A DNA stretch of 34,951 nucleotides from a virus, in IMG/VR virus record IMGVR_UViG_3300050026_000390, positions 1 to 34,951 of that record; one strand, written 5' to 3'. Positions within the stretch are counted from its first letter, which is position 1. Each line of letters begins with the position of its first letter. A model generated the notes under the pieces. That model was not told where the DNA came from. It saw only the letters and a program-made list of their open reading frames with translations, and did no database searches. Positions 1 through 34,951 of the stretch are shown in pieces. The position numbers were made by a program, and so were the translations under genes.

Positions 1-2181
1 ACCCATATGACCGGCATTCCAAAGAGCTTTACCAGCACCTTGATATAATGTTTGCGCCAACATAGTGAAGTGATGGAAGAACGATAAAGATAAATCATAA
101 GTTTTTACTATCCCCTGATACTTTAATAATTTTCTTGCAGTGTCTATTTTTCTAATGAAATCAGGTTCGGTAATTGCTTTTAATCCTTCGGCGATACCTT
201 TAGGAGCGAATAAATGATAATTTATTAAATGAGGTTTGCCGTCTTTATCAACAAACATAGCCCCCTTTTGTGTGCCTACATCCGTCCAGCCTTCGGGAGC
301 GTTTTTATCTGTCTTCCATGTAGCGATTTTGTTATCTACCATAGCATCGGCTAACTTACGAGCCGTATTTACTCTTGCCATTTCAGCATTATGAATAGTT
401 ATAGTTTCCGCTAAATCAGTAGTAGCAAATTGTTTGCCTGCTTTTACTGCATCAAATTCAGTATCGAATGTTCTTTGTTTCGCATGAGAAGTAGTCTGTC
501 TTAATCCTTGATTCATTTCTGTTTTAATGAAATCTTTCGGAGGTTCACTTTTATAAATACGATTCATGTAATTTTCTTTTACATCTGAAATTGTTCCAAC
601 ATCTTTAGCAACTCCACCGGATTCATTAAAATATTTGTTCACGTCACCAAGTTTAGATTTCGCTTCAGAGGACAAATTCAAAGCCTTCCGTAATTGATCT
701 TGATAAGGTTTGAATTTTGGATCTTTTAAGGCTTCTTCTATAATTGCCTTGTCTCCATTAGCGGCTTTATTCCAGAACATCCCCTGACGCTCTAATTTAT
801 CAGGAACAACATTTTTAATATCAGCGACTAATCGATTGCCTCTAACCAACTGAATATTTTTAATACCAGTGAATTGTTCCCTTAAACTTTTAGCGGCTTT
901 TTTATCAGTATTCCCCAAATCTTCTAAGTTAAATTGTTCATTTTTTACATATTTATTTTTAGAAAAATAATCATCTTTTTGCTTTTGGACTTCGTCCCAT
1001 ACTTTATTAAGGTGCGGTTTTATTTTGTCGCCAAATTCGTCAATCATTTTCTTTGACCATTCACCAAAATCTCTTAATCCTGATTCAAGATGATAACCGC
1101 CTATAACAGCAACATCTTTTAACCATTTGGCGAATTGACCCGCAGCAGCTCCAGATTCATATAAATTAGGATCGTAAGCACCAAGTCGTTCCTTCGCTGC
1201 TTCATACGCTGAATCTGTGAATATAGTGTTCTTTGGAGTTTCTTCTTTCGATTCTTCACTTATAGGTGGAGTTTCGAGTTTGTCCTCTAAAGTGCCTGAA
1301 TTTTGCGTTTCACGGTCTGTTTCACGGGAGTTTGTGCCGATGTCGGGGGTTTGTTTCTTCTCCGGCTCTATCCATTTAAGAGTTTGTGGAGCTTTTTCTT
1401 GGTTGAGACCTTCACCGTTCCCTTGTGTAGTTCCCTCTTTAGCTTGGTCTGCTGTTGGCTCGATAGAGGAGTCCCTTTTGAGAGGAGAAATGCTATCTGT
1501 TTCTTGGTTTTGGTTTTCATTTGGAACCTCTTCCTTTGGAATATTTTTTATTTCAGGATACTTACTTTCAAGATGATTTTTAATCGCTTCGTGTCCTTTG
1601 CCCATAAGGTAAAGTGTTATTCCTTCCCTTGCGATGCTACCTAATTTCTTGTCGGTTTCAGGACTACCGATAGTTGGCAATTTAATACCCATCATATTGA
1701 AAAACTTATCTGTAAGCTCTGAACCTTTATTCACTGCTTCAAACGGTAAATTCATCGCTTTATTAACACCAGAGACTATTTCTTTGCCAACTGTACCGGT
1801 ATTACTAATAGCTTCGCTTGCCTCTGAATATGGGGACATACCACCGCCCATCAAACCATGGAGAATGGCGGCGGGAATTTTAGCAACCGGACTTACTTTA
1901 TCGTCACTCAATTCCTGTGTCATGGGATTAACAATCTGTCGTAAAAATGGCATTTGTTGACTACCGGAGGCCATATCTAAAGCGGCTGTTCCTTCGTCAT
2001 TTCCCTCGTTATATTGATCTCTTAATTTATTCAAACTCTCGTTACGGTTTTGAGAAAGAATCTTGAATTGTGCGGGAGTAGTTGTTTGAACCGCCTGATC
2101 AGAACTATTTGAGTTATTAAGATTCAGATAAAAATCTCTGATCAAATCACTCGAAGTTTTATTGTCGTCACTATTTGGCAT
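1..2181 (-). CDS. partial large internal-virion / polyvalent protein (C-terminus beyond window)
   Basis: An open frame of 727 codons runs from an ATG at 2181 (N-terminus MPNSDDNKTS) off the left edge with no stop, so the protein exceeds 727 residues. The start overlaps the stop of the upstream gene by 11 nt, which implies translational coupling. The N-terminal part is polar and helical. A Glu/Lys/Pro/Thr-rich low-complexity linker follows at about residues 190-320, then a long helical region ending near FFHHFTMLAQTLYQGAGKAL. The size, the last place in the late operon and the helical composition fit the very large internal virion or DNA-ejection proteins of podoviruses, often annotated as large polyvalent proteins. 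I saw no enzyme motif. The coding call is firm; the function is inferred from context. Confidence 0.8.
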   Translation of the reverse strand, partial: MPNSDDNKTSSDLIRDFYLNLNNSNSSDQAVQTTTPAQFKILSQNRNESLNKLRDQYNEGNDEGTAALDMASGSQQMPFLRQIVNPMTQELSDDKVSPVAKIPAAILHGLMGGGMSPYSEASEAISNTGTVGKEIVSGVNKAMNLPFEAVNKGSELTDKFFNMMGIKLPTIGSPETDKKLGSIAREGITLYLMGKGHEAIKNHLESKYPEIKNIPKEEVPNENQNQETDSISPLKRDSSIEPTADQAKEGTTQGNGEGLNQEKAPQTLKWIEPEKKQTPDIGTNSRETDRETQNSGTLEDKLETPPISEESKEETPKNTIFTDSAYEAAKERLGAYDPNLYESGAAAGQFAKWLKDVAVIGGYHLESGLRDFGEWSKKMIDEFGDKIKPHLNKVWDEVQKQKDDYFSKNKYVKNEQFNLEDLGNTDKKAAKSLREQFTGIKNIQLVRGNRLVADIKNVVPDKLERQGMFWNKAANGDKAIIEEALKDPKFKPYQDQLRKALNLSSEAKSKLGDVNKYFNESGGVAKDVGTISDVKENYMNRIYKSEPPKDFIKTEMNQGLRQTTSHAKQRTFDTEFDAVKAGKQFATTDLAETITIHNAEMARVNTARKLADAMVDNKIATWKTDKNAPEGWTDVGTQKGAMFVDKDGKPHLINYHLFAPKGIAEGLKAITEPDFIRKIDTARKLLKYQGIVKTYDLSLSFFHHFTMLAQTLYQGAGKALWNAGHMG

Positions 2182-3259
2182 TCGGTTCCTCTGGTTCATA
2201 GCCAAACTTAAACTGTCCCCATGAAGATATTATCCGCGAATCATTAAAATCTTTTATTTCTCCTGATTCAAATTTTTTCTTGACCCAATTTATGAATAGA
2301 TTTCTTGCCTCCGGTTTATTCAAAGCCTTTTCGTAATCTTGATTATATTTTTTCGCATTCGCTTTGTTCTCGTTATAAAAATCATCAACGTATTTTCTGG
2401 CACTTTTCGGCATCATGGAATACAGCATTTGCTCATTATTATAAGCGGTTGTATTTATTCTATCACGCAATATCTTTAGAGCTTCCGGAGAAGCACTTCC
2501 TGTAGTTTTGCCTTTTGCATAATCCTCTTTCATCTTTAACATCTCATCATCATTATTGTTAAAATCCTTTAATGTTTTATTAAACTTTTCGGGATCTTCG
2601 ATTTCATCGCCTTTGGTTATTCCGGTTGTAAAAACTTTTCTACTGCCATCATCATACATGGCCTCTAAAGTTTTGTGACCGTTTGCATCATACCCCTCAA
2701 CGCTTCCTATGTGTTTGGGTAAGTAAAACGGATTCCCTTTTCTCGTTCCTTTTACTTCGCCAGTTTCACTATCTTTTACTAAAGTAACATTAGGTTTTGA
2801 ATAATCATACTTTATCTTTGGTTTATTAATTTCCTGATAGTCTTTGTATTTCGTAAAATCCGCATTATTAATGTCCCCATATTCTTCAGGTGTAAGATTC
2901 ACGCCACTAACTAATTTTTTTACCAGCGCGCTACTTTTTGCGTTCTTAAATTTATCTTCATTTTTTTTATTATATTCTTGGATATGTCCTAATTGCAACA
3001 ACCCGGTTTCATCAAGATCCGTCAGGGCTTTGTTCTTCTGTTCAGGCGAACTATCTGGATTGTTTATTAAACCAATATTGGTTTTTCTTCCCTCATTAAG
3101 AGCTTGCTTTTCTTTTAGCTTCGCCTGTCGTTCTCGTTCCTCTTTTTGAGTCTGGTATTCCTCGCTCTGTTTTTGACGCAAATTTTCCTGATAGTTCTGT
3201 GCGCTTTGGTCATAGGACTTGTCAAACCCTTCAATAAAATACTTTCCTGGATTACCCAT
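2171..3259 (-). CDS. hypothetical coiled-coil virion protein, 362 aa
   Basis: The 362-residue product starts MGNPGKYFIEGFDKSYDQSA. It has a strongly charged, Gln/Glu/Lys/Arg-rich stretch at about residues 25-65 that should form a coiled coil. The rest is hydrophilic and helix-rich, with no cysteine motif, signal peptide or catalytic signature. It starts 1 nt after the stop of the upstream gene and overlaps the next gene by 11 nt, so it sits in a tight cluster with the giant downstream protein. Its position between the tail genes and the giant protein suggests a second internal-virion or ejectosome component. That is inference; I do not recognise the family. Confidence 0.75.
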   Translation of the reverse strand: MGNPGKYFIEGFDKSYDQSAQNYQENLRQKQSEEYQTQKEERERQAKLKEKQALNEGRKTNIGLINNPDSSPEQKNKALTDLDETGLLQLGHIQEYNKKNEDKFKNAKSSALVKKLVSGVNLTPEEYGDINNADFTKYKDYQEINKPKIKYDYSKPNVTLVKDSETGEVKGTRKGNPFYLPKHIGSVEGYDANGHKTLEAMYDDGSRKVFTTGITKGDEIEDPEKFNKTLKDFNNNDDEMLKMKEDYAKGKTTGSASPEALKILRDRINTTAYNNEQMLYSMMPKSARKYVDDFYNENKANAKKYNQDYEKALNKPEARNLFINWVKKKFESGEIKDFNDSRIISSWGQFKFGYEPEEPNAK

Positions 3260-3260
3260 A

Positions 3261-3686
3261 TTACCATCCGCCTAATAGTCCACTTAATTTAGTCCCCGCT
3301 GCTGAACCAACTCCGCCTAATGCACTGCCTCCCAATTTCCCGCCTATTCCTGCAATTGTATCTAAGAAATTAGGTTTAGCGTCTTCATATTCTCCCAACC
3401 CCAAGAGTTGAGAAAGTACCTGCATGTGATTCTGCTGAGTCATTTGCTCGGAACGAGCATTAACATCAGAAATCTGTTGTCCGGAGTTACTGTAGATATC
3501 TGACTCTGCCGCTCCACTAATACCCGATCTGCCCATACCCGTACTTGAAAATTTTCCCAACAGATCCTTTACGCGTTTTCTTGTTTGCTGATTAATGCCA
3601 GCGGTGGCACTCGAAGCGTAATCGTTGGCGGCATTGTTGTTATTATATTCATTCATCATTAATTGTTCTATGTTATCCAAGTCCAT
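3261..3686 (-). CDS. hypothetical small virion protein with Gly/Ala-rich C-terminus, 141 aa
   Basis: The 141-residue product has an Asn-rich N-terminus (NEYNNNNAANDYASS), a Gln/Ser-rich helical middle and a hydrophobic Gly/Ala/Leu tail at about residues 112-141 (IAGIGGKLGGSALGG). Such a tail could insert in or associate with membrane, as in internal proteins ejected with phage DNA. The Shine-Dalgarno AGGAGG lies 5-6 nt before the ATG, inside the last codons of the neighbouring HNH gene, whose coding region overlaps this start by 14 nt. It probably belongs to the ejection cluster with the two genes downstream. Function unknown. Confidence 0.75.
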   Translation of the reverse strand: MDLDNIEQLMMNEYNNNNAANDYASSATAGINQQTRKRVKDLLGKFSSTGMGRSGISGAAESDIYSNSGQQISDVNARSEQMTQQNHMQVLSQLLGLGEYEDAKPNFLDTIAGIGGKLGGSALGGVGSAAGTKLSGLLGGW

Positions 3687-4200
3687 CTAACGCCTCCTGA
3701 TATTTTTGTGCTGCAATGTTTTCGTCTGTAAAGTAACCTAAATGTTTGCGAACACCATTTATGCCTATCTGCGAACACCATTTTTTGTTCTGTTCGTGCC
3801 AATATACACCCGTGTATTCAGATGTACGCGTTTTTCTTTTAGCCGCTTTAGTAGTATTTTCTCTTGCTGTTAAAAGTTGAAGATTGTCAATTCTATTATT
3901 CAGTTTATCATCGTCTTTGTGGTCAACTTGTAAGTCATCTCTTTGACCTTCACCGAAATAATCCCAAACGAGAAGATGAACCCTATACATAAAGGTTTTA
4001 TTCTCTTTGCTTAAGTGACAACCTAAATAACCATTTCCATTCAGACCTAATACTAAAATTCTTTCTTTCTTGCCTTGATTTCTTCCAGATGAGTCGGTAA
4101 AGAACTTTCTAAGTGATTTGATCTTCCCAAAATTAGATATTTCGTAATATCCTTCGTAACCTTTAATGGGTTTCCATTGTTCGATTAATTCGGTAAGCAT
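3673..4200 (-). CDS. NUMOD4-HNH homing endonuclease, cassette copy 1
   Basis: Free-standing homing endonuclease that would cut DNA at a target lacking the insertion. The NUMOD4 motif EQWKPIKGYEGYYEISNFG lies at about residues 7-25. The HNH core follows (VHLLVWDYFGEG, then LQVDHKDDDKLNNRIDNLQL), and a C-terminal AP2-like DNA-binding module begins EYTGVYWHEQNKKW. I chose the ATG at 4200 because AGGAG lies 5 nt upstream, displayed in a hairpin loop. The frame is also open upstream to a GTG at 4334 that overlaps the previous gene's stop (GTGA), which would add a hydrophobic N-terminus. The last codons run into the start of the next gene. Same cassette type as the HNH genes starting at 9768 and 16422. 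Confidence 0.88.
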   Translation of the reverse strand: MLTELIEQWKPIKGYEGYYEISNFGKIKSLRKFFTDSSGRNQGKKERILVLGLNGNGYLGCHLSKENKTFMYRVHLLVWDYFGEGQRDDLQVDHKDDDKLNNRIDNLQLLTARENTTKAAKRKTRTSEYTGVYWHEQNKKWCSQIGINGVRKHLGYFTDENIAAQKYQEALDGLG

Positions 4201-4285
4201 AATAACTCCTGTGGTTATTCCTGATAGTTGTTCAGCGGAAGCGTAATCAGGCGTTACGCTTTTCGGATTGCAATTCCTATCCGCT
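4201..4285 (-). ncRNA. structured leader RNA of HNH cassette, copy 1
   Basis: Read on the minus strand, the leader has four stems. P1 pairs AGCGGA (4280-4285) with TCCGCT (4234-4239). P2 is GGA/TCC closing a self-complementary TTGCAA loop (4265-4277). P3 is a perfect 7-bp hairpin AGCGTAA/TTACGCT with a 7-nt loop CGCCTGA (4240-4260). P4 is AATAAC/GTTATT with loop CACAGGA (4201-4219). Loop bases CCTGA can pair with TCAGG at 4220-4224, forming a pseudoknot that abuts P4. P4 shows the Shine-Dalgarno in its loop and the ATG follows directly. Copies 2 and 3 have the same architecture. Likely role: control of HNH translation (inference). Confidence 0.75.
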
Positions 4286-4319
4286 AAAAATATTAATAAC
4301 AATATAATAAAAATCTTTT

Positions 4320-4517
4320 TCACAAATTTGTACCCGTTTTTATCCACTTTCCTGAAACCATCTCATAAGAATTATGTGTCCCATCGGGATTTTTGATAAA
4401 TACTTTACTAAAATCTCTCACACTTTTTACATCCGGCAACTTTGTGCAAACCTGTGAAACCGGATGGAAGTATTTCCCGATTTCTGCAAGATGCTCTGAA
4501 TTTAATTTCTCACTCAT
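4320..4517 (-). CDS. hypothetical protein, 65 aa
   Basis: A small soluble protein (MSEKLNSEHLAEIGKYFHPV...) with no cysteine pattern, membrane segment or recognised domain. It overlaps the upstream secreted beta-helix gene by 4 nt (ATGA). Its stop overlaps an alternative GTG start of the HNH copy 1 frame. The tight packing between tail-region genes supports a real late gene, perhaps a small tail or head accessory protein. Family not recognised. Confidence 0.65.
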   Translation of the reverse strand: MSEKLNSEHLAEIGKYFHPVSQVCTKLPDVKSVRDFSKVFIKNPDGTHNSYEMVSGKWIKTGTNL

Positions 4518-5689
4518 TTTCTTATCCTTAATCTTTTTGAAACAGTTGGGGCTATATATGGCGGATTGTTCCTCAAATAAGGATAGCCGTCATTCGCATT
4601 TGGATCTATCTTCCAAATATTCACAAAGTCCCAGCCCGTAAATGTACCTTGAGTTTTCATCTGTGACGTTGATTTTGGGTAAGCTCTTGGGGTGGCACCA
4701 CCTTCTGCACCATCTCTATTGCCACCTGCAACAGTTGAATCAAAATAACATGATGAAGCATTCACGAGATAATAATTAGCAAAACCATCTACGGGAGTAC
4801 TTAACATTGTAGGAACAGAATAACAATTAGAATCAGCGTTTACTGTAGTCGAAAATCCACAACTTACCAAAGGGTTACCACCATTTATTTTAACTCTTGA
4901 ATAACAATTTCTTATTTCTTGAGAAGACCCAATACCTTGGACGTAACTATTGGATACTCCAGCACTACAATATAAGGTTGTGGAATCAACGAAGCATTCA
5001 GACACTCCTGGTCTTCCTGCGGAATTGAATAAACCGCTTATATTTATTGCTTGAGGAGAAATATAAGTATTGTGAATTGAAATATTTAATCCAATAGATG
5101 AACATTTCTTGTACTCAACAGCAAATGTGTTGCCAAATGATGTTACACCCCATGCGTTTACGCCATAGTAATGACCATCAGCAAGTGTAATATCAATATT
5201 ACAGTCTCTTATGTGAAAGCTCTGCATGCCCCCTGTTGTAGAACCAGGGGCTAATAGCCCAACAGTTATATAATTATATTCCATAATTCCTGTTCCAGCA
5301 TCACTAATTATTATTGAACAATGATAAAGAGTAAGATTATTAATACCCCCAGAATAATACGCGAACAAACCCAACTCACTGTGATGATATAGTGAGTCGT
5401 AGTGCATGGAAGTAATACGCATATTGCTTATTGTTTTTCCATTACCATTTAAATAACCAGAAAAATTATTTGTGGCAGGGTATGTATATCCTATCGGTGT
5501 CCAGTCACCATAACCTGATAAGTCAATATCATTATTTAGTATGTAGTAACTACTTAGGTGATTTCTAACGCTGTCTAATTGCACGGCAGAAGCAATCTGG
5601 TAAGGATCACTGGACGTGCCACTTCCACCACTAAACTGCGCTTGAATAAAAAGAGGAATAAATAATAATATGATTAATAATTTTTTCAT
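4514..5689 (-). CDS. secreted GLUG-like beta-helix protein, 391 aa, possible tailspike
   Basis: The N-terminus MKKLLIILLFIPLFIQAQFS is a clear Sec signal peptide with cleavage likely after AQA/Q-A. The mature region opens with a Gly/Ser stretch and a segment typical of GLUG/filamentous-haemagglutinin repeat proteins (DPYQIASAVQLDSVRN, then DIDLSGYGDWTPIGYTY). Repeated short strands such as LGLFAYYSGGINNLTL are consistent with a right-handed parallel beta-helix. The C-terminus is basic (SKRLRIRK). It overlaps the upstream fibre-like gene by 4 nt. A beta-helix in the tail region suggests a receptor-binding spike, but a signal peptide is unusual for a virion protein; a host-surface decoration exported during infection is an alternative. 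Confidence 0.75.
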   Translation of the reverse strand: MKKLLIILLFIPLFIQAQFSGGSGTSSDPYQIASAVQLDSVRNHLSSYYILNNDIDLSGYGDWTPIGYTYPATNNFSGYLNGNGKTISNMRITSMHYDSLYHHSELGLFAYYSGGINNLTLYHCSIIISDAGTGIMEYNYITVGLLAPGSTTGGMQSFHIRDCNIDITLADGHYYGVNAWGVTSFGNTFAVEYKKCSSIGLNISIHNTYISPQAINISGLFNSAGRPGVSECFVDSTTLYCSAGVSNSYVQGIGSSQEIRNCYSRVKINGGNPLVSCGFSTTVNADSNCYSVPTMLSTPVDGFANYYLVNASSCYFDSTVAGGNRDGAEGGATPRAYPKSTSQMKTQGTFTGWDFVNIWKIDPNANDGYPYLRNNPPYIAPTVSKRLRIRK

Positions 5690-6861
5690 AGTTTATAAAC
5701 CGAATAATTTATATTCCACACTACTAATTGATCAGCCGGAGTAGTACCTTGAAACTTTAGCAATAGTACATCATTAGCCTGTAAGATAAGATTTGAAGTT
5801 ATACAGAAATTTATCCTATGAGAATTAACCGTAGTTGTTAACAAAGTAGATGCAACTGGAATCCGTGTCCCATTTCGGAATAATCCCGCGAAAATAGAAG
5901 CGCCGCCAGTGGTCAATGTGTCTTCTGCGGTTGCACTGATTGTTAATAAATAAGATCCCGCTTTCTGTATTGTAATAGAACTATCTGTTAGGGTTAAGTT
6001 GTGATTGTTATAAACGGTCATTCCCTTCAAAGTTCTGTAAGTAGAGCCATTTATCCCTAAGTACAAATGAGAAGAGGCGTAATCATTATAAAGCCCTCCA
6101 TAAGCGGAGGATGGTTTAGAAGCAGCGGTTACAGTATCCACGTAAGATTTTACCCAACTATGCGTTGATGAACTATCCGATGTTACAAGTGTCCCGCTTT
6201 CGTCCGGCAGATAAATAGTTCTACTTGCCGTAGGTATAGTTGGAAATAAAAACGTATAGTTTGAATTGGATACATTATAAAATTTCATTCCTGCATTTGA
6301 AGAGTTGGCTAGTCCAAGAGATATTCCACCCTGAAAAGAACTCTGACTATCAAATGTGTGTGTACCCGTCCAGAAGTAATCAGCGGAAGTTTTAATTTTT
6401 ACTGTATCGTCAGCGACCACAAAATCAGAAGCATCAAAAACTTTATGGGTTTTAAGCCTTACAGTATCACCAGTAATGGTGAAATCATTAAGGTCGAAAG
6501 CTATTGCAAGGCTATCTATTTTCCTGAAATTATAATTAAAATCAGCTCGATACAACGTATTGGTTGCGAATGTTTTCAATGTAATATTCGTTGTAGGTGT
6601 CCCCGCCAGACGAGGAATCATCAGATTAGTTAACTTTAACGAATCATTTAAGATATGTCTCAATTGCCACATATACATCTTTTTCCAATGATACAGACTG
6701 CTTATTTTTCTTTGGACTACAAATATCATCGTAGAGTCCCAAACGCCTACTGAATCCTGATTGCTGATTCTCATGGAAGAAGAATCAGCTAGAGTGAGAT
6801 TCATTTTCGCGAATGTACATCCGGTGAGTAATAGCATCAATATTAAAATTATCCTTTTCAC
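5686..6861 (-). CDS. tail fibre-like protein with lipoprotein signal and C-terminal jelly-roll-like domain, 391 aa
   Basis: The N-terminus MKRIILILMLLLTGCTFAKM has a charged start, a hydrophobic core and a lipobox (LLTGC), so it looks like a type II signal peptide. The middle has Asp/Thr-rich repeats typical of phage fibres, including the fibre-linker pattern TIPTASRTIYLPDESGTLVT. The last ~120 residues (for example ITIQKAGSYLLTISATAE and GLFRNGTRI) resemble the C1q/TNF-like jelly roll found at fibre tips. It sits between the nozzle-like tail gene and the beta-helix gene with 4-nt coupling to the latter. A receptor-binding role is inferred; the lipoprotein signal is odd for a fibre. Confidence 0.78.
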   Translation of the reverse strand: MKRIILILMLLLTGCTFAKMNLTLADSSSMRISNQDSVGVWDSTMIFVVQRKISSLYHWKKMYMWQLRHILNDSLKLTNLMIPRLAGTPTTNITLKTFATNTLYRADFNYNFRKIDSLAIAFDLNDFTITGDTVRLKTHKVFDASDFVVADDTVKIKTSADYFWTGTHTFDSQSSFQGGISLGLANSSNAGMKFYNVSNSNYTFLFPTIPTASRTIYLPDESGTLVTSDSSSTHSWVKSYVDTVTAASKPSSAYGGLYNDYASSHLYLGINGSTYRTLKGMTVYNNHNLTLTDSSITIQKAGSYLLTISATAEDTLTTGGASIFAGLFRNGTRIPVASTLLTTTVNSHRINFCITSNLILQANDVLLLKFQGTTPADQLVVWNINYSVYKL

Positions 6862-6875
6862 TTTGAATCTCCTTA

Positions 6876-9167
6876 TTAAAAAACTGATATTCCGCCGCCA
6901 TCATCAGAAGCTGGATGGTCGGTATCATCTGTTGCAAATTTGCCTGCATCATCGGTAGCTACATGGACTAATGTTTTTTGCTTCACTCTCCAAGGTTCGA
7001 CATTATAGTCTAACCTACCGGCGAAGAATTTACTAATTGCCTGACCGCTGATACTAAAATTTAATTTGAAAGTCCTCTTTAGATCTCCCTGCATTCCATC
7101 GGTGACTATTTTGAAAATGTTTTGTGCAGTTGTTTCGTCCCAATCAGTGAGTGAAATTGAAATACCGCTCATAGGGTCTGTCAAAGTAAAACTTATCTGC
7201 TTAGAAATAGTCCCTACTAATCGGTAATAATTTATCATCAGGAACATCAATCTTGCTGTTATGAAGTTATCAGGGAAGGAATAATCTTTTGTCTTAAGAG
7301 CTATTGTAATATCGGCCTTAGATCCTGAATCACTATCATAAGTCTGTGTTGAATAGTAAGTAATGTAAAGATTTCCGCCAAAGAGTAACTTTCCCTTATC
7401 GGTTCCAAATACTTTCTCAAGAACCGTATCGGCTTGATTAATTGTGAACTTGTACCATGTTTCTAATTTTGTATCGTAACAAAGTAGATAATAAGCAGAG
7501 GAAATCTTAACCGTCAACACATACCACAAAACAGAGTTATAAAATGCTGCACCTTGAAAAGTAGTTACAGAGTCAAAGGTTGGTTTTCTCTTATAGCTTA
7601 TTTCTTTAGGTTCTCCACCGCCAGCCCATTCATAAGCCTTATTTCTCCAAACGAAATAATAAATACTTCCACGTTTGACTATTGAATCGGGTTGATCGCA
7701 TCCCATATTATGAACGAGTTTTTGTACTTGCCAATTTGAAGGATCTCCATTAGTATAAATCTTGCAAATACTATTTTCTTTGAAAACCATTATACCGTTG
7801 TCATCATCAAATATTCCAGTTATGGAATCTGAATCATCAGGAAAAACTTCCAAGTAATTAAGTTCGGGATATTCTAAATATTCATAGAGATTAGAATAAA
7901 CTACACTTGAAGATAGATTAGTAATTTCAGAAGCATTGTGGGGCGCACTTTTAACTTCATAGGTAACCGTTAAACTCTCATCAGCTAAAGCGTCAGTGAA
8001 CGTACTCGCAACTATTACATCGGTTGGAACTATAGTAAAATCACCAACATAATAATAAACTGTAGTCTCATTTTTATGAGTTCGATAGAATCGTAAGAAT
8101 TTAATATTGTCTTCCATATCTCCGACATTATCAATCCTTGGCAATGAGAATGCAGTCAATATAATGCCAATAGGCGCACCTGCCACTGTGTAGGAAATAA
8201 GTATAGTAAGGGCTGATTCATTGCCCTGTTTATCAACATAGGAAACCGCCCATTGATAATCGCCGTTTTCAATCGCTCCGGTAGTCTCTGAAACTATCCT
8301 TGTATCATCCTGAAACACAAGGGCAGGAGGTAGTACTCTATTGGTCATTGTTTTGGTAATGTTTGCTAAAGAAATTCTATCTCCATTAGAAACTATATAT
8401 TTTGCTGAATCTATTGTAGCTAAATATTCAATCGTCTGTGCAGTGTTAAGATTGGCATCTGTAACATTGTCAAGAAAACTTACTGTGCCTATGTCAAGCG
8501 TAGCAACTAAATAATAATTTGTAAATCCGCTTTTTAACGTCCGGTAAATTTGTTTGGATATGATTCTTGTGTCAGTAGGCACTGGAAGAGCCAGTAGTAA
8601 AAGCGATTCATTCGTTATGCCAGTTATTAGCCAGGTCTCAAACGGTACGGAAGGATTACTATTTTGTCCATCAGCGGTAACATAGATCATTATGTATCTG
8701 TAAATGCCATTGAAATTATTTGCACCGGAATTTATAGTATAGTGCATTAAAGTTAGATCCGGTCTCTCAACGACAATATTATTCGTGGTGGTTAAATCCG
8801 TATAGAAAGGTTTGTCAACTCCATTGGTAAAAATGAACGAAGAACCATAAGCCGCCATTCTCATTTTAGCAGCAGTGAGTCCGGTTTTAACATCAGACCA
8901 AGTATTTGAAAAGAATTTTCTTAAAGATGTACCTACATTTGCAAGTAAGTAATTATTCTGATTTGCATCTTCAACATCAAATAAATTATTTATTACTCCG
9001 GAGGTGTCGGGTTGTGAGTAACTTGCGAAGCCGTTACGAGTTGAGATCATGCCAATCTCTTTGTCGATAACCATATTATCAAGTACGGCAAGTTCATTCG
9101 GTTTTAACTTCTCCGGATGTGTTGCTTCGTTGACTGAATCAAATCCTGTAAATTCGATTGACTGCAT
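6876..9167 (-). CDS. tail nozzle / tail tubular protein B-like, 763 aa
   Basis: A large beta-rich structural protein. The N-terminus (MQSIEFTGFDSVNEATHPEK, then a NELAVLDNMVIDKEIGMIST region) matches the opening of podoviral tail nozzle or stabilisation proteins, in which a short N-terminal arm is followed by a 'features a list of measured values' beta-propeller-like body. The middle contains repeated beta strands with many aromatic residues (WAVSYVDKQGNESALTI, YYVGDFTIVPTD). It lies after three adaptor-like genes and before the fibre-like gene, the usual order for T7 gp12-like or P22-like tails. No enzymatic motif seen. Confidence 0.8.
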   Translation of the reverse strand: MQSIEFTGFDSVNEATHPEKLKPNELAVLDNMVIDKEIGMISTRNGFASYSQPDTSGVINNLFDVEDANQNNYLLANVGTSLRKFFSNTWSDVKTGLTAAKMRMAAYGSSFIFTNGVDKPFYTDLTTTNNIVVERPDLTLMHYTINSGANNFNGIYRYIMIYVTADGQNSNPSVPFETWLITGITNESLLLLALPVPTDTRIISKQIYRTLKSGFTNYYLVATLDIGTVSFLDNVTDANLNTAQTIEYLATIDSAKYIVSNGDRISLANITKTMTNRVLPPALVFQDDTRIVSETTGAIENGDYQWAVSYVDKQGNESALTILISYTVAGAPIGIILTAFSLPRIDNVGDMEDNIKFLRFYRTHKNETTVYYYVGDFTIVPTDVIVASTFTDALADESLTVTYEVKSAPHNASEITNLSSSVVYSNLYEYLEYPELNYLEVFPDDSDSITGIFDDDNGIMVFKENSICKIYTNGDPSNWQVQKLVHNMGCDQPDSIVKRGSIYYFVWRNKAYEWAGGGEPKEISYKRKPTFDSVTTFQGAAFYNSVLWYVLTVKISSAYYLLCYDTKLETWYKFTINQADTVLEKVFGTDKGKLLFGGNLYITYYSTQTYDSDSGSKADITIALKTKDYSFPDNFITARLMFLMINYYRLVGTISKQISFTLTDPMSGISISLTDWDETTAQNIFKIVTDGMQGDLKRTFKLNFSISGQAISKFFAGRLDYNVEPWRVKQKTLVHVATDDAGKFATDDTDHPASDDGGGISVF

Positions 9168-9189
9168 GTTTATACACTATTCTGGATAA

Positions 9190-9768
9190 TTATACATTTT
9201 GCAATTCATTAATTTCTGCTAATTTATTTTGATACGCATTTGCTGCATCAATTTCATTGACATAACAACCAAGCGATAATCTTTTACCATTTAACACCAA
9301 CCTCGCCATCCACTTCTTCGTATGTTTATGCCAACCAACACCAATATATTTAGATTTTTTATTTTCCATAGTCATGCGATATTTATTGCTATTTTTGCGA
9401 GCCGTTAATAATTGGAGATTATCAATCCTATTGTTTGATTTGTTATTATCAATGTGGTCAACTTCTAATTTATGTCCGTCTCTTTCACCTTGACCAAAAT
9501 GTTCCCAAACTAAGCGATGTATGGTATGCGTTTTTCGTATACCACTCTTTAGCAAGCAAACTCGATGATAACCTTCAGCCGTGAATGGCTTCAAAATACG
9601 TTCAGGCGTATTGTAGACCCCACCCGTATTTGTTATACATCGTTTAGGCAGAGATTTAACTCTACCAAAATTGGAAATCTCATAAAGTCCTTCGTAGCCT
9701 TTGATAGGCACAAACTTTTCAGTAACTAAAACGCCATCAATGTAAGTGGTAAGTAATTCGGTTTGCAT
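9190..9768 (-). CDS. NUMOD4-HNH homing endonuclease, cassette copy 2 (divergent)
   Basis: The NUMOD4 motif is at about residues 18-36 (KFVPIKGYEGLYEISNFGR). The HNH core is IHRLVWEHFGQGERDGHKLE then VDHIDNNKSNNRIDNLQLLT, and the C-terminus is AP2-like (SKYIGVGWHKHTKKW). The ATG at 9768 has GGAG 6 nt upstream in a hairpin loop. An alternative in-frame ATG at 9894 overlaps the stop of the upstream adaptor-like gene (ATGA) and would add a hydrophobic segment. Compared with copies 1 and 3 it has about 11 extra residues before NUMOD4. It sits between an adaptor-like gene and the nozzle gene, interrupting neither. Confidence 0.88.
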   Translation of the reverse strand: MQTELLTTYIDGVLVTEKFVPIKGYEGLYEISNFGRVKSLPKRCITNTGGVYNTPERILKPFTAEGYHRVCLLKSGIRKTHTIHRLVWEHFGQGERDGHKLEVDHIDNNKSNNRIDNLQLLTARKNSNKYRMTMENKKSKYIGVGWHKHTKKWMARLVLNGKRLSLGCYVNEIDAANAYQNKLAEINELQNV

Positions 9769-9769
9769 T

Positions 9770-9856
9770 GTAAACTCCGCATTTACTCCGATTGTAGGAT
9801 ATTCAGCGGAAGTATATTCGGAAGATATACTTGTCGGATGTACAGTCCTATCCGCT
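9770..9856 (-). ncRNA. structured leader RNA of HNH cassette, copy 2 (covarying)
   Basis: Same fold as copies 1 and 3 with different bases. P1 AGCGGA (9851-9856) pairs with TCCGCT (9805-9810). P2 is GGA/TCC around TGTACA (9836-9848). P3 is AGTATAT/ATATACT with the 7-nt loop CTTCCGA (9811-9831). P4 is GTAAA/TTTAC with loop TGCGGAG, which holds the Shine-Dalgarno (9770-9786). Loop bases TCCGA pair with TCGGA at 9787-9791, directly adjacent to P4. Relative to copy 1, three P3 pairs and two pseudoknot pairs have changed on both strands, and P4 has changed in a paired way. This is direct evidence for selection on the RNA fold. Confidence 0.78.
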
Positions 9857-9890
9857 AAAATTATTAATACAAATATAATTAAAATGTATC

Positions 9891-10568
9891 TCATAGGTCA
9901 CGAATTTTTAAGGATATTCCTTTATTAATACAGCCCTCCATCGAATACTTGGTAAAAGTCTCTCCATTGTATTGCTTAGAGAGCAAAAGCATGCTTTCTT
10001 TCAAATAATCTTCTTCCATGTCTTTAAATAGCCATTTTAGCATACCGAGTAAAATTAATTTATCGTATTGTGTGGGGAAGGAAGTATTGCCCGTATAAGC
10101 ACTATTTAGAAAACTTCCAAAGTCTCCGGCAACAGTTGAAGACGGACTGTAAAAATTAAAGTTAGACTGAAAATTCACAACCATAGTACTGGCAATGATA
10201 GGATTACCGTAAACCCAAATTTTAGGTATGGCACTTGAGTAAAGAATCGTATAATGACCCGGAGAACAGTTAAGGGCTACTCTTGACTGCATCCATGCGG
10301 TTGACTTTTCTGTTAACTTTTCGCATCCAATCATAACATCTTTTACAGTCATTATTGCAGCGTTAAGATCATACTTATCCGTTCCCGCTATGATGGGAAT
10401 AGACATAGAAGTTTCAATGACTCCAAAAGCTTTTTGGATATCACCACAGGTTTCAGAGAGCATGGTTACAACGTCTCCTTCCCCGAGCACAATTTCTGTA
10501 ACTCTTCGCTTAAGACATTCTAATGAATACCTTCTTTTAAATAGGTCAACTATCTCCGCTAAAATCAT
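9891..10568 (-). CDS. head-tail adaptor / tail connector-like protein, 225 aa
   Basis: A mixed alpha/beta protein of about 225 residues. It has a helical N-terminus (MILAEIVDLFKRRYSLECLK), a central beta region and a helical C-terminus (LLGMLKWLFKDMEEDYLKES). This is the usual outline of T7 gp11-like and gp6-like adaptors that stack on the portal. It is the third of three similar-sized genes between the head genes and the nozzle gene. The assignment rests on size, fold pattern and order, not on a diagnostic motif. Confidence 0.65.
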   Translation of the reverse strand: MILAEIVDLFKRRYSLECLKRRVTEIVLGEGDVVTMLSETCGDIQKAFGVIETSMSIPIIAGTDKYDLNAAIMTVKDVMIGCEKLTEKSTAWMQSRVALNCSPGHYTILYSSAIPKIWVYGNPIIASTMVVNFQSNFNFYSPSSTVAGDFGSFLNSAYTGNTSFPTQYDKLILLGMLKWLFKDMEEDYLKESMLLLSKQYNGETFTKYSMEGCINKGISLKIRDL

Positions 10569-10576
10569 AACTCGCC

Positions 10577-11470
10577 TTATTGCATCTTTTTATTTTGAAC
10601 GTCATTGTTTATGCTTTCGCTCTGCACCGTACCATAGAATTTATTGAATACATTAGTGAGATCATTATTAAATTCAGTCATAGCATTTTCTTTGTTCTGA
10701 ATTTTGCCTTGATCGATTCCAATATCCATAACAGCTTTTCTTACAATAAAGTCTTCAAATTCAACAGGGATCTGACTGTAAGTAGTTATTACCCCTCCGG
10801 AAGACCAACTCTGTGAAGTGCTCAAAGGCACTGAAAAAGTATTTGAGGTTAAGGCCATGACTTGGAAAGTAGAATTTAAGTCAGTCATTCCTAAAGCTCC
10901 GGCGATGGAAATAGAATCCCCGTCAGTGAGACCATGATTAACGACTGTGACGGTTACAATCCCGCTCCCGGCGGTGGCTCCAGTAATCGTAAGAGTAGAG
11001 TCAGAAAGATCATTAATACACTTGTAATAATAAACCGTCCCGGAAGTTATCGCCGAAGGAGTTAGTAGAATTAAATTAGCAAGTCTTGTGAATACAGGAT
11101 CTAACATTGAAGCCTGATCGTAAGTATTCACTACTTTGCTTTTGAATTTATTGGCGTCAGTAGGGAAAGCCACTCCGAAGAGTGTTCCGTCTGTGACTTC
11201 AATGAATATGATTGATCGTGGACTTTCCAACATATTCGTTAGATTATTCACGCCAATCTTTTTGATATTCTTACCCGAAAACGTTCCGGCTATGGGAGTA
11301 ATCGGTATTGCTGTTTCCCATTTCTTATGACCTAATCCATTTAACTGGGCTTGGACATACCTTTGAGCCAAATTAATGATGCGATTTAGTCTTATGACTC
11401 CGAAGTCAGGATTCCCTTTTATAGACGCATCAAGTTCTGTTTGATCTCTTAATTGAGTTAACGATATCAT
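10577..11470 (-). CDS. adaptor/connector-like virion protein with an extra beta domain, 297 aa
   Basis: The helical N-terminus (MISLTQLRDQTELDASIKGN, then IRLNRIINLAQRYVQAQLNG) resembles the opening of phage adaptor proteins. A beta-rich middle contains a small bacterial Ig-like segment (TAGSGIVTVTVVNHGLTDGD) of the type found inserted in tail proteins. The C-terminus is helical with a charged tail. AGAGG lies just upstream of the start. It is the second of three adaptor-like genes. Likely a portal-tail connector component (inference). Confidence 0.65.
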   Translation of the reverse strand: MISLTQLRDQTELDASIKGNPDFGVIRLNRIINLAQRYVQAQLNGLGHKKWETAIPITPIAGTFSGKNIKKIGVNNLTNMLESPRSIIFIEVTDGTLFGVAFPTDANKFKSKVVNTYDQASMLDPVFTRLANLILLTPSAITSGTVYYYKCINDLSDSTLTITGATAGSGIVTVTVVNHGLTDGDSISIAGALGMTDLNSTFQVMALTSNTFSVPLSTSQSWSSGGVITTYSQIPVEFEDFIVRKAVMDIGIDQGKIQNKENAMTEFNNDLTNVFNKFYGTVQSESINNDVQNKKMQ

Positions 11471-11479
11471 AATAACCTC

Positions 11480-12100
11480 TTATAAATATTTTATAGATTG
11501 AATAAATTCTTGATACTGATAAAGTGCTTCCTGAATTCGCGCGCTCTTCTTTAAGAGTTGCGCAAATGCAAAAATTGCTATTGCAAAATGAGTGTAATCC
11601 GGCAATATCGGATTTGTGTTTGAATCTATTTTTGTCGGCTTTTGAAGATATTCCAAAGTGTAAGCAAGTCCGCCAGGATTAGTCGGCTGTGGAATTTCCA
11701 TATTAATCTGCGAAGCGGTAATTGAGTAGTAATATCCACTTGTACCGGAATAACTATTTTTCTTTTCAAAAGGTATAGTCCTTGATAAAGGTCTTTTTAA
11801 TAAAGGCCTATTATAAGCTCCACCTAACGAGAGAGATATATCATATAGAAAATTAGCAGGAAGAGCAATAAAAGAATCTCCGGTAGTAGAAGAGACACTC
11901 AAATACAAAGCTCTCAATATTTCCGGTATCGATTCAGAAGGGTTGATTGCGCTCTTTGCTTTATATTGTGCCAGAATAATAGCAGCATATTCCTGCTGCC
12001 CATCAGTCAAAGCTGCCCATCTTTCATCATCAGTGAAATACTGTGATGTGCTTTCATCGAGTAATGTTGCGAGCCTTTCATATAGCTCTGTACCGTTCAT
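11480..12100 (-). CDS. head-tail adaptor protein-like, 206 aa
   Basis: It starts MNGTELYERLATLLDESTSQ and continues FTDDERWAALTDGQQEYAA, a four-helix-like N-terminus typical of gp6-like phage adaptors. A beta hairpin region and a C-terminal helix follow (FAIAIFAFAQLLKKSARIQE). The start has TGAGG upstream. It is the first gene after the head-region genes and precedes two adaptor-like genes. It probably forms the first ring below the portal. Confidence 0.7.
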   Translation of the reverse strand: MNGTELYERLATLLDESTSQYFTDDERWAALTDGQQEYAAIILAQYKAKSAINPSESIPEILRALYLSVSSTTGDSFIALPANFLYDISLSLGGAYNRPLLKRPLSRTIPFEKKNSYSGTSGYYYSITASQINMEIPQPTNPGGLAYTLEYLQKPTKIDSNTNPILPDYTHFAIAIFAFAQLLKKSARIQEALYQYQEFIQSIKYL

Positions 12101-12128
12101 CGTTGCCTCAGATTATGGGAAAGCGTGA

Positions 12129-12146
12129 GGCGCAAATACATGCGCC
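12129..12146 (-). other. intergenic hairpin GGCGCA/TGCGCC
   Basis: A perfect 6-bp GC-rich stem with a 6-nt loop lies between the stop of the secreted 189-aa gene and the adaptor gene. No U-run follows on either strand, so I do not call it an intrinsic terminator. It may be an RNA-processing or stability hairpin in the late transcript. Confidence 0.4.
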
Positions 12147-12158
12147 CCAGTCGTTAAT

Positions 12159-12728
12159 TTATTGAGGTAGGATATACAACATTTGCATTTTACCTGCTCT
12201 GTTTACCGTAGCCGCATTAGCATTAAATACGAGTCTGTAATATGGTAGTTGAATGTTGGTAGTTTTAAGATCGACCAAGTACCAAGTTGTTCCTGTAGCA
12301 GTTATTACACTCGATAAGTTCGCTGAAGCTGTAGAAACTAAAGTCCAATTAACTCCATCACCGGAACCTTGCACGGTCAACGTAGCTGCTCCGCCTGTAT
12401 AAGCTGTAGTTACGTTAATACCAACCATAAAAGTGGTTGCAGAACATGCGTTTCGTGAATGGCCTTTAATCTGCCCGGGCAACTCAGTAGATGCACGAAC
12501 ACCAAAAGGTTGGCTCACTAATATTGAGGCTACATTTTTTAAGGTATCAGAAGTAGTAGTAGTACCAAATACATATCCCTTCTGTCCAAGCGCATCATTT
12601 GCCCCTTTAACCGATTCAGTCCAGTAGGCATTTACCCCAGAAGTCCGGAGGGTATCAGTCACGCCGAATATTTGAGTACTCAACATCAAAGTTAAGCACA
12701 CCGCTATAAAAATATTAATTTGTTTCAT
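12159..12728 (-). CDS. secreted small beta-sandwich protein in the head operon, 189 aa
   Basis: The N-terminus MKQINIFIAVCLTLMLSTQI followed by FGV is a Sec signal peptide. The mature part is beta-rich and Thr/Ser/Ala-rich (AATLTVQGSGDGVNWTLVST), consistent with a beta-sandwich such as a head decoration or discoidin-like domain. GGAG lies upstream of the ATG. The gene sits between a capsid-associated gene and the adaptor genes, where non-secreted proteins are expected. Either the hydrophobic N-terminus serves virion assembly or this is an exported protein. Family not recognised. Confidence 0.65.
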   Translation of the reverse strand: MKQINIFIAVCLTLMLSTQIFGVTDTLRTSGVNAYWTESVKGANDALGQKGYVFGTTTTSDTLKNVASILVSQPFGVRASTELPGQIKGHSRNACSATTFMVGINVTTAYTGGAATLTVQGSGDGVNWTLVSTASANLSSVITATGTTWYLVDLKTTNIQLPYYRLVFNANAATVNRAGKMQMLYILPQ

Positions 12729-12759
12729 TAGATTGCTCCAAAAATTGAGTTATAAAAAA

Positions 12760-13224
12760 TTACTCTAATTCCTTCTTTAATGCTTCGTATTCAGCAATGT
12801 CTTCTTCAGCGGCATCCGCGCGATAAGTTCCGTCGGATTTCAATAATTTACCTTCCAGAAATCCGAATCGTTTAGCGTCAACTTGTAACTTTTTGTTAAC
12901 TTCCGGGTTGAAAGACTTCACAATTGTTGCGCCCGAAGTAGAGGTGGGTGCTTTGTCAATAATGCGGAACTTCAAAGTATTGTAGAAATTATCAGTTGAA
13001 TCTTCTACAAAATCTTTGTGTTTTTTAGCACGTTCAACAAGTGCCTTACCTTCATCTGTACTATCGTCAATTAGGCAAATCCATGAATCGGATTTCAAAG
13101 CTCTTTTCAGGTCGCCGTCACTGGTTTTTATCAGATTGATATTTTGGCGATTAAATCCTAAAACGCAACCTTCAGCATCAAATACTTTAGTCGCGCCATG
13201 ATCTGTTGATTCAAAAACAACCAT
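12760..13224 (-). CDS. hypothetical head-associated protein, 154 aa
   Basis: The start at 13224 (MVVFESTDHGATKVFDAEGC) is chosen because AAGGAG lies 7 nt upstream. The frame extends nine codons further, but that part overlaps a GC hairpin. The product is soluble, with an N-terminal beta region and a C-terminal acidic helix (AAEEDIAEYEALKKELE). It follows the capsid gene, so a minor head or decoration protein is plausible. No recognised motif. Confidence 0.7.
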   Translation of the reverse strand: MVVFESTDHGATKVFDAEGCVLGFNRQNINLIKTSDGDLKRALKSDSWICLIDDSTDEGKALVERAKKHKDFVEDSTDNFYNTLKFRIIDKAPTSTSGATIVKSFNPEVNKKLQVDAKRFGFLEGKLLKSDGTYRADAAEEDIAEYEALKKELE

Positions 13225-13237
13225 GATTGTGCTCCTT

Positions 13238-13260
13238 AAAATTAGGGGCATAAAGCCCCT
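13238..13260 (-). terminator. possible weak terminator after capsid gene
   Basis: On the minus strand the hairpin AGGGGC-TTTAT-GCCCCT is followed by AATTTT, just after the capsid stop. The stem is strong but the T-run is short. It could cause partial termination, giving more capsid mRNA than downstream mRNA, or it could stabilise a processed 3' end. Confidence 0.5.
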
Positions 13261-13265
13261 ATTAA

Positions 13266-14438
13266 TTATTTATAAAAAATACCGTGTTTAATTTCGTTCG
13301 GGATCTCTATACCAATGTCTGCATAGATTTTGCATTTCTGTGAAGAAGCTCCCATGGCCTGAACGTCTTCCTCGATTCTGAACTTCTGTGTACCCTTGGT
13401 ATCGTTGGCCATATAACGCATTTTAATGTTTTCCCAATCTACGGCATAACCGTAATTAGTGAATTTACCGTCCATACGAGGATTCCAGTATACGTTGACC
13501 ATTCCGAAAGGAGTTAAATATCTTGAAAGATTAACTCCGTATTCCTTTGCGGGGATAGCTGTAATCTGATATTTGTCCTTTAGAATTTTATTCACAGCAG
13601 TGGTGAGATTTGCTCCGAGATAAAAATCTCTCGAATCACTTCCGCCGGTATCAAATACGCCTTGTAAGAAAGCATCAAGAGCGTCTTCAGTAGCAAGAGT
13701 ATAACTGATTTTATTGGTCACAATTGTGCCTAAAAATCCTTTGCCCCAAGTTACGGGAGAAGATCCGGTTGTATTTCTGCCACTAGATGTTGAGAACATT
13801 AAATTTCTTTCAAACATCTGTTTCATTTCCTCGACTCTCTTCTGTGCCTGTTCGTCGTAACTTCTTCCGTTTGTAAAGTGCTTTGCGCCCTGCTCACGTG
13901 AAGACATTTCAACAGATTCGTTAAAGATAGTAAGGTAATTAGTAACAGCAACTTCCTGTGTAGCTGTAGCAATTCGAGGGGTATTGTATTCAGGGTTTCT
14001 ACTTCCAAGTTTTTTAATATAACCACCGATTGCGGCAACTGCTGTAATGGTTGTTCCATCCATTGCTGTGATTGTTACAGCACTACCGGAGGTATAGGTA
14101 CTAACATATACTAATTGTTCGGATGCTTCGATCAAAAGTATATCGTCCTGCTGAAAATAAGTAGGACTGGCTAGTTTAGCGTAAAGGTTTTCAGTCGCAC
14201 CACCACCGGTAATTGCTGCCGAGGTAGTTGTTTGGTAAGGATATAACTCATCTTCAAAGTAAGTAAATGCGCCTTTAGCGTCAATTACTTCTTCCGATGG
14301 ACGTTCTGAAAAATAAAGTTTTTGAAATAATTGACTCTGATACGGTTTCAACAGATAAAGAAACGCATCGTTATCGGGCATTTGGTTAGTGTCTAACACT
14401 ACATCAGACGCTAACACACCGGCTATGACTGTAGGCAT
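13266..14438 (-). CDS. major capsid protein, SU10/DUF5309-like, 390 aa
   Basis: Forms the capsid shell. The 390-residue length, the position right after a scaffold-like gene and the sequence pattern fit the SU10-type HK97-fold capsid family (DUF5309). Features include a helical segment RSYDEQAQKRVEEMKQMFER at about 197-216, then an FLGTIVTN region, and a C-terminal IGIEIPNEIKHGIFYK. AGGAGT lies 5 nt before the ATG, one of the best ribosome-binding sites in the window, consistent with high expression. No signal for proteolytic processing seen. Confidence 0.82.
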   Translation of the reverse strand: MPTVIAGVLASDVVLDTNQMPDNDAFLYLLKPYQSQLFQKLYFSERPSEEVIDAKGAFTYFEDELYPYQTTTSAAITGGGATENLYAKLASPTYFQQDDILLIEASEQLVYVSTYTSGSAVTITAMDGTTITAVAAIGGYIKKLGSRNPEYNTPRIATATQEVAVTNYLTIFNESVEMSSREQGAKHFTNGRSYDEQAQKRVEEMKQMFERNLMFSTSSGRNTTGSSPVTWGKGFLGTIVTNKISYTLATEDALDAFLQGVFDTGGSDSRDFYLGANLTTAVNKILKDKYQITAIPAKEYGVNLSRYLTPFGMVNVYWNPRMDGKFTNYGYAVDWENIKMRYMANDTKGTQKFRIEEDVQAMGASSQKCKIYADIGIEIPNEIKHGIFYK

Positions 14439-14451
14439 AATAAACTCCTAT

Positions 14452-15414
14452 TTATCCAACTTTGAGCCTTTGGGAAGCTTGCAACTTGTCGGCTAATCTT
14501 CTACCTATACTTTCAGGTTTTTCATCACCTTCTTTACGGGTAGTAACATTAGTTTTCAAGACAGTTCTAGAGCTTATCTTCTCAAGGTTCTCTTTGGTTT
14601 TCTTTTGAATTTTTTTGATTACATCACTATCTTTCTGGTTCTTGAGAGAATCATAGGATTGTGATTTTAACCAAGTCAGAACATCGGCAACAAACTTCCG
14701 GGGTTTGCCGTCATAAATACTAATTCTCTGGTCACCAACTTTAATGTATAAATCTTCTTCCGGGTTATTTTCAAAGAAAGCATTCAGTACATCTTCTGCT
14801 TTCATATCTTTAGGAAGTGAGGTTTGAATAGATTCATTAATAGTGTTCCAGGTATTTTGTGCGGCAATTTCTTCTGCTTGTTTTAATTTGGGGTTATCAT
14901 CGAAAGACTTAACGATGCCTTTAGTTTTTTCTTCAAAAACTTTCAGCATCTTTTGCTCTTTGATCTCGTCTCTCTTTTCAAGCCATTCGGCAAATTCTTC
15001 CGGTTTCTCAAGAGGATCTGGCATCTTTCCTAACTGGTTTTTGGTTTCCAGGTTTGCGGCTGTTTCTGCTTCTTTGACTTGTTTTGTTGATAACTGCCCC
15101 TCTAATGTTGACAACTTGGCTTCTAAAGATATTAGCTTTTGATTATTGCTATTTGCCCATGAAAGACTTTCACGGTAAGACTTGCCTACTTCTGATAGGG
15201 GTTTACCAATCATTCCCTTAGGTAAATTCATAGCAGTTGCTAATTCTTCTGTAACTAAGGAGTTTTCAATCTTAGTATCAGGTTGGATATTATCCTCTGA
15301 TTCCTCAATCTCAACTTCTTCTTCAGCAACTTCAACTTTGGCGTCGGCCGGTTGTAAGCCACTGATTAATCTTTGTGCGATAGTTTGAGAGGTTTTCTCG
15401 TTATCGTTTTCCAT
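14452..15414 (-). CDS. scaffolding protein-like, 320 aa
   Basis: A highly charged protein with no hydrophobic core. The acidic N-terminal region (VAEEEVEIEESEDNI) is followed by a coiled coil around the SLEAKLSTLEGQLSTKQVKE segment (about 95-114) and a Lys/Arg-rich C-terminus (RRLADKLQASQRLKVG). This composition, together with its place directly before the capsid gene, is typical of phage scaffolds, whose basic C-terminal end binds capsid subunits. A long terminator-like hairpin lies immediately upstream. Confidence 0.75.
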   Translation of the reverse strand: MENDNEKTSQTIAQRLISGLQPADAKVEVAEEEVEIEESEDNIQPDTKIENSLVTEELATAMNLPKGMIGKPLSEVGKSYRESLSWANSNNQKLISLEAKLSTLEGQLSTKQVKEAETAANLETKNQLGKMPDPLEKPEEFAEWLEKRDEIKEQKMLKVFEEKTKGIVKSFDDNPKLKQAEEIAAQNTWNTINESIQTSLPKDMKAEDVLNAFFENNPEEDLYIKVGDQRISIYDGKPRKFVADVLTWLKSQSYDSLKNQKDSDVIKKIQKKTKENLEKISSRTVLKTNVTTRKEGDEKPESIGRRLADKLQASQRLKVG

Positions 15415-15434
15415 TTTACTTTATTCCTTATAAT

Positions 15435-15479
15435 AAAAAAGACCGAATCAAATACAGATTTTCTGTACTCAATTCGATC
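15435..15479 (-). terminator. strong intrinsic terminator between tRNA and scaffold gene
   Basis: On the minus strand a long stem (GATCGAATTGAGTACAGA with TCTGTATTTGATTCGGTC, including several G-U pairs) closes a short A-rich loop and is followed by TTTTTT. A second hairpin TCTAACT/AGTTAGA lies just before it at 15480-15499. Further upstream AAAGAC could pair with GTCTTT and enclose both. It would stop or attenuate transcripts coming through the tRNA, and may define the tRNA precursor's 3' end. The G-U pairs are valid only on the minus strand. Confidence 0.7.
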
Positions 15480-15535
15480 TCTAACTTTTGGGAGTTAGAC
15501 TCTCGTCTTTCCCTAAATTCGATAAACAAACTTTG

Positions 15536-15607
15536 TAGCGGAAGAATGATTTGCACATCCGACCTCTTGGTTATGAGCCAAGCGAGCTGCTACTGCTCTA
15601 TTCCGCT
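15536..15607 (-). tRNA. tRNA with anticodon CAT (Met or Ile2)
   Basis: The minus strand folds as a full cloverleaf. The acceptor is AGCGGAA/TTCCGCT with discriminator A, the D arm GAGC/GCTC, the anticodon arm CTTGG-CTCATAA-CCAAG, the variable loop AGGTC and the T arm GGATG-TGCAAAT-CATTC. The 3' CCA is not encoded. The T loop TGCAAAT deviates from the usual TTCRANY at one position. The anticodon stem lacks the three G-C pairs of initiator tRNA, so it is elongator Met or a lysidine-modified Ile tRNA. Its 5' end coincides with the truncated end of an HNH gene. Confidence 0.85.
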
Positions 15608-15812
15608 ATATTTTGAAAACTTGTTCTGCAAATCTTTTGCTTTCCGCCCAAGACCAAACACTATGAGAAACTTTTAACTTTGGGTCACGATGATGTATTT
15701 CAAGTTTTTCTTTTGAACCGCAAATGATACAAAACTTTCCATCAAAGAAAGATGATCGTCTTTTCTCCAACCACGCTTGAGTCCAGTTATGAAGATTCTC
15801 TTTATCTCTCAT
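15606..15812 (-). pseudogene. truncated HNH nuclease gene, cut off at the tRNA
   Basis: The 68-residue product has the start of an HNH fold of the free-standing phage type, with the zinc pair CIICGS and LEIHHRDPKLKVSHSVWSW. Homologous families continue after the WSW-x-RR region with a second Cys pair and a final CHxxxT motif. Here the frame ends ...AEQVFKI and stops at a TAG formed at the 5' edge of the tRNA. The second zinc ligand pair is therefore missing, so the protein is probably inactive. The junction suggests recombination that brought the tRNA in or removed the HNH 3' end. Confidence 0.7.
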
Positions 15813-15855
15813 TATTCTATCCAGTTTCCATTTACTTGCAACCCGCTATTATAAC

Positions 15856-16422
15856 TTAATCTAATTTATTCAAATATGCAAACTCGCCAGATAGCTCCAT
15901 TACTCTATTATTGTAAGCAAGGGCAGCTTCTTCGTTTGTTTTGAAACAACCCAAATATTTATGTATGCCATTAGAACTAATCTGGGCTATCCAATAAGAG
16001 TAAATTTTGCCTTTATATTTTTTTGAAGAAAGACAGACACCGGTATATTTTGAAGACTTATCTTTATGCAAATAAGTTTTAATTACGTTTTCTCTCGAGG
16101 TTAATAATTGCAAATTATCAATTCTACAGTTTTGTTTATTATTGTCAACATGGTCAACTTGGATTTTTCTGTTATCTCTTTTGCCTACTCCAAAATGATC
16201 CCATACAACGCTGTGGATTGTATGCGCAAACGTTTTCTTCTCTTTGGTCAAATGACAAAGCAAATAACCCCCGCTATTAATATTTGACTTCAAAATTCTT
16301 TCTTCGTTATATCGATTATTGATCTTGCGCTTTAGGCTCTTTACTCTCCCAAGATTAGAGATTTCGTAAAGACCTTCGTAGCCCTTAATTGGTTTCCACT
16401 GTTCTTGTGATTCGGTAAACAT
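15856..16422 (-). CDS. NUMOD4-HNH-AP2 homing endonuclease, cassette copy 3
   Basis: NUMOD4 lies at about residues 7-26 (EQWKPIKGYEGLYEISNLGR). The HNH core follows (IHSVVWDHFGVGKRDNRKIQ, then VDHVDNNKQNCRIDNLQLLT) and a C-terminal AP2-type DNA-binding domain (SKYTGVCLSSKKYKGKIYSY through ELSGEFAYLN). The ATG at 16422 is served by AGGAG 5 nt upstream in a hairpin loop. An alternative in-frame ATG at 16548 overlaps the stop of the small upstream gene (TGATG). It is nearly identical to copy 1 in the leader, so the two cassettes are recent relatives. The AP2 part resembles that of the plus-strand endonuclease starting at 31693. Confidence 0.88.
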   Translation of the reverse strand: MFTESQEQWKPIKGYEGLYEISNLGRVKSLKRKINNRYNEERILKSNINSGGYLLCHLTKEKKTFAHTIHSVVWDHFGVGKRDNRKIQVDHVDNNKQNCRIDNLQLLTSRENVIKTYLHKDKSSKYTGVCLSSKKYKGKIYSYWIAQISSNGIHKYLGCFKTNEEAALAYNNRVMELSGEFAYLNKLD

Positions 16423-16510
16423 AATAACTCCTGTGGCTATTCCTGATTGAAGTTGTTCAGCGGAAGCGTAATCAGGCGTTACGCTTTTCGGATTGCAATT
16501 CCTATCCGCT
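16423..16510 (-). ncRNA. structured leader RNA of HNH cassette, copy 3
   Basis: P1 is at 16505-16510 with 16459-16464, the 7-bp P3 hairpin at 16465-16485, the pseudoknot partner TCAGG at 16442-16446, and P4 (AATAGC/GTTATT, one G-U pair) at 16423-16441 with the Shine-Dalgarno in its loop. It is identical to copy 1 from P1 to the end of P1' plus seven bases, but differs by a 3-nt insertion before the pseudoknot strand and by a C-G to G-U type change in P4. All proposed pairs are kept. Confidence 0.75.
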
Positions 16511-16547
16511 AAAATTGTCAATACAAATATAAGAAATATTTTAAACA

Positions 16548-16715
16548 TCAATTAAGCACCAAAGACCGCTTGTTAGTCATCCTAAGCGTGAAAACTTTTA
16601 CCTTACCCTCTCTCAACAATTTAACAACTATCGGAGTTTGAGGGTTAAAACTTTCTTCATCGACTGGAAGAACTATTTCTTTTTTGTTGGCAATCTTTAG
16701 AGAAATTTCAATCAT
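16548..16715 (-). CDS. small hypothetical protein after portal, 55 aa
   Basis: The ATG at 16715 overlaps the portal stop (ATGA), and the stop overlaps the alternative start of the HNH copy 3 frame (TGATG). The product (MIEISLKIANKKEIVLPVDE... ending RMTNKRSLVLN) is small, with alternating beta-like hydrophobic residues and a basic C-terminus. The double overlap supports translation in the late operon. Family not recognised. Confidence 0.6.
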   Translation of the reverse strand: MIEISLKIANKKEIVLPVDEESFNPQTPIVVKLLREGKVKVFTLRMTNKRSLVLN

Positions 16716-18664
16716 TTGGGTTGCTCTTGCTTTACCGGTTCTGGTTTATTTTGAGTTAAGATTTTAGCTTTCTCTAAATTGTTCTGAATCTGCTGTTGCT
16801 GTTGTGCTGCCTCTGCCTGCGCTTTTTCAGCTTGCGCTATTTCATCCTCGATCTTAGACCTGTCCTCATAACTGAATTGTTCTAATGATTCGATTTTCTT
16901 CTTCCTCCATGTTGGAGAGAGTAATAGTTTTTGATCGCTTTGTTCCATAGCTGTCATTGTAGCGAATCGTTGCTCTTTTTTATTCTCGCTCAATGATTCT
17001 TCAATAACTTCAAGTTCATAATCGGCATTCTCTAAATAATTTTTATTGTCCTTATTCAAAGAGACATAACCGCTATTTGGATTTTGTACTGATTGAGCGT
17101 ACATGCTCTGCTGCTGAAGCATTCCCAACATTTCCTTTGATAACGCACCGCCTTCGATTCTCATGATGTAAGGTGTATTATCGTAATGCTTCATAAACCA
17201 AAGTAGCTTATTCCCTAGGTCTGTTAAAAATCTGTTACGATTGTCAATAAAAGCATTGGTCAACATTTGACCTTGACCTATCAGACTATTAATTGCTTTG
17301 CCTGATTGATTAGCGGAATTTGCAGTACCACTGAATGTTTTTCCTCCGCCTATCTCGTCGATTAAGGAAATCATGGTTTCCATTATCTGAATCCATTGCG
17401 GGTTAGCACCTTGAGATTTGATAGACCGGATGGCATCCCTCTGCATGGTAGGAATGAATCCTTTTTCGTCGAGCTGTGCCATTGCCTGTTCAATGCTTAA
17501 ACCAGTACCTTGCAAAGCAGGTAAGAAGATTTCCCATTTATTTTTAAGGTCAATTCCGAAAGCGTAATCAATCTGCGCAAGCATCCTGTTAGCTAATTGC
17601 TGCATGCTCATTAATATGTCGGACATTGTCCAGATTCTATTTTTGTATTGAAACGCTTGATAGATGCTGTAGGGAAATACTTCTAAGTCTGTTTCTTCAT
17701 ACTTTATCATTTCAGTGTATGTAAATTTGTAGTAGTCAAGCATAAGTTTTGGAGTCTCTACTATATCGGCTGGGGGTAAATCTTGCCTAGAGGTCAAGTA
17801 GGGCAGTTGAAGCATTCTTAAAGTTTTTTCCGCATCAGCTTTCTTGCGCTCACAACTTACTATTTGCCCATTGAAAAGAACTGTGTAATAAACTCTATTG
17901 ACTTTGTGATAATGATGGAATACAGTAAGCAGGTCAAGATCACTCACGCCGTCTTTGTTGTAATTAACATAGTAATTGGTTTTTTTACGTCCCCAATTTA
18001 TGGCCGGATCGCCGATTGAAAGACCTTTAACAAGTTTCAATTTATCAGGATATTGCTTAATCAAATCAACTCTGTAAACGTATTCTTTCTCGCACATCCA
18101 TTGAGCATCATTGTGCTCATACTCTATAGAGTTAACATCCCATATCAAATTACGGTAATCAACATCCTTCAATCTTATTTGAGGATCGCCCCATTTATTT
18201 ACATCTGCAAATATCTTTTGAGCACCGTATATAACTGCTACACCGGAAGCGAAGGTATCAGAGATTAAATAGTCATGCCTGTTCTGCGTAGCAATCATTC
18301 TCATGCGCAAAGTGGCGAGTTCCGCTTTGATTTCCTTCTCGAAGAGTTGCTGTTTTTGCTGTGGGTCTTCAGAAATATCATCAGGTTCAACTTTCGCCTT
18401 GCATTTCCAACTAACACGATTTGTTCGTTCTGTGGAAATGATTGAATTTAGTTTTGAAGCTATTGAAGAAATCGAGAAAGGAATCCGGTCTTTAATTGCA
18501 TATTCGGATTTCTGGCTATCAGTAAACGGATTACAGCTGTAGTAATCTTCGTTGGTTTTTCCACGTGCGTGTAGTTTATTAAAATAATCGATTGCGCCAT
18601 CGTGGATTTGTACAAGCGTATTCACGTCTATACGATGTTCTGCATTGCCTTTAATTTTAGCCAT
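16712..18664 (-). CDS. portal protein, podovirus type, 650 aa
   Basis: The ring through which DNA enters and leaves the capsid. The length (650) and pattern fit P22/podovirus-like portals: an N-terminal helix-rich wing start, a central clip region, a long helix-rich stem and crown (SIEQAMAQLDEKGFIPTMQR), and a C-terminal Gln/Ala/Glu-rich coiled tail (AEKAQAEAAQQQQQIQ) like a barrel extension. The start at 18664 (MAKIKGNAEHRIDV) is preferred because GAGGC lies upstream and it overlaps the previous gene's stop; a start six codons earlier is possible. It lies downstream of terminase and upstream of scaffold and capsid, as expected. Confidence 0.85.
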   Translation of the reverse strand: MAKIKGNAEHRIDVNTLVQIHDGAIDYFNKLHARGKTNEDYYSCNPFTDSQKSEYAIKDRIPFSISSIASKLNSIISTERTNRVSWKCKAKVEPDDISEDPQQKQQLFEKEIKAELATLRMRMIATQNRHDYLISDTFASGVAVIYGAQKIFADVNKWGDPQIRLKDVDYRNLIWDVNSIEYEHNDAQWMCEKEYVYRVDLIKQYPDKLKLVKGLSIGDPAINWGRKKTNYYVNYNKDGVSDLDLLTVFHHYHKVNRVYYTVLFNGQIVSCERKKADAEKTLRMLQLPYLTSRQDLPPADIVETPKLMLDYYKFTYTEMIKYEETDLEVFPYSIYQAFQYKNRIWTMSDILMSMQQLANRMLAQIDYAFGIDLKNKWEIFLPALQGTGLSIEQAMAQLDEKGFIPTMQRDAIRSIKSQGANPQWIQIMETMISLIDEIGGGKTFSGTANSANQSGKAINSLIGQGQMLTNAFIDNRNRFLTDLGNKLLWFMKHYDNTPYIMRIEGGALSKEMLGMLQQQSMYAQSVQNPNSGYVSLNKDNKNYLENADYELEVIEESLSENKKEQRFATMTAMEQSDQKLLLSPTWRKKKIESLEQFSYEDRSKIEDEIAQAEKAQAEAAQQQQQIQNNLEKAKILTQNKPEPVKQEQPK

Positions 18665-18887
18665 TTTGTGCCTCAAGTTCATTCACTCTTTTTGCCGCCA
18701 GTTTTTCCTGTTCCAACTTCATACCGAATTTTATCAGACAGTCGCATGGGACGTAATACTCAAGTTTTGTGTCCCAATAAAGAAAACCTCTGTCTAGGCA
18801 TTTATCGTGATATTTTCCGCCTCGTAATCTTACGAGTTCTTCAAAATCTTTATACTGCTCTGATTTCGATTTGTTAATTTTTTCCAT
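18657..18887 (-). CDS. hypothetical protein with Cys-rich centre, 76 aa
   Basis: A small charged protein (MEKINKSKSEQYKDFEELVR...). The cysteines in HDKCLDRGF and YVPCDCLIKF could bind a metal ion, and the C-terminus is helical. It overlaps both neighbours by 8-14 nt in the packaging operon. It may be a small head-assembly factor. Not recognised. Confidence 0.65.
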   Translation of the reverse strand: MEKINKSKSEQYKDFEELVRLRGGKYHDKCLDRGFLYWDTKLEYYVPCDCLIKFGMKLEQEKLAAKRVNELEAQNG

Positions 18888-19248
18888 TGTCTCTCAGTAG
18901 ATCCACATATTTATGTAATATTTGTCCCGCTGTTTTCAAATTCTTTACTTTTGGAGTCTTCAGTTCGTTACAATATCCGTTTGCTGCTACTGTTTCTTTT
19001 GCGCATCCCTGCCAAGCATAAGTACTGCCTGAATGAGTTGAGATATCCAAGATTAGCGGCTGTTTCTTCTTTACCGGTATCCGTGCGATCAGACAAGTGT
19101 AACCTCTGTAAACATGCTCGTCAAAGTACTTTACCCACTCTTCTTCTGGCTGTGAAGTGCCGGTACGCTCCATGTTATCAAGCATGGAATTTAAGTGGGT
19201 TTTTAACTTCGCATCAGTGCTGTTGTCTGCTATTTTAATGAGACTCAT
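18874..19248 (-). CDS. hypothetical protein, 124 aa
   Basis: A 124-residue soluble protein (MSLIKIADNSTDAKLKTHLN...) with a beta-rich middle (YTCLIARIPVKKKQPLILDI) and a helical C-terminus. It is coupled by overlaps to the genes on both sides between the large terminase and the portal. No recognised motif; context suggests packaging or head assembly. Confidence 0.65.
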   Translation of the reverse strand: MSLIKIADNSTDAKLKTHLNSMLDNMERTGTSQPEEEWVKYFDEHVYRGYTCLIARIPVKKKQPLILDISTHSGSTYAWQGCAKETVAANGYCNELKTPKVKNLKTAGQILHKYVDLLRDNGKN

Positions 19249-19484
19249 TTGCTTGACTTCCTTACGCCGGCTCCAGGTTTTGTCTCATAATTAAGGTAGT
19301 TACTTCCCTGATGCTCATTAGTATGTTTGTCAGAGGGTTCCGGAAACTTTGAAAGACTCATTTTCCTTTTTATCCCTGCCGGTTTTTTGGCTACTGCTGC
19401 TTTAACTGATTTCTTTGCGGCTACCGGTTTTACAAACTGCAATGGTTTTACTGTTCTGTGTACTTTGAATTTTGGTATGCTCAT
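19245..19484 (-). CDS. small Lys/Ala-rich basic protein, 79 aa
   Basis: The product is strongly basic, with histone-tail-like composition (VKPVAAKKSVKAAVAKKPAG), and lacks hydrophobic segments. The ATG at 19484 (MSIPKFKVHRTVKPL) has GAGGC upstream, the same ribosome-binding context as the portal gene. It could bind DNA or RNA, for instance as a packaged basic protein. The low-complexity composition prevents family assignment. Confidence 0.6.
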   Translation of the reverse strand: MSIPKFKVHRTVKPLQFVKPVAAKKSVKAAVAKKPAGIKRKMSLSKFPEPSDKHTNEHQGSNYLNYETKPGAGVRKSSK

Positions 19485-19492
19485 TTTATGCC

Positions 19493-21676
19493 TCAAAAAG
19501 ATGTGATAGTTTTTGTTTCACGAATTAAATTTACCGCTGCTTGACGCGCGGTAATGGGTTGTATTTCTTTGGGTTTAATAGGCGCATAAAGATAATTTAC
19601 TATGTAGCGAAGAGCATCACAATTGGAAACTAAAATATTATTCGCATAATAATTATGAGCATCTTCAACTTCTAAGTTATAAACTGGCATTTTCATATTT
19701 AGGGGTTTTAGTTCTAAACCCTTGATAAATTGATCTTCTACTTGCAGCCCTGCAGTTCTGATGACAAAACTTTGACCTCGTAGGAAAAGGAGTTTTATAT
19801 TCTCGACCACAAAATTTACAATTGACGATAACCTGTTCCCTATCTTCCCAGCATTGCTTGCCGTGTTCGGAGTGCCATTGTCTTCCCTCGTTTGAGGCAT
19901 GCCATTGCTTTGTAAGTGGTCTGATCTTATCAAGGTTTTGTTTTCTTCTTTGAATTTGTCCAGGGGTTTTATTGTTCCCATGCAAAGATGCATGTTTTGA
20001 TTTTGTGAGAAGTTGTAGGTTAGAAATGTTGTTATTTTTTCTATTAAAATCTTTGTGATGGACTTCATATCCTTTCGGGACTTCTCCATATGATTCTGCG
20101 TAAATGATAACATGAAGTCTTTTGCGACCGTCTTTACATCCTCCGACGGGGGAGTAATAATTCCCGTCCCAATTATATTTTTGACCTTTGTAAGTAATTG
20201 ACATATTGAAACCTTTTTGATTGCAATATAATCAAAGTATCGCAATGAATCAATAGGTACTTTACCTCTTGCTGTATAAGTCGGATGATTGCCGGTACCG
20301 ATTAGCCCATACTCTCCAATAGTCAATTCGTAAACCATATCAACTCCAGTCATACAGGAAACTAAAACTTTTTTTATACCTTGTGAAGTAATAACATATT
20401 CACCAACTTTAACATCTTGAATATTTTTTAGTGAGTAGTCATGCATCAAAATCTTAGTATCAGCAATCAAACAACAATGGTCGTCTCTCTTAATCGGTTC
20501 TTCGTATTCGTTTTTAACTTCGCCAGGTTTCAATGCTTTCCATTTATAATTTCCGATCTCTCGAATTAAATTAACACAATTACTTGATATTTGCAAACGT
20601 CCGGACTTGAACATCTCATTTACTCGGTTGATTCCTTGCCTCACATCATTATCGGCATGGTTCCAGACAATGCCGTTTAATAAATATTCCATCGCAACGT
20701 TTGACCCGTCTCTTTCTACTTTTGAAATCGATGGATCTGCTATTTTATATCCTCTATCAAAAAACTTTCTTGTTTTTAATTCTGTTGATACATCACTTAT
20801 AAGTTTCCCAGCTTCATAATATTCATCATAAAACGTAGTAATCCCATCATAATTTGTTGCTGCAAATAAAACAGCTGTTGGATTTCTAAAACCATAATCC
20901 ATGCAGATGGTTATTTCGTCTATATCAAACGGGTCGTAATAACTAGTTTTATGTTTAGCTTCAATAAATTCGTTGAATACTAATCCCTCAAAATCTTCCC
21001 ACGAACAAAATACATATCTCTTAACCCATCGCTCGGGATATGCTAAAAGTTCTTTAACATAATCAGCGGGCAAGTAAATATTTTCCGTTGTGATAGCTTC
21101 AAAGAGTTCATAACCTTCAATCTGATTATTTTTCCATCTATCCCACAACCAATCGTGACCAGCGGGGTTACACGTTGCAAAGAAGTCTCTCCCTGAATCG
21201 TTACGTCTTAAGCGGCCTTGAAAAGCCAAAAATACAGCTTCCTGAATTTCCTCCAATTGGTCTATCGCAACAAAACCTAAATTCAGCGACTTTATCTTTT
21301 CGGTTGCTTCTCTTGAATCATCTAAGTTCATATAAAATAATCTTGACCCATTTATGAAGTCAATCCAGTGGTCTTGTTTGTTGTGATTTGATATTAATTC
21401 AGCAGGACAAATATCCAGAAAATCTTTTAGTGTTGTAGATTTTAATTCACCCAAATCTTTACGTCCAAGAACTCCGTAGTTGTTTTTATATGACGGATGG
21501 AATAATTGACAGAGTACCTCGATAATCAAACTTGTGGATTTCCCACAACCGAAGCCACCGGCCAATAATCTGTATTTTGATTTTGAATTGTGGAATTTAA
21601 CTTGTGTCGGTAAAGGTAAGCCTTGCGGGTTCTGTGAGTTTTTTGGATACGAAATTCTAACGGTTGCTTCAGACAT
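19493..21676 (-). CDS. terL: large terminase subunit interrupted by an intein, 727-aa precursor
   Basis: ATP-driven packaging motor and headful/site nuclease. The ATPase part has Walker A GGFGCGKST (residues 40-48) and Walker B FVAIDQLEEI (about 135-144). The nuclease part has conserved acidic residues at D260 (ICMDYGF) and D314 (IADPS). Its final motif is split by an intein at residues 402-685: the exteins read RDDHC then CDALRYIVNY, so the joined protein is about 443 aa and regains DDHCCDALRY. Insertion at a catalytic motif is typical of inteins. A separate HNH frame overlaps residues about 491-667. Confidence 0.9.
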   Translation of the reverse strand: MSEATVRISYPKNSQNPQGLPLPTQVKFHNSKSKYRLLAGGFGCGKSTSLIIEVLCQLFHPSYKNNYGVLGRKDLGELKSTTLKDFLDICPAELISNHNKQDHWIDFINGSRLFYMNLDDSREATEKIKSLNLGFVAIDQLEEIQEAVFLAFQGRLRRNDSGRDFFATCNPAGHDWLWDRWKNNQIEGYELFEAITTENIYLPADYVKELLAYPERWVKRYVFCSWEDFEGLVFNEFIEAKHKTSYYDPFDIDEITICMDYGFRNPTAVLFAATNYDGITTFYDEYYEAGKLISDVSTELKTRKFFDRGYKIADPSISKVERDGSNVAMEYLLNGIVWNHADNDVRQGINRVNEMFKSGRLQISSNCVNLIREIGNYKWKALKPGEVKNEYEEPIKRDDHCCLIADTKILMHDYSLKNIQDVKVGEYVITSQGIKKVLVSCMTGVDMVYELTIGEYGLIGTGNHPTYTARGKVPIDSLRYFDYIAIKKVSICQLLTKVKNIIGTGIITPPSEDVKTVAKDFMLSFTQNHMEKSRKDMKSITKILIEKITTFLTYNFSQNQNMHLCMGTIKPLDKFKEENKTLIRSDHLQSNGMPQTREDNGTPNTASNAGKIGNRLSSIVNFVVENIKLLFLRGQSFVIRTAGLQVEDQFIKGLELKPLNMKMPVYNLEVEDAHNYYANNILVSNCDALRYIVNYLYAPIKPKEIQPITARQAAVNLIRETKTITSF
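19622..20473 (-). mobile_element. intein in the large terminase (284 aa)
   Basis: The N-terminal splicing block starts at Cys402 (CLIADTKILMHDYS), with block B GTGNHPTY at 460-467. The C-terminal blocks F and G read VYNLEVEDAHNYYANNILVS then Asn685, followed by Cys686 as the +1 nucleophile. The penultimate residue is Ser, where His is usual, so the last cleavage step may be slower or use another residue. Between the splicing halves, residues about 490-662 match no endonuclease in this frame; instead an HNH gene lies there in the -1 frame. Splicing is expected from the motifs but not shown. Confidence 0.85.
19677..20204 (-). CDS. HNH homing endonuclease encoded out of frame inside the intein, 175 aa
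   Basis: A complete HNH gene in the -1 frame relative to terminase. It starts MSITYKGQKYNWDGNYYSP and has the core LHVIIYAESYGEVPKGYEVH then HKDFNRKNNNISNLQLLTKS. A C-terminal zinc finger follows (VNCKFCGREYKTPF, FCHQNCRAASRRS). The ATG at 20204 has AAAAAGG with 7-nt spacing, so it can be translated independently. In this frame a TGA lies nine or ten codons upstream, so it is not a simple continuation of the N-intein, although a -1 slip at C AAA AAG could reach it. It fills exactly the region where inteins normally hold their endonuclease. Confidence 0.85.
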   Translation of the reverse strand: MSITYKGQKYNWDGNYYSPVGGCKDGRKRLHVIIYAESYGEVPKGYEVHHKDFNRKNNNISNLQLLTKSKHASLHGNNKTPGQIQRRKQNLDKIRPLTKQWHASNEGRQWHSEHGKQCWEDREQVIVNCKFCGREYKTPFPTRSKFCHQNCRAASRRSIYQGFRTKTPKYENASL

Positions 21677-21758
21677 CTAAGCGCCTAAATATGTTTTGCC
21701 CTGAATTCTCGACACTTTGTTTTGATTTTAGTGAATTTTCAAGGTTTTTATTTTTCAT
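21669..21758 (-). CDS. possible leader peptide before large terminase, 29 aa
   Basis: The ATG at 21758 opens a short polar frame (MKNKNLENSLKSKQSVENSG...) whose stop lies 8 nt inside the terminase gene. Weak AAAAAG upstream. It lies between the arms of an 8-bp inverted repeat. It may be a translated coupling leader or chance. Confidence 0.25.
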   Translation of the reverse strand: MKNKNLENSLKSKQSVENSGQNIFRRLDV

Positions 21759-21775
21759 CTTTTTGTTGGCGCTTA
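21678..21775 (-). promoter_or_regulatory. long-range inverted repeat at the large terminase start
   Basis: TAAGCGCC at 21678-21685 and GGCGCTTA at 21768-21775 are perfect 8-bp complements. On the transcript, the downstream arm GGCGCTTA ends one base before the terminase ATG, so pairing would cover its ribosome-binding region. This could couple terminase translation to passage of ribosomes through the leader. Inference from pairing only. Confidence 0.4.
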
Positions 21776-21833
21776 CGTTTTTAATCTATTTTCGCAACAT
21801 TTCAAAATGACATATTCACACCGTAAAAACACT

Positions 21834-22142
21834 TTATTCAGTTTCTTTTTTAATATTCTCGAAAACTACTGTCACTTTAGTCTTTAAGTTTACTTCGGCA
21901 GTCGACCGTTTTGGTTTGTAGTACTCCGTAAAAGCTTTTGTAGCATCAAGAGCAATTTTAGGATCTTTGGAGTCGATAAACTTATTTATGTTTCGTTCGA
22001 TTTTTGATAGGATTAAATTAGTTTTGTCAAGCCCCAACGCTTCTTTTATCATCGTTTTATGCGCTTTCGAGCCTTTCCCGGCTTTCCCACCCCTTCTACC
22101 TTTCTCTCTTGCAAGTTCGCTATTCCCTGTTATATCACTCAT
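21834..22142 (-). CDS. terS: small terminase subunit-like, 102 aa
   Basis: A small basic protein that recognises packaging DNA and hands it to the large subunit. The N-terminal Arg/Gly/Lys-rich segment (REKGRRGGKAGKGSKAHK) is followed by helices (MIKEALGLDKTNLILSKIE) and SKDPKIALDATKAFTEYYKP, a pattern common in small terminases of this kind. It is the first gene downstream of the late promoter and precedes the large subunit. No separate HTH could be read with certainty. Confidence 0.7.
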   Translation of the reverse strand: MSDITGNSELAREKGRRGGKAGKGSKAHKTMIKEALGLDKTNLILSKIERNINKFIDSKDPKIALDATKAFTEYYKPKRSTAEVNLKTKVTVVFENIKKETE

Positions 22143-22167
22143 ACGCTATCAAAACGCTATTTTCTTC

Positions 22168-22197
22168 CAAAAATACACAATTATTTATTAATTGCAA
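22168..22197 (-). promoter_or_regulatory. Bacteroidota-type promoter for the late operon
   Basis: On the minus strand TTG (22195-22197), a 19-nt spacer and TATTTTTG (22168-22175) match the -33/-7 TTG...TAnnTTTG pattern. It lies about 25-55 nt upstream of the small terminase gene, the head of the packaging and virion operon. Confidence 0.65.
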
Positions 22198-22232
22198 ATA
22201 GAAAAATAATGCGTACAATCGTTGCTGTGAAT

Positions 22233-22736
22233 CTAAACAACTCTCTTTTCAACCGTGACAATCGTATCATTCTTTGCCCCACCATGCGGGACTAAAAGAA
22301 TTTCGATCATTTCGAAACCTCTGTTAATTCCAAATCCCATAGAGTTCCAACCGAAACAAATTACTAATCCATCAAGTTTTATTTTGGGAGCCAATAAGTT
22401 TTTAGCATCTGAATAAAAACTCATTTGTGTGTCGGTCATAAAAACTTTTCTTCCGATTCCTTTATAACATTCTGAAATTTGTCTTACCGAATAAGGAGGG
22501 TCAAATAATATTCCATTAAGTTCACTGGGTAGTTGTTTAGAAAATTCTTTTGCTTCTAAATGATATTTTGCTTTTATGTTTTGATTCAAATCATTAGTAA
22601 ATTCAGCCGGACTATTCTCACCGCAAAAGGGGTCAGCCCAACCGATGCCACCTTTTACGTGTTTTTGTAGTAGCTCTTTTATTGGTTTGATTAAAAAAGT
22701 GTGTCTATTCGGCATTGCCCAAATTCGATTTATCAT
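22233..22736 (-). CDS. DNA adenine methyltransferase-like protein, 167 aa
   Basis: An N6-adenine methyltransferase-like product that could protect phage DNA from host restriction. Motif I-like ADPFCGENS is near residues 34-42 and catalytic motif IV DPPYS near 79-83. The start at 22736 (MINRIWAMPNRHTF) matches the common opening of this short phage family; a GTG nine codons upstream is possible. At about 167 residues it is shorter than full Dam enzymes and has no obvious target-recognition domain. The Cys/Glu/Asn in motif I deviate from FxGxG, so activity is uncertain. Confidence 0.75.
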   Translation of the reverse strand: MINRIWAMPNRHTFLIKPIKELLQKHVKGGIGWADPFCGENSPAEFTNDLNQNIKAKYHLEAKEFSKQLPSELNGILFDPPYSVRQISECYKGIGRKVFMTDTQMSFYSDAKNLLAPKIKLDGLVICFGWNSMGFGINRGFEMIEILLVPHGGAKNDTIVTVEKRVV

Positions 22737-22834
22737 AATATCATTGTGGAATAAGTCCCTCACTCTCTCAACTCCTTTTGATTCGGATGGAATTTCATCT
22801 CTCTCCTTGTTGATTAAAATTGTTTGTTGCCGTG

Positions 22835-23050
22835 TTAATTTGATTTAACCGGCAGAATGTGTATCTGTCTGAAATTGTCATAAGCAAATCCTTTGTTCCG
22901 AGCATCGGTGTTTTGTTGTTTCTGCCAATTTAATAAATCTTGAATTGTTGTATCGTCTGATAATTCTAATATGTCCGGCTTACTTTCAAAATCATCGGGT
23001 GAATATTGTTGACAATTATTTACCATTGCAATTAATTTTAATCCGTCCAT
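22835..23050 (-). CDS. hypothetical protein, 71 aa
   Basis: A small acidic protein (MDGLKLIAMVNNCQQYSPDD...) with no recognised domain. AAGGAG lies upstream. It overlaps the 46-aa gene before it and lies in the replication operon. Confidence 0.6.
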   Translation of the reverse strand: MDGLKLIAMVNNCQQYSPDDFESKPDILELSDDTTIQDLLNWQKQQNTDARNKGFAYDNFRQIHILPVKSN

Positions 23051-23156
23051 CGTTATTCTCCTTTTTAAGTTTGTTTATTTCATTCACCCGTTTCAACAAT
23101 TCCAGTATTTTCTTTTCGTCTGTTTCTGTTTTTAATTTTAGGGTGATAGATTTCAC
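23016..23156 (-). CDS. small Lys/Glu-rich helical protein, 46 aa
   Basis: A GTG start overlaps the stop of the helicase loader gene (GTGA). The product (VKSITLKLKTETDEKKILEL..., then LKRVNEINKLKKENN) is predicted helical or coiled-coil after a beta start. The overlaps on both sides support a real small gene between loader and 71-aa protein, though the C-terminus overlaps the next gene by 35 nt. Confidence 0.45.
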   Translation of the reverse strand: MKSITLKLKTETDEKKILELLKRVNEINKLKKENNDGRIKINCNGK

Positions 23157-23890
23157 TTTCTATTCTTCCTGTAATCAGATCCGTTGAACTGTAGTATCTT
23201 CCCCATCTCTGCAAGTCTTGAAGCTATACGGGGTTCAACTTCGCTTATTTCCTGAATAGTAAAATTACTTGTGATTATTGTTGGCAGCATTTCACGATAA
23301 CGAGAATCGATTATGTAATATAAATTTTCTCTTTTAGCGTCTGTTAATTTTTCGGCTCCAAGATCATCAAAACAAATGCAGTCATAATCTTTTGCGTAAA
23401 TATCCAACATTTTCATTTTACCGCCATCAGTCATCGCTTCCTGATTAATTTTTATAAATAATTCCACAAAAGAAACGAATGTGCAAATTGCGGATCTATA
23501 TCTCCATGCCCCACTTGCTAAAACTTTCTGCCAATATTCTTTTTCTTCGCTGTAATTCACCTTGTATTTAATATTCGATTCTTCTTTGCTTGCCTTTTCC
23601 TCACTTAGTTTAATCATCGGCATGTTTTTCAACATAGCTATTGCAAGATGAGTTTTCCCGGTTCCAGGCTTCCCAGTAAGCGTAATAGATTCCTTGCCGT
23701 CCCATTTCTTACAAATTTCAAATTGCGTTGCATGTTCGGGGGTTGACTCATAATTCATATAGCCGCATTCAAGATGTCTTTTGGGTATCCCCGACACTTT
23801 CGCCAATAACCTGAAAGCCGGAACTATTTCCGGATTGGTATTCGTATTTTTTTTGTCCGGAAGGTTTACTGAATCCATTGTTTGTTCCAT
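23153..23890 (-). CDS. DnaC-like helicase loader, AAA+ ATPase, 245 aa
   Basis: Loads the replicative helicase on phage DNA. Walker A TGKPGTGKTH is at about residues 72-81, Walker B CICFDDLGAE at 171-180, sensor 1 TIITSNF at about 204-210, and an arginine-finger-like EPRIASRL near the end. The start at 23890 is chosen because AGGAG lies 7 nt upstream; the frame is open five codons further. It overlaps the DUF4373-like gene by more than 100 nt, a long overlap suggesting tight coupling of initiator and loader. Confidence 0.85.
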   Translation of the reverse strand: MEQTMDSVNLPDKKNTNTNPEIVPAFRLLAKVSGIPKRHLECGYMNYESTPEHATQFEICKKWDGKESITLTGKPGTGKTHLAIAMLKNMPMIKLSEEKASKEESNIKYKVNYSEEKEYWQKVLASGAWRYRSAICTFVSFVELFIKINQEAMTDGGKMKMLDIYAKDYDCICFDDLGAEKLTDAKRENLYYIIDSRYREMLPTIITSNFTIQEISEVEPRIASRLAEMGKILQFNGSDYRKNRK

Positions 23891-24605
23891 TTTCTTTCTC
23901 CTCAAATAAACCCTGCCAACCGTTAAGGATTGACTTGTTTATTATATTTATTGGGTTAGGTTGTTTAGATAACATTTCAATTTGTTTTTTAGCCGAACTT
24001 TCAATAAGTGTTTTCTTTTTAGATATTCGATAATCTATCCATTCAGACCAGACTTTTATAAATTCATCATTATTTAATTTATCTGGAAGTAATGAGAGAA
24101 AATATTCGGGGGTTTTGTTTTTGTCTATTTTCTTCTTCTCTGGTTTTATTTTATTTCCTTTTATTTGTGTATTTAATTCCAAATTAATGAGGGTAATTTC
24201 AGGATTAATGAGGGTAATTTCAGGATTAATAAGGTATTCAGCAAAAACAGATAGGTATTTGCGTTTTTTTGTAGCTTCAAAATATCTCTTTTGTATGCCA
24301 TTGGAAGTAAGAACCCCATACTTTTCATACTTATTTTTATCAAAAATACCATAATTAATAGCATCAGTTATTACGTTAATAACCGTTATTAAATCAGAAT
24401 TAACCCGTCTTGAAGTCAATAATTGTTCCTTTTCAGACCATTGATAATAATATCCAAGATCATCATAAATTTTAGATAAAACTATAATAACAACCCAACA
24501 ACCTTCAGCCTTATATTTAGCTGAAATCATCTGGAATTTATCGTCATAATCAAAATCTATATCAAGAGGGAAGTAAGACAATCCCGTCTCTGTTGGACGC
24601 GCCAT
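23769..24605 (-). CDS. DUF4373 / Lin1244-like replication protein, 278 aa
   Basis: The N-terminal domain (MARPTETGLSYFPLDIDFDY, then AEGCWVVIIVLSKIYDDLGY) matches the DUF4373 (Lin1244/Lin1753-like) winged-helix family found in phage replication initiators. A Lys-rich linker follows, then a C-terminal helix set (WSEWIDYRISKKKTLIESSA, NPINIINKSILNGWQGLFEE) like the DnaD-type tail. The linker holds a 21-nt direct duplication giving INPEITL twice. Located next to the helicase loader, it probably acts as initiator or primosome partner. Confidence 0.78.
   Translation of the reverse strand: MARPTETGLSYFPLDIDFDYDDKFQMISAKYKAEGCWVVIIVLSKIYDDLGYYYQWSEKEQLLTSRRVNSDLITVINVITDAINYGIFDKNKYEKYGVLTSNGIQKRYFEATKKRKYLSVFAEYLINPEITLINPEITLINLELNTQIKGNKIKPEKKKIDKNKTPEYFLSLLPDKLNNDEFIKVWSEWIDYRISKKKTLIESSAKKQIEMLSKQPNPINIINKSILNGWQGLFEEKENGTNNGFSKPSGQKKYEYQSGNSSGFQVIGESVGDTQKTS
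24183..24224. repeat. 21-nt direct repeat inside the DUF4373-like gene
   Basis: The 21-bp unit beginning attaatgaggg occurs twice in tandem and is followed by a partial third copy. It encodes INPEITL repeats in the linker and keeps the frame. A slippage-type duplication. Confidence 0.8.
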
Positions 24606-24613
24606 TAAGCCCC

Positions 24614-24778
24614 CTATTGGATAATCGTTAAGGATTTTTTCCCTTTCCCTTTGAGTGGGATGTTACATTTCTTTAAATACAATATTAATGTAGGGGATGA
24701 TATCCCAAGTTTTTTACAAACAGCAGAATTACTATTCTCTTTGTAAAGTTTCTCCAACTCCTTTTTTGTTATTTCCAT
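24614..24778 (-). CDS. small HTH protein, 54 aa
   Basis: The start at 24778 (MEITKKELEKLYKENSNSAV) has AGAGG upstream. The pattern ITKKELEKLYKE..SAVCKKLGISSPTLILYLKK reads as a helix-turn-helix with recognition helix around SSPTLILYLKK. The C-terminus is basic. It may be a small DNA-binding regulator in the replication operon. An upstream in-frame extension would be hydrophobic and has no ribosome-binding site. Confidence 0.6.
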   Translation of the reverse strand: MEITKKELEKLYKENSNSAVCKKLGISSPTLILYLKKCNIPLKGKGKKSLTIIQ

Positions 24779-24817
24779 TTTTATATTCCTCTTAAAGTAA
24801 GTAAATAAAATGATAGC

Positions 24818-24848
24818 AAAACATACGAAACTGAACAATGACTGTCAA
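24818..24848 (-). promoter_or_regulatory. candidate promoter upstream of the HTH/replication genes
   Basis: On the minus strand TTG (24846-24848), a 20-nt spacer and TATGTTTT (24818-24825) approximate the TTG...TAnnTTTG consensus with one mismatch. It lies between the helicase gene and the small HTH gene. Confidence 0.4.
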
Positions 24849-24850
24849 CT

Positions 24851-26014
24851 TTATTCGTAATATACATTAGTCAATTGTTTACCATTGCTTTCGATATGCC
24901 ATAAATTATATTTTGGCTCAATTAGTTTTAAGTCCTCAAGTTTCCCAAACCTATTGTAATTTTGGCACATGTCAACTATCATAGCTTTTTCTTTTTCTGG
25001 GTGTGGTCTTATAGCTCTACCGGACATTTGATAATATAAAGCCAATGATCGCGTTGGTCTCGCAAGTACAACCGTCTCAAGTTCGGGAAAATCAAAGCCA
25101 TGAGTAAGAACTCCAACATTTGCAACTGCTTTTATTTCGCCTTTCTTAAACCCTTCAATAATTTCGGTTCTTTCTTTTGGTTTTGTTTGTGCGGAAACTG
25201 TTTGTATAACCCCGCTAAATCTATCCACAAGAAAATCCGATTCTTCAACAAATCTTGTAAAGATCAAAATATTTTTTCTGTTTATTTCAAGAAGTCTTTC
25301 AACTACTTTTACAAGTTTATCTTGAAAATTAATTTCTTTATAATGAGATTTTACGGATTCGTCTGTATAATCGGCTCCAGTAGAATTTAATCTCAACTTA
25401 TGGGAATCAAATCCGTTTACCTGATGATATTCAAGTTTAGATAAATAGCCCTTTTCAAAAAGATCTCCAGTTTGAATATGATAAATAACTTTGTGAAATA
25501 TTCTTGGTCTTGTACGAGTAATAAATTTAAGGATTGAACCGCCAAACCCATCCGTGGTTAGCCGGTAGGGTGTTGCGGTCAACCCAATTATCTTTTCTCC
25601 TACTACTTCAAAAAACTTTTTATACATCCCGGTTTTTGAATTTACATAATGACATTCATCCACTATAATATTTTTGAAATGCTTGAACGTTTCAGGGTTG
25701 CAATTATTGACCGATCCGATTGTAGCAAAAGTTAGATTACTTATTTGTTTTGAGTTGAATGAAGCTGAAAAAATAGAACAATCCGAAACTCCATAGGATA
25801 AAAGTTTATTATAGTTTTGTTCTAAGATTTCTTTGTTCGGTTGGAAAACTAAAGTAGGTTCGCTTAGTTCTTTTGCAATGCTGGCTATTATGAGAGACTT
25901 ACCGGCGCCGGTTGGAAGTACTTCAATAACCGGATGAGTGTTTTTAGAATCTTTGAAATAATCAAGGGCGTTATTTTTAGCTTCGGATTGATATTCTCTT
26001 AAAATATAGGTCAA
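24851..26014 (-). CDS. superfamily II DEAD/DEAH-box helicase, 387 aa
   Basis: DNA or RNA unwinding ATPase of the UvrB/Hef/Res type. Motifs in order: Q-like start REYQSEA at 7-13; Walker A LPTGAGKS at 33-40; Walker B DECH at 119-122; motif III GLTATPYR at 144-151; motif V-like THGFDFPELETVV; motif VI QMSGRAIRP. The length of 387 fits a two-RecA-domain core with few extras. It lies upstream of the replication genes. Its mRNA leader contains a pseudoknot-terminator structure (26027-26114), so expression may be attenuated. Confidence 0.87.
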   Translation of the reverse strand: MTYILREYQSEAKNNALDYFKDSKNTHPVIEVLPTGAGKSLIIASIAKELSEPTLVFQPNKEILEQNYNKLLSYGVSDCSIFSASFNSKQISNLTFATIGSVNNCNPETFKHFKNIIVDECHYVNSKTGMYKKFFEVVGEKIIGLTATPYRLTTDGFGGSILKFITRTRPRIFHKVIYHIQTGDLFEKGYLSKLEYHQVNGFDSHKLRLNSTGADYTDESVKSHYKEINFQDKLVKVVERLLEINRKNILIFTRFVEESDFLVDRFSGVIQTVSAQTKPKERTEIIEGFKKGEIKAVANVGVLTHGFDFPELETVVLARPTRSLALYYQMSGRAIRPHPEKEKAMIVDMCQNYNRFGKLEDLKLIEPKYNLWHIESNGKQLTNVYYE

Positions 26015-26026
26015 GATAACCTCATT

Positions 26027-26114
26027 AAAAAAGCCCTTTCCACATAATGCGAGTTATGCAAAAAGAGCTTTTGTAAAAGAGAAAAGAAAAATATTTATGT
26101 TTAATGTCTCGCAC
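26027..26114 (-). ncRNA. pseudoknotted terminator-like RNA before the helicase gene
   Basis: On the minus strand an 18-bp stem (26054-26071 with 26030-26047) contains four G-U or U-G pairs, a 6-nt loop CTCGCA and a following TTTTTT. The wobble pairs are valid only on this strand. The entire loop can pair with TGCGAG at 26108-26113, 36 nt upstream, making a pseudoknot or kissing-like contact. A TTG-N19-TATATTTG promoter lies 46 nt upstream. It may be an attenuator controlling the helicase operon or a small terminated RNA. Confidence 0.6.
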
Positions 26115-26159
26115 CACTAAACTCGTTTTAATAAAAATTAGTTTCAAAATTTCACTTCA

Positions 26160-26189
26160 CAAATATAAGAAAATTTCTGATTAATTCAA
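26160..26189 (-). promoter_or_regulatory. Bacteroidota-type promoter upstream of helicase leader
   Basis: On the minus strand TTG (26187-26189), a 19-nt spacer and a perfect -7 box TATATTTG (26160-26167). The spacing is identical to that of the plus-strand promoter at 26990-27019. Confidence 0.7.
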
Positions 26190-26201
26190 CTTCATTTGCA
26201 A

Positions 26202-26423
26202 TTATTTTTTAGCTGTTTTTGGTTCAAGTTGCTTAAGGAAATCAATATCGGGCACTTTCCCTAAAAGTTTGTAATACTCCATTTCGAGCTTAATTGAGGA
26301 TAGTATTTTACCCGTTGCATTTGTAACAGCGTTTACATTTGCCGCGCTTGTCGTTCCGGTTCTTACCTTATCAATTTCTTCAGATAAGATTGTTCTTAAA
26401 TCGTTAAGTGATTTTGTTTGCAT
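26202..26423 (-). CDS. conserved phage hypothetical, helical, 73 aa
   Basis: A small helix-rich protein (MQTKSLNDLRTILSEEIDKV, then NAVTNATGKILSSIKLEMEY). The pattern of an N-terminal SLNDLR.ILSEEI helix and a central NVNAVTNATGKIL segment is one I associate with small conserved phage proteins of unknown role. It overlaps the 131-aa zinc gene upstream by 28 nt. Confidence 0.65.
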   Translation of the reverse strand: MQTKSLNDLRTILSEEIDKVRTGTTSAANVNAVTNATGKILSSIKLEMEYYKLLGKVPDIDFLKQLEPKTAKK

Positions 26424-26791
26424 TTCTTTAACTCCCGTTTTAGTGTTAGATATAATCGTTTTATTTCGACCAATTCCTGAGGAATATCTTTAGGTTGCAA
26501 TACTGAATGAGCAATTATATATTTTACTATATATTTTTTATCTAAATTTTCTACATCAATTTTATTTCTTATTTTCTGTTTATCCAATATTTCTTTTCTG
26601 TGATTCCAATAATATCTTCTATTAGCCTCAATATTAAGTTCTCTATTTGGCGGTTTTCTAATTCTTAAACCAAAACATTTTTTACAATAACACCCCCTAT
26701 CTATTTCTCCCCATCTATTAATCCTATTACGCTTGTAAAATTCATCTATTGGTTTTTCTACTTTACATTTACTACAAACCTTAGTCTCCAC
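26396..26791 (-). CDS. zinc-finger protein, possible HNH-like, 131 aa
   Basis: The N-terminus METKVCSKCKVEKPIDEFYK and then GCYCKKCFGLR supply two CxxC pairs, the zinc knuckle seen in small phage HNH-like or recombination-type proteins. The remainder is a basic helical region (RYYWNHRKEILDKQKIRNK) without a clear HNH catalytic histidine pair. It is probably DNA-binding. First substantial gene of the minus-strand early transcript. Confidence 0.65.
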   Translation of the reverse strand: METKVCSKCKVEKPIDEFYKRNRINRWGEIDRGCYCKKCFGLRIRKPPNRELNIEANRRYYWNHRKEILDKQKIRNKIDVENLDKKYIVKYIIAHSVLQPKDIPQELVEIKRLYLTLKRELKKCKQNHLTI

Positions 26792-26822
26792 TTTGTGTCT
26801 CTCTCCTTTATTTTATGGATAA

Positions 26823-26888
26823 TTATTTAGCTGAATCAAATAGGTCTTCTATGTTTTGTTGGCTTTCCAGAAACTCAATGTATTCCAT
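26823..26888 (-). CDS. possible micro-protein, 21 aa
   Basis: ATG at 26888 with GGAG 8 nt upstream; the product is acidic (MEYIEFLESQQNIEDLFDSA...). It is the first frame downstream of the divergent promoter region on the minus strand. The good ribosome-binding site is the only support. Confidence 0.3.
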   Translation of the reverse strand: MEYIEFLESQQNIEDLFDSAK

Positions 26889-26989
26889 TTTCTCAACTCC
26901 GTGAAAGAATATATTAATTGATAGTGCAAATTATAAAATGTTTTCAATATATCCTAATGAAAAAATCATTACATAGTAAAATTATTTCC

Positions 26990-27019
26990 TTGACATTCCG
27001 GTTTATTATGCTATATTTG
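26990..27019 (+). promoter_or_regulatory. Bacteroidota-type promoter for plus-strand early operon
   Basis: TTG (26990-26992), a 19-nt spacer and a perfect TATATTTG (27012-27019) lie 35 nt before the AbrB-like gene. This is the best consensus match in the window and probably drives the plus-strand early operon. It also contains TTGACA, like a sigma-70 -35 box. Confidence 0.75.
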
Positions 27020-27054
27020 TAATTAACAATTAAATCAATTAAGGAGAATTCATC

Positions 27055-27264
27055 ATGTCGGAACAATTAATCAAGATTAAAGAATATACTATTATGAAAT
27101 CAGGCGGAGCATCAAAAGTAATTGCACTTCCTAAAATTTGGATGAACGACAACAATGTGGATTGTAAATCAAGACTCGATATGTACCGTGCAAATATTGA
27201 CGGCAAGGACGTTTTAGTTATTGCAAAACAAACCGAAGAAAAGAAGAACAAGAAATCTAAATAG
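27055..27264 (+). CDS. AbrB-like small regulator, 69 aa
   Basis: A short protein (MSEQLIKIKEYTIMKSGGAS...) whose segment KSGGASKVIALPKIWMNDN resembles the SpoVT/AbrB swapped-hairpin beta-alpha-beta DNA-binding fold (a ..S..VTLP..W pattern). The C-terminus is Lys/Glu-rich. GGAGAAT precedes the start. As the first gene after the early promoter, it is well placed to be an autoregulator or early-late switch. The fold is inferred from pattern. Confidence 0.65.
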   Translation: MSEQLIKIKEYTIMKSGGASKVIALPKIWMNDNNVDCKSRLDMYRANIDGKDVLVIAKQTEEKKNKKSK

Positions 27265-27272
27265 GAGAGATT

Positions 27273-28115
27273 ATGAGCGTAAAAGGCTTCAAGGTTTTTA
27301 ATCCAGATTTTACCTGTCACGGTTTTCAATATGCAGAGAATACAAAATTCAAATTCGATGGAGCAATTAAAATCTGTTCATCGGGCTTTCACTTTTGCGA
27401 AAAAGCATCAGACTGTTTTTCTTATTATTCTTTCGATCCCAAAAACATAGTTTGCGAAGTTGAAGGGCTTGGGAAAATCGAAAGCGAAGAAAGCGATTCG
27501 AAAAAATGTACAGATGAAATTCTTATCGGAAGAAAATTAACCTGGGATGAGGTTTTGAAGGTTGCTAACGAAGGTTCTAATAATGCTGGATTGGCTAATA
27601 GCGGTAACTGGAATAGCGGTTACAGGAATAGCGGTGACAGTAATAGCGGTAACAGGAATAGCGGTAACTGGAATAGCGGTAACAGTAATAGCGGTGACAG
27701 TAATAGCGGTAACTGGAATAGCGGTTACAGGAATAGCGGTGACAGTAATAGCGGTTACAGGAATAGCGGCGCGTTCTGCCTCGACAATAACCCCAAATTG
27801 TTTTTATTCGACAAACCAACAAATATAAATGTTCGTGATTGGGAAAATACAGAAGTTATAAAAACTATGAGAAATTTACTCGAAATAAACGAGTGGATTT
27901 ACAAAAACTCAATGACAGATGAAGAAAAAGAAAAATTTCCGACCTATAAAACCACCGGCGGTTATCTTAAAACAAAAACATTGCACGAAGCCTGGGAAGA
28001 TATGTGGAGCAATCTTGAGAAAGAAAAGAAACAACTATTCTTAGACCTTCCGAATTTTGATGCGGAAAAATTTAAGATCATAACCGGAGTAGATGTTTCG
28101 GAGGATTTGAAATGA
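27273..28115 (+). CDS. DUF7666-like protein with NSG(N/Y/D)(W/R/S) pentapeptide repeats, 280 aa
   Basis: The N-terminus (MSVKGFKVFNPDFTCHGFQY, then ICSSGFHFCEKASDCFSYYS) matches the DUF7666 domain of phage and bacterial proteins. After about residue 108 come 11 full tandem 5-residue units plus a final variant (NSGNW, NSGYR, NSGDS ...), then a helical C-terminal domain. The repeats resemble pentapeptide or beta-solenoid proteins that can mimic DNA, but they are only about 60 residues long. Family proteins often carry the same repeats. Function unknown. Confidence 0.75.
   Translation: MSVKGFKVFNPDFTCHGFQYAENTKFKFDGAIKICSSGFHFCEKASDCFSYYSFDPKNIVCEVEGLGKIESEESDSKKCTDEILIGRKLTWDEVLKVANEGSNNAGLANSGNWNSGYRNSGDSNSGNRNSGNWNSGNSNSGDSNSGNWNSGYRNSGDSNSGYRNSGAFCLDNNPKLFLFDKPTNINVRDWENTEVIKTMRNLLEINEWIYKNSMTDEEKEKFPTYKTTGGYLKTKTLHEAWEDMWSNLEKEKKQLFLDLPNFDAEKFKIITGVDVSEDLK
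27597..27776 (+). repeat. 15-bp tandem repeats, AATAGCGGT plus variable six bases
   Basis: Eleven full units start every 15 bp from 27597, with a twelfth variant at 27762. The first nine bases AATAGCGGT are invariant in the full units. The last six vary among AACTGG, TACAGG, GACAGT, AACAGG and AACAGT, giving N/Y/D at position 4 and W/R/S at position 5. No frame is broken. Confidence 0.95.
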
Positions 28116-28405
28116 AAACCCGTGAACTAAATTTACCAGATTGTAAAAGCTGTTGCGGAAGTGGTGAACAAATAGATTCGTCAAAGATTCACAGTAATAC
28201 TATTGATATCCCTTACAAAATCTGTCGTAATTGCGGAGGCTCTGGGGTTGATCCGAATTATGAGGAAGATGCACCTAAAGTTTATTTCTCAAGTTGTTGC
28301 GGTACTGAAATCAAAGATCCAATCCATTTCGATTATCAAAGATGTCCGGATTGTGGCGAAGGATGCACGCTTGAAGATGAAGATGGGGTAGAATGTGAAG
28401 ATTAA
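28112..28405 (+). CDS. zinc-ribbon protein with DnaJ-like CxxC motifs, 97 aa
   Basis: Several Cys pairs: PDCKSCCGSGEQ, then KICRNCGGSGVD (both like DnaJ CxxCxGxG), then SSCCGTEI and RCPDCGEGC. The acidic tail is EDEDGVECED. It overlaps the previous gene by 4 nt (ATGA). Likely a metal-binding adaptor; partner unknown. Confidence 0.75.
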   Translation: MKTRELNLPDCKSCCGSGEQIDSSKIHSNTIDIPYKICRNCGGSGVDPNYEEDAPKVYFSSCCGTEIKDPIHFDYQRCPDCGEGCTLEDEDGVECED

Positions 28406-28709
28406 AATCAAAGCATCGAAGACCGCCACCAAAGATATTTTTACCCCCGACAAAGAAAGTCTTAAAACTTTTATCAGGTCAAAAGGGTTCAAAGTATTTC
28501 ATAATTTTCAAGGCAATACCGGAATAATTTTAGGAGCCGATCACGATGTCGAAAGTGTACTATCAGACATTGACAAAGCAGAAAGAGTAGCCATTTTCAC
28601 AAACCCAAATTATAACATGGGACATTCGCTATCCCTTATACTGAATAATAAATTAGAATGTTACGACATTGGAATAATAAAAGAAACCTTTATTGAGGTT
28701 ATAAAATGA
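28395..28709 (+). CDS. hypothetical alpha/beta protein, 104 aa
   Basis: A GTG start at 28395 overlaps the preceding gene by 11 nt. The product (VKIKIKASKTATKDIFTPDK...) has alternating beta strands and helices (FKVFHNFQGNTGIILGADHD). No motif recognised. The frame is tightly packed in the early operon, which supports it. Confidence 0.6.
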   Translation: MKIKIKASKTATKDIFTPDKESLKTFIRSKGFKVFHNFQGNTGIILGADHDVESVLSDIDKAERVAIFTNPNYNMGHSLSLILNNKLECYDIGIIKETFIEVIK

Positions 28710-28804
28710 AAACTAAATCTTATCGCATATTTATAAACAACGTACCAGTGCTATTCGTGAATCAGAATATTAGCATTTGGTATAATAGAATAATTCTAAA
28801 TTGA
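28706..28804 (+). CDS. micro-protein, 32 aa
   Basis: The ATG overlaps the preceding stop (ATGA). The product (MKTKSYRIFINNVPVLFVNQ...) is beta-like and basic. Coupling supports it, but it is too short to assign. Confidence 0.4.
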   Translation: MKTKSYRIFINNVPVLFVNQNISIWYNRIILN

Positions 28805-28811
28805 GGTCAAC

Positions 28812-29006
28812 ATGACAAAAAATCAATCAAAACTATTTAACATAATTTCCGATGAATTAATCGGATATGTCAACAAAGAAGAAATAAACGAAGTTACTGA
28901 CAAAATAATCCATCGGGTTGAATCTGAAAGATTAATCATTCTCAATACAAATGATGTTGAGAACGTGCTAAATAATTCACAAACAAGTCAACTCATTAAG
29001 GGTTGA
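28812..29006 (+). CDS. hypothetical protein, 64 aa
   Basis: A small acidic helical protein (MTKNQSKLFNIISDELIGYV..., then INEVTDKIIHRVESERLIIL). GAGG lies 5-6 nt before the ATG. It is in the early operon just before the nuclease gene. Family not recognised. Confidence 0.6.
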   Translation: MTKNQSKLFNIISDELIGYVNKEEINEVTDKIIHRVESERLIILNTNDVENVLNNSQTSQLIKG

Positions 29007-29016
29007 TAAAGGAGGA

Positions 29017-29598
29017 ATGTTGTTAGAGTTCAATCCGGATATTCACGAATACAAAGAAAATGGAATAAAGATCCCGTCCGTTACTCAAATCCTGGAAGAA
29101 TCTGGATTAGTAGATTTATCCTGGATTAGTCCCGAATTATTGGAAGCAAAAGCGGACTTAGGGCATAAGGTTCATCAAACTACAGAATATTATGATAACG
29201 ATACTTTAGACGTTGAATCATTAGACCCATTACTCGAAGGCTATTTAGAGGGATGGATAAAATTCAAGGCTGATTATAAATTTGAAGTTCTTGAATCTGA
29301 ATTGCAATTATTTCATAAGGTTTACAGATACGCCGGGACGATTGACAGGATAGGGAAAGACTTAACTTTGCTTGATATAAAAACGGGCATTATGACACAG
29401 TCTCATCGAATCCAAACAATGGGCTATAAATTATTATACGATCAAGACAAAAAACCAAAAGAACAAATTAAGAAACGGCTATGTGTTTACCTCGATGAGT
29501 TTGGTAAATATAAAGTAGCTCAACACGAAAATTCAAATGACAAAAACATTTTTCTAAGCGCACTAACAATAACTAATTTTAAGCGAGGTTCTAAATGA
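29017..29598 (+). CDS. PD-(D/E)XK nuclease, Cas4/RecB-like, 193 aa
   Basis: Likely 5'-3' or single-strand exonuclease for phage recombination. Motifs: GHKVH at 49-53, acid near E95, AGTIDRIG at 106-113 (D110), LDIKTG at 119-124 (D120, K122) and QTMGY at 133-137, the full RecB-type set. It stands before a coiled-coil gene and an ERF annealing gene, the usual nuclease plus annealase pairing. GGAGG lies unusually close to the ATG (1 nt), so the TTG three bases later could be the true start. Confidence 0.85.
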   Translation: MLLEFNPDIHEYKENGIKIPSVTQILEESGLVDLSWISPELLEAKADLGHKVHQTTEYYDNDTLDVESLDPLLEGYLEGWIKFKADYKFEVLESELQLFHKVYRYAGTIDRIGKDLTLLDIKTGIMTQSHRIQTMGYKLLYDQDKKPKEQIKKRLCVYLDEFGKYKVAQHENSNDKNIFLSALTITNFKRGSK

Positions 29599-30269
29599 GT
29601 ATTAATGTAAGTATCGATACCGAAAAAGTTGAACAATCCACAGACGTTCAAATCCTTTGCAAAAATGCAGAGATAACAATTTCAAATCAAGGCGACTATG
29701 ATTCAGCTGCAATTATTTTGAAACAAGTTAAAGCTCGTTACAATGAACTTGATAAACAGCGCAAAGAAATAACCAAGCCTTTAGATGAAGCAAAAAAATC
29801 AGTTATGAATTTATTTTCAAGCCCACTTTCACTTTTAGAAAAAGCCGAATCATACATTAAATCCAAAATGATAGGATATACTGAAGAACAGGAAAGAATA
29901 GCCCGCGAAAAGCAAAAAGAACTTCAAAGATTAGCCGATGCGGAAACCGCACGACAAAAAAAGATTCTTGATGAAAAAATAGCACGAGCCGAAGCAAGCG
30001 GGAAAACCGAAAAAGTTGAAACATTACAACAGCAGAAAGAAGAAATCATTCCCATTGTTGCGCCGGTTGTTGCTCCGCAAATCAATAAACCCGCCGGAGT
30101 ATCTTATCGGGATAAATATACACCTGAAATCATTGACATTAATCTCATCCCTCGTGAGTATCTCATTCCAAACATGCAGGCGATTGAAAAAATAGGCCAG
30201 GCCACGAAGGGTTCAATTTCTATTCCCGGAATCAAATTTATTCAATCAAAAATTTTAGCAAGTAGATAA
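29595..30269 (+). CDS. coiled-coil recombination-module protein, 224 aa
   Basis: A helical protein with a long coiled coil at about residues 85-150 (EEQERIAREKQKELQRLADA, then KIARAEASGKTEKVETLQQQ). A C-terminal domain follows (PEIIDINLIPREYLIPNMQA). It overlaps the nuclease gene by 4 nt and precedes the ERF gene. Proteins of this design commonly accompany ERF or RecT genes in phages; their exact role is unclear. Confidence 0.72.
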   Translation: MSINVSIDTEKVEQSTDVQILCKNAEITISNQGDYDSAAIILKQVKARYNELDKQRKEITKPLDEAKKSVMNLFSSPLSLLEKAESYIKSKMIGYTEEQERIAREKQKELQRLADAETARQKKILDEKIARAEASGKTEKVETLQQQKEEIIPIVAPVVAPQINKPAGVSYRDKYTPEIIDINLIPREYLIPNMQAIEKIGQATKGSISIPGIKFIQSKILASR

Positions 30270-30282
30270 AAGGACAATAATT

Positions 30283-31008
30283 ATGGAATCAGAATCAAAA
30301 GAATTAATGAACTACTCACCACAAGGGTTAATAGCACAAGCACTTGACCAAAAGTTGCCGGTGGAGACCTTAGAGCGATTAATGGACTTATCGGAACGTT
30401 GGCAAGCAAATCAAGCTAAATCCGCTTTCTTAAAAGCTATGAATCAATTTCAGTGTGAAGTTCCTGAAATCATTAAAACAAAACAGGGGCATAATAATAA
30501 ATTTGCGCCTCTATCTAAAATCACAAAAACAATTCAACCCGCTTTAGAAAAATGCGGACTCTCTTATCGATGGAAGTTTGAAGACGTTGAGAATCAAATA
30601 AAATGTTCCTGCATAGTTAGTCATATTGCGGGACATTCCGAAATCGATTCAATGACAGCCGGTAAAGATAGTAGTGGGAACAAAAGTGAAATTCACGCTA
30701 TTGGAAGCACGAGAACATATTTACAGCGTTACACTTTAATAGGCGCATTAGGATTAAGTACGGCAGATCAAGACAATGACGGTCAAGGCGAACAAAAGCC
30801 AAAAGTTGAAGCTCCGAAACAAATCGACAAGGTTCTGAATATCATTTCAAAGATTCACGCAAAAACAAAGGTTGTAGATCTTGAAAGATTGGATTCGCTT
30901 ATTATGGCGGTCGAGGCACTTGACAAACGTAAAGAATATTTAACTGCATACACGGCACAATTAAAGAAAGTTGGTTATAAATACGAACCGGAAATTATAA
31001 TTAAATAG
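30283..31008 (+). CDS. erf: ERF-family single-strand annealing protein, 241 aa
   Basis: Anneals complementary single strands in phage recombination. The ERF core is recognisable: FLKAMNQFQCEVPEIIKTKQ, then FAPLSKITKTIQPALEKCGL, then SEIHAIGSTRTYLQRYTLIG and ALGLSTADQDNDGQG. The length is typical. It follows the Cas4-like nuclease and precedes a NinB-like gene. No single-strand binding protein gene is visible in the window. Confidence 0.87.
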   Translation: MESESKELMNYSPQGLIAQALDQKLPVETLERLMDLSERWQANQAKSAFLKAMNQFQCEVPEIIKTKQGHNNKFAPLSKITKTIQPALEKCGLSYRWKFEDVENQIKCSCIVSHIAGHSEIDSMTAGKDSSGNKSEIHAIGSTRTYLQRYTLIGALGLSTADQDNDGQGEQKPKVEAPKQIDKVLNIISKIHAKTKVVDLERLDSLIMAVEALDKRKEYLTAYTAQLKKVGYKYEPEIIIK

Positions 31009-31015
31009 GTTGGCA

Positions 31016-31537
31016 ATGCCTGAACTTTTTATCAGATTAAAAATAAACGTAAATTCCGAACCCGAACTTTTAGCCGAAGACAGAATAAAGGTTCGGGAGT
31101 TCTATTCAAAGCGTGCCGGACAAACTTGTGAATGGTTGTTGAGAGACGAACAAGAAATAAGATCATTGAAAGCGAATAGATACTATTGGTCAATGGTCCT
31201 AACGGCTTTTTGCCCCGAACATTTTGGAGATCCTGTAAATGTTCACGAATATTATTCAAAAAAATTTTTAACTCAAGAAGACGTTATTGATATTCAAGAA
31301 GATTCATTTGGAGACACCTTAAGCAAGATAACAAAATATGCCTCACGAACAAAAAACACTATCATGAAAGAGCAAATTAATGATCATATTTTCAAAATTA
31401 ACTGGGTGAGATCAACTGCGACATTGACAAAAAAAATGATGAAGGACTATGTAGACAAAATCATGTTAGACGGGAATGAACGAGGGATTGAGTTTATGGA
31501 TATAAAGCAATTTGATGAATATAAAAATTGCAGGTAA
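31016..31537 (+). CDS. NinB-like recombination protein, 173 aa
   Basis: The segment RSLKANRYYWSMVLTAFCPE followed by VNVHEYYSKKFLTQ and a C-terminal DYVDKIMLDGNERGIEFMDI matches the NinB/Orf-like family, which binds single-stranded DNA and assists recombination. The ATG at 31016 is preferred over a TTG two codons upstream because AGG lies just before it. The next promoter, at 31545-31575, lies just after its stop. Confidence 0.72.
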   Translation: MPELFIRLKINVNSEPELLAEDRIKVREFYSKRAGQTCEWLLRDEQEIRSLKANRYYWSMVLTAFCPEHFGDPVNVHEYYSKKFLTQEDVIDIQEDSFGDTLSKITKYASRTKNTIMKEQINDHIFKINWVRSTATLTKKMMKDYVDKIMLDGNERGIEFMDIKQFDEYKNCR

Positions 31538-31544
31538 AATATCT

Positions 31545-31575
31545 TTGGAACAAATCAAATAATTTCTTAACTTTG
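31545..31575 (+). promoter_or_regulatory. Bacteroidota-type promoter before pseudoknot RNA
   Basis: TTTG (TTG at 31545-31547), a 20-nt spacer and TAACTTTG (31568-31575) match TTG...TAnnTTTG. Transcription would begin about at the first base of the structured RNA. Confidence 0.6.
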
Positions 31576-31577
31576 GT

Positions 31578-31680
31578 ATGCGATGATACAAAACAATTCA
31601 AAAATATTAAATGGCTCGAACTTAGTAAAGGATACCTACCCGTATCATCGCACTTTATTAGGCGAGAGCCATTTTTATTT
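31578..31680 (+). ncRNA. pseudoknotted RNA before the plus-strand HNH gene
   Basis: Stem A is a perfect 11 bp: TGCGATGATAC (31579-31589) with GTATCATCGCA (31642-31652). Stem B is a perfect 9 bp: AAATGGCTC (31609-31617) with GAGCCATTT (31666-31674). The order A5', B5', A3', B3' makes an H-type pseudoknot. B is followed by a T-rich stretch (TTTATTT) like a terminator. It lies directly downstream of a good promoter and upstream of the HNH-AP2 gene. It may be a small RNA or an attenuator. Confidence 0.68.
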
Positions 31681-31692
31681 ATGGATAGTAAA

Positions 31693-32229
31693 ATGAAAGA
31701 GATCAAACTAACTCAGGGGAAGATTGCTTTAGTTGATGATGAAGATTTTGAAGAACTCAACAAACATAGGTGGTATATAATTAAAAGCAAATATTGTTAT
31801 GCGACGAGAATGAAGTCAAAATCAAAGGGCGTGATCCTAATGCACCGAGCCATCATGAACACCCCGAAAGAGTTATTCGTTGACCACATCGACCACGATA
31901 CATTAAACAACCAAAAATATAATTTAAGAAATTGCACGCGCTCAGAAAATATGATGAATCAAGAAATACAGACAAAAAGGATAAGCCAATATAAAGGGGT
32001 TTTCAAGACCAACAGATACTATAAAGATAAAATATATTCGTCCTGGATAGCTAAAATAAAAATAGAGCAAAAAACACTCTATCTTGGCGCACACAAAACC
32101 GAAATAGAGGCAGCGATAGCATATAATAAAAAAGCAACAGAGTTGTTTGGTGAGTTTGCGTTATTAAATACTATCCCGAACCAACAAGATTTTGTTAAAG
32201 ATAAAATTAAAACAGATAGAGTTGATTAA
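31693..32229 (+). CDS. HNH-AP2 homing endonuclease, 178 aa
   Basis: The N-terminus MKEIKLTQGKIALVDDEDFE is the usual opening of free-standing HNH-AP2 endonucleases. The HNH core is MHRAIMNTPKELFVDHIDHD then TLNNQKYNLRNCTRSENMMN. The AP2 DNA-binding part is QYKGVFKTNRYYKDKIYSSW through KATELFGEFALLN, similar to that of the minus-strand HNH starting at 16422. The start at 31693 matches the family; an ATG four codons earlier is possible. The frame is open upstream through the structured RNA, but I see no start there with a ribosome-binding site. Confidence 0.85.
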   Translation: MKEIKLTQGKIALVDDEDFEELNKHRWYIIKSKYCYATRMKSKSKGVILMHRAIMNTPKELFVDHIDHDTLNNQKYNLRNCTRSENMMNQEIQTKRISQYKGVFKTNRYYKDKIYSSWIAKIKIEQKTLYLGAHKTEIEAAIAYNKKATELFGEFALLNTIPNQQDFVKDKIKTDRVD

Positions 32230-32267
32230 CCGCAATAGCGGGAACAATAACTAAAAAGGAGTAAAAG

Positions 32268-32633
32268 ATGCCAGAACCAAAAACAATTAAAATCGATGAT
32301 GTTGAATATATCCGCAAGGATAGCATTCCATCTCTTGACAACAATGAAAACTATTCAATCATTCGCACACAAAATGCCGGAGTTCATGCAGGTTATTTGC
32401 AGTCAACAAATATCGGTAATGGAAGCGTTGTATTAAAAAATGCTCGAAGAATTTGGTATTGGGATGGGGCGGCTTCACTTTCTCAACTTGCGCTTGAAGG
32501 GGTTTCAAAACCAGAAAATTGTAAATTTTCAGTAGTTGTTCCTGAAATTACATTGTTGGGTGTTATTGAAATAATTCCATGCACTATTTCTGCATTAAAA
32601 AATATTTCACAGGTAAAAATATGGAAAAGCTAA
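32268..32633 (+). CDS. DUF6948-like protein, 121 aa
   Basis: The product (MPEPKTIKIDDVEYIRKDSI) includes the stretch YSIIRTQNAGVHAGYLQSTN, then VVLKNARRIWYWDGAASLSQ, and ends IEIIPCTISALKNISQVKIW, which I associate with the DUF6948 phage family. The start has AAGGAG. In phages this gene is often followed by a Gly-Ser/Tyr/Asp repeat gene, as here; the two overlap by 13 nt. Function unknown. Confidence 0.78.
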   Translation: MPEPKTIKIDDVEYIRKDSIPSLDNNENYSIIRTQNAGVHAGYLQSTNIGNGSVVLKNARRIWYWDGAASLSQLALEGVSKPENCKFSVVVPEITLLGVIEIIPCTISALKNISQVKIWKS

Positions 32634-32914
32634 TTGGTTCCGGTTACGGTTCCGGTGACGGTTACGGTTACGGTTACGGTTACGGTTCCGGTTCCGGTTC
32701 CGGTTACGGTTCCGGTGACGGTTACGGTTACGGTTCCGGTTCCGGTTACGGTTACGGTTCCGGTTCCGGTTCCGGTGACGGTTCCGGTTACGGTGACGGT
32801 TACGGTTCCGGTTCCGGTTCCGGTTCCGGTGACGGTTCCGGTTACGGTGACGGTTACGGTTTCGGTTCCGGTTCCGGTGACGGTGACGGTTACGGTTCCG
32901 GTTCCGGTTCATAA
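32621..32914 (+). CDS. G(S/Y/D)-repeat low-complexity protein, 97 aa
   Basis: After MEKLI the whole protein is dipeptide repeats GS, GY and GD (one GF). The ATG at 32621 is chosen because the short MEKLI leader is the usual start of such phage proteins; an in-frame ATG lies further upstream inside the DUF6948 gene. All frames are open on both strands through the repeat, so coding cannot be judged by frame alone, but the coupling to the DUF6948 gene supports this one. It could be a flexible or phase-separating tail. Function unknown. Confidence 0.65.
   Translation: MEKLIGSGYGSGDGYGYGYGYGSGSGSGYGSGDGYGYGSGSGYGYGSGSGSGDGSGYGDGYGSGSGSGSGDGSGYGDGYGFGSGSGDGDGYGSGSGS
32636..32908 (+). repeat. 6-bp tandem repeats GGT(TCC/TAC/GAC)
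   Basis: About 45 consecutive 6-bp units, each GGT followed by TCC, TAC or GAC, with one TTC. The first three bases never change. Longer blocks such as GGTGACGGTTACGG recur, pointing to slippage and recombination among units. Confidence 0.95.
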
Positions 32915-32970
32915 AATAATTTTACGCAGACCCGTTATCGTACTACATTGATTGCTATAGGAAAAAGACG

Positions 32971-33001
32971 TTGACTCAATCGTAATAATTTATTAATTTT
33001 A
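32971..33001 (+). promoter_or_regulatory. candidate promoter before second plus-strand pseudoknot RNA
   Basis: TTG (32971-32973), a 20-nt spacer and TAATTTTA (32994-33001), one mismatch from TAnnTTTG. Predicted start is within a few bases of the long stem at 33006. Confidence 0.5.
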
Positions 33002-33005
33002 CAGC

Positions 33006-33120
33006 GCTTGTAACAGGAGTTTATCTAAATGAAAATAATAGCCCTTGATTTGAATGTGAACGAAATTCTTACCAAAGAACTCCGTTACAAGCCACGTTCG
33101 AACAAGGGCTTTCTATTTTT
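33006..33120 (+). ncRNA. pseudoknotted RNA with U-rich end, overlapping a 38-aa frame
   Basis: Stem X pairs 33006-33022 with 33077-33092: GCTTGTAAC/GTTACAAGC then GGAGTTT/GAACTCC, with a single bulged A at 33015 and one G-U. Stem Y pairs AGCCCTTG (33040-33047) with CAAGGGCT (33103-33110), followed by TTCTATTTTT. The order X5', Y5', X3', Y3' makes an H-type pseudoknot, as at 31578-31680. Stem X contains the AGGAG Shine-Dalgarno of a short frame starting at 33029, so the fold could control that frame or be a small RNA in its own right. Confidence 0.65.
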
Positions 33121-33145
33121 AAGAGGTTGTGATGAGAGAGATTAA
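33029..33145 (+). CDS. small protein, 38 aa, within the structured RNA
   Basis: ATG at 33029 with AGGAG 9 nt upstream. The product (MKIIALDLNVNEILTKELRY..., then KGFLFLRGCDERD) is hydrophobic at the start and basic in the middle. The Shine-Dalgarno lies inside stem X of the pseudoknot. Coding potential is plausible but the RNA fold explains much of the sequence constraint. Confidence 0.4.
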   Translation: MKIIALDLNVNEILTKELRYKPRSNKGFLFLRGCDERD

Positions 33146-33227
33146 TCCGGTAAGTATGAGCAAATTTTTGAATGAAGTTGTTGAGTTCTTTGAATTTCGT
33201 CAACTACAACACTTTGAACGTTTCTAA
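33132..33227 (+). CDS. possible micro-protein, 31 aa (plus strand)
   Basis: ATG with AGAGG 5 nt upstream; the product (MREINPVSMSKFLNEVVEFF...) is short and helical. An opposite-strand frame at 33142-33315 covers the same bases; only one is likely real. Confidence 0.3.
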   Translation: MREINPVSMSKFLNEVVEFFEFRQLQHFERF

Positions 33228-33315
33228 AATATCCCGCATGGCTTCGCATTTGTTGTAGGTATTCGATAAGCGCATCGCTGATTTTTTCAAGGTCTTCTTT
33301 TGATAGCAAGATCAC
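33142..33315 (-). CDS. possible antisense small protein, 57 aa
   Basis: A GTG-started minus-strand frame encoding a regular amphipathic product (MILLSKEDLEKISDALIEYL..., then VVVDEIQRTQQLHSKI) that looks protein-like. On the plus strand, 33228-33344 has no convincing frame. No Shine-Dalgarno or promoter is seen for it. Confidence 0.3.
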   Translation of the reverse strand: MILLSKEDLEKISDALIEYLQQMRSHAGYFRNVQSVVVDEIQRTQQLHSKICSYLPD

Positions 33316-33344
33316 AATTACAATTGAAATAAAAGAGGATGAGG

Positions 33345-33476
33345 ATGAAATCGAATAAGAAAGGAATACTTAATCCAATTTGCGAGAATTGCATTAAGGT
33401 TTGCAAACAGAGAATAACAACAAAGATTTTGAAATGCCCTTATCAGAAAAGCATAGAGAAAAAGAATGAAAATTAA
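33345..33476 (+). CDS. small Cys-containing protein, 43 aa
   Basis: ATG at 33345 with GAGGATGAGG upstream. The product (MKSNKKGILNPICENCIKVC..., then LKCPYQKSIEKKNEN) has CxxCxxxC plus one more Cys, so it could bind zinc. It overlaps the NinG-like gene start by 11 nt. Confidence 0.55.
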   Translation: MKSNKKGILNPICENCIKVCKQRITTKILKCPYQKSIEKKNEN

Positions 33477-33873
33477 AATTCCAAAGCAGAAAAGCATAAA
33501 ACAACAATGTACTTTATTGTGGTTTGAAATAATAAAAAAACGAGCCGGTTATACATCTGAATTATCAGGTATAAAGGGAATCAAAGCCGGAGGGACAGAG
33601 GCGATAACAGCGCATCATATTTGGGGTAAAGAAAATAATCGGTTAAGGTTTGATTTAGAAAACGGAATCTGTTTGATAAACGGCAAAGAGCACATTTACG
33701 GAGTTCATAATCATAATCCCGCAATCGCACAAGAATATCAAGAAAGAATAAATAATCACATAGGATCAAGACGTTTAGAATATTTGAAAAGTCTCACAAA
33801 ATTTAAGGGTAAAACGGATTTGAAATTGACGCTGATTTATTTACAGCAAGAAATGGACAAATTACAGAACTGA
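33466..33873 (+). CDS. NinG-like recombination nuclease, 135 aa
   Basis: The region AITAHHIWGKENNRLRFDLE then NGICLINGKEHIYGVHNHNP has the HH...N...H arrangement of NinG/Rap-type HNH-like Holliday-junction or recombination nucleases in phages. The N-terminus is basic (MKIKIPKQKSIKQQCTLLWF). It lies in the same early block as ERF and NinB-like genes. The CxxC pairs of full NinG proteins are missing here, so it is a short variant or another HNH-like nuclease. Confidence 0.72.
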   Translation: MKIKIPKQKSIKQQCTLLWFEIIKKRAGYTSELSGIKGIKAGGTEAITAHHIWGKENNRLRFDLENGICLINGKEHIYGVHNHNPAIAQEYQERINNHIGSRRLEYLKSLTKFKGKTDLKLTLIYLQQEMDKLQN

Positions 33874-33898
33874 TTTATCAAAGAACAAAGGAGACATA

Positions 33899-34279
33899 AT
33901 GGAAAGGCTTGAAGATATCAAGAAGCAAATCGACACATTACGAAAAGAACAATTTCGCCTGGAGGAGTTAGACAGAAAGAAAAATCATTATCCAAAACTT
34001 AACAAACTAATCGGGACGTGTTATAAATTCAGAAATAGTTCCGGTTCCGATAGAAGATGGTGGTTATATTGCAAAATTACAGGGCACAACGGAAAGGGCG
34101 TCATGACAGTTCTAAAAATTCAAAAAGACATATATGCCAACATTCAGATAGAAACCAATACGCTTTGGATGGAATATCGAGTTAATCTTGATGGATATAT
34201 TAAAATTCCCCCAAAAACATTCGAAAACCAATTCAAAAGATTAACCTCCGAATTGATAAAACGCAAGGAGTCAAAATAA
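33899..34279 (+). CDS. hypothetical coiled-coil plus beta protein, 126 aa
   Basis: An N-terminal coiled coil (MERLEDIKKQIDTLRKEQFR) is followed by a compact beta domain with aromatic residues (GSDRRWWLYCKITGHNGKGV). AAAGGAG lies upstream of the ATG. Family not recognised. It overlaps the next gene by one base (TAATG). Confidence 0.65.
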   Translation: MERLEDIKKQIDTLRKEQFRLEELDRKKNHYPKLNKLIGTCYKFRNSSGSDRRWWLYCKITGHNGKGVMTVLKIQKDIYANIQIETNTLWMEYRVNLDGYIKIPPKTFENQFKRLTSELIKRKESK

Positions 34280-34590
34280 TGGAATTTGTTTACTTAATCA
34301 TCGCATTTATAATTATGGTTTGCATTGCTACTTATGCGATTTCAAAAATGCAACCCAAGCCAAACGAAGCTCTATTAAAAATCCTGATTAAGAAAGACGC
34401 TGAAATAGCCGAACTTAATCGTAAACTCGACATGCAGAAAGAGATTGAAAAACTCTTAGACGGAGAGGTTTTAAGGCTTAACGAAACTATCCACGAAATG
34501 AGGGTAAGGATTATTGAAATAAAAAACATTCTTGAGCCTAAAAGTGATAAAATCATTCTATGTGATGAACGAGGTGAATTGCATGGGTAA
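34279..34590 (+). CDS. membrane-anchored coiled-coil protein, 103 aa
   Basis: An N-terminal transmembrane helix (FVYLIIAFIIMVCIATYAI) is followed by a coiled coil (KKDAEIAELNRKLDMQKEIE). The start overlaps the previous stop. The layout resembles inner-membrane spanins, but the neighbour has the same layout rather than a lipoprotein, so a lysis role is not supported. Confidence 0.62.
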   Translation: MEFVYLIIAFIIMVCIATYAISKMQPKPNEALLKILIKKDAEIAELNRKLDMQKEIEKLLDGEVLRLNETIHEMRVRIIEIKNILEPKSDKIILCDERGELHG

Positions 34591-34816
34591 TTTAATCGGC
34601 ATAACACTAATTGGAACATTCCTGCTTATGATAGTTGCCTTTGGGAGTCTGTTCTTCGCACGAAGGAAGGGAGACGCACAGATTATCGAGAATCTCACAA
34701 AGGAAAACGAAAGGTTGAAGTCGGCATGTAATGATTGTAAACGCAGGAATGATTTTCTGGAAGATTTTCATGTCGAAAGAGAAAAAAGTTACTTAAGAAA
34801 AAGGAAACGGAAATGA
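34583..34816 (+). CDS. membrane-anchored coiled-coil protein, 77 aa
   Basis: The start at 34583 (MGNLIGITLIGTFLLMIVAF) has GAGGT 7 nt upstream. One transmembrane helix is followed by a charged coiled coil (AQIIENLTKENERLKSACND) and a basic end (RKRKRK). It overlaps its neighbour, which has the same layout, so the two may pair. Confidence 0.6.
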   Translation: MGNLIGITLIGTFLLMIVAFGSLFFARRKGDAQIIENLTKENERLKSACNDCKRRNDFLEDFHVEREKSYLRKRKRK

Positions 34817-34902
34817 AAACCTTTCACGCCTTAAAAAAGTTTTTGATGTCACACCAAACAAGAAACGAGGATAGCGGAATTTCGCACAGAAACCGCCCGT
34901 AA
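34813..34902 (+). CDS. possible micro-protein, 29 aa
   Basis: ATG overlaps the preceding stop (ATGA). The product is short and basic (MKTFHALKKFLMSHQTRNED...). The coupling is the only support. After 34902 the window ends without further genes. Confidence 0.3.
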   Translation: MKTFHALKKFLMSHQTRNEDSGISHRNRP

Positions 34903-34951
34903 ATCGATTCAAGGGATTTGGGGATACATATTTAAGGGGTAAGTGCTTAGA

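Follow-up and report, generated by a model that had tools for sequence, protein, structure and literature searches.

A phage terminase intein overlapped by an HNH endonuclease gene in a different reading frame

Can a phage intein and its presumed homing endonuclease be encoded by the same stretch of DNA in two different reading frames, or does such an overlap merely reflect an error in one metagenomic sequence? The question is raised by the large terminase gene of a viral contig (IMG/VR record IMGVR_UViG_3300050026_000390, positions 1 to 34,951; this whole stretch of 34,951 nucleotides is referred to as the window). The original prediction, made from the sequence alone, was that the large terminase (TerL) carries a canonical intein (Cys402 to Asn685, +1 Cys686) with no endonuclease in its own frame, and that the same DNA encodes a complete 175-residue HNH protein in the -1 frame, so that splicing and homing seem uncoupled; its author was not aware of a described family with this arrangement.

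The terminase intein and the HNH gene

The TerL open reading frame (19493-21676, minus strand, 727 aa) and the HNH open reading frame (19677-20204, minus strand, 175 aa) overlap in different frames, and the observation is confirmed. The features of the locus are as follows.

20474-21676, minus strand: TerL N-extein, residues 1-401, comprising the ATPase and most of the nuclease domain and ending in RDDHC (Terminase_3, PF04466, E = 1.9e-9)
20222-20473, minus strand: intein N-terminal splicing domain, with Cys402 and block B T461-x-x-H464 (N-terminal splicing-domain HMM, E = 4e-25; PF14890)
19697-20221, minus strand: middle of the intein frame overlapping the HNH gene, open, with no recognizable domain and no confident fold
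20212-20218, minus strand: Shine-Dalgarno-like AAAAAGG, 7 nt before the HNH ATG
19677-20204, minus strand: HNH endonuclease gene, 175 aa, -1 frame relative to the intein, with an ATG start, HNH core, WHxSxEGRxWH motif and C-terminal zinc ribbon (PF13392, E = 4e-17)
19622-19696, minus strand: intein C-terminal splicing domain, blocks F/G, ...VYNLEVEDAHNYYANNILVSN, Ser684-Asn685 (C-terminal splicing-domain HMM, E = 1e-15; TIGR01443 above cut-off)
19493-19621, minus strand: TerL C-extein beginning with +1 Cys686 (CDALRYIVNYLYAP...) and stop

The intein has the residues expected of class 1 inteins at position 1, in block B, at the C-terminal Asn and at +1, and C402, H464 and N685 are the only invariant columns across 63 host ORFs, of which 60 match Intein_splicing, 41 Terminase_6N and 34 Terminase_3. 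The intein profile also matches solved inteins, the best match by sequence profile being the gp41-1 split intein. The ends of the intein are fixed by a TerL relative that is 52% identical over the N-extein and lacks the intein (locus L346), which has the uninterrupted motif '...EEPIKKNDHAMDCIRYL'; the spliced window sequence, which reads ...EEPIKRDDHC/CDALRYI at the junction, aligns to it straight across without a gap, so that precise removal restores the conserved host protein and the predicted ends are right. An Rfam search of positions 19000-21900 returned no match at E ≤ 1 and the host frame is open, and a group I or II intron was rejected.

The HNH product belongs to the HNH_3 group, with H49, H50, N58, N62 and H71 invariant in the family alignment, and its sequence profile matches the intron homing endonuclease I-HmuI (1u3e, E = 5e-4), although a Foldseek search with its predicted structure finds no significant PDB match (best I-HmuI, E = 0.087). 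The window also contains three further HNH endonuclease genes matching other PHROG HNH families, free-standing among the structural genes (3673-4347, 9190-9894 and 15856-16551, all minus strand), and a DNA methyltransferase gene (phrog_11619; 22233-22763, minus strand) upstream of terL.

Conservation of the overlap among relatives

The original prediction put the chance of an open intein frame of this length at about 2 in 10,000. This is the right order when the phage's own codon usage is applied to an HNH gene of this protein sequence (P = 0.0006), but the probability is 0.39 if the HNH gene's own codons are permuted, indicating that the single window is weak evidence. HMMs for the two splicing domains and for the HNH family were run on all loci from five HNH scans of the viral collection, one scan of genomes, and named phages. 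Of 206 distinct units with both splicing domains and an HNH, 154 are contiguous with the HNH in the -1 frame, 26 are contiguous with the HNH in the +1 frame, 26 are split with the HNH gene between the halves, and none has the HNH in the intein frame. The first residue is Cys in 204 of 206 units and the +1 residue is Cys, Ser or Thr in all 206.

Synonymous permutation preserving protein and codon usage, applied to 178 contiguous loci (152 + 26), gives 352 expected stops in the intein frame of the -1 group and 226 in the +1 group, whereas the observed value is 0 in both, and this comparison is decisive. The unused frame is as expected in the -1 group (2946 observed, 2937 expected) and somewhat above expectation in the +1 group (213 observed, 176 expected). 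Split and free-standing relatives show no depletion in the HNH+1 frame (139 observed, 145 expected; 142 observed, 144 expected). The -1 relation leaves an intein frame that is intrinsically about 8-fold poorer in stops (352 against 2937 expected), which explains why it predominates.

Two outcomes had been specified in advance as fatal to the interpretation, namely frameshift errors concealing an ordinary in-frame intein-HNH fusion, and homologues in which the HNH frame is interrupted while the intein frame is conserved; neither is found. One metagenomic contig alone could not exclude a pair of compensating sequencing or assembly indels, but the same overlap is seen in 180 distinct contiguous loci, including the sequenced isolates TJE1 and Highwayman, and with two different frame offsets, and the avoidance of stops is statistical rather than positional, so the artefact explanation is refuted.

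Selection, predicted structure and expression

Between close pairs, substitutions in the overlap concentrate on HNH third positions (1755/1522/3075 in the -1 group), and the HNH translation is more similar than the intein-frame translation in nearly all close pairs (in every pair listed except the near-identical one). AlphaFold2 gives the HNH product a pLDDT of 94.4. The intein-frame product is confident (about 95) only in the two splicing domains, whereas residues 96-250 of the model are mostly at 46-61 and reach at most 77 in one 10-residue block. Foldseek matches of this model are inteins, with gp41-1 (6riz, TM(target) 0.86) among the top folds together with Ssp DnaB, in agreement with a HINT fold. 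It is very unlikely that the middle of the intein frame is itself a functional domain and the HNH frame a relic: although that frame is open and must be read through to make TerL, no confident fold is predicted there, conservation and third-position bias follow the HNH frame, the HNH catalytic residues are invariant, and the one conserved Gly of the intein-frame middle is forced by the HNH Trp-His codons (TGGCAY read as GGC).

An ATG lies near the HNH start in 167 of 180 contiguous loci, against 80 and 85 of 180 in the other two frames. Shine-Dalgarno matches are strong in the split forms but mixed in the contiguous ones, being weak in many contiguous relatives and especially in the +1 group. 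Alternatively, the HNH might be made as a C-terminal extension of TerL and the N-terminal splicing domain by programmed -1 ribosomal frameshifting, as could be suggested by the dominance of the -1 relation and by the HNH frame being open slightly upstream of the ATG. We regard this as unlikely, because the same HNH family also occurs in the +1 frame and as its own gene between split halves, neither of which is served by -1 slippage, because an ATG is enriched at the HNH start, and because the -1 excess is expected from the paucity of stops noted above; internal initiation is the simplest common route.

Interpretation and related architectures

The interpretation that the endonuclease is a separate gene overlapping the intein is supported, with two corrections: the arrangement is not wholly undescribed, and it belongs to a larger continuum that includes split inteins with the HNH gene between the halves and free-standing HNH genes beside an intact TerL. 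The best explanation, held with high confidence, is a mini-intein in the TerL nuclease motif (DHx/C-DALRY, the slash marking the insertion point) whose homing endonuclease is not a domain of the intein but a separate gene in the -1 frame, filling the gap between the N- and C-terminal splicing domains. In this view, ribosomes translating terL would read through the HNH region in the wrong frame and make a precursor with a meaningless linker of about 170 aa in the canonical insertion loop, and the HINT domains would fold around it and excise it, restoring TerL. Independent initiation at the internal ATG would make the HNH protein, which would cut intein-free terL at or near the DALRY site and drive copying of the whole element. 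The intein ends, the conserved overlap, selection against stops in the intein frame, protein-level selection in the HNH frame, the conserved ATG and the intact HNH residues are demonstrated computationally, whereas splicing, HNH synthesis, the target site and homing are inferred, since splicing, HNH translation, cleavage of the empty site and biased inheritance were not assayed. Three architectures of the same HNH family (nested out of frame, between split intein halves, and free-standing after an intact TerL) have interconverted repeatedly, which fits a collaborative-homing origin from a free-standing HNH gene and a mini-intein.

A role of the HNH protein as a terminase-associated packaging nuclease (HK97 gp74-like), retained for packaging rather than homing, has also been considered, as the gene is found in or next to terL and HNH proteins are discussed as packaging partners (PMC10448857, PMC4422536). 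This appears unlikely, given the profile match to I-HmuI, the nesting of the gene in inteins at several nearby sites, its absence from the region around the intact TerL of L346, and the description of the region near terL as a hot spot for homing endonucleases (PMC10448857).

Most units sit in the TerL nuclease motif DHxxDALRY, mainly 1 or 2 residues before its D, with a few at other offsets and some at other TerL sites, such as DFGYS/CDPSA in relative locus L004 and DALW/CDEM in relative locus L011. In the split forms TerL with the N-terminal splicing domain ends at a stop, the HNH follows, and the C-terminal splicing domain plus the TerL tail starts at its own ATG or GTG, often with a Shine-Dalgarno sequence and overlapping the HNH stop (for example locus L007, AAGGAGG-6-ATG). 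The window intein is contiguous and thus differs from these. Free-standing HNH genes of the family lie directly after an intact TerL carrying the intein target motif in four loci (L091, L087, L070 and L105). On a 227-sequence HNH tree (FastTree) the architecture changes at least 27 times by parsimony, and well supported branches alone force at least 5 changes for split and 6 for free-standing forms. With free-standing rows left out, the contiguous/split character needs 2 changes on a 94-row tree and 7 on the 227-row tree; roots and directions of change are not established by these trees.

A 2015 brucellaphage paper (PMC4422536) mentions a putative intein-encoded HNH gene out of frame within TerL; the mention is brief, concerns one phage group, and is given without intein motifs, splicing domains, frame analysis or relatives in the text, and direct homology with the brucellaphage records (JN939331, NC_019446, KC556897, KJ133688) was not tested. 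The ShiLan domain and Pacc40 insertion in mycobacteriophage DNA methylases (PMC11855218, 2025) likewise comprise an HNH ORF in another frame inside an insertion that is stop-free in the host frame and inferred to home, but those insertions have no splicing domains and their authors conclude that they are not inteins, whereas here both HINT halves are present and canonical. Split inteins in fractured genes, of which gp41-1 is an example, are reported to have a free-standing endonuclease between the halves (Dassa et al., 2009), as in the 26 split relatives, but the endonuclease there is of a family other than HNH_3. Bifunctional inteins carry an in-frame LAGLIDADG or HNH domain at the same insertion point, between blocks B and F, whereas the endonuclease here is in a different frame and is a separate protein. 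Collaborative homing has been described for introns and free-standing endonucleases in phages (PMC2988022, PMC10448857); here the partner would be a mini-intein. No paper describing the family, the absence of in-frame members or the link to split inteins was found in the literature searched, which lacked most subscription papers, and these, together with the scale of the family and the use of two frames, are what is new here.

The arrangement separates splicing from homing in a contiguous intein, provides a testable path between inteins, split inteins and free-standing homing genes, and constitutes a large, clean natural set of same-strand overlapping genes in which one frame is selected as a protein and the other only to stay open. 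A broader reading, about as likely as not, is that these elements form a widespread class of phage mobile elements in which the homing endonuclease gene is obligatorily overprinted on a mini-intein in another frame; the nested forms would then be the contiguous counterpart of fractured split inteins, and natural split inteins in phages would arise from, or fuse back into, overlapping-gene inteins through collaborative homing with a free-standing HNH gene.

This endonuclease family is missed by ordinary annotation, as the TJE1, Highwayman and OP947163 records have the nested form but list only TerL. In OP947163 (locus L016, 1346-3676) the TerL CDS is annotated from an internal start, the open frame beginning nearly 300 nt upstream. 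In Lactobacillus phage CL2, which has the split form, the C-terminal splicing domain plus TerL C-terminal tail (locus L019, 2538-2723) is unannotated and the annotated TerL stops after the N-terminal splicing domain, so the deposited TerL is incomplete. Vibrio phage 1.238 (locus L110, 146-3871) appears to have the split form, and its TerL appears to hold a second, LAGLIDADG-type intein near its N-terminus besides the split HNH-associated intein. Brochothrix phage BL3 (locus L111, 1936-2523) has a split TerL intein with a reduced, probably dead HNH between the halves. In L004 one TerL carries two inteins (2121-3062 and 3426-4592), each with an out-of-frame HNH, and the second has an extra degenerate HNH copy upstream.

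Follow-up and report, generated by a model that had tools for sequence, protein, structure and literature searches.

What is encoded between the NinB-like gene of a recombination operon and the HNH-AP2 gene of a phage, and does it act on the gene that follows? The window analysed here comprises the whole 34,951 nt of IMG/VR record IMGVR_UViG_3300050026_000390. A first-pass annotation had placed at 31545-31680 a TTG-N20-TAACTTTG promoter, an RNA with an 11-bp and a 9-bp stem in pseudoknot order and a T-rich end. All these elements were verified in the sequence. The RNA, designated RNA1, and its surroundings are composed as follows:

up to 31537: NinB-like gene of the upstream recombination operon
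31545-31547, + strand: TTG, -33 element of the putative RNA1 promoter, 20 nt 5' of TAACTTTG
31568-31575, + strand: putative -7 element TAACTTTG
31579-31589, + strand: 5' strand of helix A, TGCGATGATAC, 3 nt past the -7 element
31583-31696, + strand: 37-codon ORF across RNA1, its stop overlapping the HNH ATG (ATGA)
31590-31608, + strand: linker L1, A-rich, 19 nt
31609-31617, + strand: 5' strand of helix B, AAATGGCTC
31621-31630, + strand: 5' strand of helix C, partner of 31653-31662
31631-31646, + strand: competing local hairpin GATAC-CTACCC-GTATC, which excludes part of helix A
31642-31652, + strand: 3' strand of helix A (A'), GTATCATCGCA, with a gap of 0 nt to helix C
31653-31662, + strand: 3' strand of helix C
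31666-31674, + strand: 3' strand of helix B, GAGCCATTT
31672-31680, + strand: U-rich run TTTTTATTT, a terminator-like end
31693-32229, + strand: HNH-AP2 homing-endonuclease-like gene (Pfam HNH_3, 1.5e-07; PHROG 99, 2e-31), with an alternative ATG at 31681

Structure of RNA1

The -7 element of RNA1 is assigned to TAnnTTTG, which is presumably the -7 consensus of the Bacteroidota type. On its own, TAnnTTTG occurs in the window at chance level, so the evidence for this element is its position relative to helix A. Transcription would be expected to start at about the 5' strand of helix A, at 31579.

Helix A comprises 11 bp without a mismatch and helix B 9 bp, in the order A-B-A'-B'. A third helix, C (9-10 bp), which the first-pass annotation had missed, stacks on helix B. 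The end of A' abuts the 3' strand of this inner stem exactly, and the same holds for RNA2, a second RNA of the window described below. The GATAC/GTATC hairpin previously suggested as a competitor is indeed present (31631-31635/31642-31646). Together with B and C, it makes up the nested minimum-energy fold (-25.7 kcal/mol, z -4.6). Helix A together with the B-C hairpin reaches -37.0 kcal/mol compared to -26.4 kcal/mol for the best nested fold, the pseudoknot penalty being excluded. With its G+C-containing hairpin and a U-run directly after it, RNA1 has the features of an intrinsic terminator. The hairpin is absent from a standard terminator scan because its interior is far longer than usual.

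The earlier assertion that matches of 11 bp and 9 bp exceed chance was borne out. A pseudoknot with A of at least 11 bp, B of at least 9 bp and a span of at most 110 nt occurs only once on the + strand of the window, as RNA1, and was found twice in 200 dinucleotide-shuffled whole windows (0.01 per window). A looser test required helices of at least 8 bp with a sum of 17, thresholds that were chosen after the second case was known. The combination of pseudoknot, U-run and promoter was then found twice in the window and never in 150 shuffles, which contained six pseudoknots with a U-run in total when the promoter was not required.

At the gathering threshold, Rfam detected only tRNA in the whole window, and at E<=1 or 10 it returned only chance-level matches for RNA1, RNA2 and the other leader regions. 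DNA similarity searches in the phage collection yielded no sequence homologue of RNA1 and, for RNA1, RNA2, L113 and L136 (the latter two from other phages), no match covering the RNA. The exact-arm pattern of helix A was found zero times in viral contigs and the helix B pattern in nine stretches, by our estimate approximately at chance level. One pair of these stretches, L008/L009, displayed a similar pseudoknot, which sits inside an SNF2-like helicase ORF. This means that single cases can be due to chance.

RNA2 and RNA3 in the same phage

Two further RNAs of this type were found in the window. Both were compared with L022, a close relative:

32971-33001, + strand: putative RNA2 promoter, TTG-N20-TAATTTTA
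33006-33120, + strand: RNA2, with a U-run to about 33120; kept in L022
33006-33014 (and 33016-33021 past a bulge)/33078-33092, + strand: helix A of RNA2
33040-33047/33103-33110, + strand: helix B of RNA2
33132-33145, + strand: remnant of an HNH gene start after RNA2; the gene is intact in L022
24851-26014: DEAD/ResIII helicase gene, preceded by RNA3
26032-26115, - strand: RNA3, the diverged counterpart of an L022 RNA

RNA2 displays the same order of parts as RNA1. Its helix A starts 4 nt past the -7 element, and its nested fold has a z of -4.7. No sequence similarity between RNA2 and RNA1 is apparent. In L022, RNA2 lies within a 229-nt stretch of 97.8% identity and leads directly to an intact HNH-AP2 gene, of which the window keeps the first codons only. 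A protein-like 57-codon ORF (33142-33315, - strand) faces the end of RNA2 at the place where this second HNH gene is missing. Further upstream, after a DUF6948 gene, an ORF encoding Gly/Ser/Tyr/Asp repeats (32579-32914, + strand) consists of near-perfect 6-base units and is open on both strands.

RNA3 and its L022 counterpart share their upstream DNA; the RNAs themselves have diverged and the downstream genes are different. All eight pairs of helix A are kept (8/8): two are changed on both sides, two on one side, and none is broken. The terminator stem is paired at 14/14 positions in RNA3 and at 14/14 in the L022 counterpart.

Queries with the terminase retrieved L021 only, and L021 lacks an RNA of this kind. 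In the large terminase subunit of the window (19493-21676, - strand), residues from about 401 to 687 form an intein-like insertion that is absent from the L021 relative.

Leaders of the same layout in other phages

Phage DNA for leader scans was obtained via relatives of the neighbouring DUF7666 gene. In the window, the DUF7666 domain is fused to pentapeptide repeats (27273-28115, + strand); relatives are frequent among phage contigs and at loci of Clostridia genomes. The initial scan, covering 446,125 bp, yielded 13 matches, whereas three shuffled replicates averaged 1.0; when the promoter was required, the figures were eight and zero. One RNA2 duplicate and the L008/L009 pair (coding DNA fetched by a helix B pattern) are included in these matches. 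An energy-based scan of 1,070,684 bp gave 21 redundant matches, among them six distinct promoter-positive leaders: RNA1, RNA2, L028+, L028-, L039 and L071+. When the 950,839 non-redundant bases were shuffled 20 times, 116 matches arose, two of them with a promoter (0.1 per shuffled set). In a second sample of 1.39 Mb, leaders proved to be sparse, with one promoter-positive case (L113) among 32 matches. Across 509 pseudoknots scanned without a U-run requirement, some of them redundant, promoter and U-run were associated with an odds ratio of 4.2 (p 0.005).

A set of leaders was assembled irrespective of helix A, the criteria being a TTG-N18-21-TAnnTTT[GA] promoter and, after it, a terminator-like hairpin (n=30 in 2,086,998 bp). 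In 7/30, where 0.6 would be expected, the 5' segment matched the hairpin interior with p<=0.02; the seven include L147, which is of low complexity. A match of at least 9 bp between a leader's own 5' segment and its loop was found in six of the 30 versus 0.46% of 870 mismatched pairs, and a match of at least 8 bp in eight of the 30 versus 2.8%. Decoy promoters gave 0/7 (scrambled -7 box) and 1/17 (CAA replacing TTG). The fold of the RNA1 type and its recurrence are well supported.

In most leaders, a start codon follows 12-27 nt past the hairpin. Besides HNH genes, the layout is found 5' of antirepressor, helicase, methyltransferase and replication-type genes. That one layout precedes such varied genes in other phages points to a common RNA switch and speaks against a fortuitous fold. 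The viral contig G010 carries, by our reading, five such leaders. Among cultured phages, B124-14, phi38:1 and 6H had zero promoter-positive matches in the energy scan. In looser scans, phi38:1 and 6H displayed matches with a sigma-70-like pattern, which were left out of membership, and Flavobacterium phage 11b had none.

It was also considered whether the RNA travels with the HNH family as a whole. This was rejected, as the helicase-HNH junctions of the Bacillus phages Slash, Stahl and 268TH002 are too tight to accommodate a leader. An HNH fragment of the Methanosarcina virus MetMV (MK170447, L015 1380-1660) shares 77.5% identity across 71 bp with the start of the HNH gene in the window and has a 9-bp stem upstream. 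In L136 (8034-8426), a leader-like pseudoknot lies within a 117-codon open frame and has an SD-like GGAGG, with CCTCC in the loop.

Covariation and the downstream gene start in Riemerella phage RAP44

Two mutually paralogous leader RNAs, RAP44a and RAP44b, are present in the genome of this cultured phage (NC_019490), at about 13723-13866 (+ strand) and 30556-30426 (- strand). Downstream of each lie a small gene and an AntA/ANT antirepressor gene. Among the 15 pairs of helix A, nine are identical in both leaders, six are changed on both sides and none is broken. Conservation of paired positions in relatives had been named at the outset as a check on RNA1. Covariation of helices A and B was found in related leaders (RNA3 with its L022 counterpart, and the RAP44 pair), which are distinct from RNA1 itself.

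In RAP44, the start of the downstream gene repeats the A strand once more, and positions 7, 11 and 12 of this copy change together with A and A'. Pairing of A' with the downstream gene start was strong (p<=0.002) in only three of 17 leader sequences tested: RAP44a and RAP44b, where it was equalled by 0/500 shuffles each, and L113 (p 0.002). The RNA2 copies of the window and of L022 gave p values of 0.08 and 0.35, respectively, and A' of RNA1 matched the HNH start region no better than shuffled sequence (p 0.84). A repeat of A at the start of the next gene was, therefore, rejected as a general rule.

A kissing-loop sub-architecture

Some leaders have a kissing-loop layout: a small 5' hairpin presents A in its loop, and the apical loop of the terminator hairpin contains A'. 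The 5' hairpin was individually significant (p<0.05) in RNA3, L022m, L028m, L072m and L127, that is, in 5/16 leaders (combined p 0.002). With p 0.60 for RNA1 and 0.83 for RNA2, it was discarded as a general rule. L028m, L071m and L072m have a common sequence core around A', with A and A' of L028m differing from those of the other two. From these three leaders, a subfamily with some sequence conservation, the covariance model R1 was built. It gained L072+ at E 0.029; the RNA3 counterpart of L022 scored E 1.8, which is not significant, and one marginal match was obtained across 395 genomes of the phylum.

Comparison with known RNAs

The immunity leader of satellite phage P4 has complementary segments before replication functions and is tied to early termination. 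The present layout would resemble it in the link between complementary leader segments and early termination, a likeness without any claim of homology. Type III toxin-antitoxin systems (ToxIN) are composed of tandem short pseudoknot repeats 5' of a ToxN-like nuclease. RNA1 was rejected as a ToxIN system because it is a single pseudoknot without tandem copies and the adjacent protein is of the HNH_3 type. IscB/omega-RNA systems combine an IscB-like protein with a HEARO RNA. This candidate was also dismissed: Pfam detects HNH_3 only, and Rfam has no match at RNA1.

Like c4 of P1/P7 (RF01695), the RNAs described here are promoter-proximal and lead an operon. The RAP44 leaders share more with c4, as they precede a small gene and an antirepressor gene and carry a strand complementary to the start of the small gene. 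In contrast to c4, the RNA's own 5' strand pairs with the antisense strand in these leaders. RNA1 is also unlike c4 in that it precedes an HNH gene without an antirepressor and lacks the start-region match. Rfam C4 was not detected in RNA1 or RNA2 (E<=10), nor in L113, L136, L071, the L182 region or the L028 region. In a review, c4 is described as antisense to ant mRNA (PMC12197685). Weinberg 2010 includes c4 motifs in its list, along with several RNAs of Bacteroidetes (PMC2864571); the comparison with these RNAs was made through Rfam only.

According to the consulted part of the IsrK paper on Salmonella prophage Gifsy-1, one promoter gives rise both to a short RNA that ends at a terminator and to an mRNA produced by read-through, and a small ORF is coupled to the next gene (PMC4825925). 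The same products and the same coupling are proposed here. In the case of IsrK, that part of the paper demonstrates the short and the long product, whereas those of RNA1 are deduced from the sequence. Furthermore, the word 'pseudoknot' is absent from the text of that paper.

Leaders of T4-like homing endonuclease genes, as far as excerpts describe them, are likewise structured RNAs directly 5' of a phage homing endonuclease gene. For T4-type I-TevI and mobE, the excerpts place the RBS in the leader structure, and for seg43 a stable hairpin just 5' of the RBS (PMC2988022). In contrast to the I-TevI and mobE hairpins, which in these excerpts sequester the RBS, RNA1 leaves the start region outside the stem: the 3' strand of helix B ends at 31674, and the start codons lie at 31681 and 31693. 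A further difference is that the present layout is also found before non-endonuclease genes.

The RAP44 leaders, which have the clearest context of all members, look like c4/IsrK leaders, and the layout is therefore placed with this known kind. As a class defined by shape it may be new; it is described in no paper found in our search of open-licence papers.

Function and alternative explanations

We favour, with a probability of about 0.5, the interpretation that RNA1 is a cis leader working in the manner of c4/IsrK, a pseudoknotted, intrinsic-terminator-like attenuator that controls the HNH gene. We infer that RNA1 is transcribed, terminated and regulatory. The locus would be a small transcription unit with its own promoter, a structured RNA of ~100 nt and the HNH-AP2 gene. 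The 5' end of RNA1 (helix A) would be drawn into the loop of the long B/C hairpin that ends in the U-run. By default, a short RNA stopping near 31680 would be made, and the HNH gene would be expressed from read-through transcripts only. A' would have two competing partners, the 5' end (A) or another strand, which would be the nearby GATAC in RNA1 and the downstream gene start region in RAP44 and L113. The choice between these partners would, hence, be the likely switch. Since helix A is compatible with the terminator hairpin, A:A' would not act as a classical antiterminator. Translation of a leader ORF could possibly melt the RNA structure.

The first-pass annotation had left open whether RNA1 is an attenuator of the HNH gene or an independent small RNA. 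The leader half of this proposal has gained, as both RNA1 and the RNA2 of L022 precede HNH-AP2 genes and the start codon is mostly 12-27 nt away. Such a spacing would be needless for a free sRNA acting in trans beside an HNH gene that is served by another promoter or the upstream operon. The self-contained unit of promoter, structure and U-run would suit such an sRNA, as would the persistence of RNA2 in a window that has lost its HNH gene, but antisense matches in the window are only 11-13 nt long and A/T-rich, none of them a good target. An independent sRNA is rather unlikely. Slightly less credible is a function in 5'-end protection, where the first mRNA nucleotides would be held in a helix and shielded from 5'-dependent decay without regulated termination. 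In RNA1 and RNA2, helix A follows the -7 box by 3-4 nt so that the 5' end itself would be paired, and the U-run might double as an A/U-rich start region. However, this would explain neither why the U-run is adjacent to the hairpin nor why a second A copy is present at the start codons in RAP44 and L113.

Two explanations would dispense with a function of helix A. The B/C hairpin with its U-run is terminator-like and the NinB-like gene ends nearby, so an ordinary intrinsic terminator of the recombination operon could be envisaged, with helix A being coincidental. This is improbable, as the hairpin is separated from the NinB-like gene by a promoter, A matches are far more frequent in own than in mismatched pairs, and helix A covaries in related leaders. 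Even less is to be expected from a coding role, in which the complementarity would be accidental to an N-terminal HNH extension from TTG 31528 or to a 37-codon protein. Both frames are open, the HNH frame up to 31525, and ORFs across the whole RNA were noticed after the fact in 7/15 leaders compared to 2.0 expected (tail 0.001). The codon score of the 37-codon ORF is ambiguous, but the extension ranks among the bottom 3.6% of gene windows, the leader-spanning peptides match no Pfam or NCBIfam family, and HNH relatives in several other phages begin at the MKEI-like position.

Beyond the attenuator itself, it can tentatively be proposed that RNA1 belongs to an undescribed, shape-defined class of phage leaders whose 5' end pairs or kisses with the terminator-hairpin loop before the first gene. 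This class would be reused across operons, three times in the phage of the window, five times in G010 and twice in RAP44. The short RNA could act in trans on nascent leaders, resulting in an RNA-only feedback similar to copy-number control.

Perspectives

Phage regulatory RNAs are usually found by models that combine sequence and structure. Such models are blind to a pseudoknot whose shape is constant while its sequence turns over. The cultured phage RAP44 makes the reading as an RNA switch testable. If it is true, many Bacteroidota phages, and perhaps those of other hosts, would control accessory, replication and antirepressor genes by one kind of RNA switch. The arrival of an HNH homing gene together with a regulated expression unit of its own would likewise be accounted for.

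Follow-up and report, generated by a model that had tools for sequence, protein, structure and literature searches.

In the current model of the ampC attenuator of Escherichia coli, a ribosome that has loaded on a short leader keeps transcription from terminating, this leader being a tiny start-stop ORF without a pseudoknot. In the pyrBI operon of the same bacterium, the leader frame pyrL ends just before pyrB. As described in two accounts (PMC5021804, PMC4824070), the pyrBI leader ORF runs through an intrinsic terminator, and a close, translating ribosome blocks terminator formation and, hence, termination. For the T4-type homing endonuclease genes (I-TevI/II/III, segB, mobE, segF), PMC2988022 describes RNA structure that hides the ribosome-binding site (RBS) and, for mobE and segF, also intrinsic terminators in the 5' ends; T4 is thus a precedent for phages keeping such genes in check through RNA structure together with 5'-end terminators. 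In type III toxin-antitoxin systems such as ToxIN, a pseudoknot RNA is made before a nuclease gene.

In this study, we discuss a phage 5' leader which we are slightly inclined to read as a ribosome-dependent, pyrBI-like transcription attenuator with a pseudoknot that locks the leader start. Ribosome loading would be the trait held in common with ampC. While pyrBI has a plain hairpin, the phage leader forms a pseudoknot with the leader start in its first stem, the AUG lies at or next to the predicted transcription start (+1) in many members, and the leaders precede endonuclease as well as other genes. The T4 hairpins hide the endonuclease's own RBS, whereas here the lock would act on the ORF of a leader that has a promoter to itself and stands in front of varied genes; the first stem pairs with the RBS or start of the leader, and pairing with the RBS of the endonuclease gene itself was not found. 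A literature search, which covered few of the subscription papers, yielded no paper on such a leader.

The stretch of DNA analysed (the window; 34,951 nucleotides) is the phage record IMGVR_UViG_3300050026_000390 of IMG/VR. Its strongest element, RNA2, consists of a promoter, two interleaved stems (S1 and S2, with 5' arms S1a and S2a and 3' arms S1b and S2b) and a U-run that makes S2 a terminator-like hairpin:

32971..32999, plus strand: sigma70-like promoter (TTGACT 32971-32976, 17-nt spacer, TAATTT 32994-32999; predicted +1 at about 33006)
33006..33022, plus strand: S1 5' arm, starting at the predicted +1 and including the GGAG of the leader Shine-Dalgarno
33029..33145, plus strand: leader ORF of 38 codons, spanning both stems and the U-run and overlapping the HNH start in a related phage (G001)
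33040..33058, plus strand: S2 5' arm (8 + 10 pairs, A33048 bulged)
33077..33092, plus strand: S1 3' arm
33093..33110, plus strand: S2 3' arm, abutting the S1 3' arm without a gap
33111..33120, plus strand: U-run TTCTATTTTT
33132..33227, plus strand: 31-codon ORF now 3' of RNA2, read from the sequence; G001 has the HNH gene there

S1 comprises 16 pairs (33006-33014 and 33016-33022 with 33077-33092), with A33015 bulged and a U-G as last pair. The 18 pairs of S2 are divided by the bulged A33048 into an outer part of eight (33040-33047/33103-33110) and an inner part of ten (33049-33058/33093-33102). The original prediction of a one-bulge 16-bp stem interleaved with an 8-bp stem and followed by TTCTATTTTT is thereby borne out, the 8-bp stem being the outer part of S2. 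It had also placed a Shine-Dalgarno inside the long stem and proposed that the 38-aa frame would be blocked once that stem forms; the GGAG of AGGAG is indeed paired in S1, which supports this blockage. The predicted +1 coincides with the first base of S1a. By shuffling, support for this promoter is only moderate (p 0.095, obtained with the identical copy of G001, L016).

When both strands of the window were scored for such pseudoknots, RNA2 ranked first (-57.0), followed by the element at 31578 (RNA1; -46.3), while the best of 84 single-strand block shuffles reached -46.9, or -42.3 when a U-run was present. The two top-ranking elements have the same topology, in agreement with the earlier notion that RNA2 repeats the design of the RNA at 31578. 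For RNA2, ViennaRNA gives a competing nested fold of S2 plus part of the second loop (L2), with an MFE of -33.8 (z -5.2); this program does not score pseudoknots. RNA1 and a weaker third copy, RNA3, are arranged as follows:

31579..31680, plus strand: RNA1 (S1 31579-31589/31642-31652; S2 31609-31630/31653-31674; U-run)
31583-31696, plus strand: RNA1 leader ORF of 37 codons, the TGA of which overlaps the HNH ATG at 31693
31681..32229, plus strand: HNH_3 endonuclease gene directly behind RNA1
26020..26114, minus strand: RNA3 (score -40.1, near the shuffle range), with a 29-codon GTG leader ORF

RNA3 stands before a helicase gene starting at 26014 on the minus strand. Elsewhere in the window, three NUMOD4-HNH genes (3673-4347, 9190-9894 and 15856-16551, minus strand) have a common, ILADRNCNPKSVTPDYASAEQL-like in-frame N-terminal stretch, which is perhaps a shared insertion context, and a terminase-like ORF (19493-21676, minus strand) contains, as judged by eye only, an intein-like insert (CLIADTKILMHDYSLKNIQDVKVGEYVI ... 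NYYANNILVSNC).

Close relatives sought via the neighbouring proteins were not found. G001 is a related phage record with a portal protein 96% identical to that of the window, and it holds a copy of RNA2 at a different genomic place:

32915..33143, plus strand: unit common to the window and G001 (229 bp, 97.8% identical, stems identical)

In G001, this copy lies directly 5' of an HNH endonuclease gene, which has its ATG 21 nt past S2 and its RBS (AAGAGG) after the U-run. Just past the position of this ATG, the two sequences diverge, leaving the 31-codon ORF in the window. From this comparison, the HNH gene that RNA2 precedes in G001 appears to have been lost from the window or swapped. The original prediction had allowed for a messenger for a small protein, a non-coding RNA, or both. 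The structured RNA and the open frame are supported, while a small-protein product and a free-standing RNA are not. The homologous place in G001 presents RNA2 as the leader of the following gene. The counterpart of RNA3 in G001 has the same upstream DNA (window 26131-26217, 95%), but neither its stems nor the gene behind it are those of the window, this comparison drawing on matches hand-picked among 72. Taken together, the settings of RNA1, RNA2 and RNA3 argue that the leader unit moves and changes its cargo.

Short stretches of about 93-96% identity to G001 occur amid diverged DNA at window positions 22165-22233, 23072-23152 and 26131-26217, the last being the region upstream of RNA3. A Gly/Tyr/Ser/Asp repeat ORF (window 32579-32914; L016 4916-4971), with strongly different repeat numbers in the two phages, has RNA2 behind its 3' end in the window only; in G001, RNA2 lies elsewhere. 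As candidate mobile-element ends, we considered ATGCAGACCC/GGGTCTGCAT, a perfect 10-bp inverted repeat (L016 3355-3364/4055-4064) flanking leader and HNH gene in G001, and rejected it (p 0.07). Flanking inverted repeats are not general: among 20 members tested, L120, L154 and L221 alone gave p<=0.03, with unrelated sequences.

The distribution of the element was assessed at the start sites of related HNH genes. Viral and genome contigs encoding related HNH proteins supplied 281 loci with a mapped start, of which 213 distinct upstream regions were kept after dropping identical or short ones. A pseudoknot plus U-run that ends 0-60 nt before the ATG was found at <=-40 in 15/213 HNH loci versus 0/1065 shuffles and 4/858 other ORF starts, and at <=-30 in 37/213 versus 25/1065 and 29/858, respectively, the other ORF starts being from the same loci. 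Most HNH genes of the family lack the element, and about five of the 37 are expected from shuffles. In 698 kb scanned on both strands (17 contigs in addition to the window and the G001/G002 loci), 21 matches at <=-45 compare with 0 in shuffled sequence, and 45 with 6 at <=-40; these contigs were picked for carrying a member or the HNH family, so that the densities are not those of phages generally. The 21 include three from G+C-rich sequence (L308+5923, L309-18221, L310+2716), of which those in L308 and L310 look like chance. Among cultured or named phages, 0/10 HNH loci had a leader at <=-30 (best -28.2). Four unselected phages (Cellulophaga phi38:1, Porphyromonas, Flavobacterium and Phocaeicola; 184 kb) gave three matches at <=-38, none with the promoter-ORF anatomy as judged by eye; the one at <=-45 is a repeat without promoter.

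Within the contigs, the same design is met again in front of HNH genes and of ParB-like, replication-like, helicase and small unknown genes, the stems being unrelated in sequence. The 16.4-kb contig L331 carries four members, each before a different gene; L329 has two members at <=-45 before ParB-like and replication-like genes (names assigned by eye, without a Pfam match) plus an HNH leader at -44.0. Primary sequence conservation is almost nil, which may explain why Rfam families miss most members.

This variety of cargo bears on readings that pair a pseudoknot RNA with a nuclease, i.e., HEARO, toxin-antitoxin or guide RNAs, which are suggested by the order of promoter, pseudoknot RNA, terminator and nuclease gene, as seen at RNA1, in G001 and in many relatives. 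However, the leader also precedes genes of the other kinds named above, the stems are not conserved, and tandem RNA repeats, a trait of type III toxin-antitoxin systems, are absent, each locus having one pseudoknot. The phage element differs from these systems in being a single, non-repeated RNA with a leader ORF, varied cargo and no conserved RNA sequence. No endoribonuclease toxin of the ToxN/CptN/TenpN type was found, the cargo being HNH_3 or unrelated genes. Neither RNA1 nor RNA2 has a HEARO/IscB omega RNA covariance match at the gathering threshold or at E<=10, and no RuvC-HNH protein was seen, the HNH proteins being small (163-182 aa) with HNH_3 as sole Pfam match. We regard these readings as quite improbable.

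The int-alpA RNA (RF02996) is likewise a structured phage RNA directly before HNH genes of the family, yet has a different fold, and no covariance match to it was found in RNA1 or RNA2. It occurs directly before HNH genes in L021 (2419-2483), L071 (2416-2482) and L117 (2414-2481), a context that differs from the one implied by its name. In another viral contig, L127, positions 4510-4739 match permuted tmRNA (RF04321, 62.8 bits).

For the anatomy of the leader, members scoring <=-42, or <=-38 when upstream of HNH, with G+C <=0.62 and one per 30-nt core were collected (n=41; n=40 with 60 nt of upstream sequence), a set that includes the probable chance rows L310, L194, L291, L283 and L336. An ATG lies in the 8-nt window at the 5' edge of S1a in 22/41 members versus 8% of upstream windows. 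In 8 of these 22, its A is the predicted +1 (6 nt after the -10 box), and in two more it is within one base; RNA1, too, has an AUG near the predicted 5' end, but not RNA2 with its Shine-Dalgarno leader. The promoter of structure-selected members ends just 5' of S1a; a sigma70-type promoter (p<=0.02) was found in 15/40, a Bacteroidota-type -7 box in 6/40 and either of them in 18/40. An ATG precedes S2a in 31/41 members and is absent in 10/41. As in RNA1 and RNA2, the frame runs through the terminator in 23 of the 31, versus 12.3 expected (0/20000 simulations reach 23), and is closed in the remaining 8/31.

At its 3' end, the leader stops <=22 nt from the downstream start in 11/13 members with a separate frame. 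A gene follows directly in most members and in G001, with the 31-codon ORF in its place behind RNA2 of the window. The spacing from S2b to the ATG is 5-24 nt in most members, leaving little room for another promoter. An N-terminal extension of the HNH protein or frameshifting was considered and rejected, as 8-9 of the 23 open leaders carry on in the same frame into the next gene or beyond it, close to the one third that chance would give. A motif in the first loop, L1 (AAAAUAUUAA), is a candidate for conservation that was noted by eye and by pattern; it partly reflects leader codons.

These features have to be set against the possibility that the element is a free, stable phage small RNA of about 110 nt, sealed at its 5' end in S1 and at its 3' end in S2 and acting in trans, with the downstream genes there by chance or hitching on its promoter. 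The own promoter and terminator and the strong pseudoknot would suit such an RNA, as would several different elements in one phage contig (four in L331) and the differing cargo behind RNA3 in two related phages. The openness of the ORF, the stop/start overlap with the next gene and the short spacing to a downstream ATG would then be unexpected, however, and the wholly different stem sequences leave the members without a common RNA surface beyond the loops. We consider a free RNA unlikely.

Covariation could be followed in relatives rather than in RNA2 itself, the sole other copy of which (G001) is identical through the stems. The homologous leaders L322, L329 (minus) and L238 have 98.7% of cells paired, with both sides changed in 7/26 pairs; covariation is 0.474 versus 0.197 shuffled (1/500), and slid alignments reach <=42% paired. 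In S1 alone, 11/11 pairs are kept and 4/11 are changed on both sides. A second family of seven sequences is 79.7% paired (covariation 0.522 versus 0.303 shuffled; 0/500), and L095 and L138 are distinguished within the RNA by a single compensated pair plus two changes that leave pairing intact. The leader structure and anatomy are well supported. S2 and its U-run, which make a good terminator, could simply belong to the preceding gene as its intrinsic terminator, S1 then arising by chance, and L020 has a mere plain hairpin before its HNH gene; still, the abutment of S1 on S2 is far above shuffles and S1 covaries independently, making this explanation very improbable.

The same relatives speak to the view that the frame of 30-40 codons encodes a genuine small protein, with stems that are coincidental or merely tune its expression. 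It could draw on the excess of open frames (23/31 versus 12.3 expected) and on the well-placed Shine-Dalgarno and start of RNA2. Against it, 25/26 pairs remain paired between L322 and L329, while the leader peptide of this one pair has no amino-acid constraint (pS 0.23, pN 0.22). This is the opposite of amino acids being conserved with broken pairs, the outcome named in advance as speaking against the RNA. The peptides of unrelated members are, by eye, alike only where the U-run forces it, and no Pfam or PHROG match was found. A small protein gene is, hence, improbable; it seems to be translation of the leader, rather than the peptide, that matters.

Variants of the design exist. In L072, L100, L150, L156, L160, L163, L204, L217 and L258, S1a lies, by eye, in a 5' hairpin loop, and may form a kissing loop with the loop of the terminator hairpin in place of the pseudoknot, mostly without a leader ORF (none is evident in L100, L150, L163, L204 and L258). 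In a family of seven (L078, L084, L111, L135, L158, L229, L028), the sequence of the S2 3' arm occurs once more immediately in front of the HNH ATG. This second copy tracks the changes in S2a (own mean 5.14, with L084 counted as 2 instead of 7; the highest of 2000 null values is 4.71), as if S2a could pair with either the terminator arm or the start region.

For the pyrBI-like attenuator, we propose the following course, in which termination, ribosome dependence and the function of the lock are what we infer. Transcription would begin at or next to S1a, so that the first bases carry the start codon or RBS of a leader ORF of about 30-40 codons, which crosses the whole structure and usually stops at the start of the next gene. 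A ribosome on the nascent leader, trailing RNA polymerase, would mask S1a and S2a; terminator S2 would fail to form, the polymerase would read on, and the ribosome would reach the downstream gene via the stop/start overlap. If no ribosome arrives in time, S1 would close over the leader start, S2 would form alongside, and transcription would stop, releasing a sealed RNA of about 110 nt.

In favour of this attenuator, we count RNA2 before the HNH gene in G001, scores beyond shuffles, covariation in three sets, the AUG at the S1a edge, ORF openness, the coincidence of +1 with the A of the AUG, stop/start proximity and the behaviour of pyrBI (PMC5021804, PMC4824070). Against it, we count the closed leaders and absent ATGs, the nested fold of RNA2, the kissing-loop relatives, the HNH genes without the element and the result for cultured phages. 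The main objection comes from PMC4824070, where terminators less than 100 bp into an ORF are reported to lose little of their efficiency and to tend to escape the first ribosome. Leaderless starts bind 70S directly (PMC9031893), and by analogy, near-leaderless starts might shorten the ribosome delay and ease this objection.

More tentatively, and with somewhat less than an even chance in our judgement, these leaders may make up a new regulatory class in phages ("load or lock"), in which the start codon of a 5'-end mini-ORF is an arm of the terminator pseudoknot and one decision is taken per nascent transcript: with a ribosome loaded, the gene would be expressed; otherwise, the start would be sealed and the transcript terminated. 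Some phages would reuse this arrangement to tie expression to free ribosomes.

If this holds true, phages of several host groups (with sigma70-type and Bacteroidota-type promoters) would make the expression of mobile endonucleases and other genes depend on ribosomes loading on near-leaderless mini-ORFs, and would thereby sense host translation in a simple way. Moreover, what phage annotation lists as intergenic "sRNAs" and as "small ORFs" can be a single control element.
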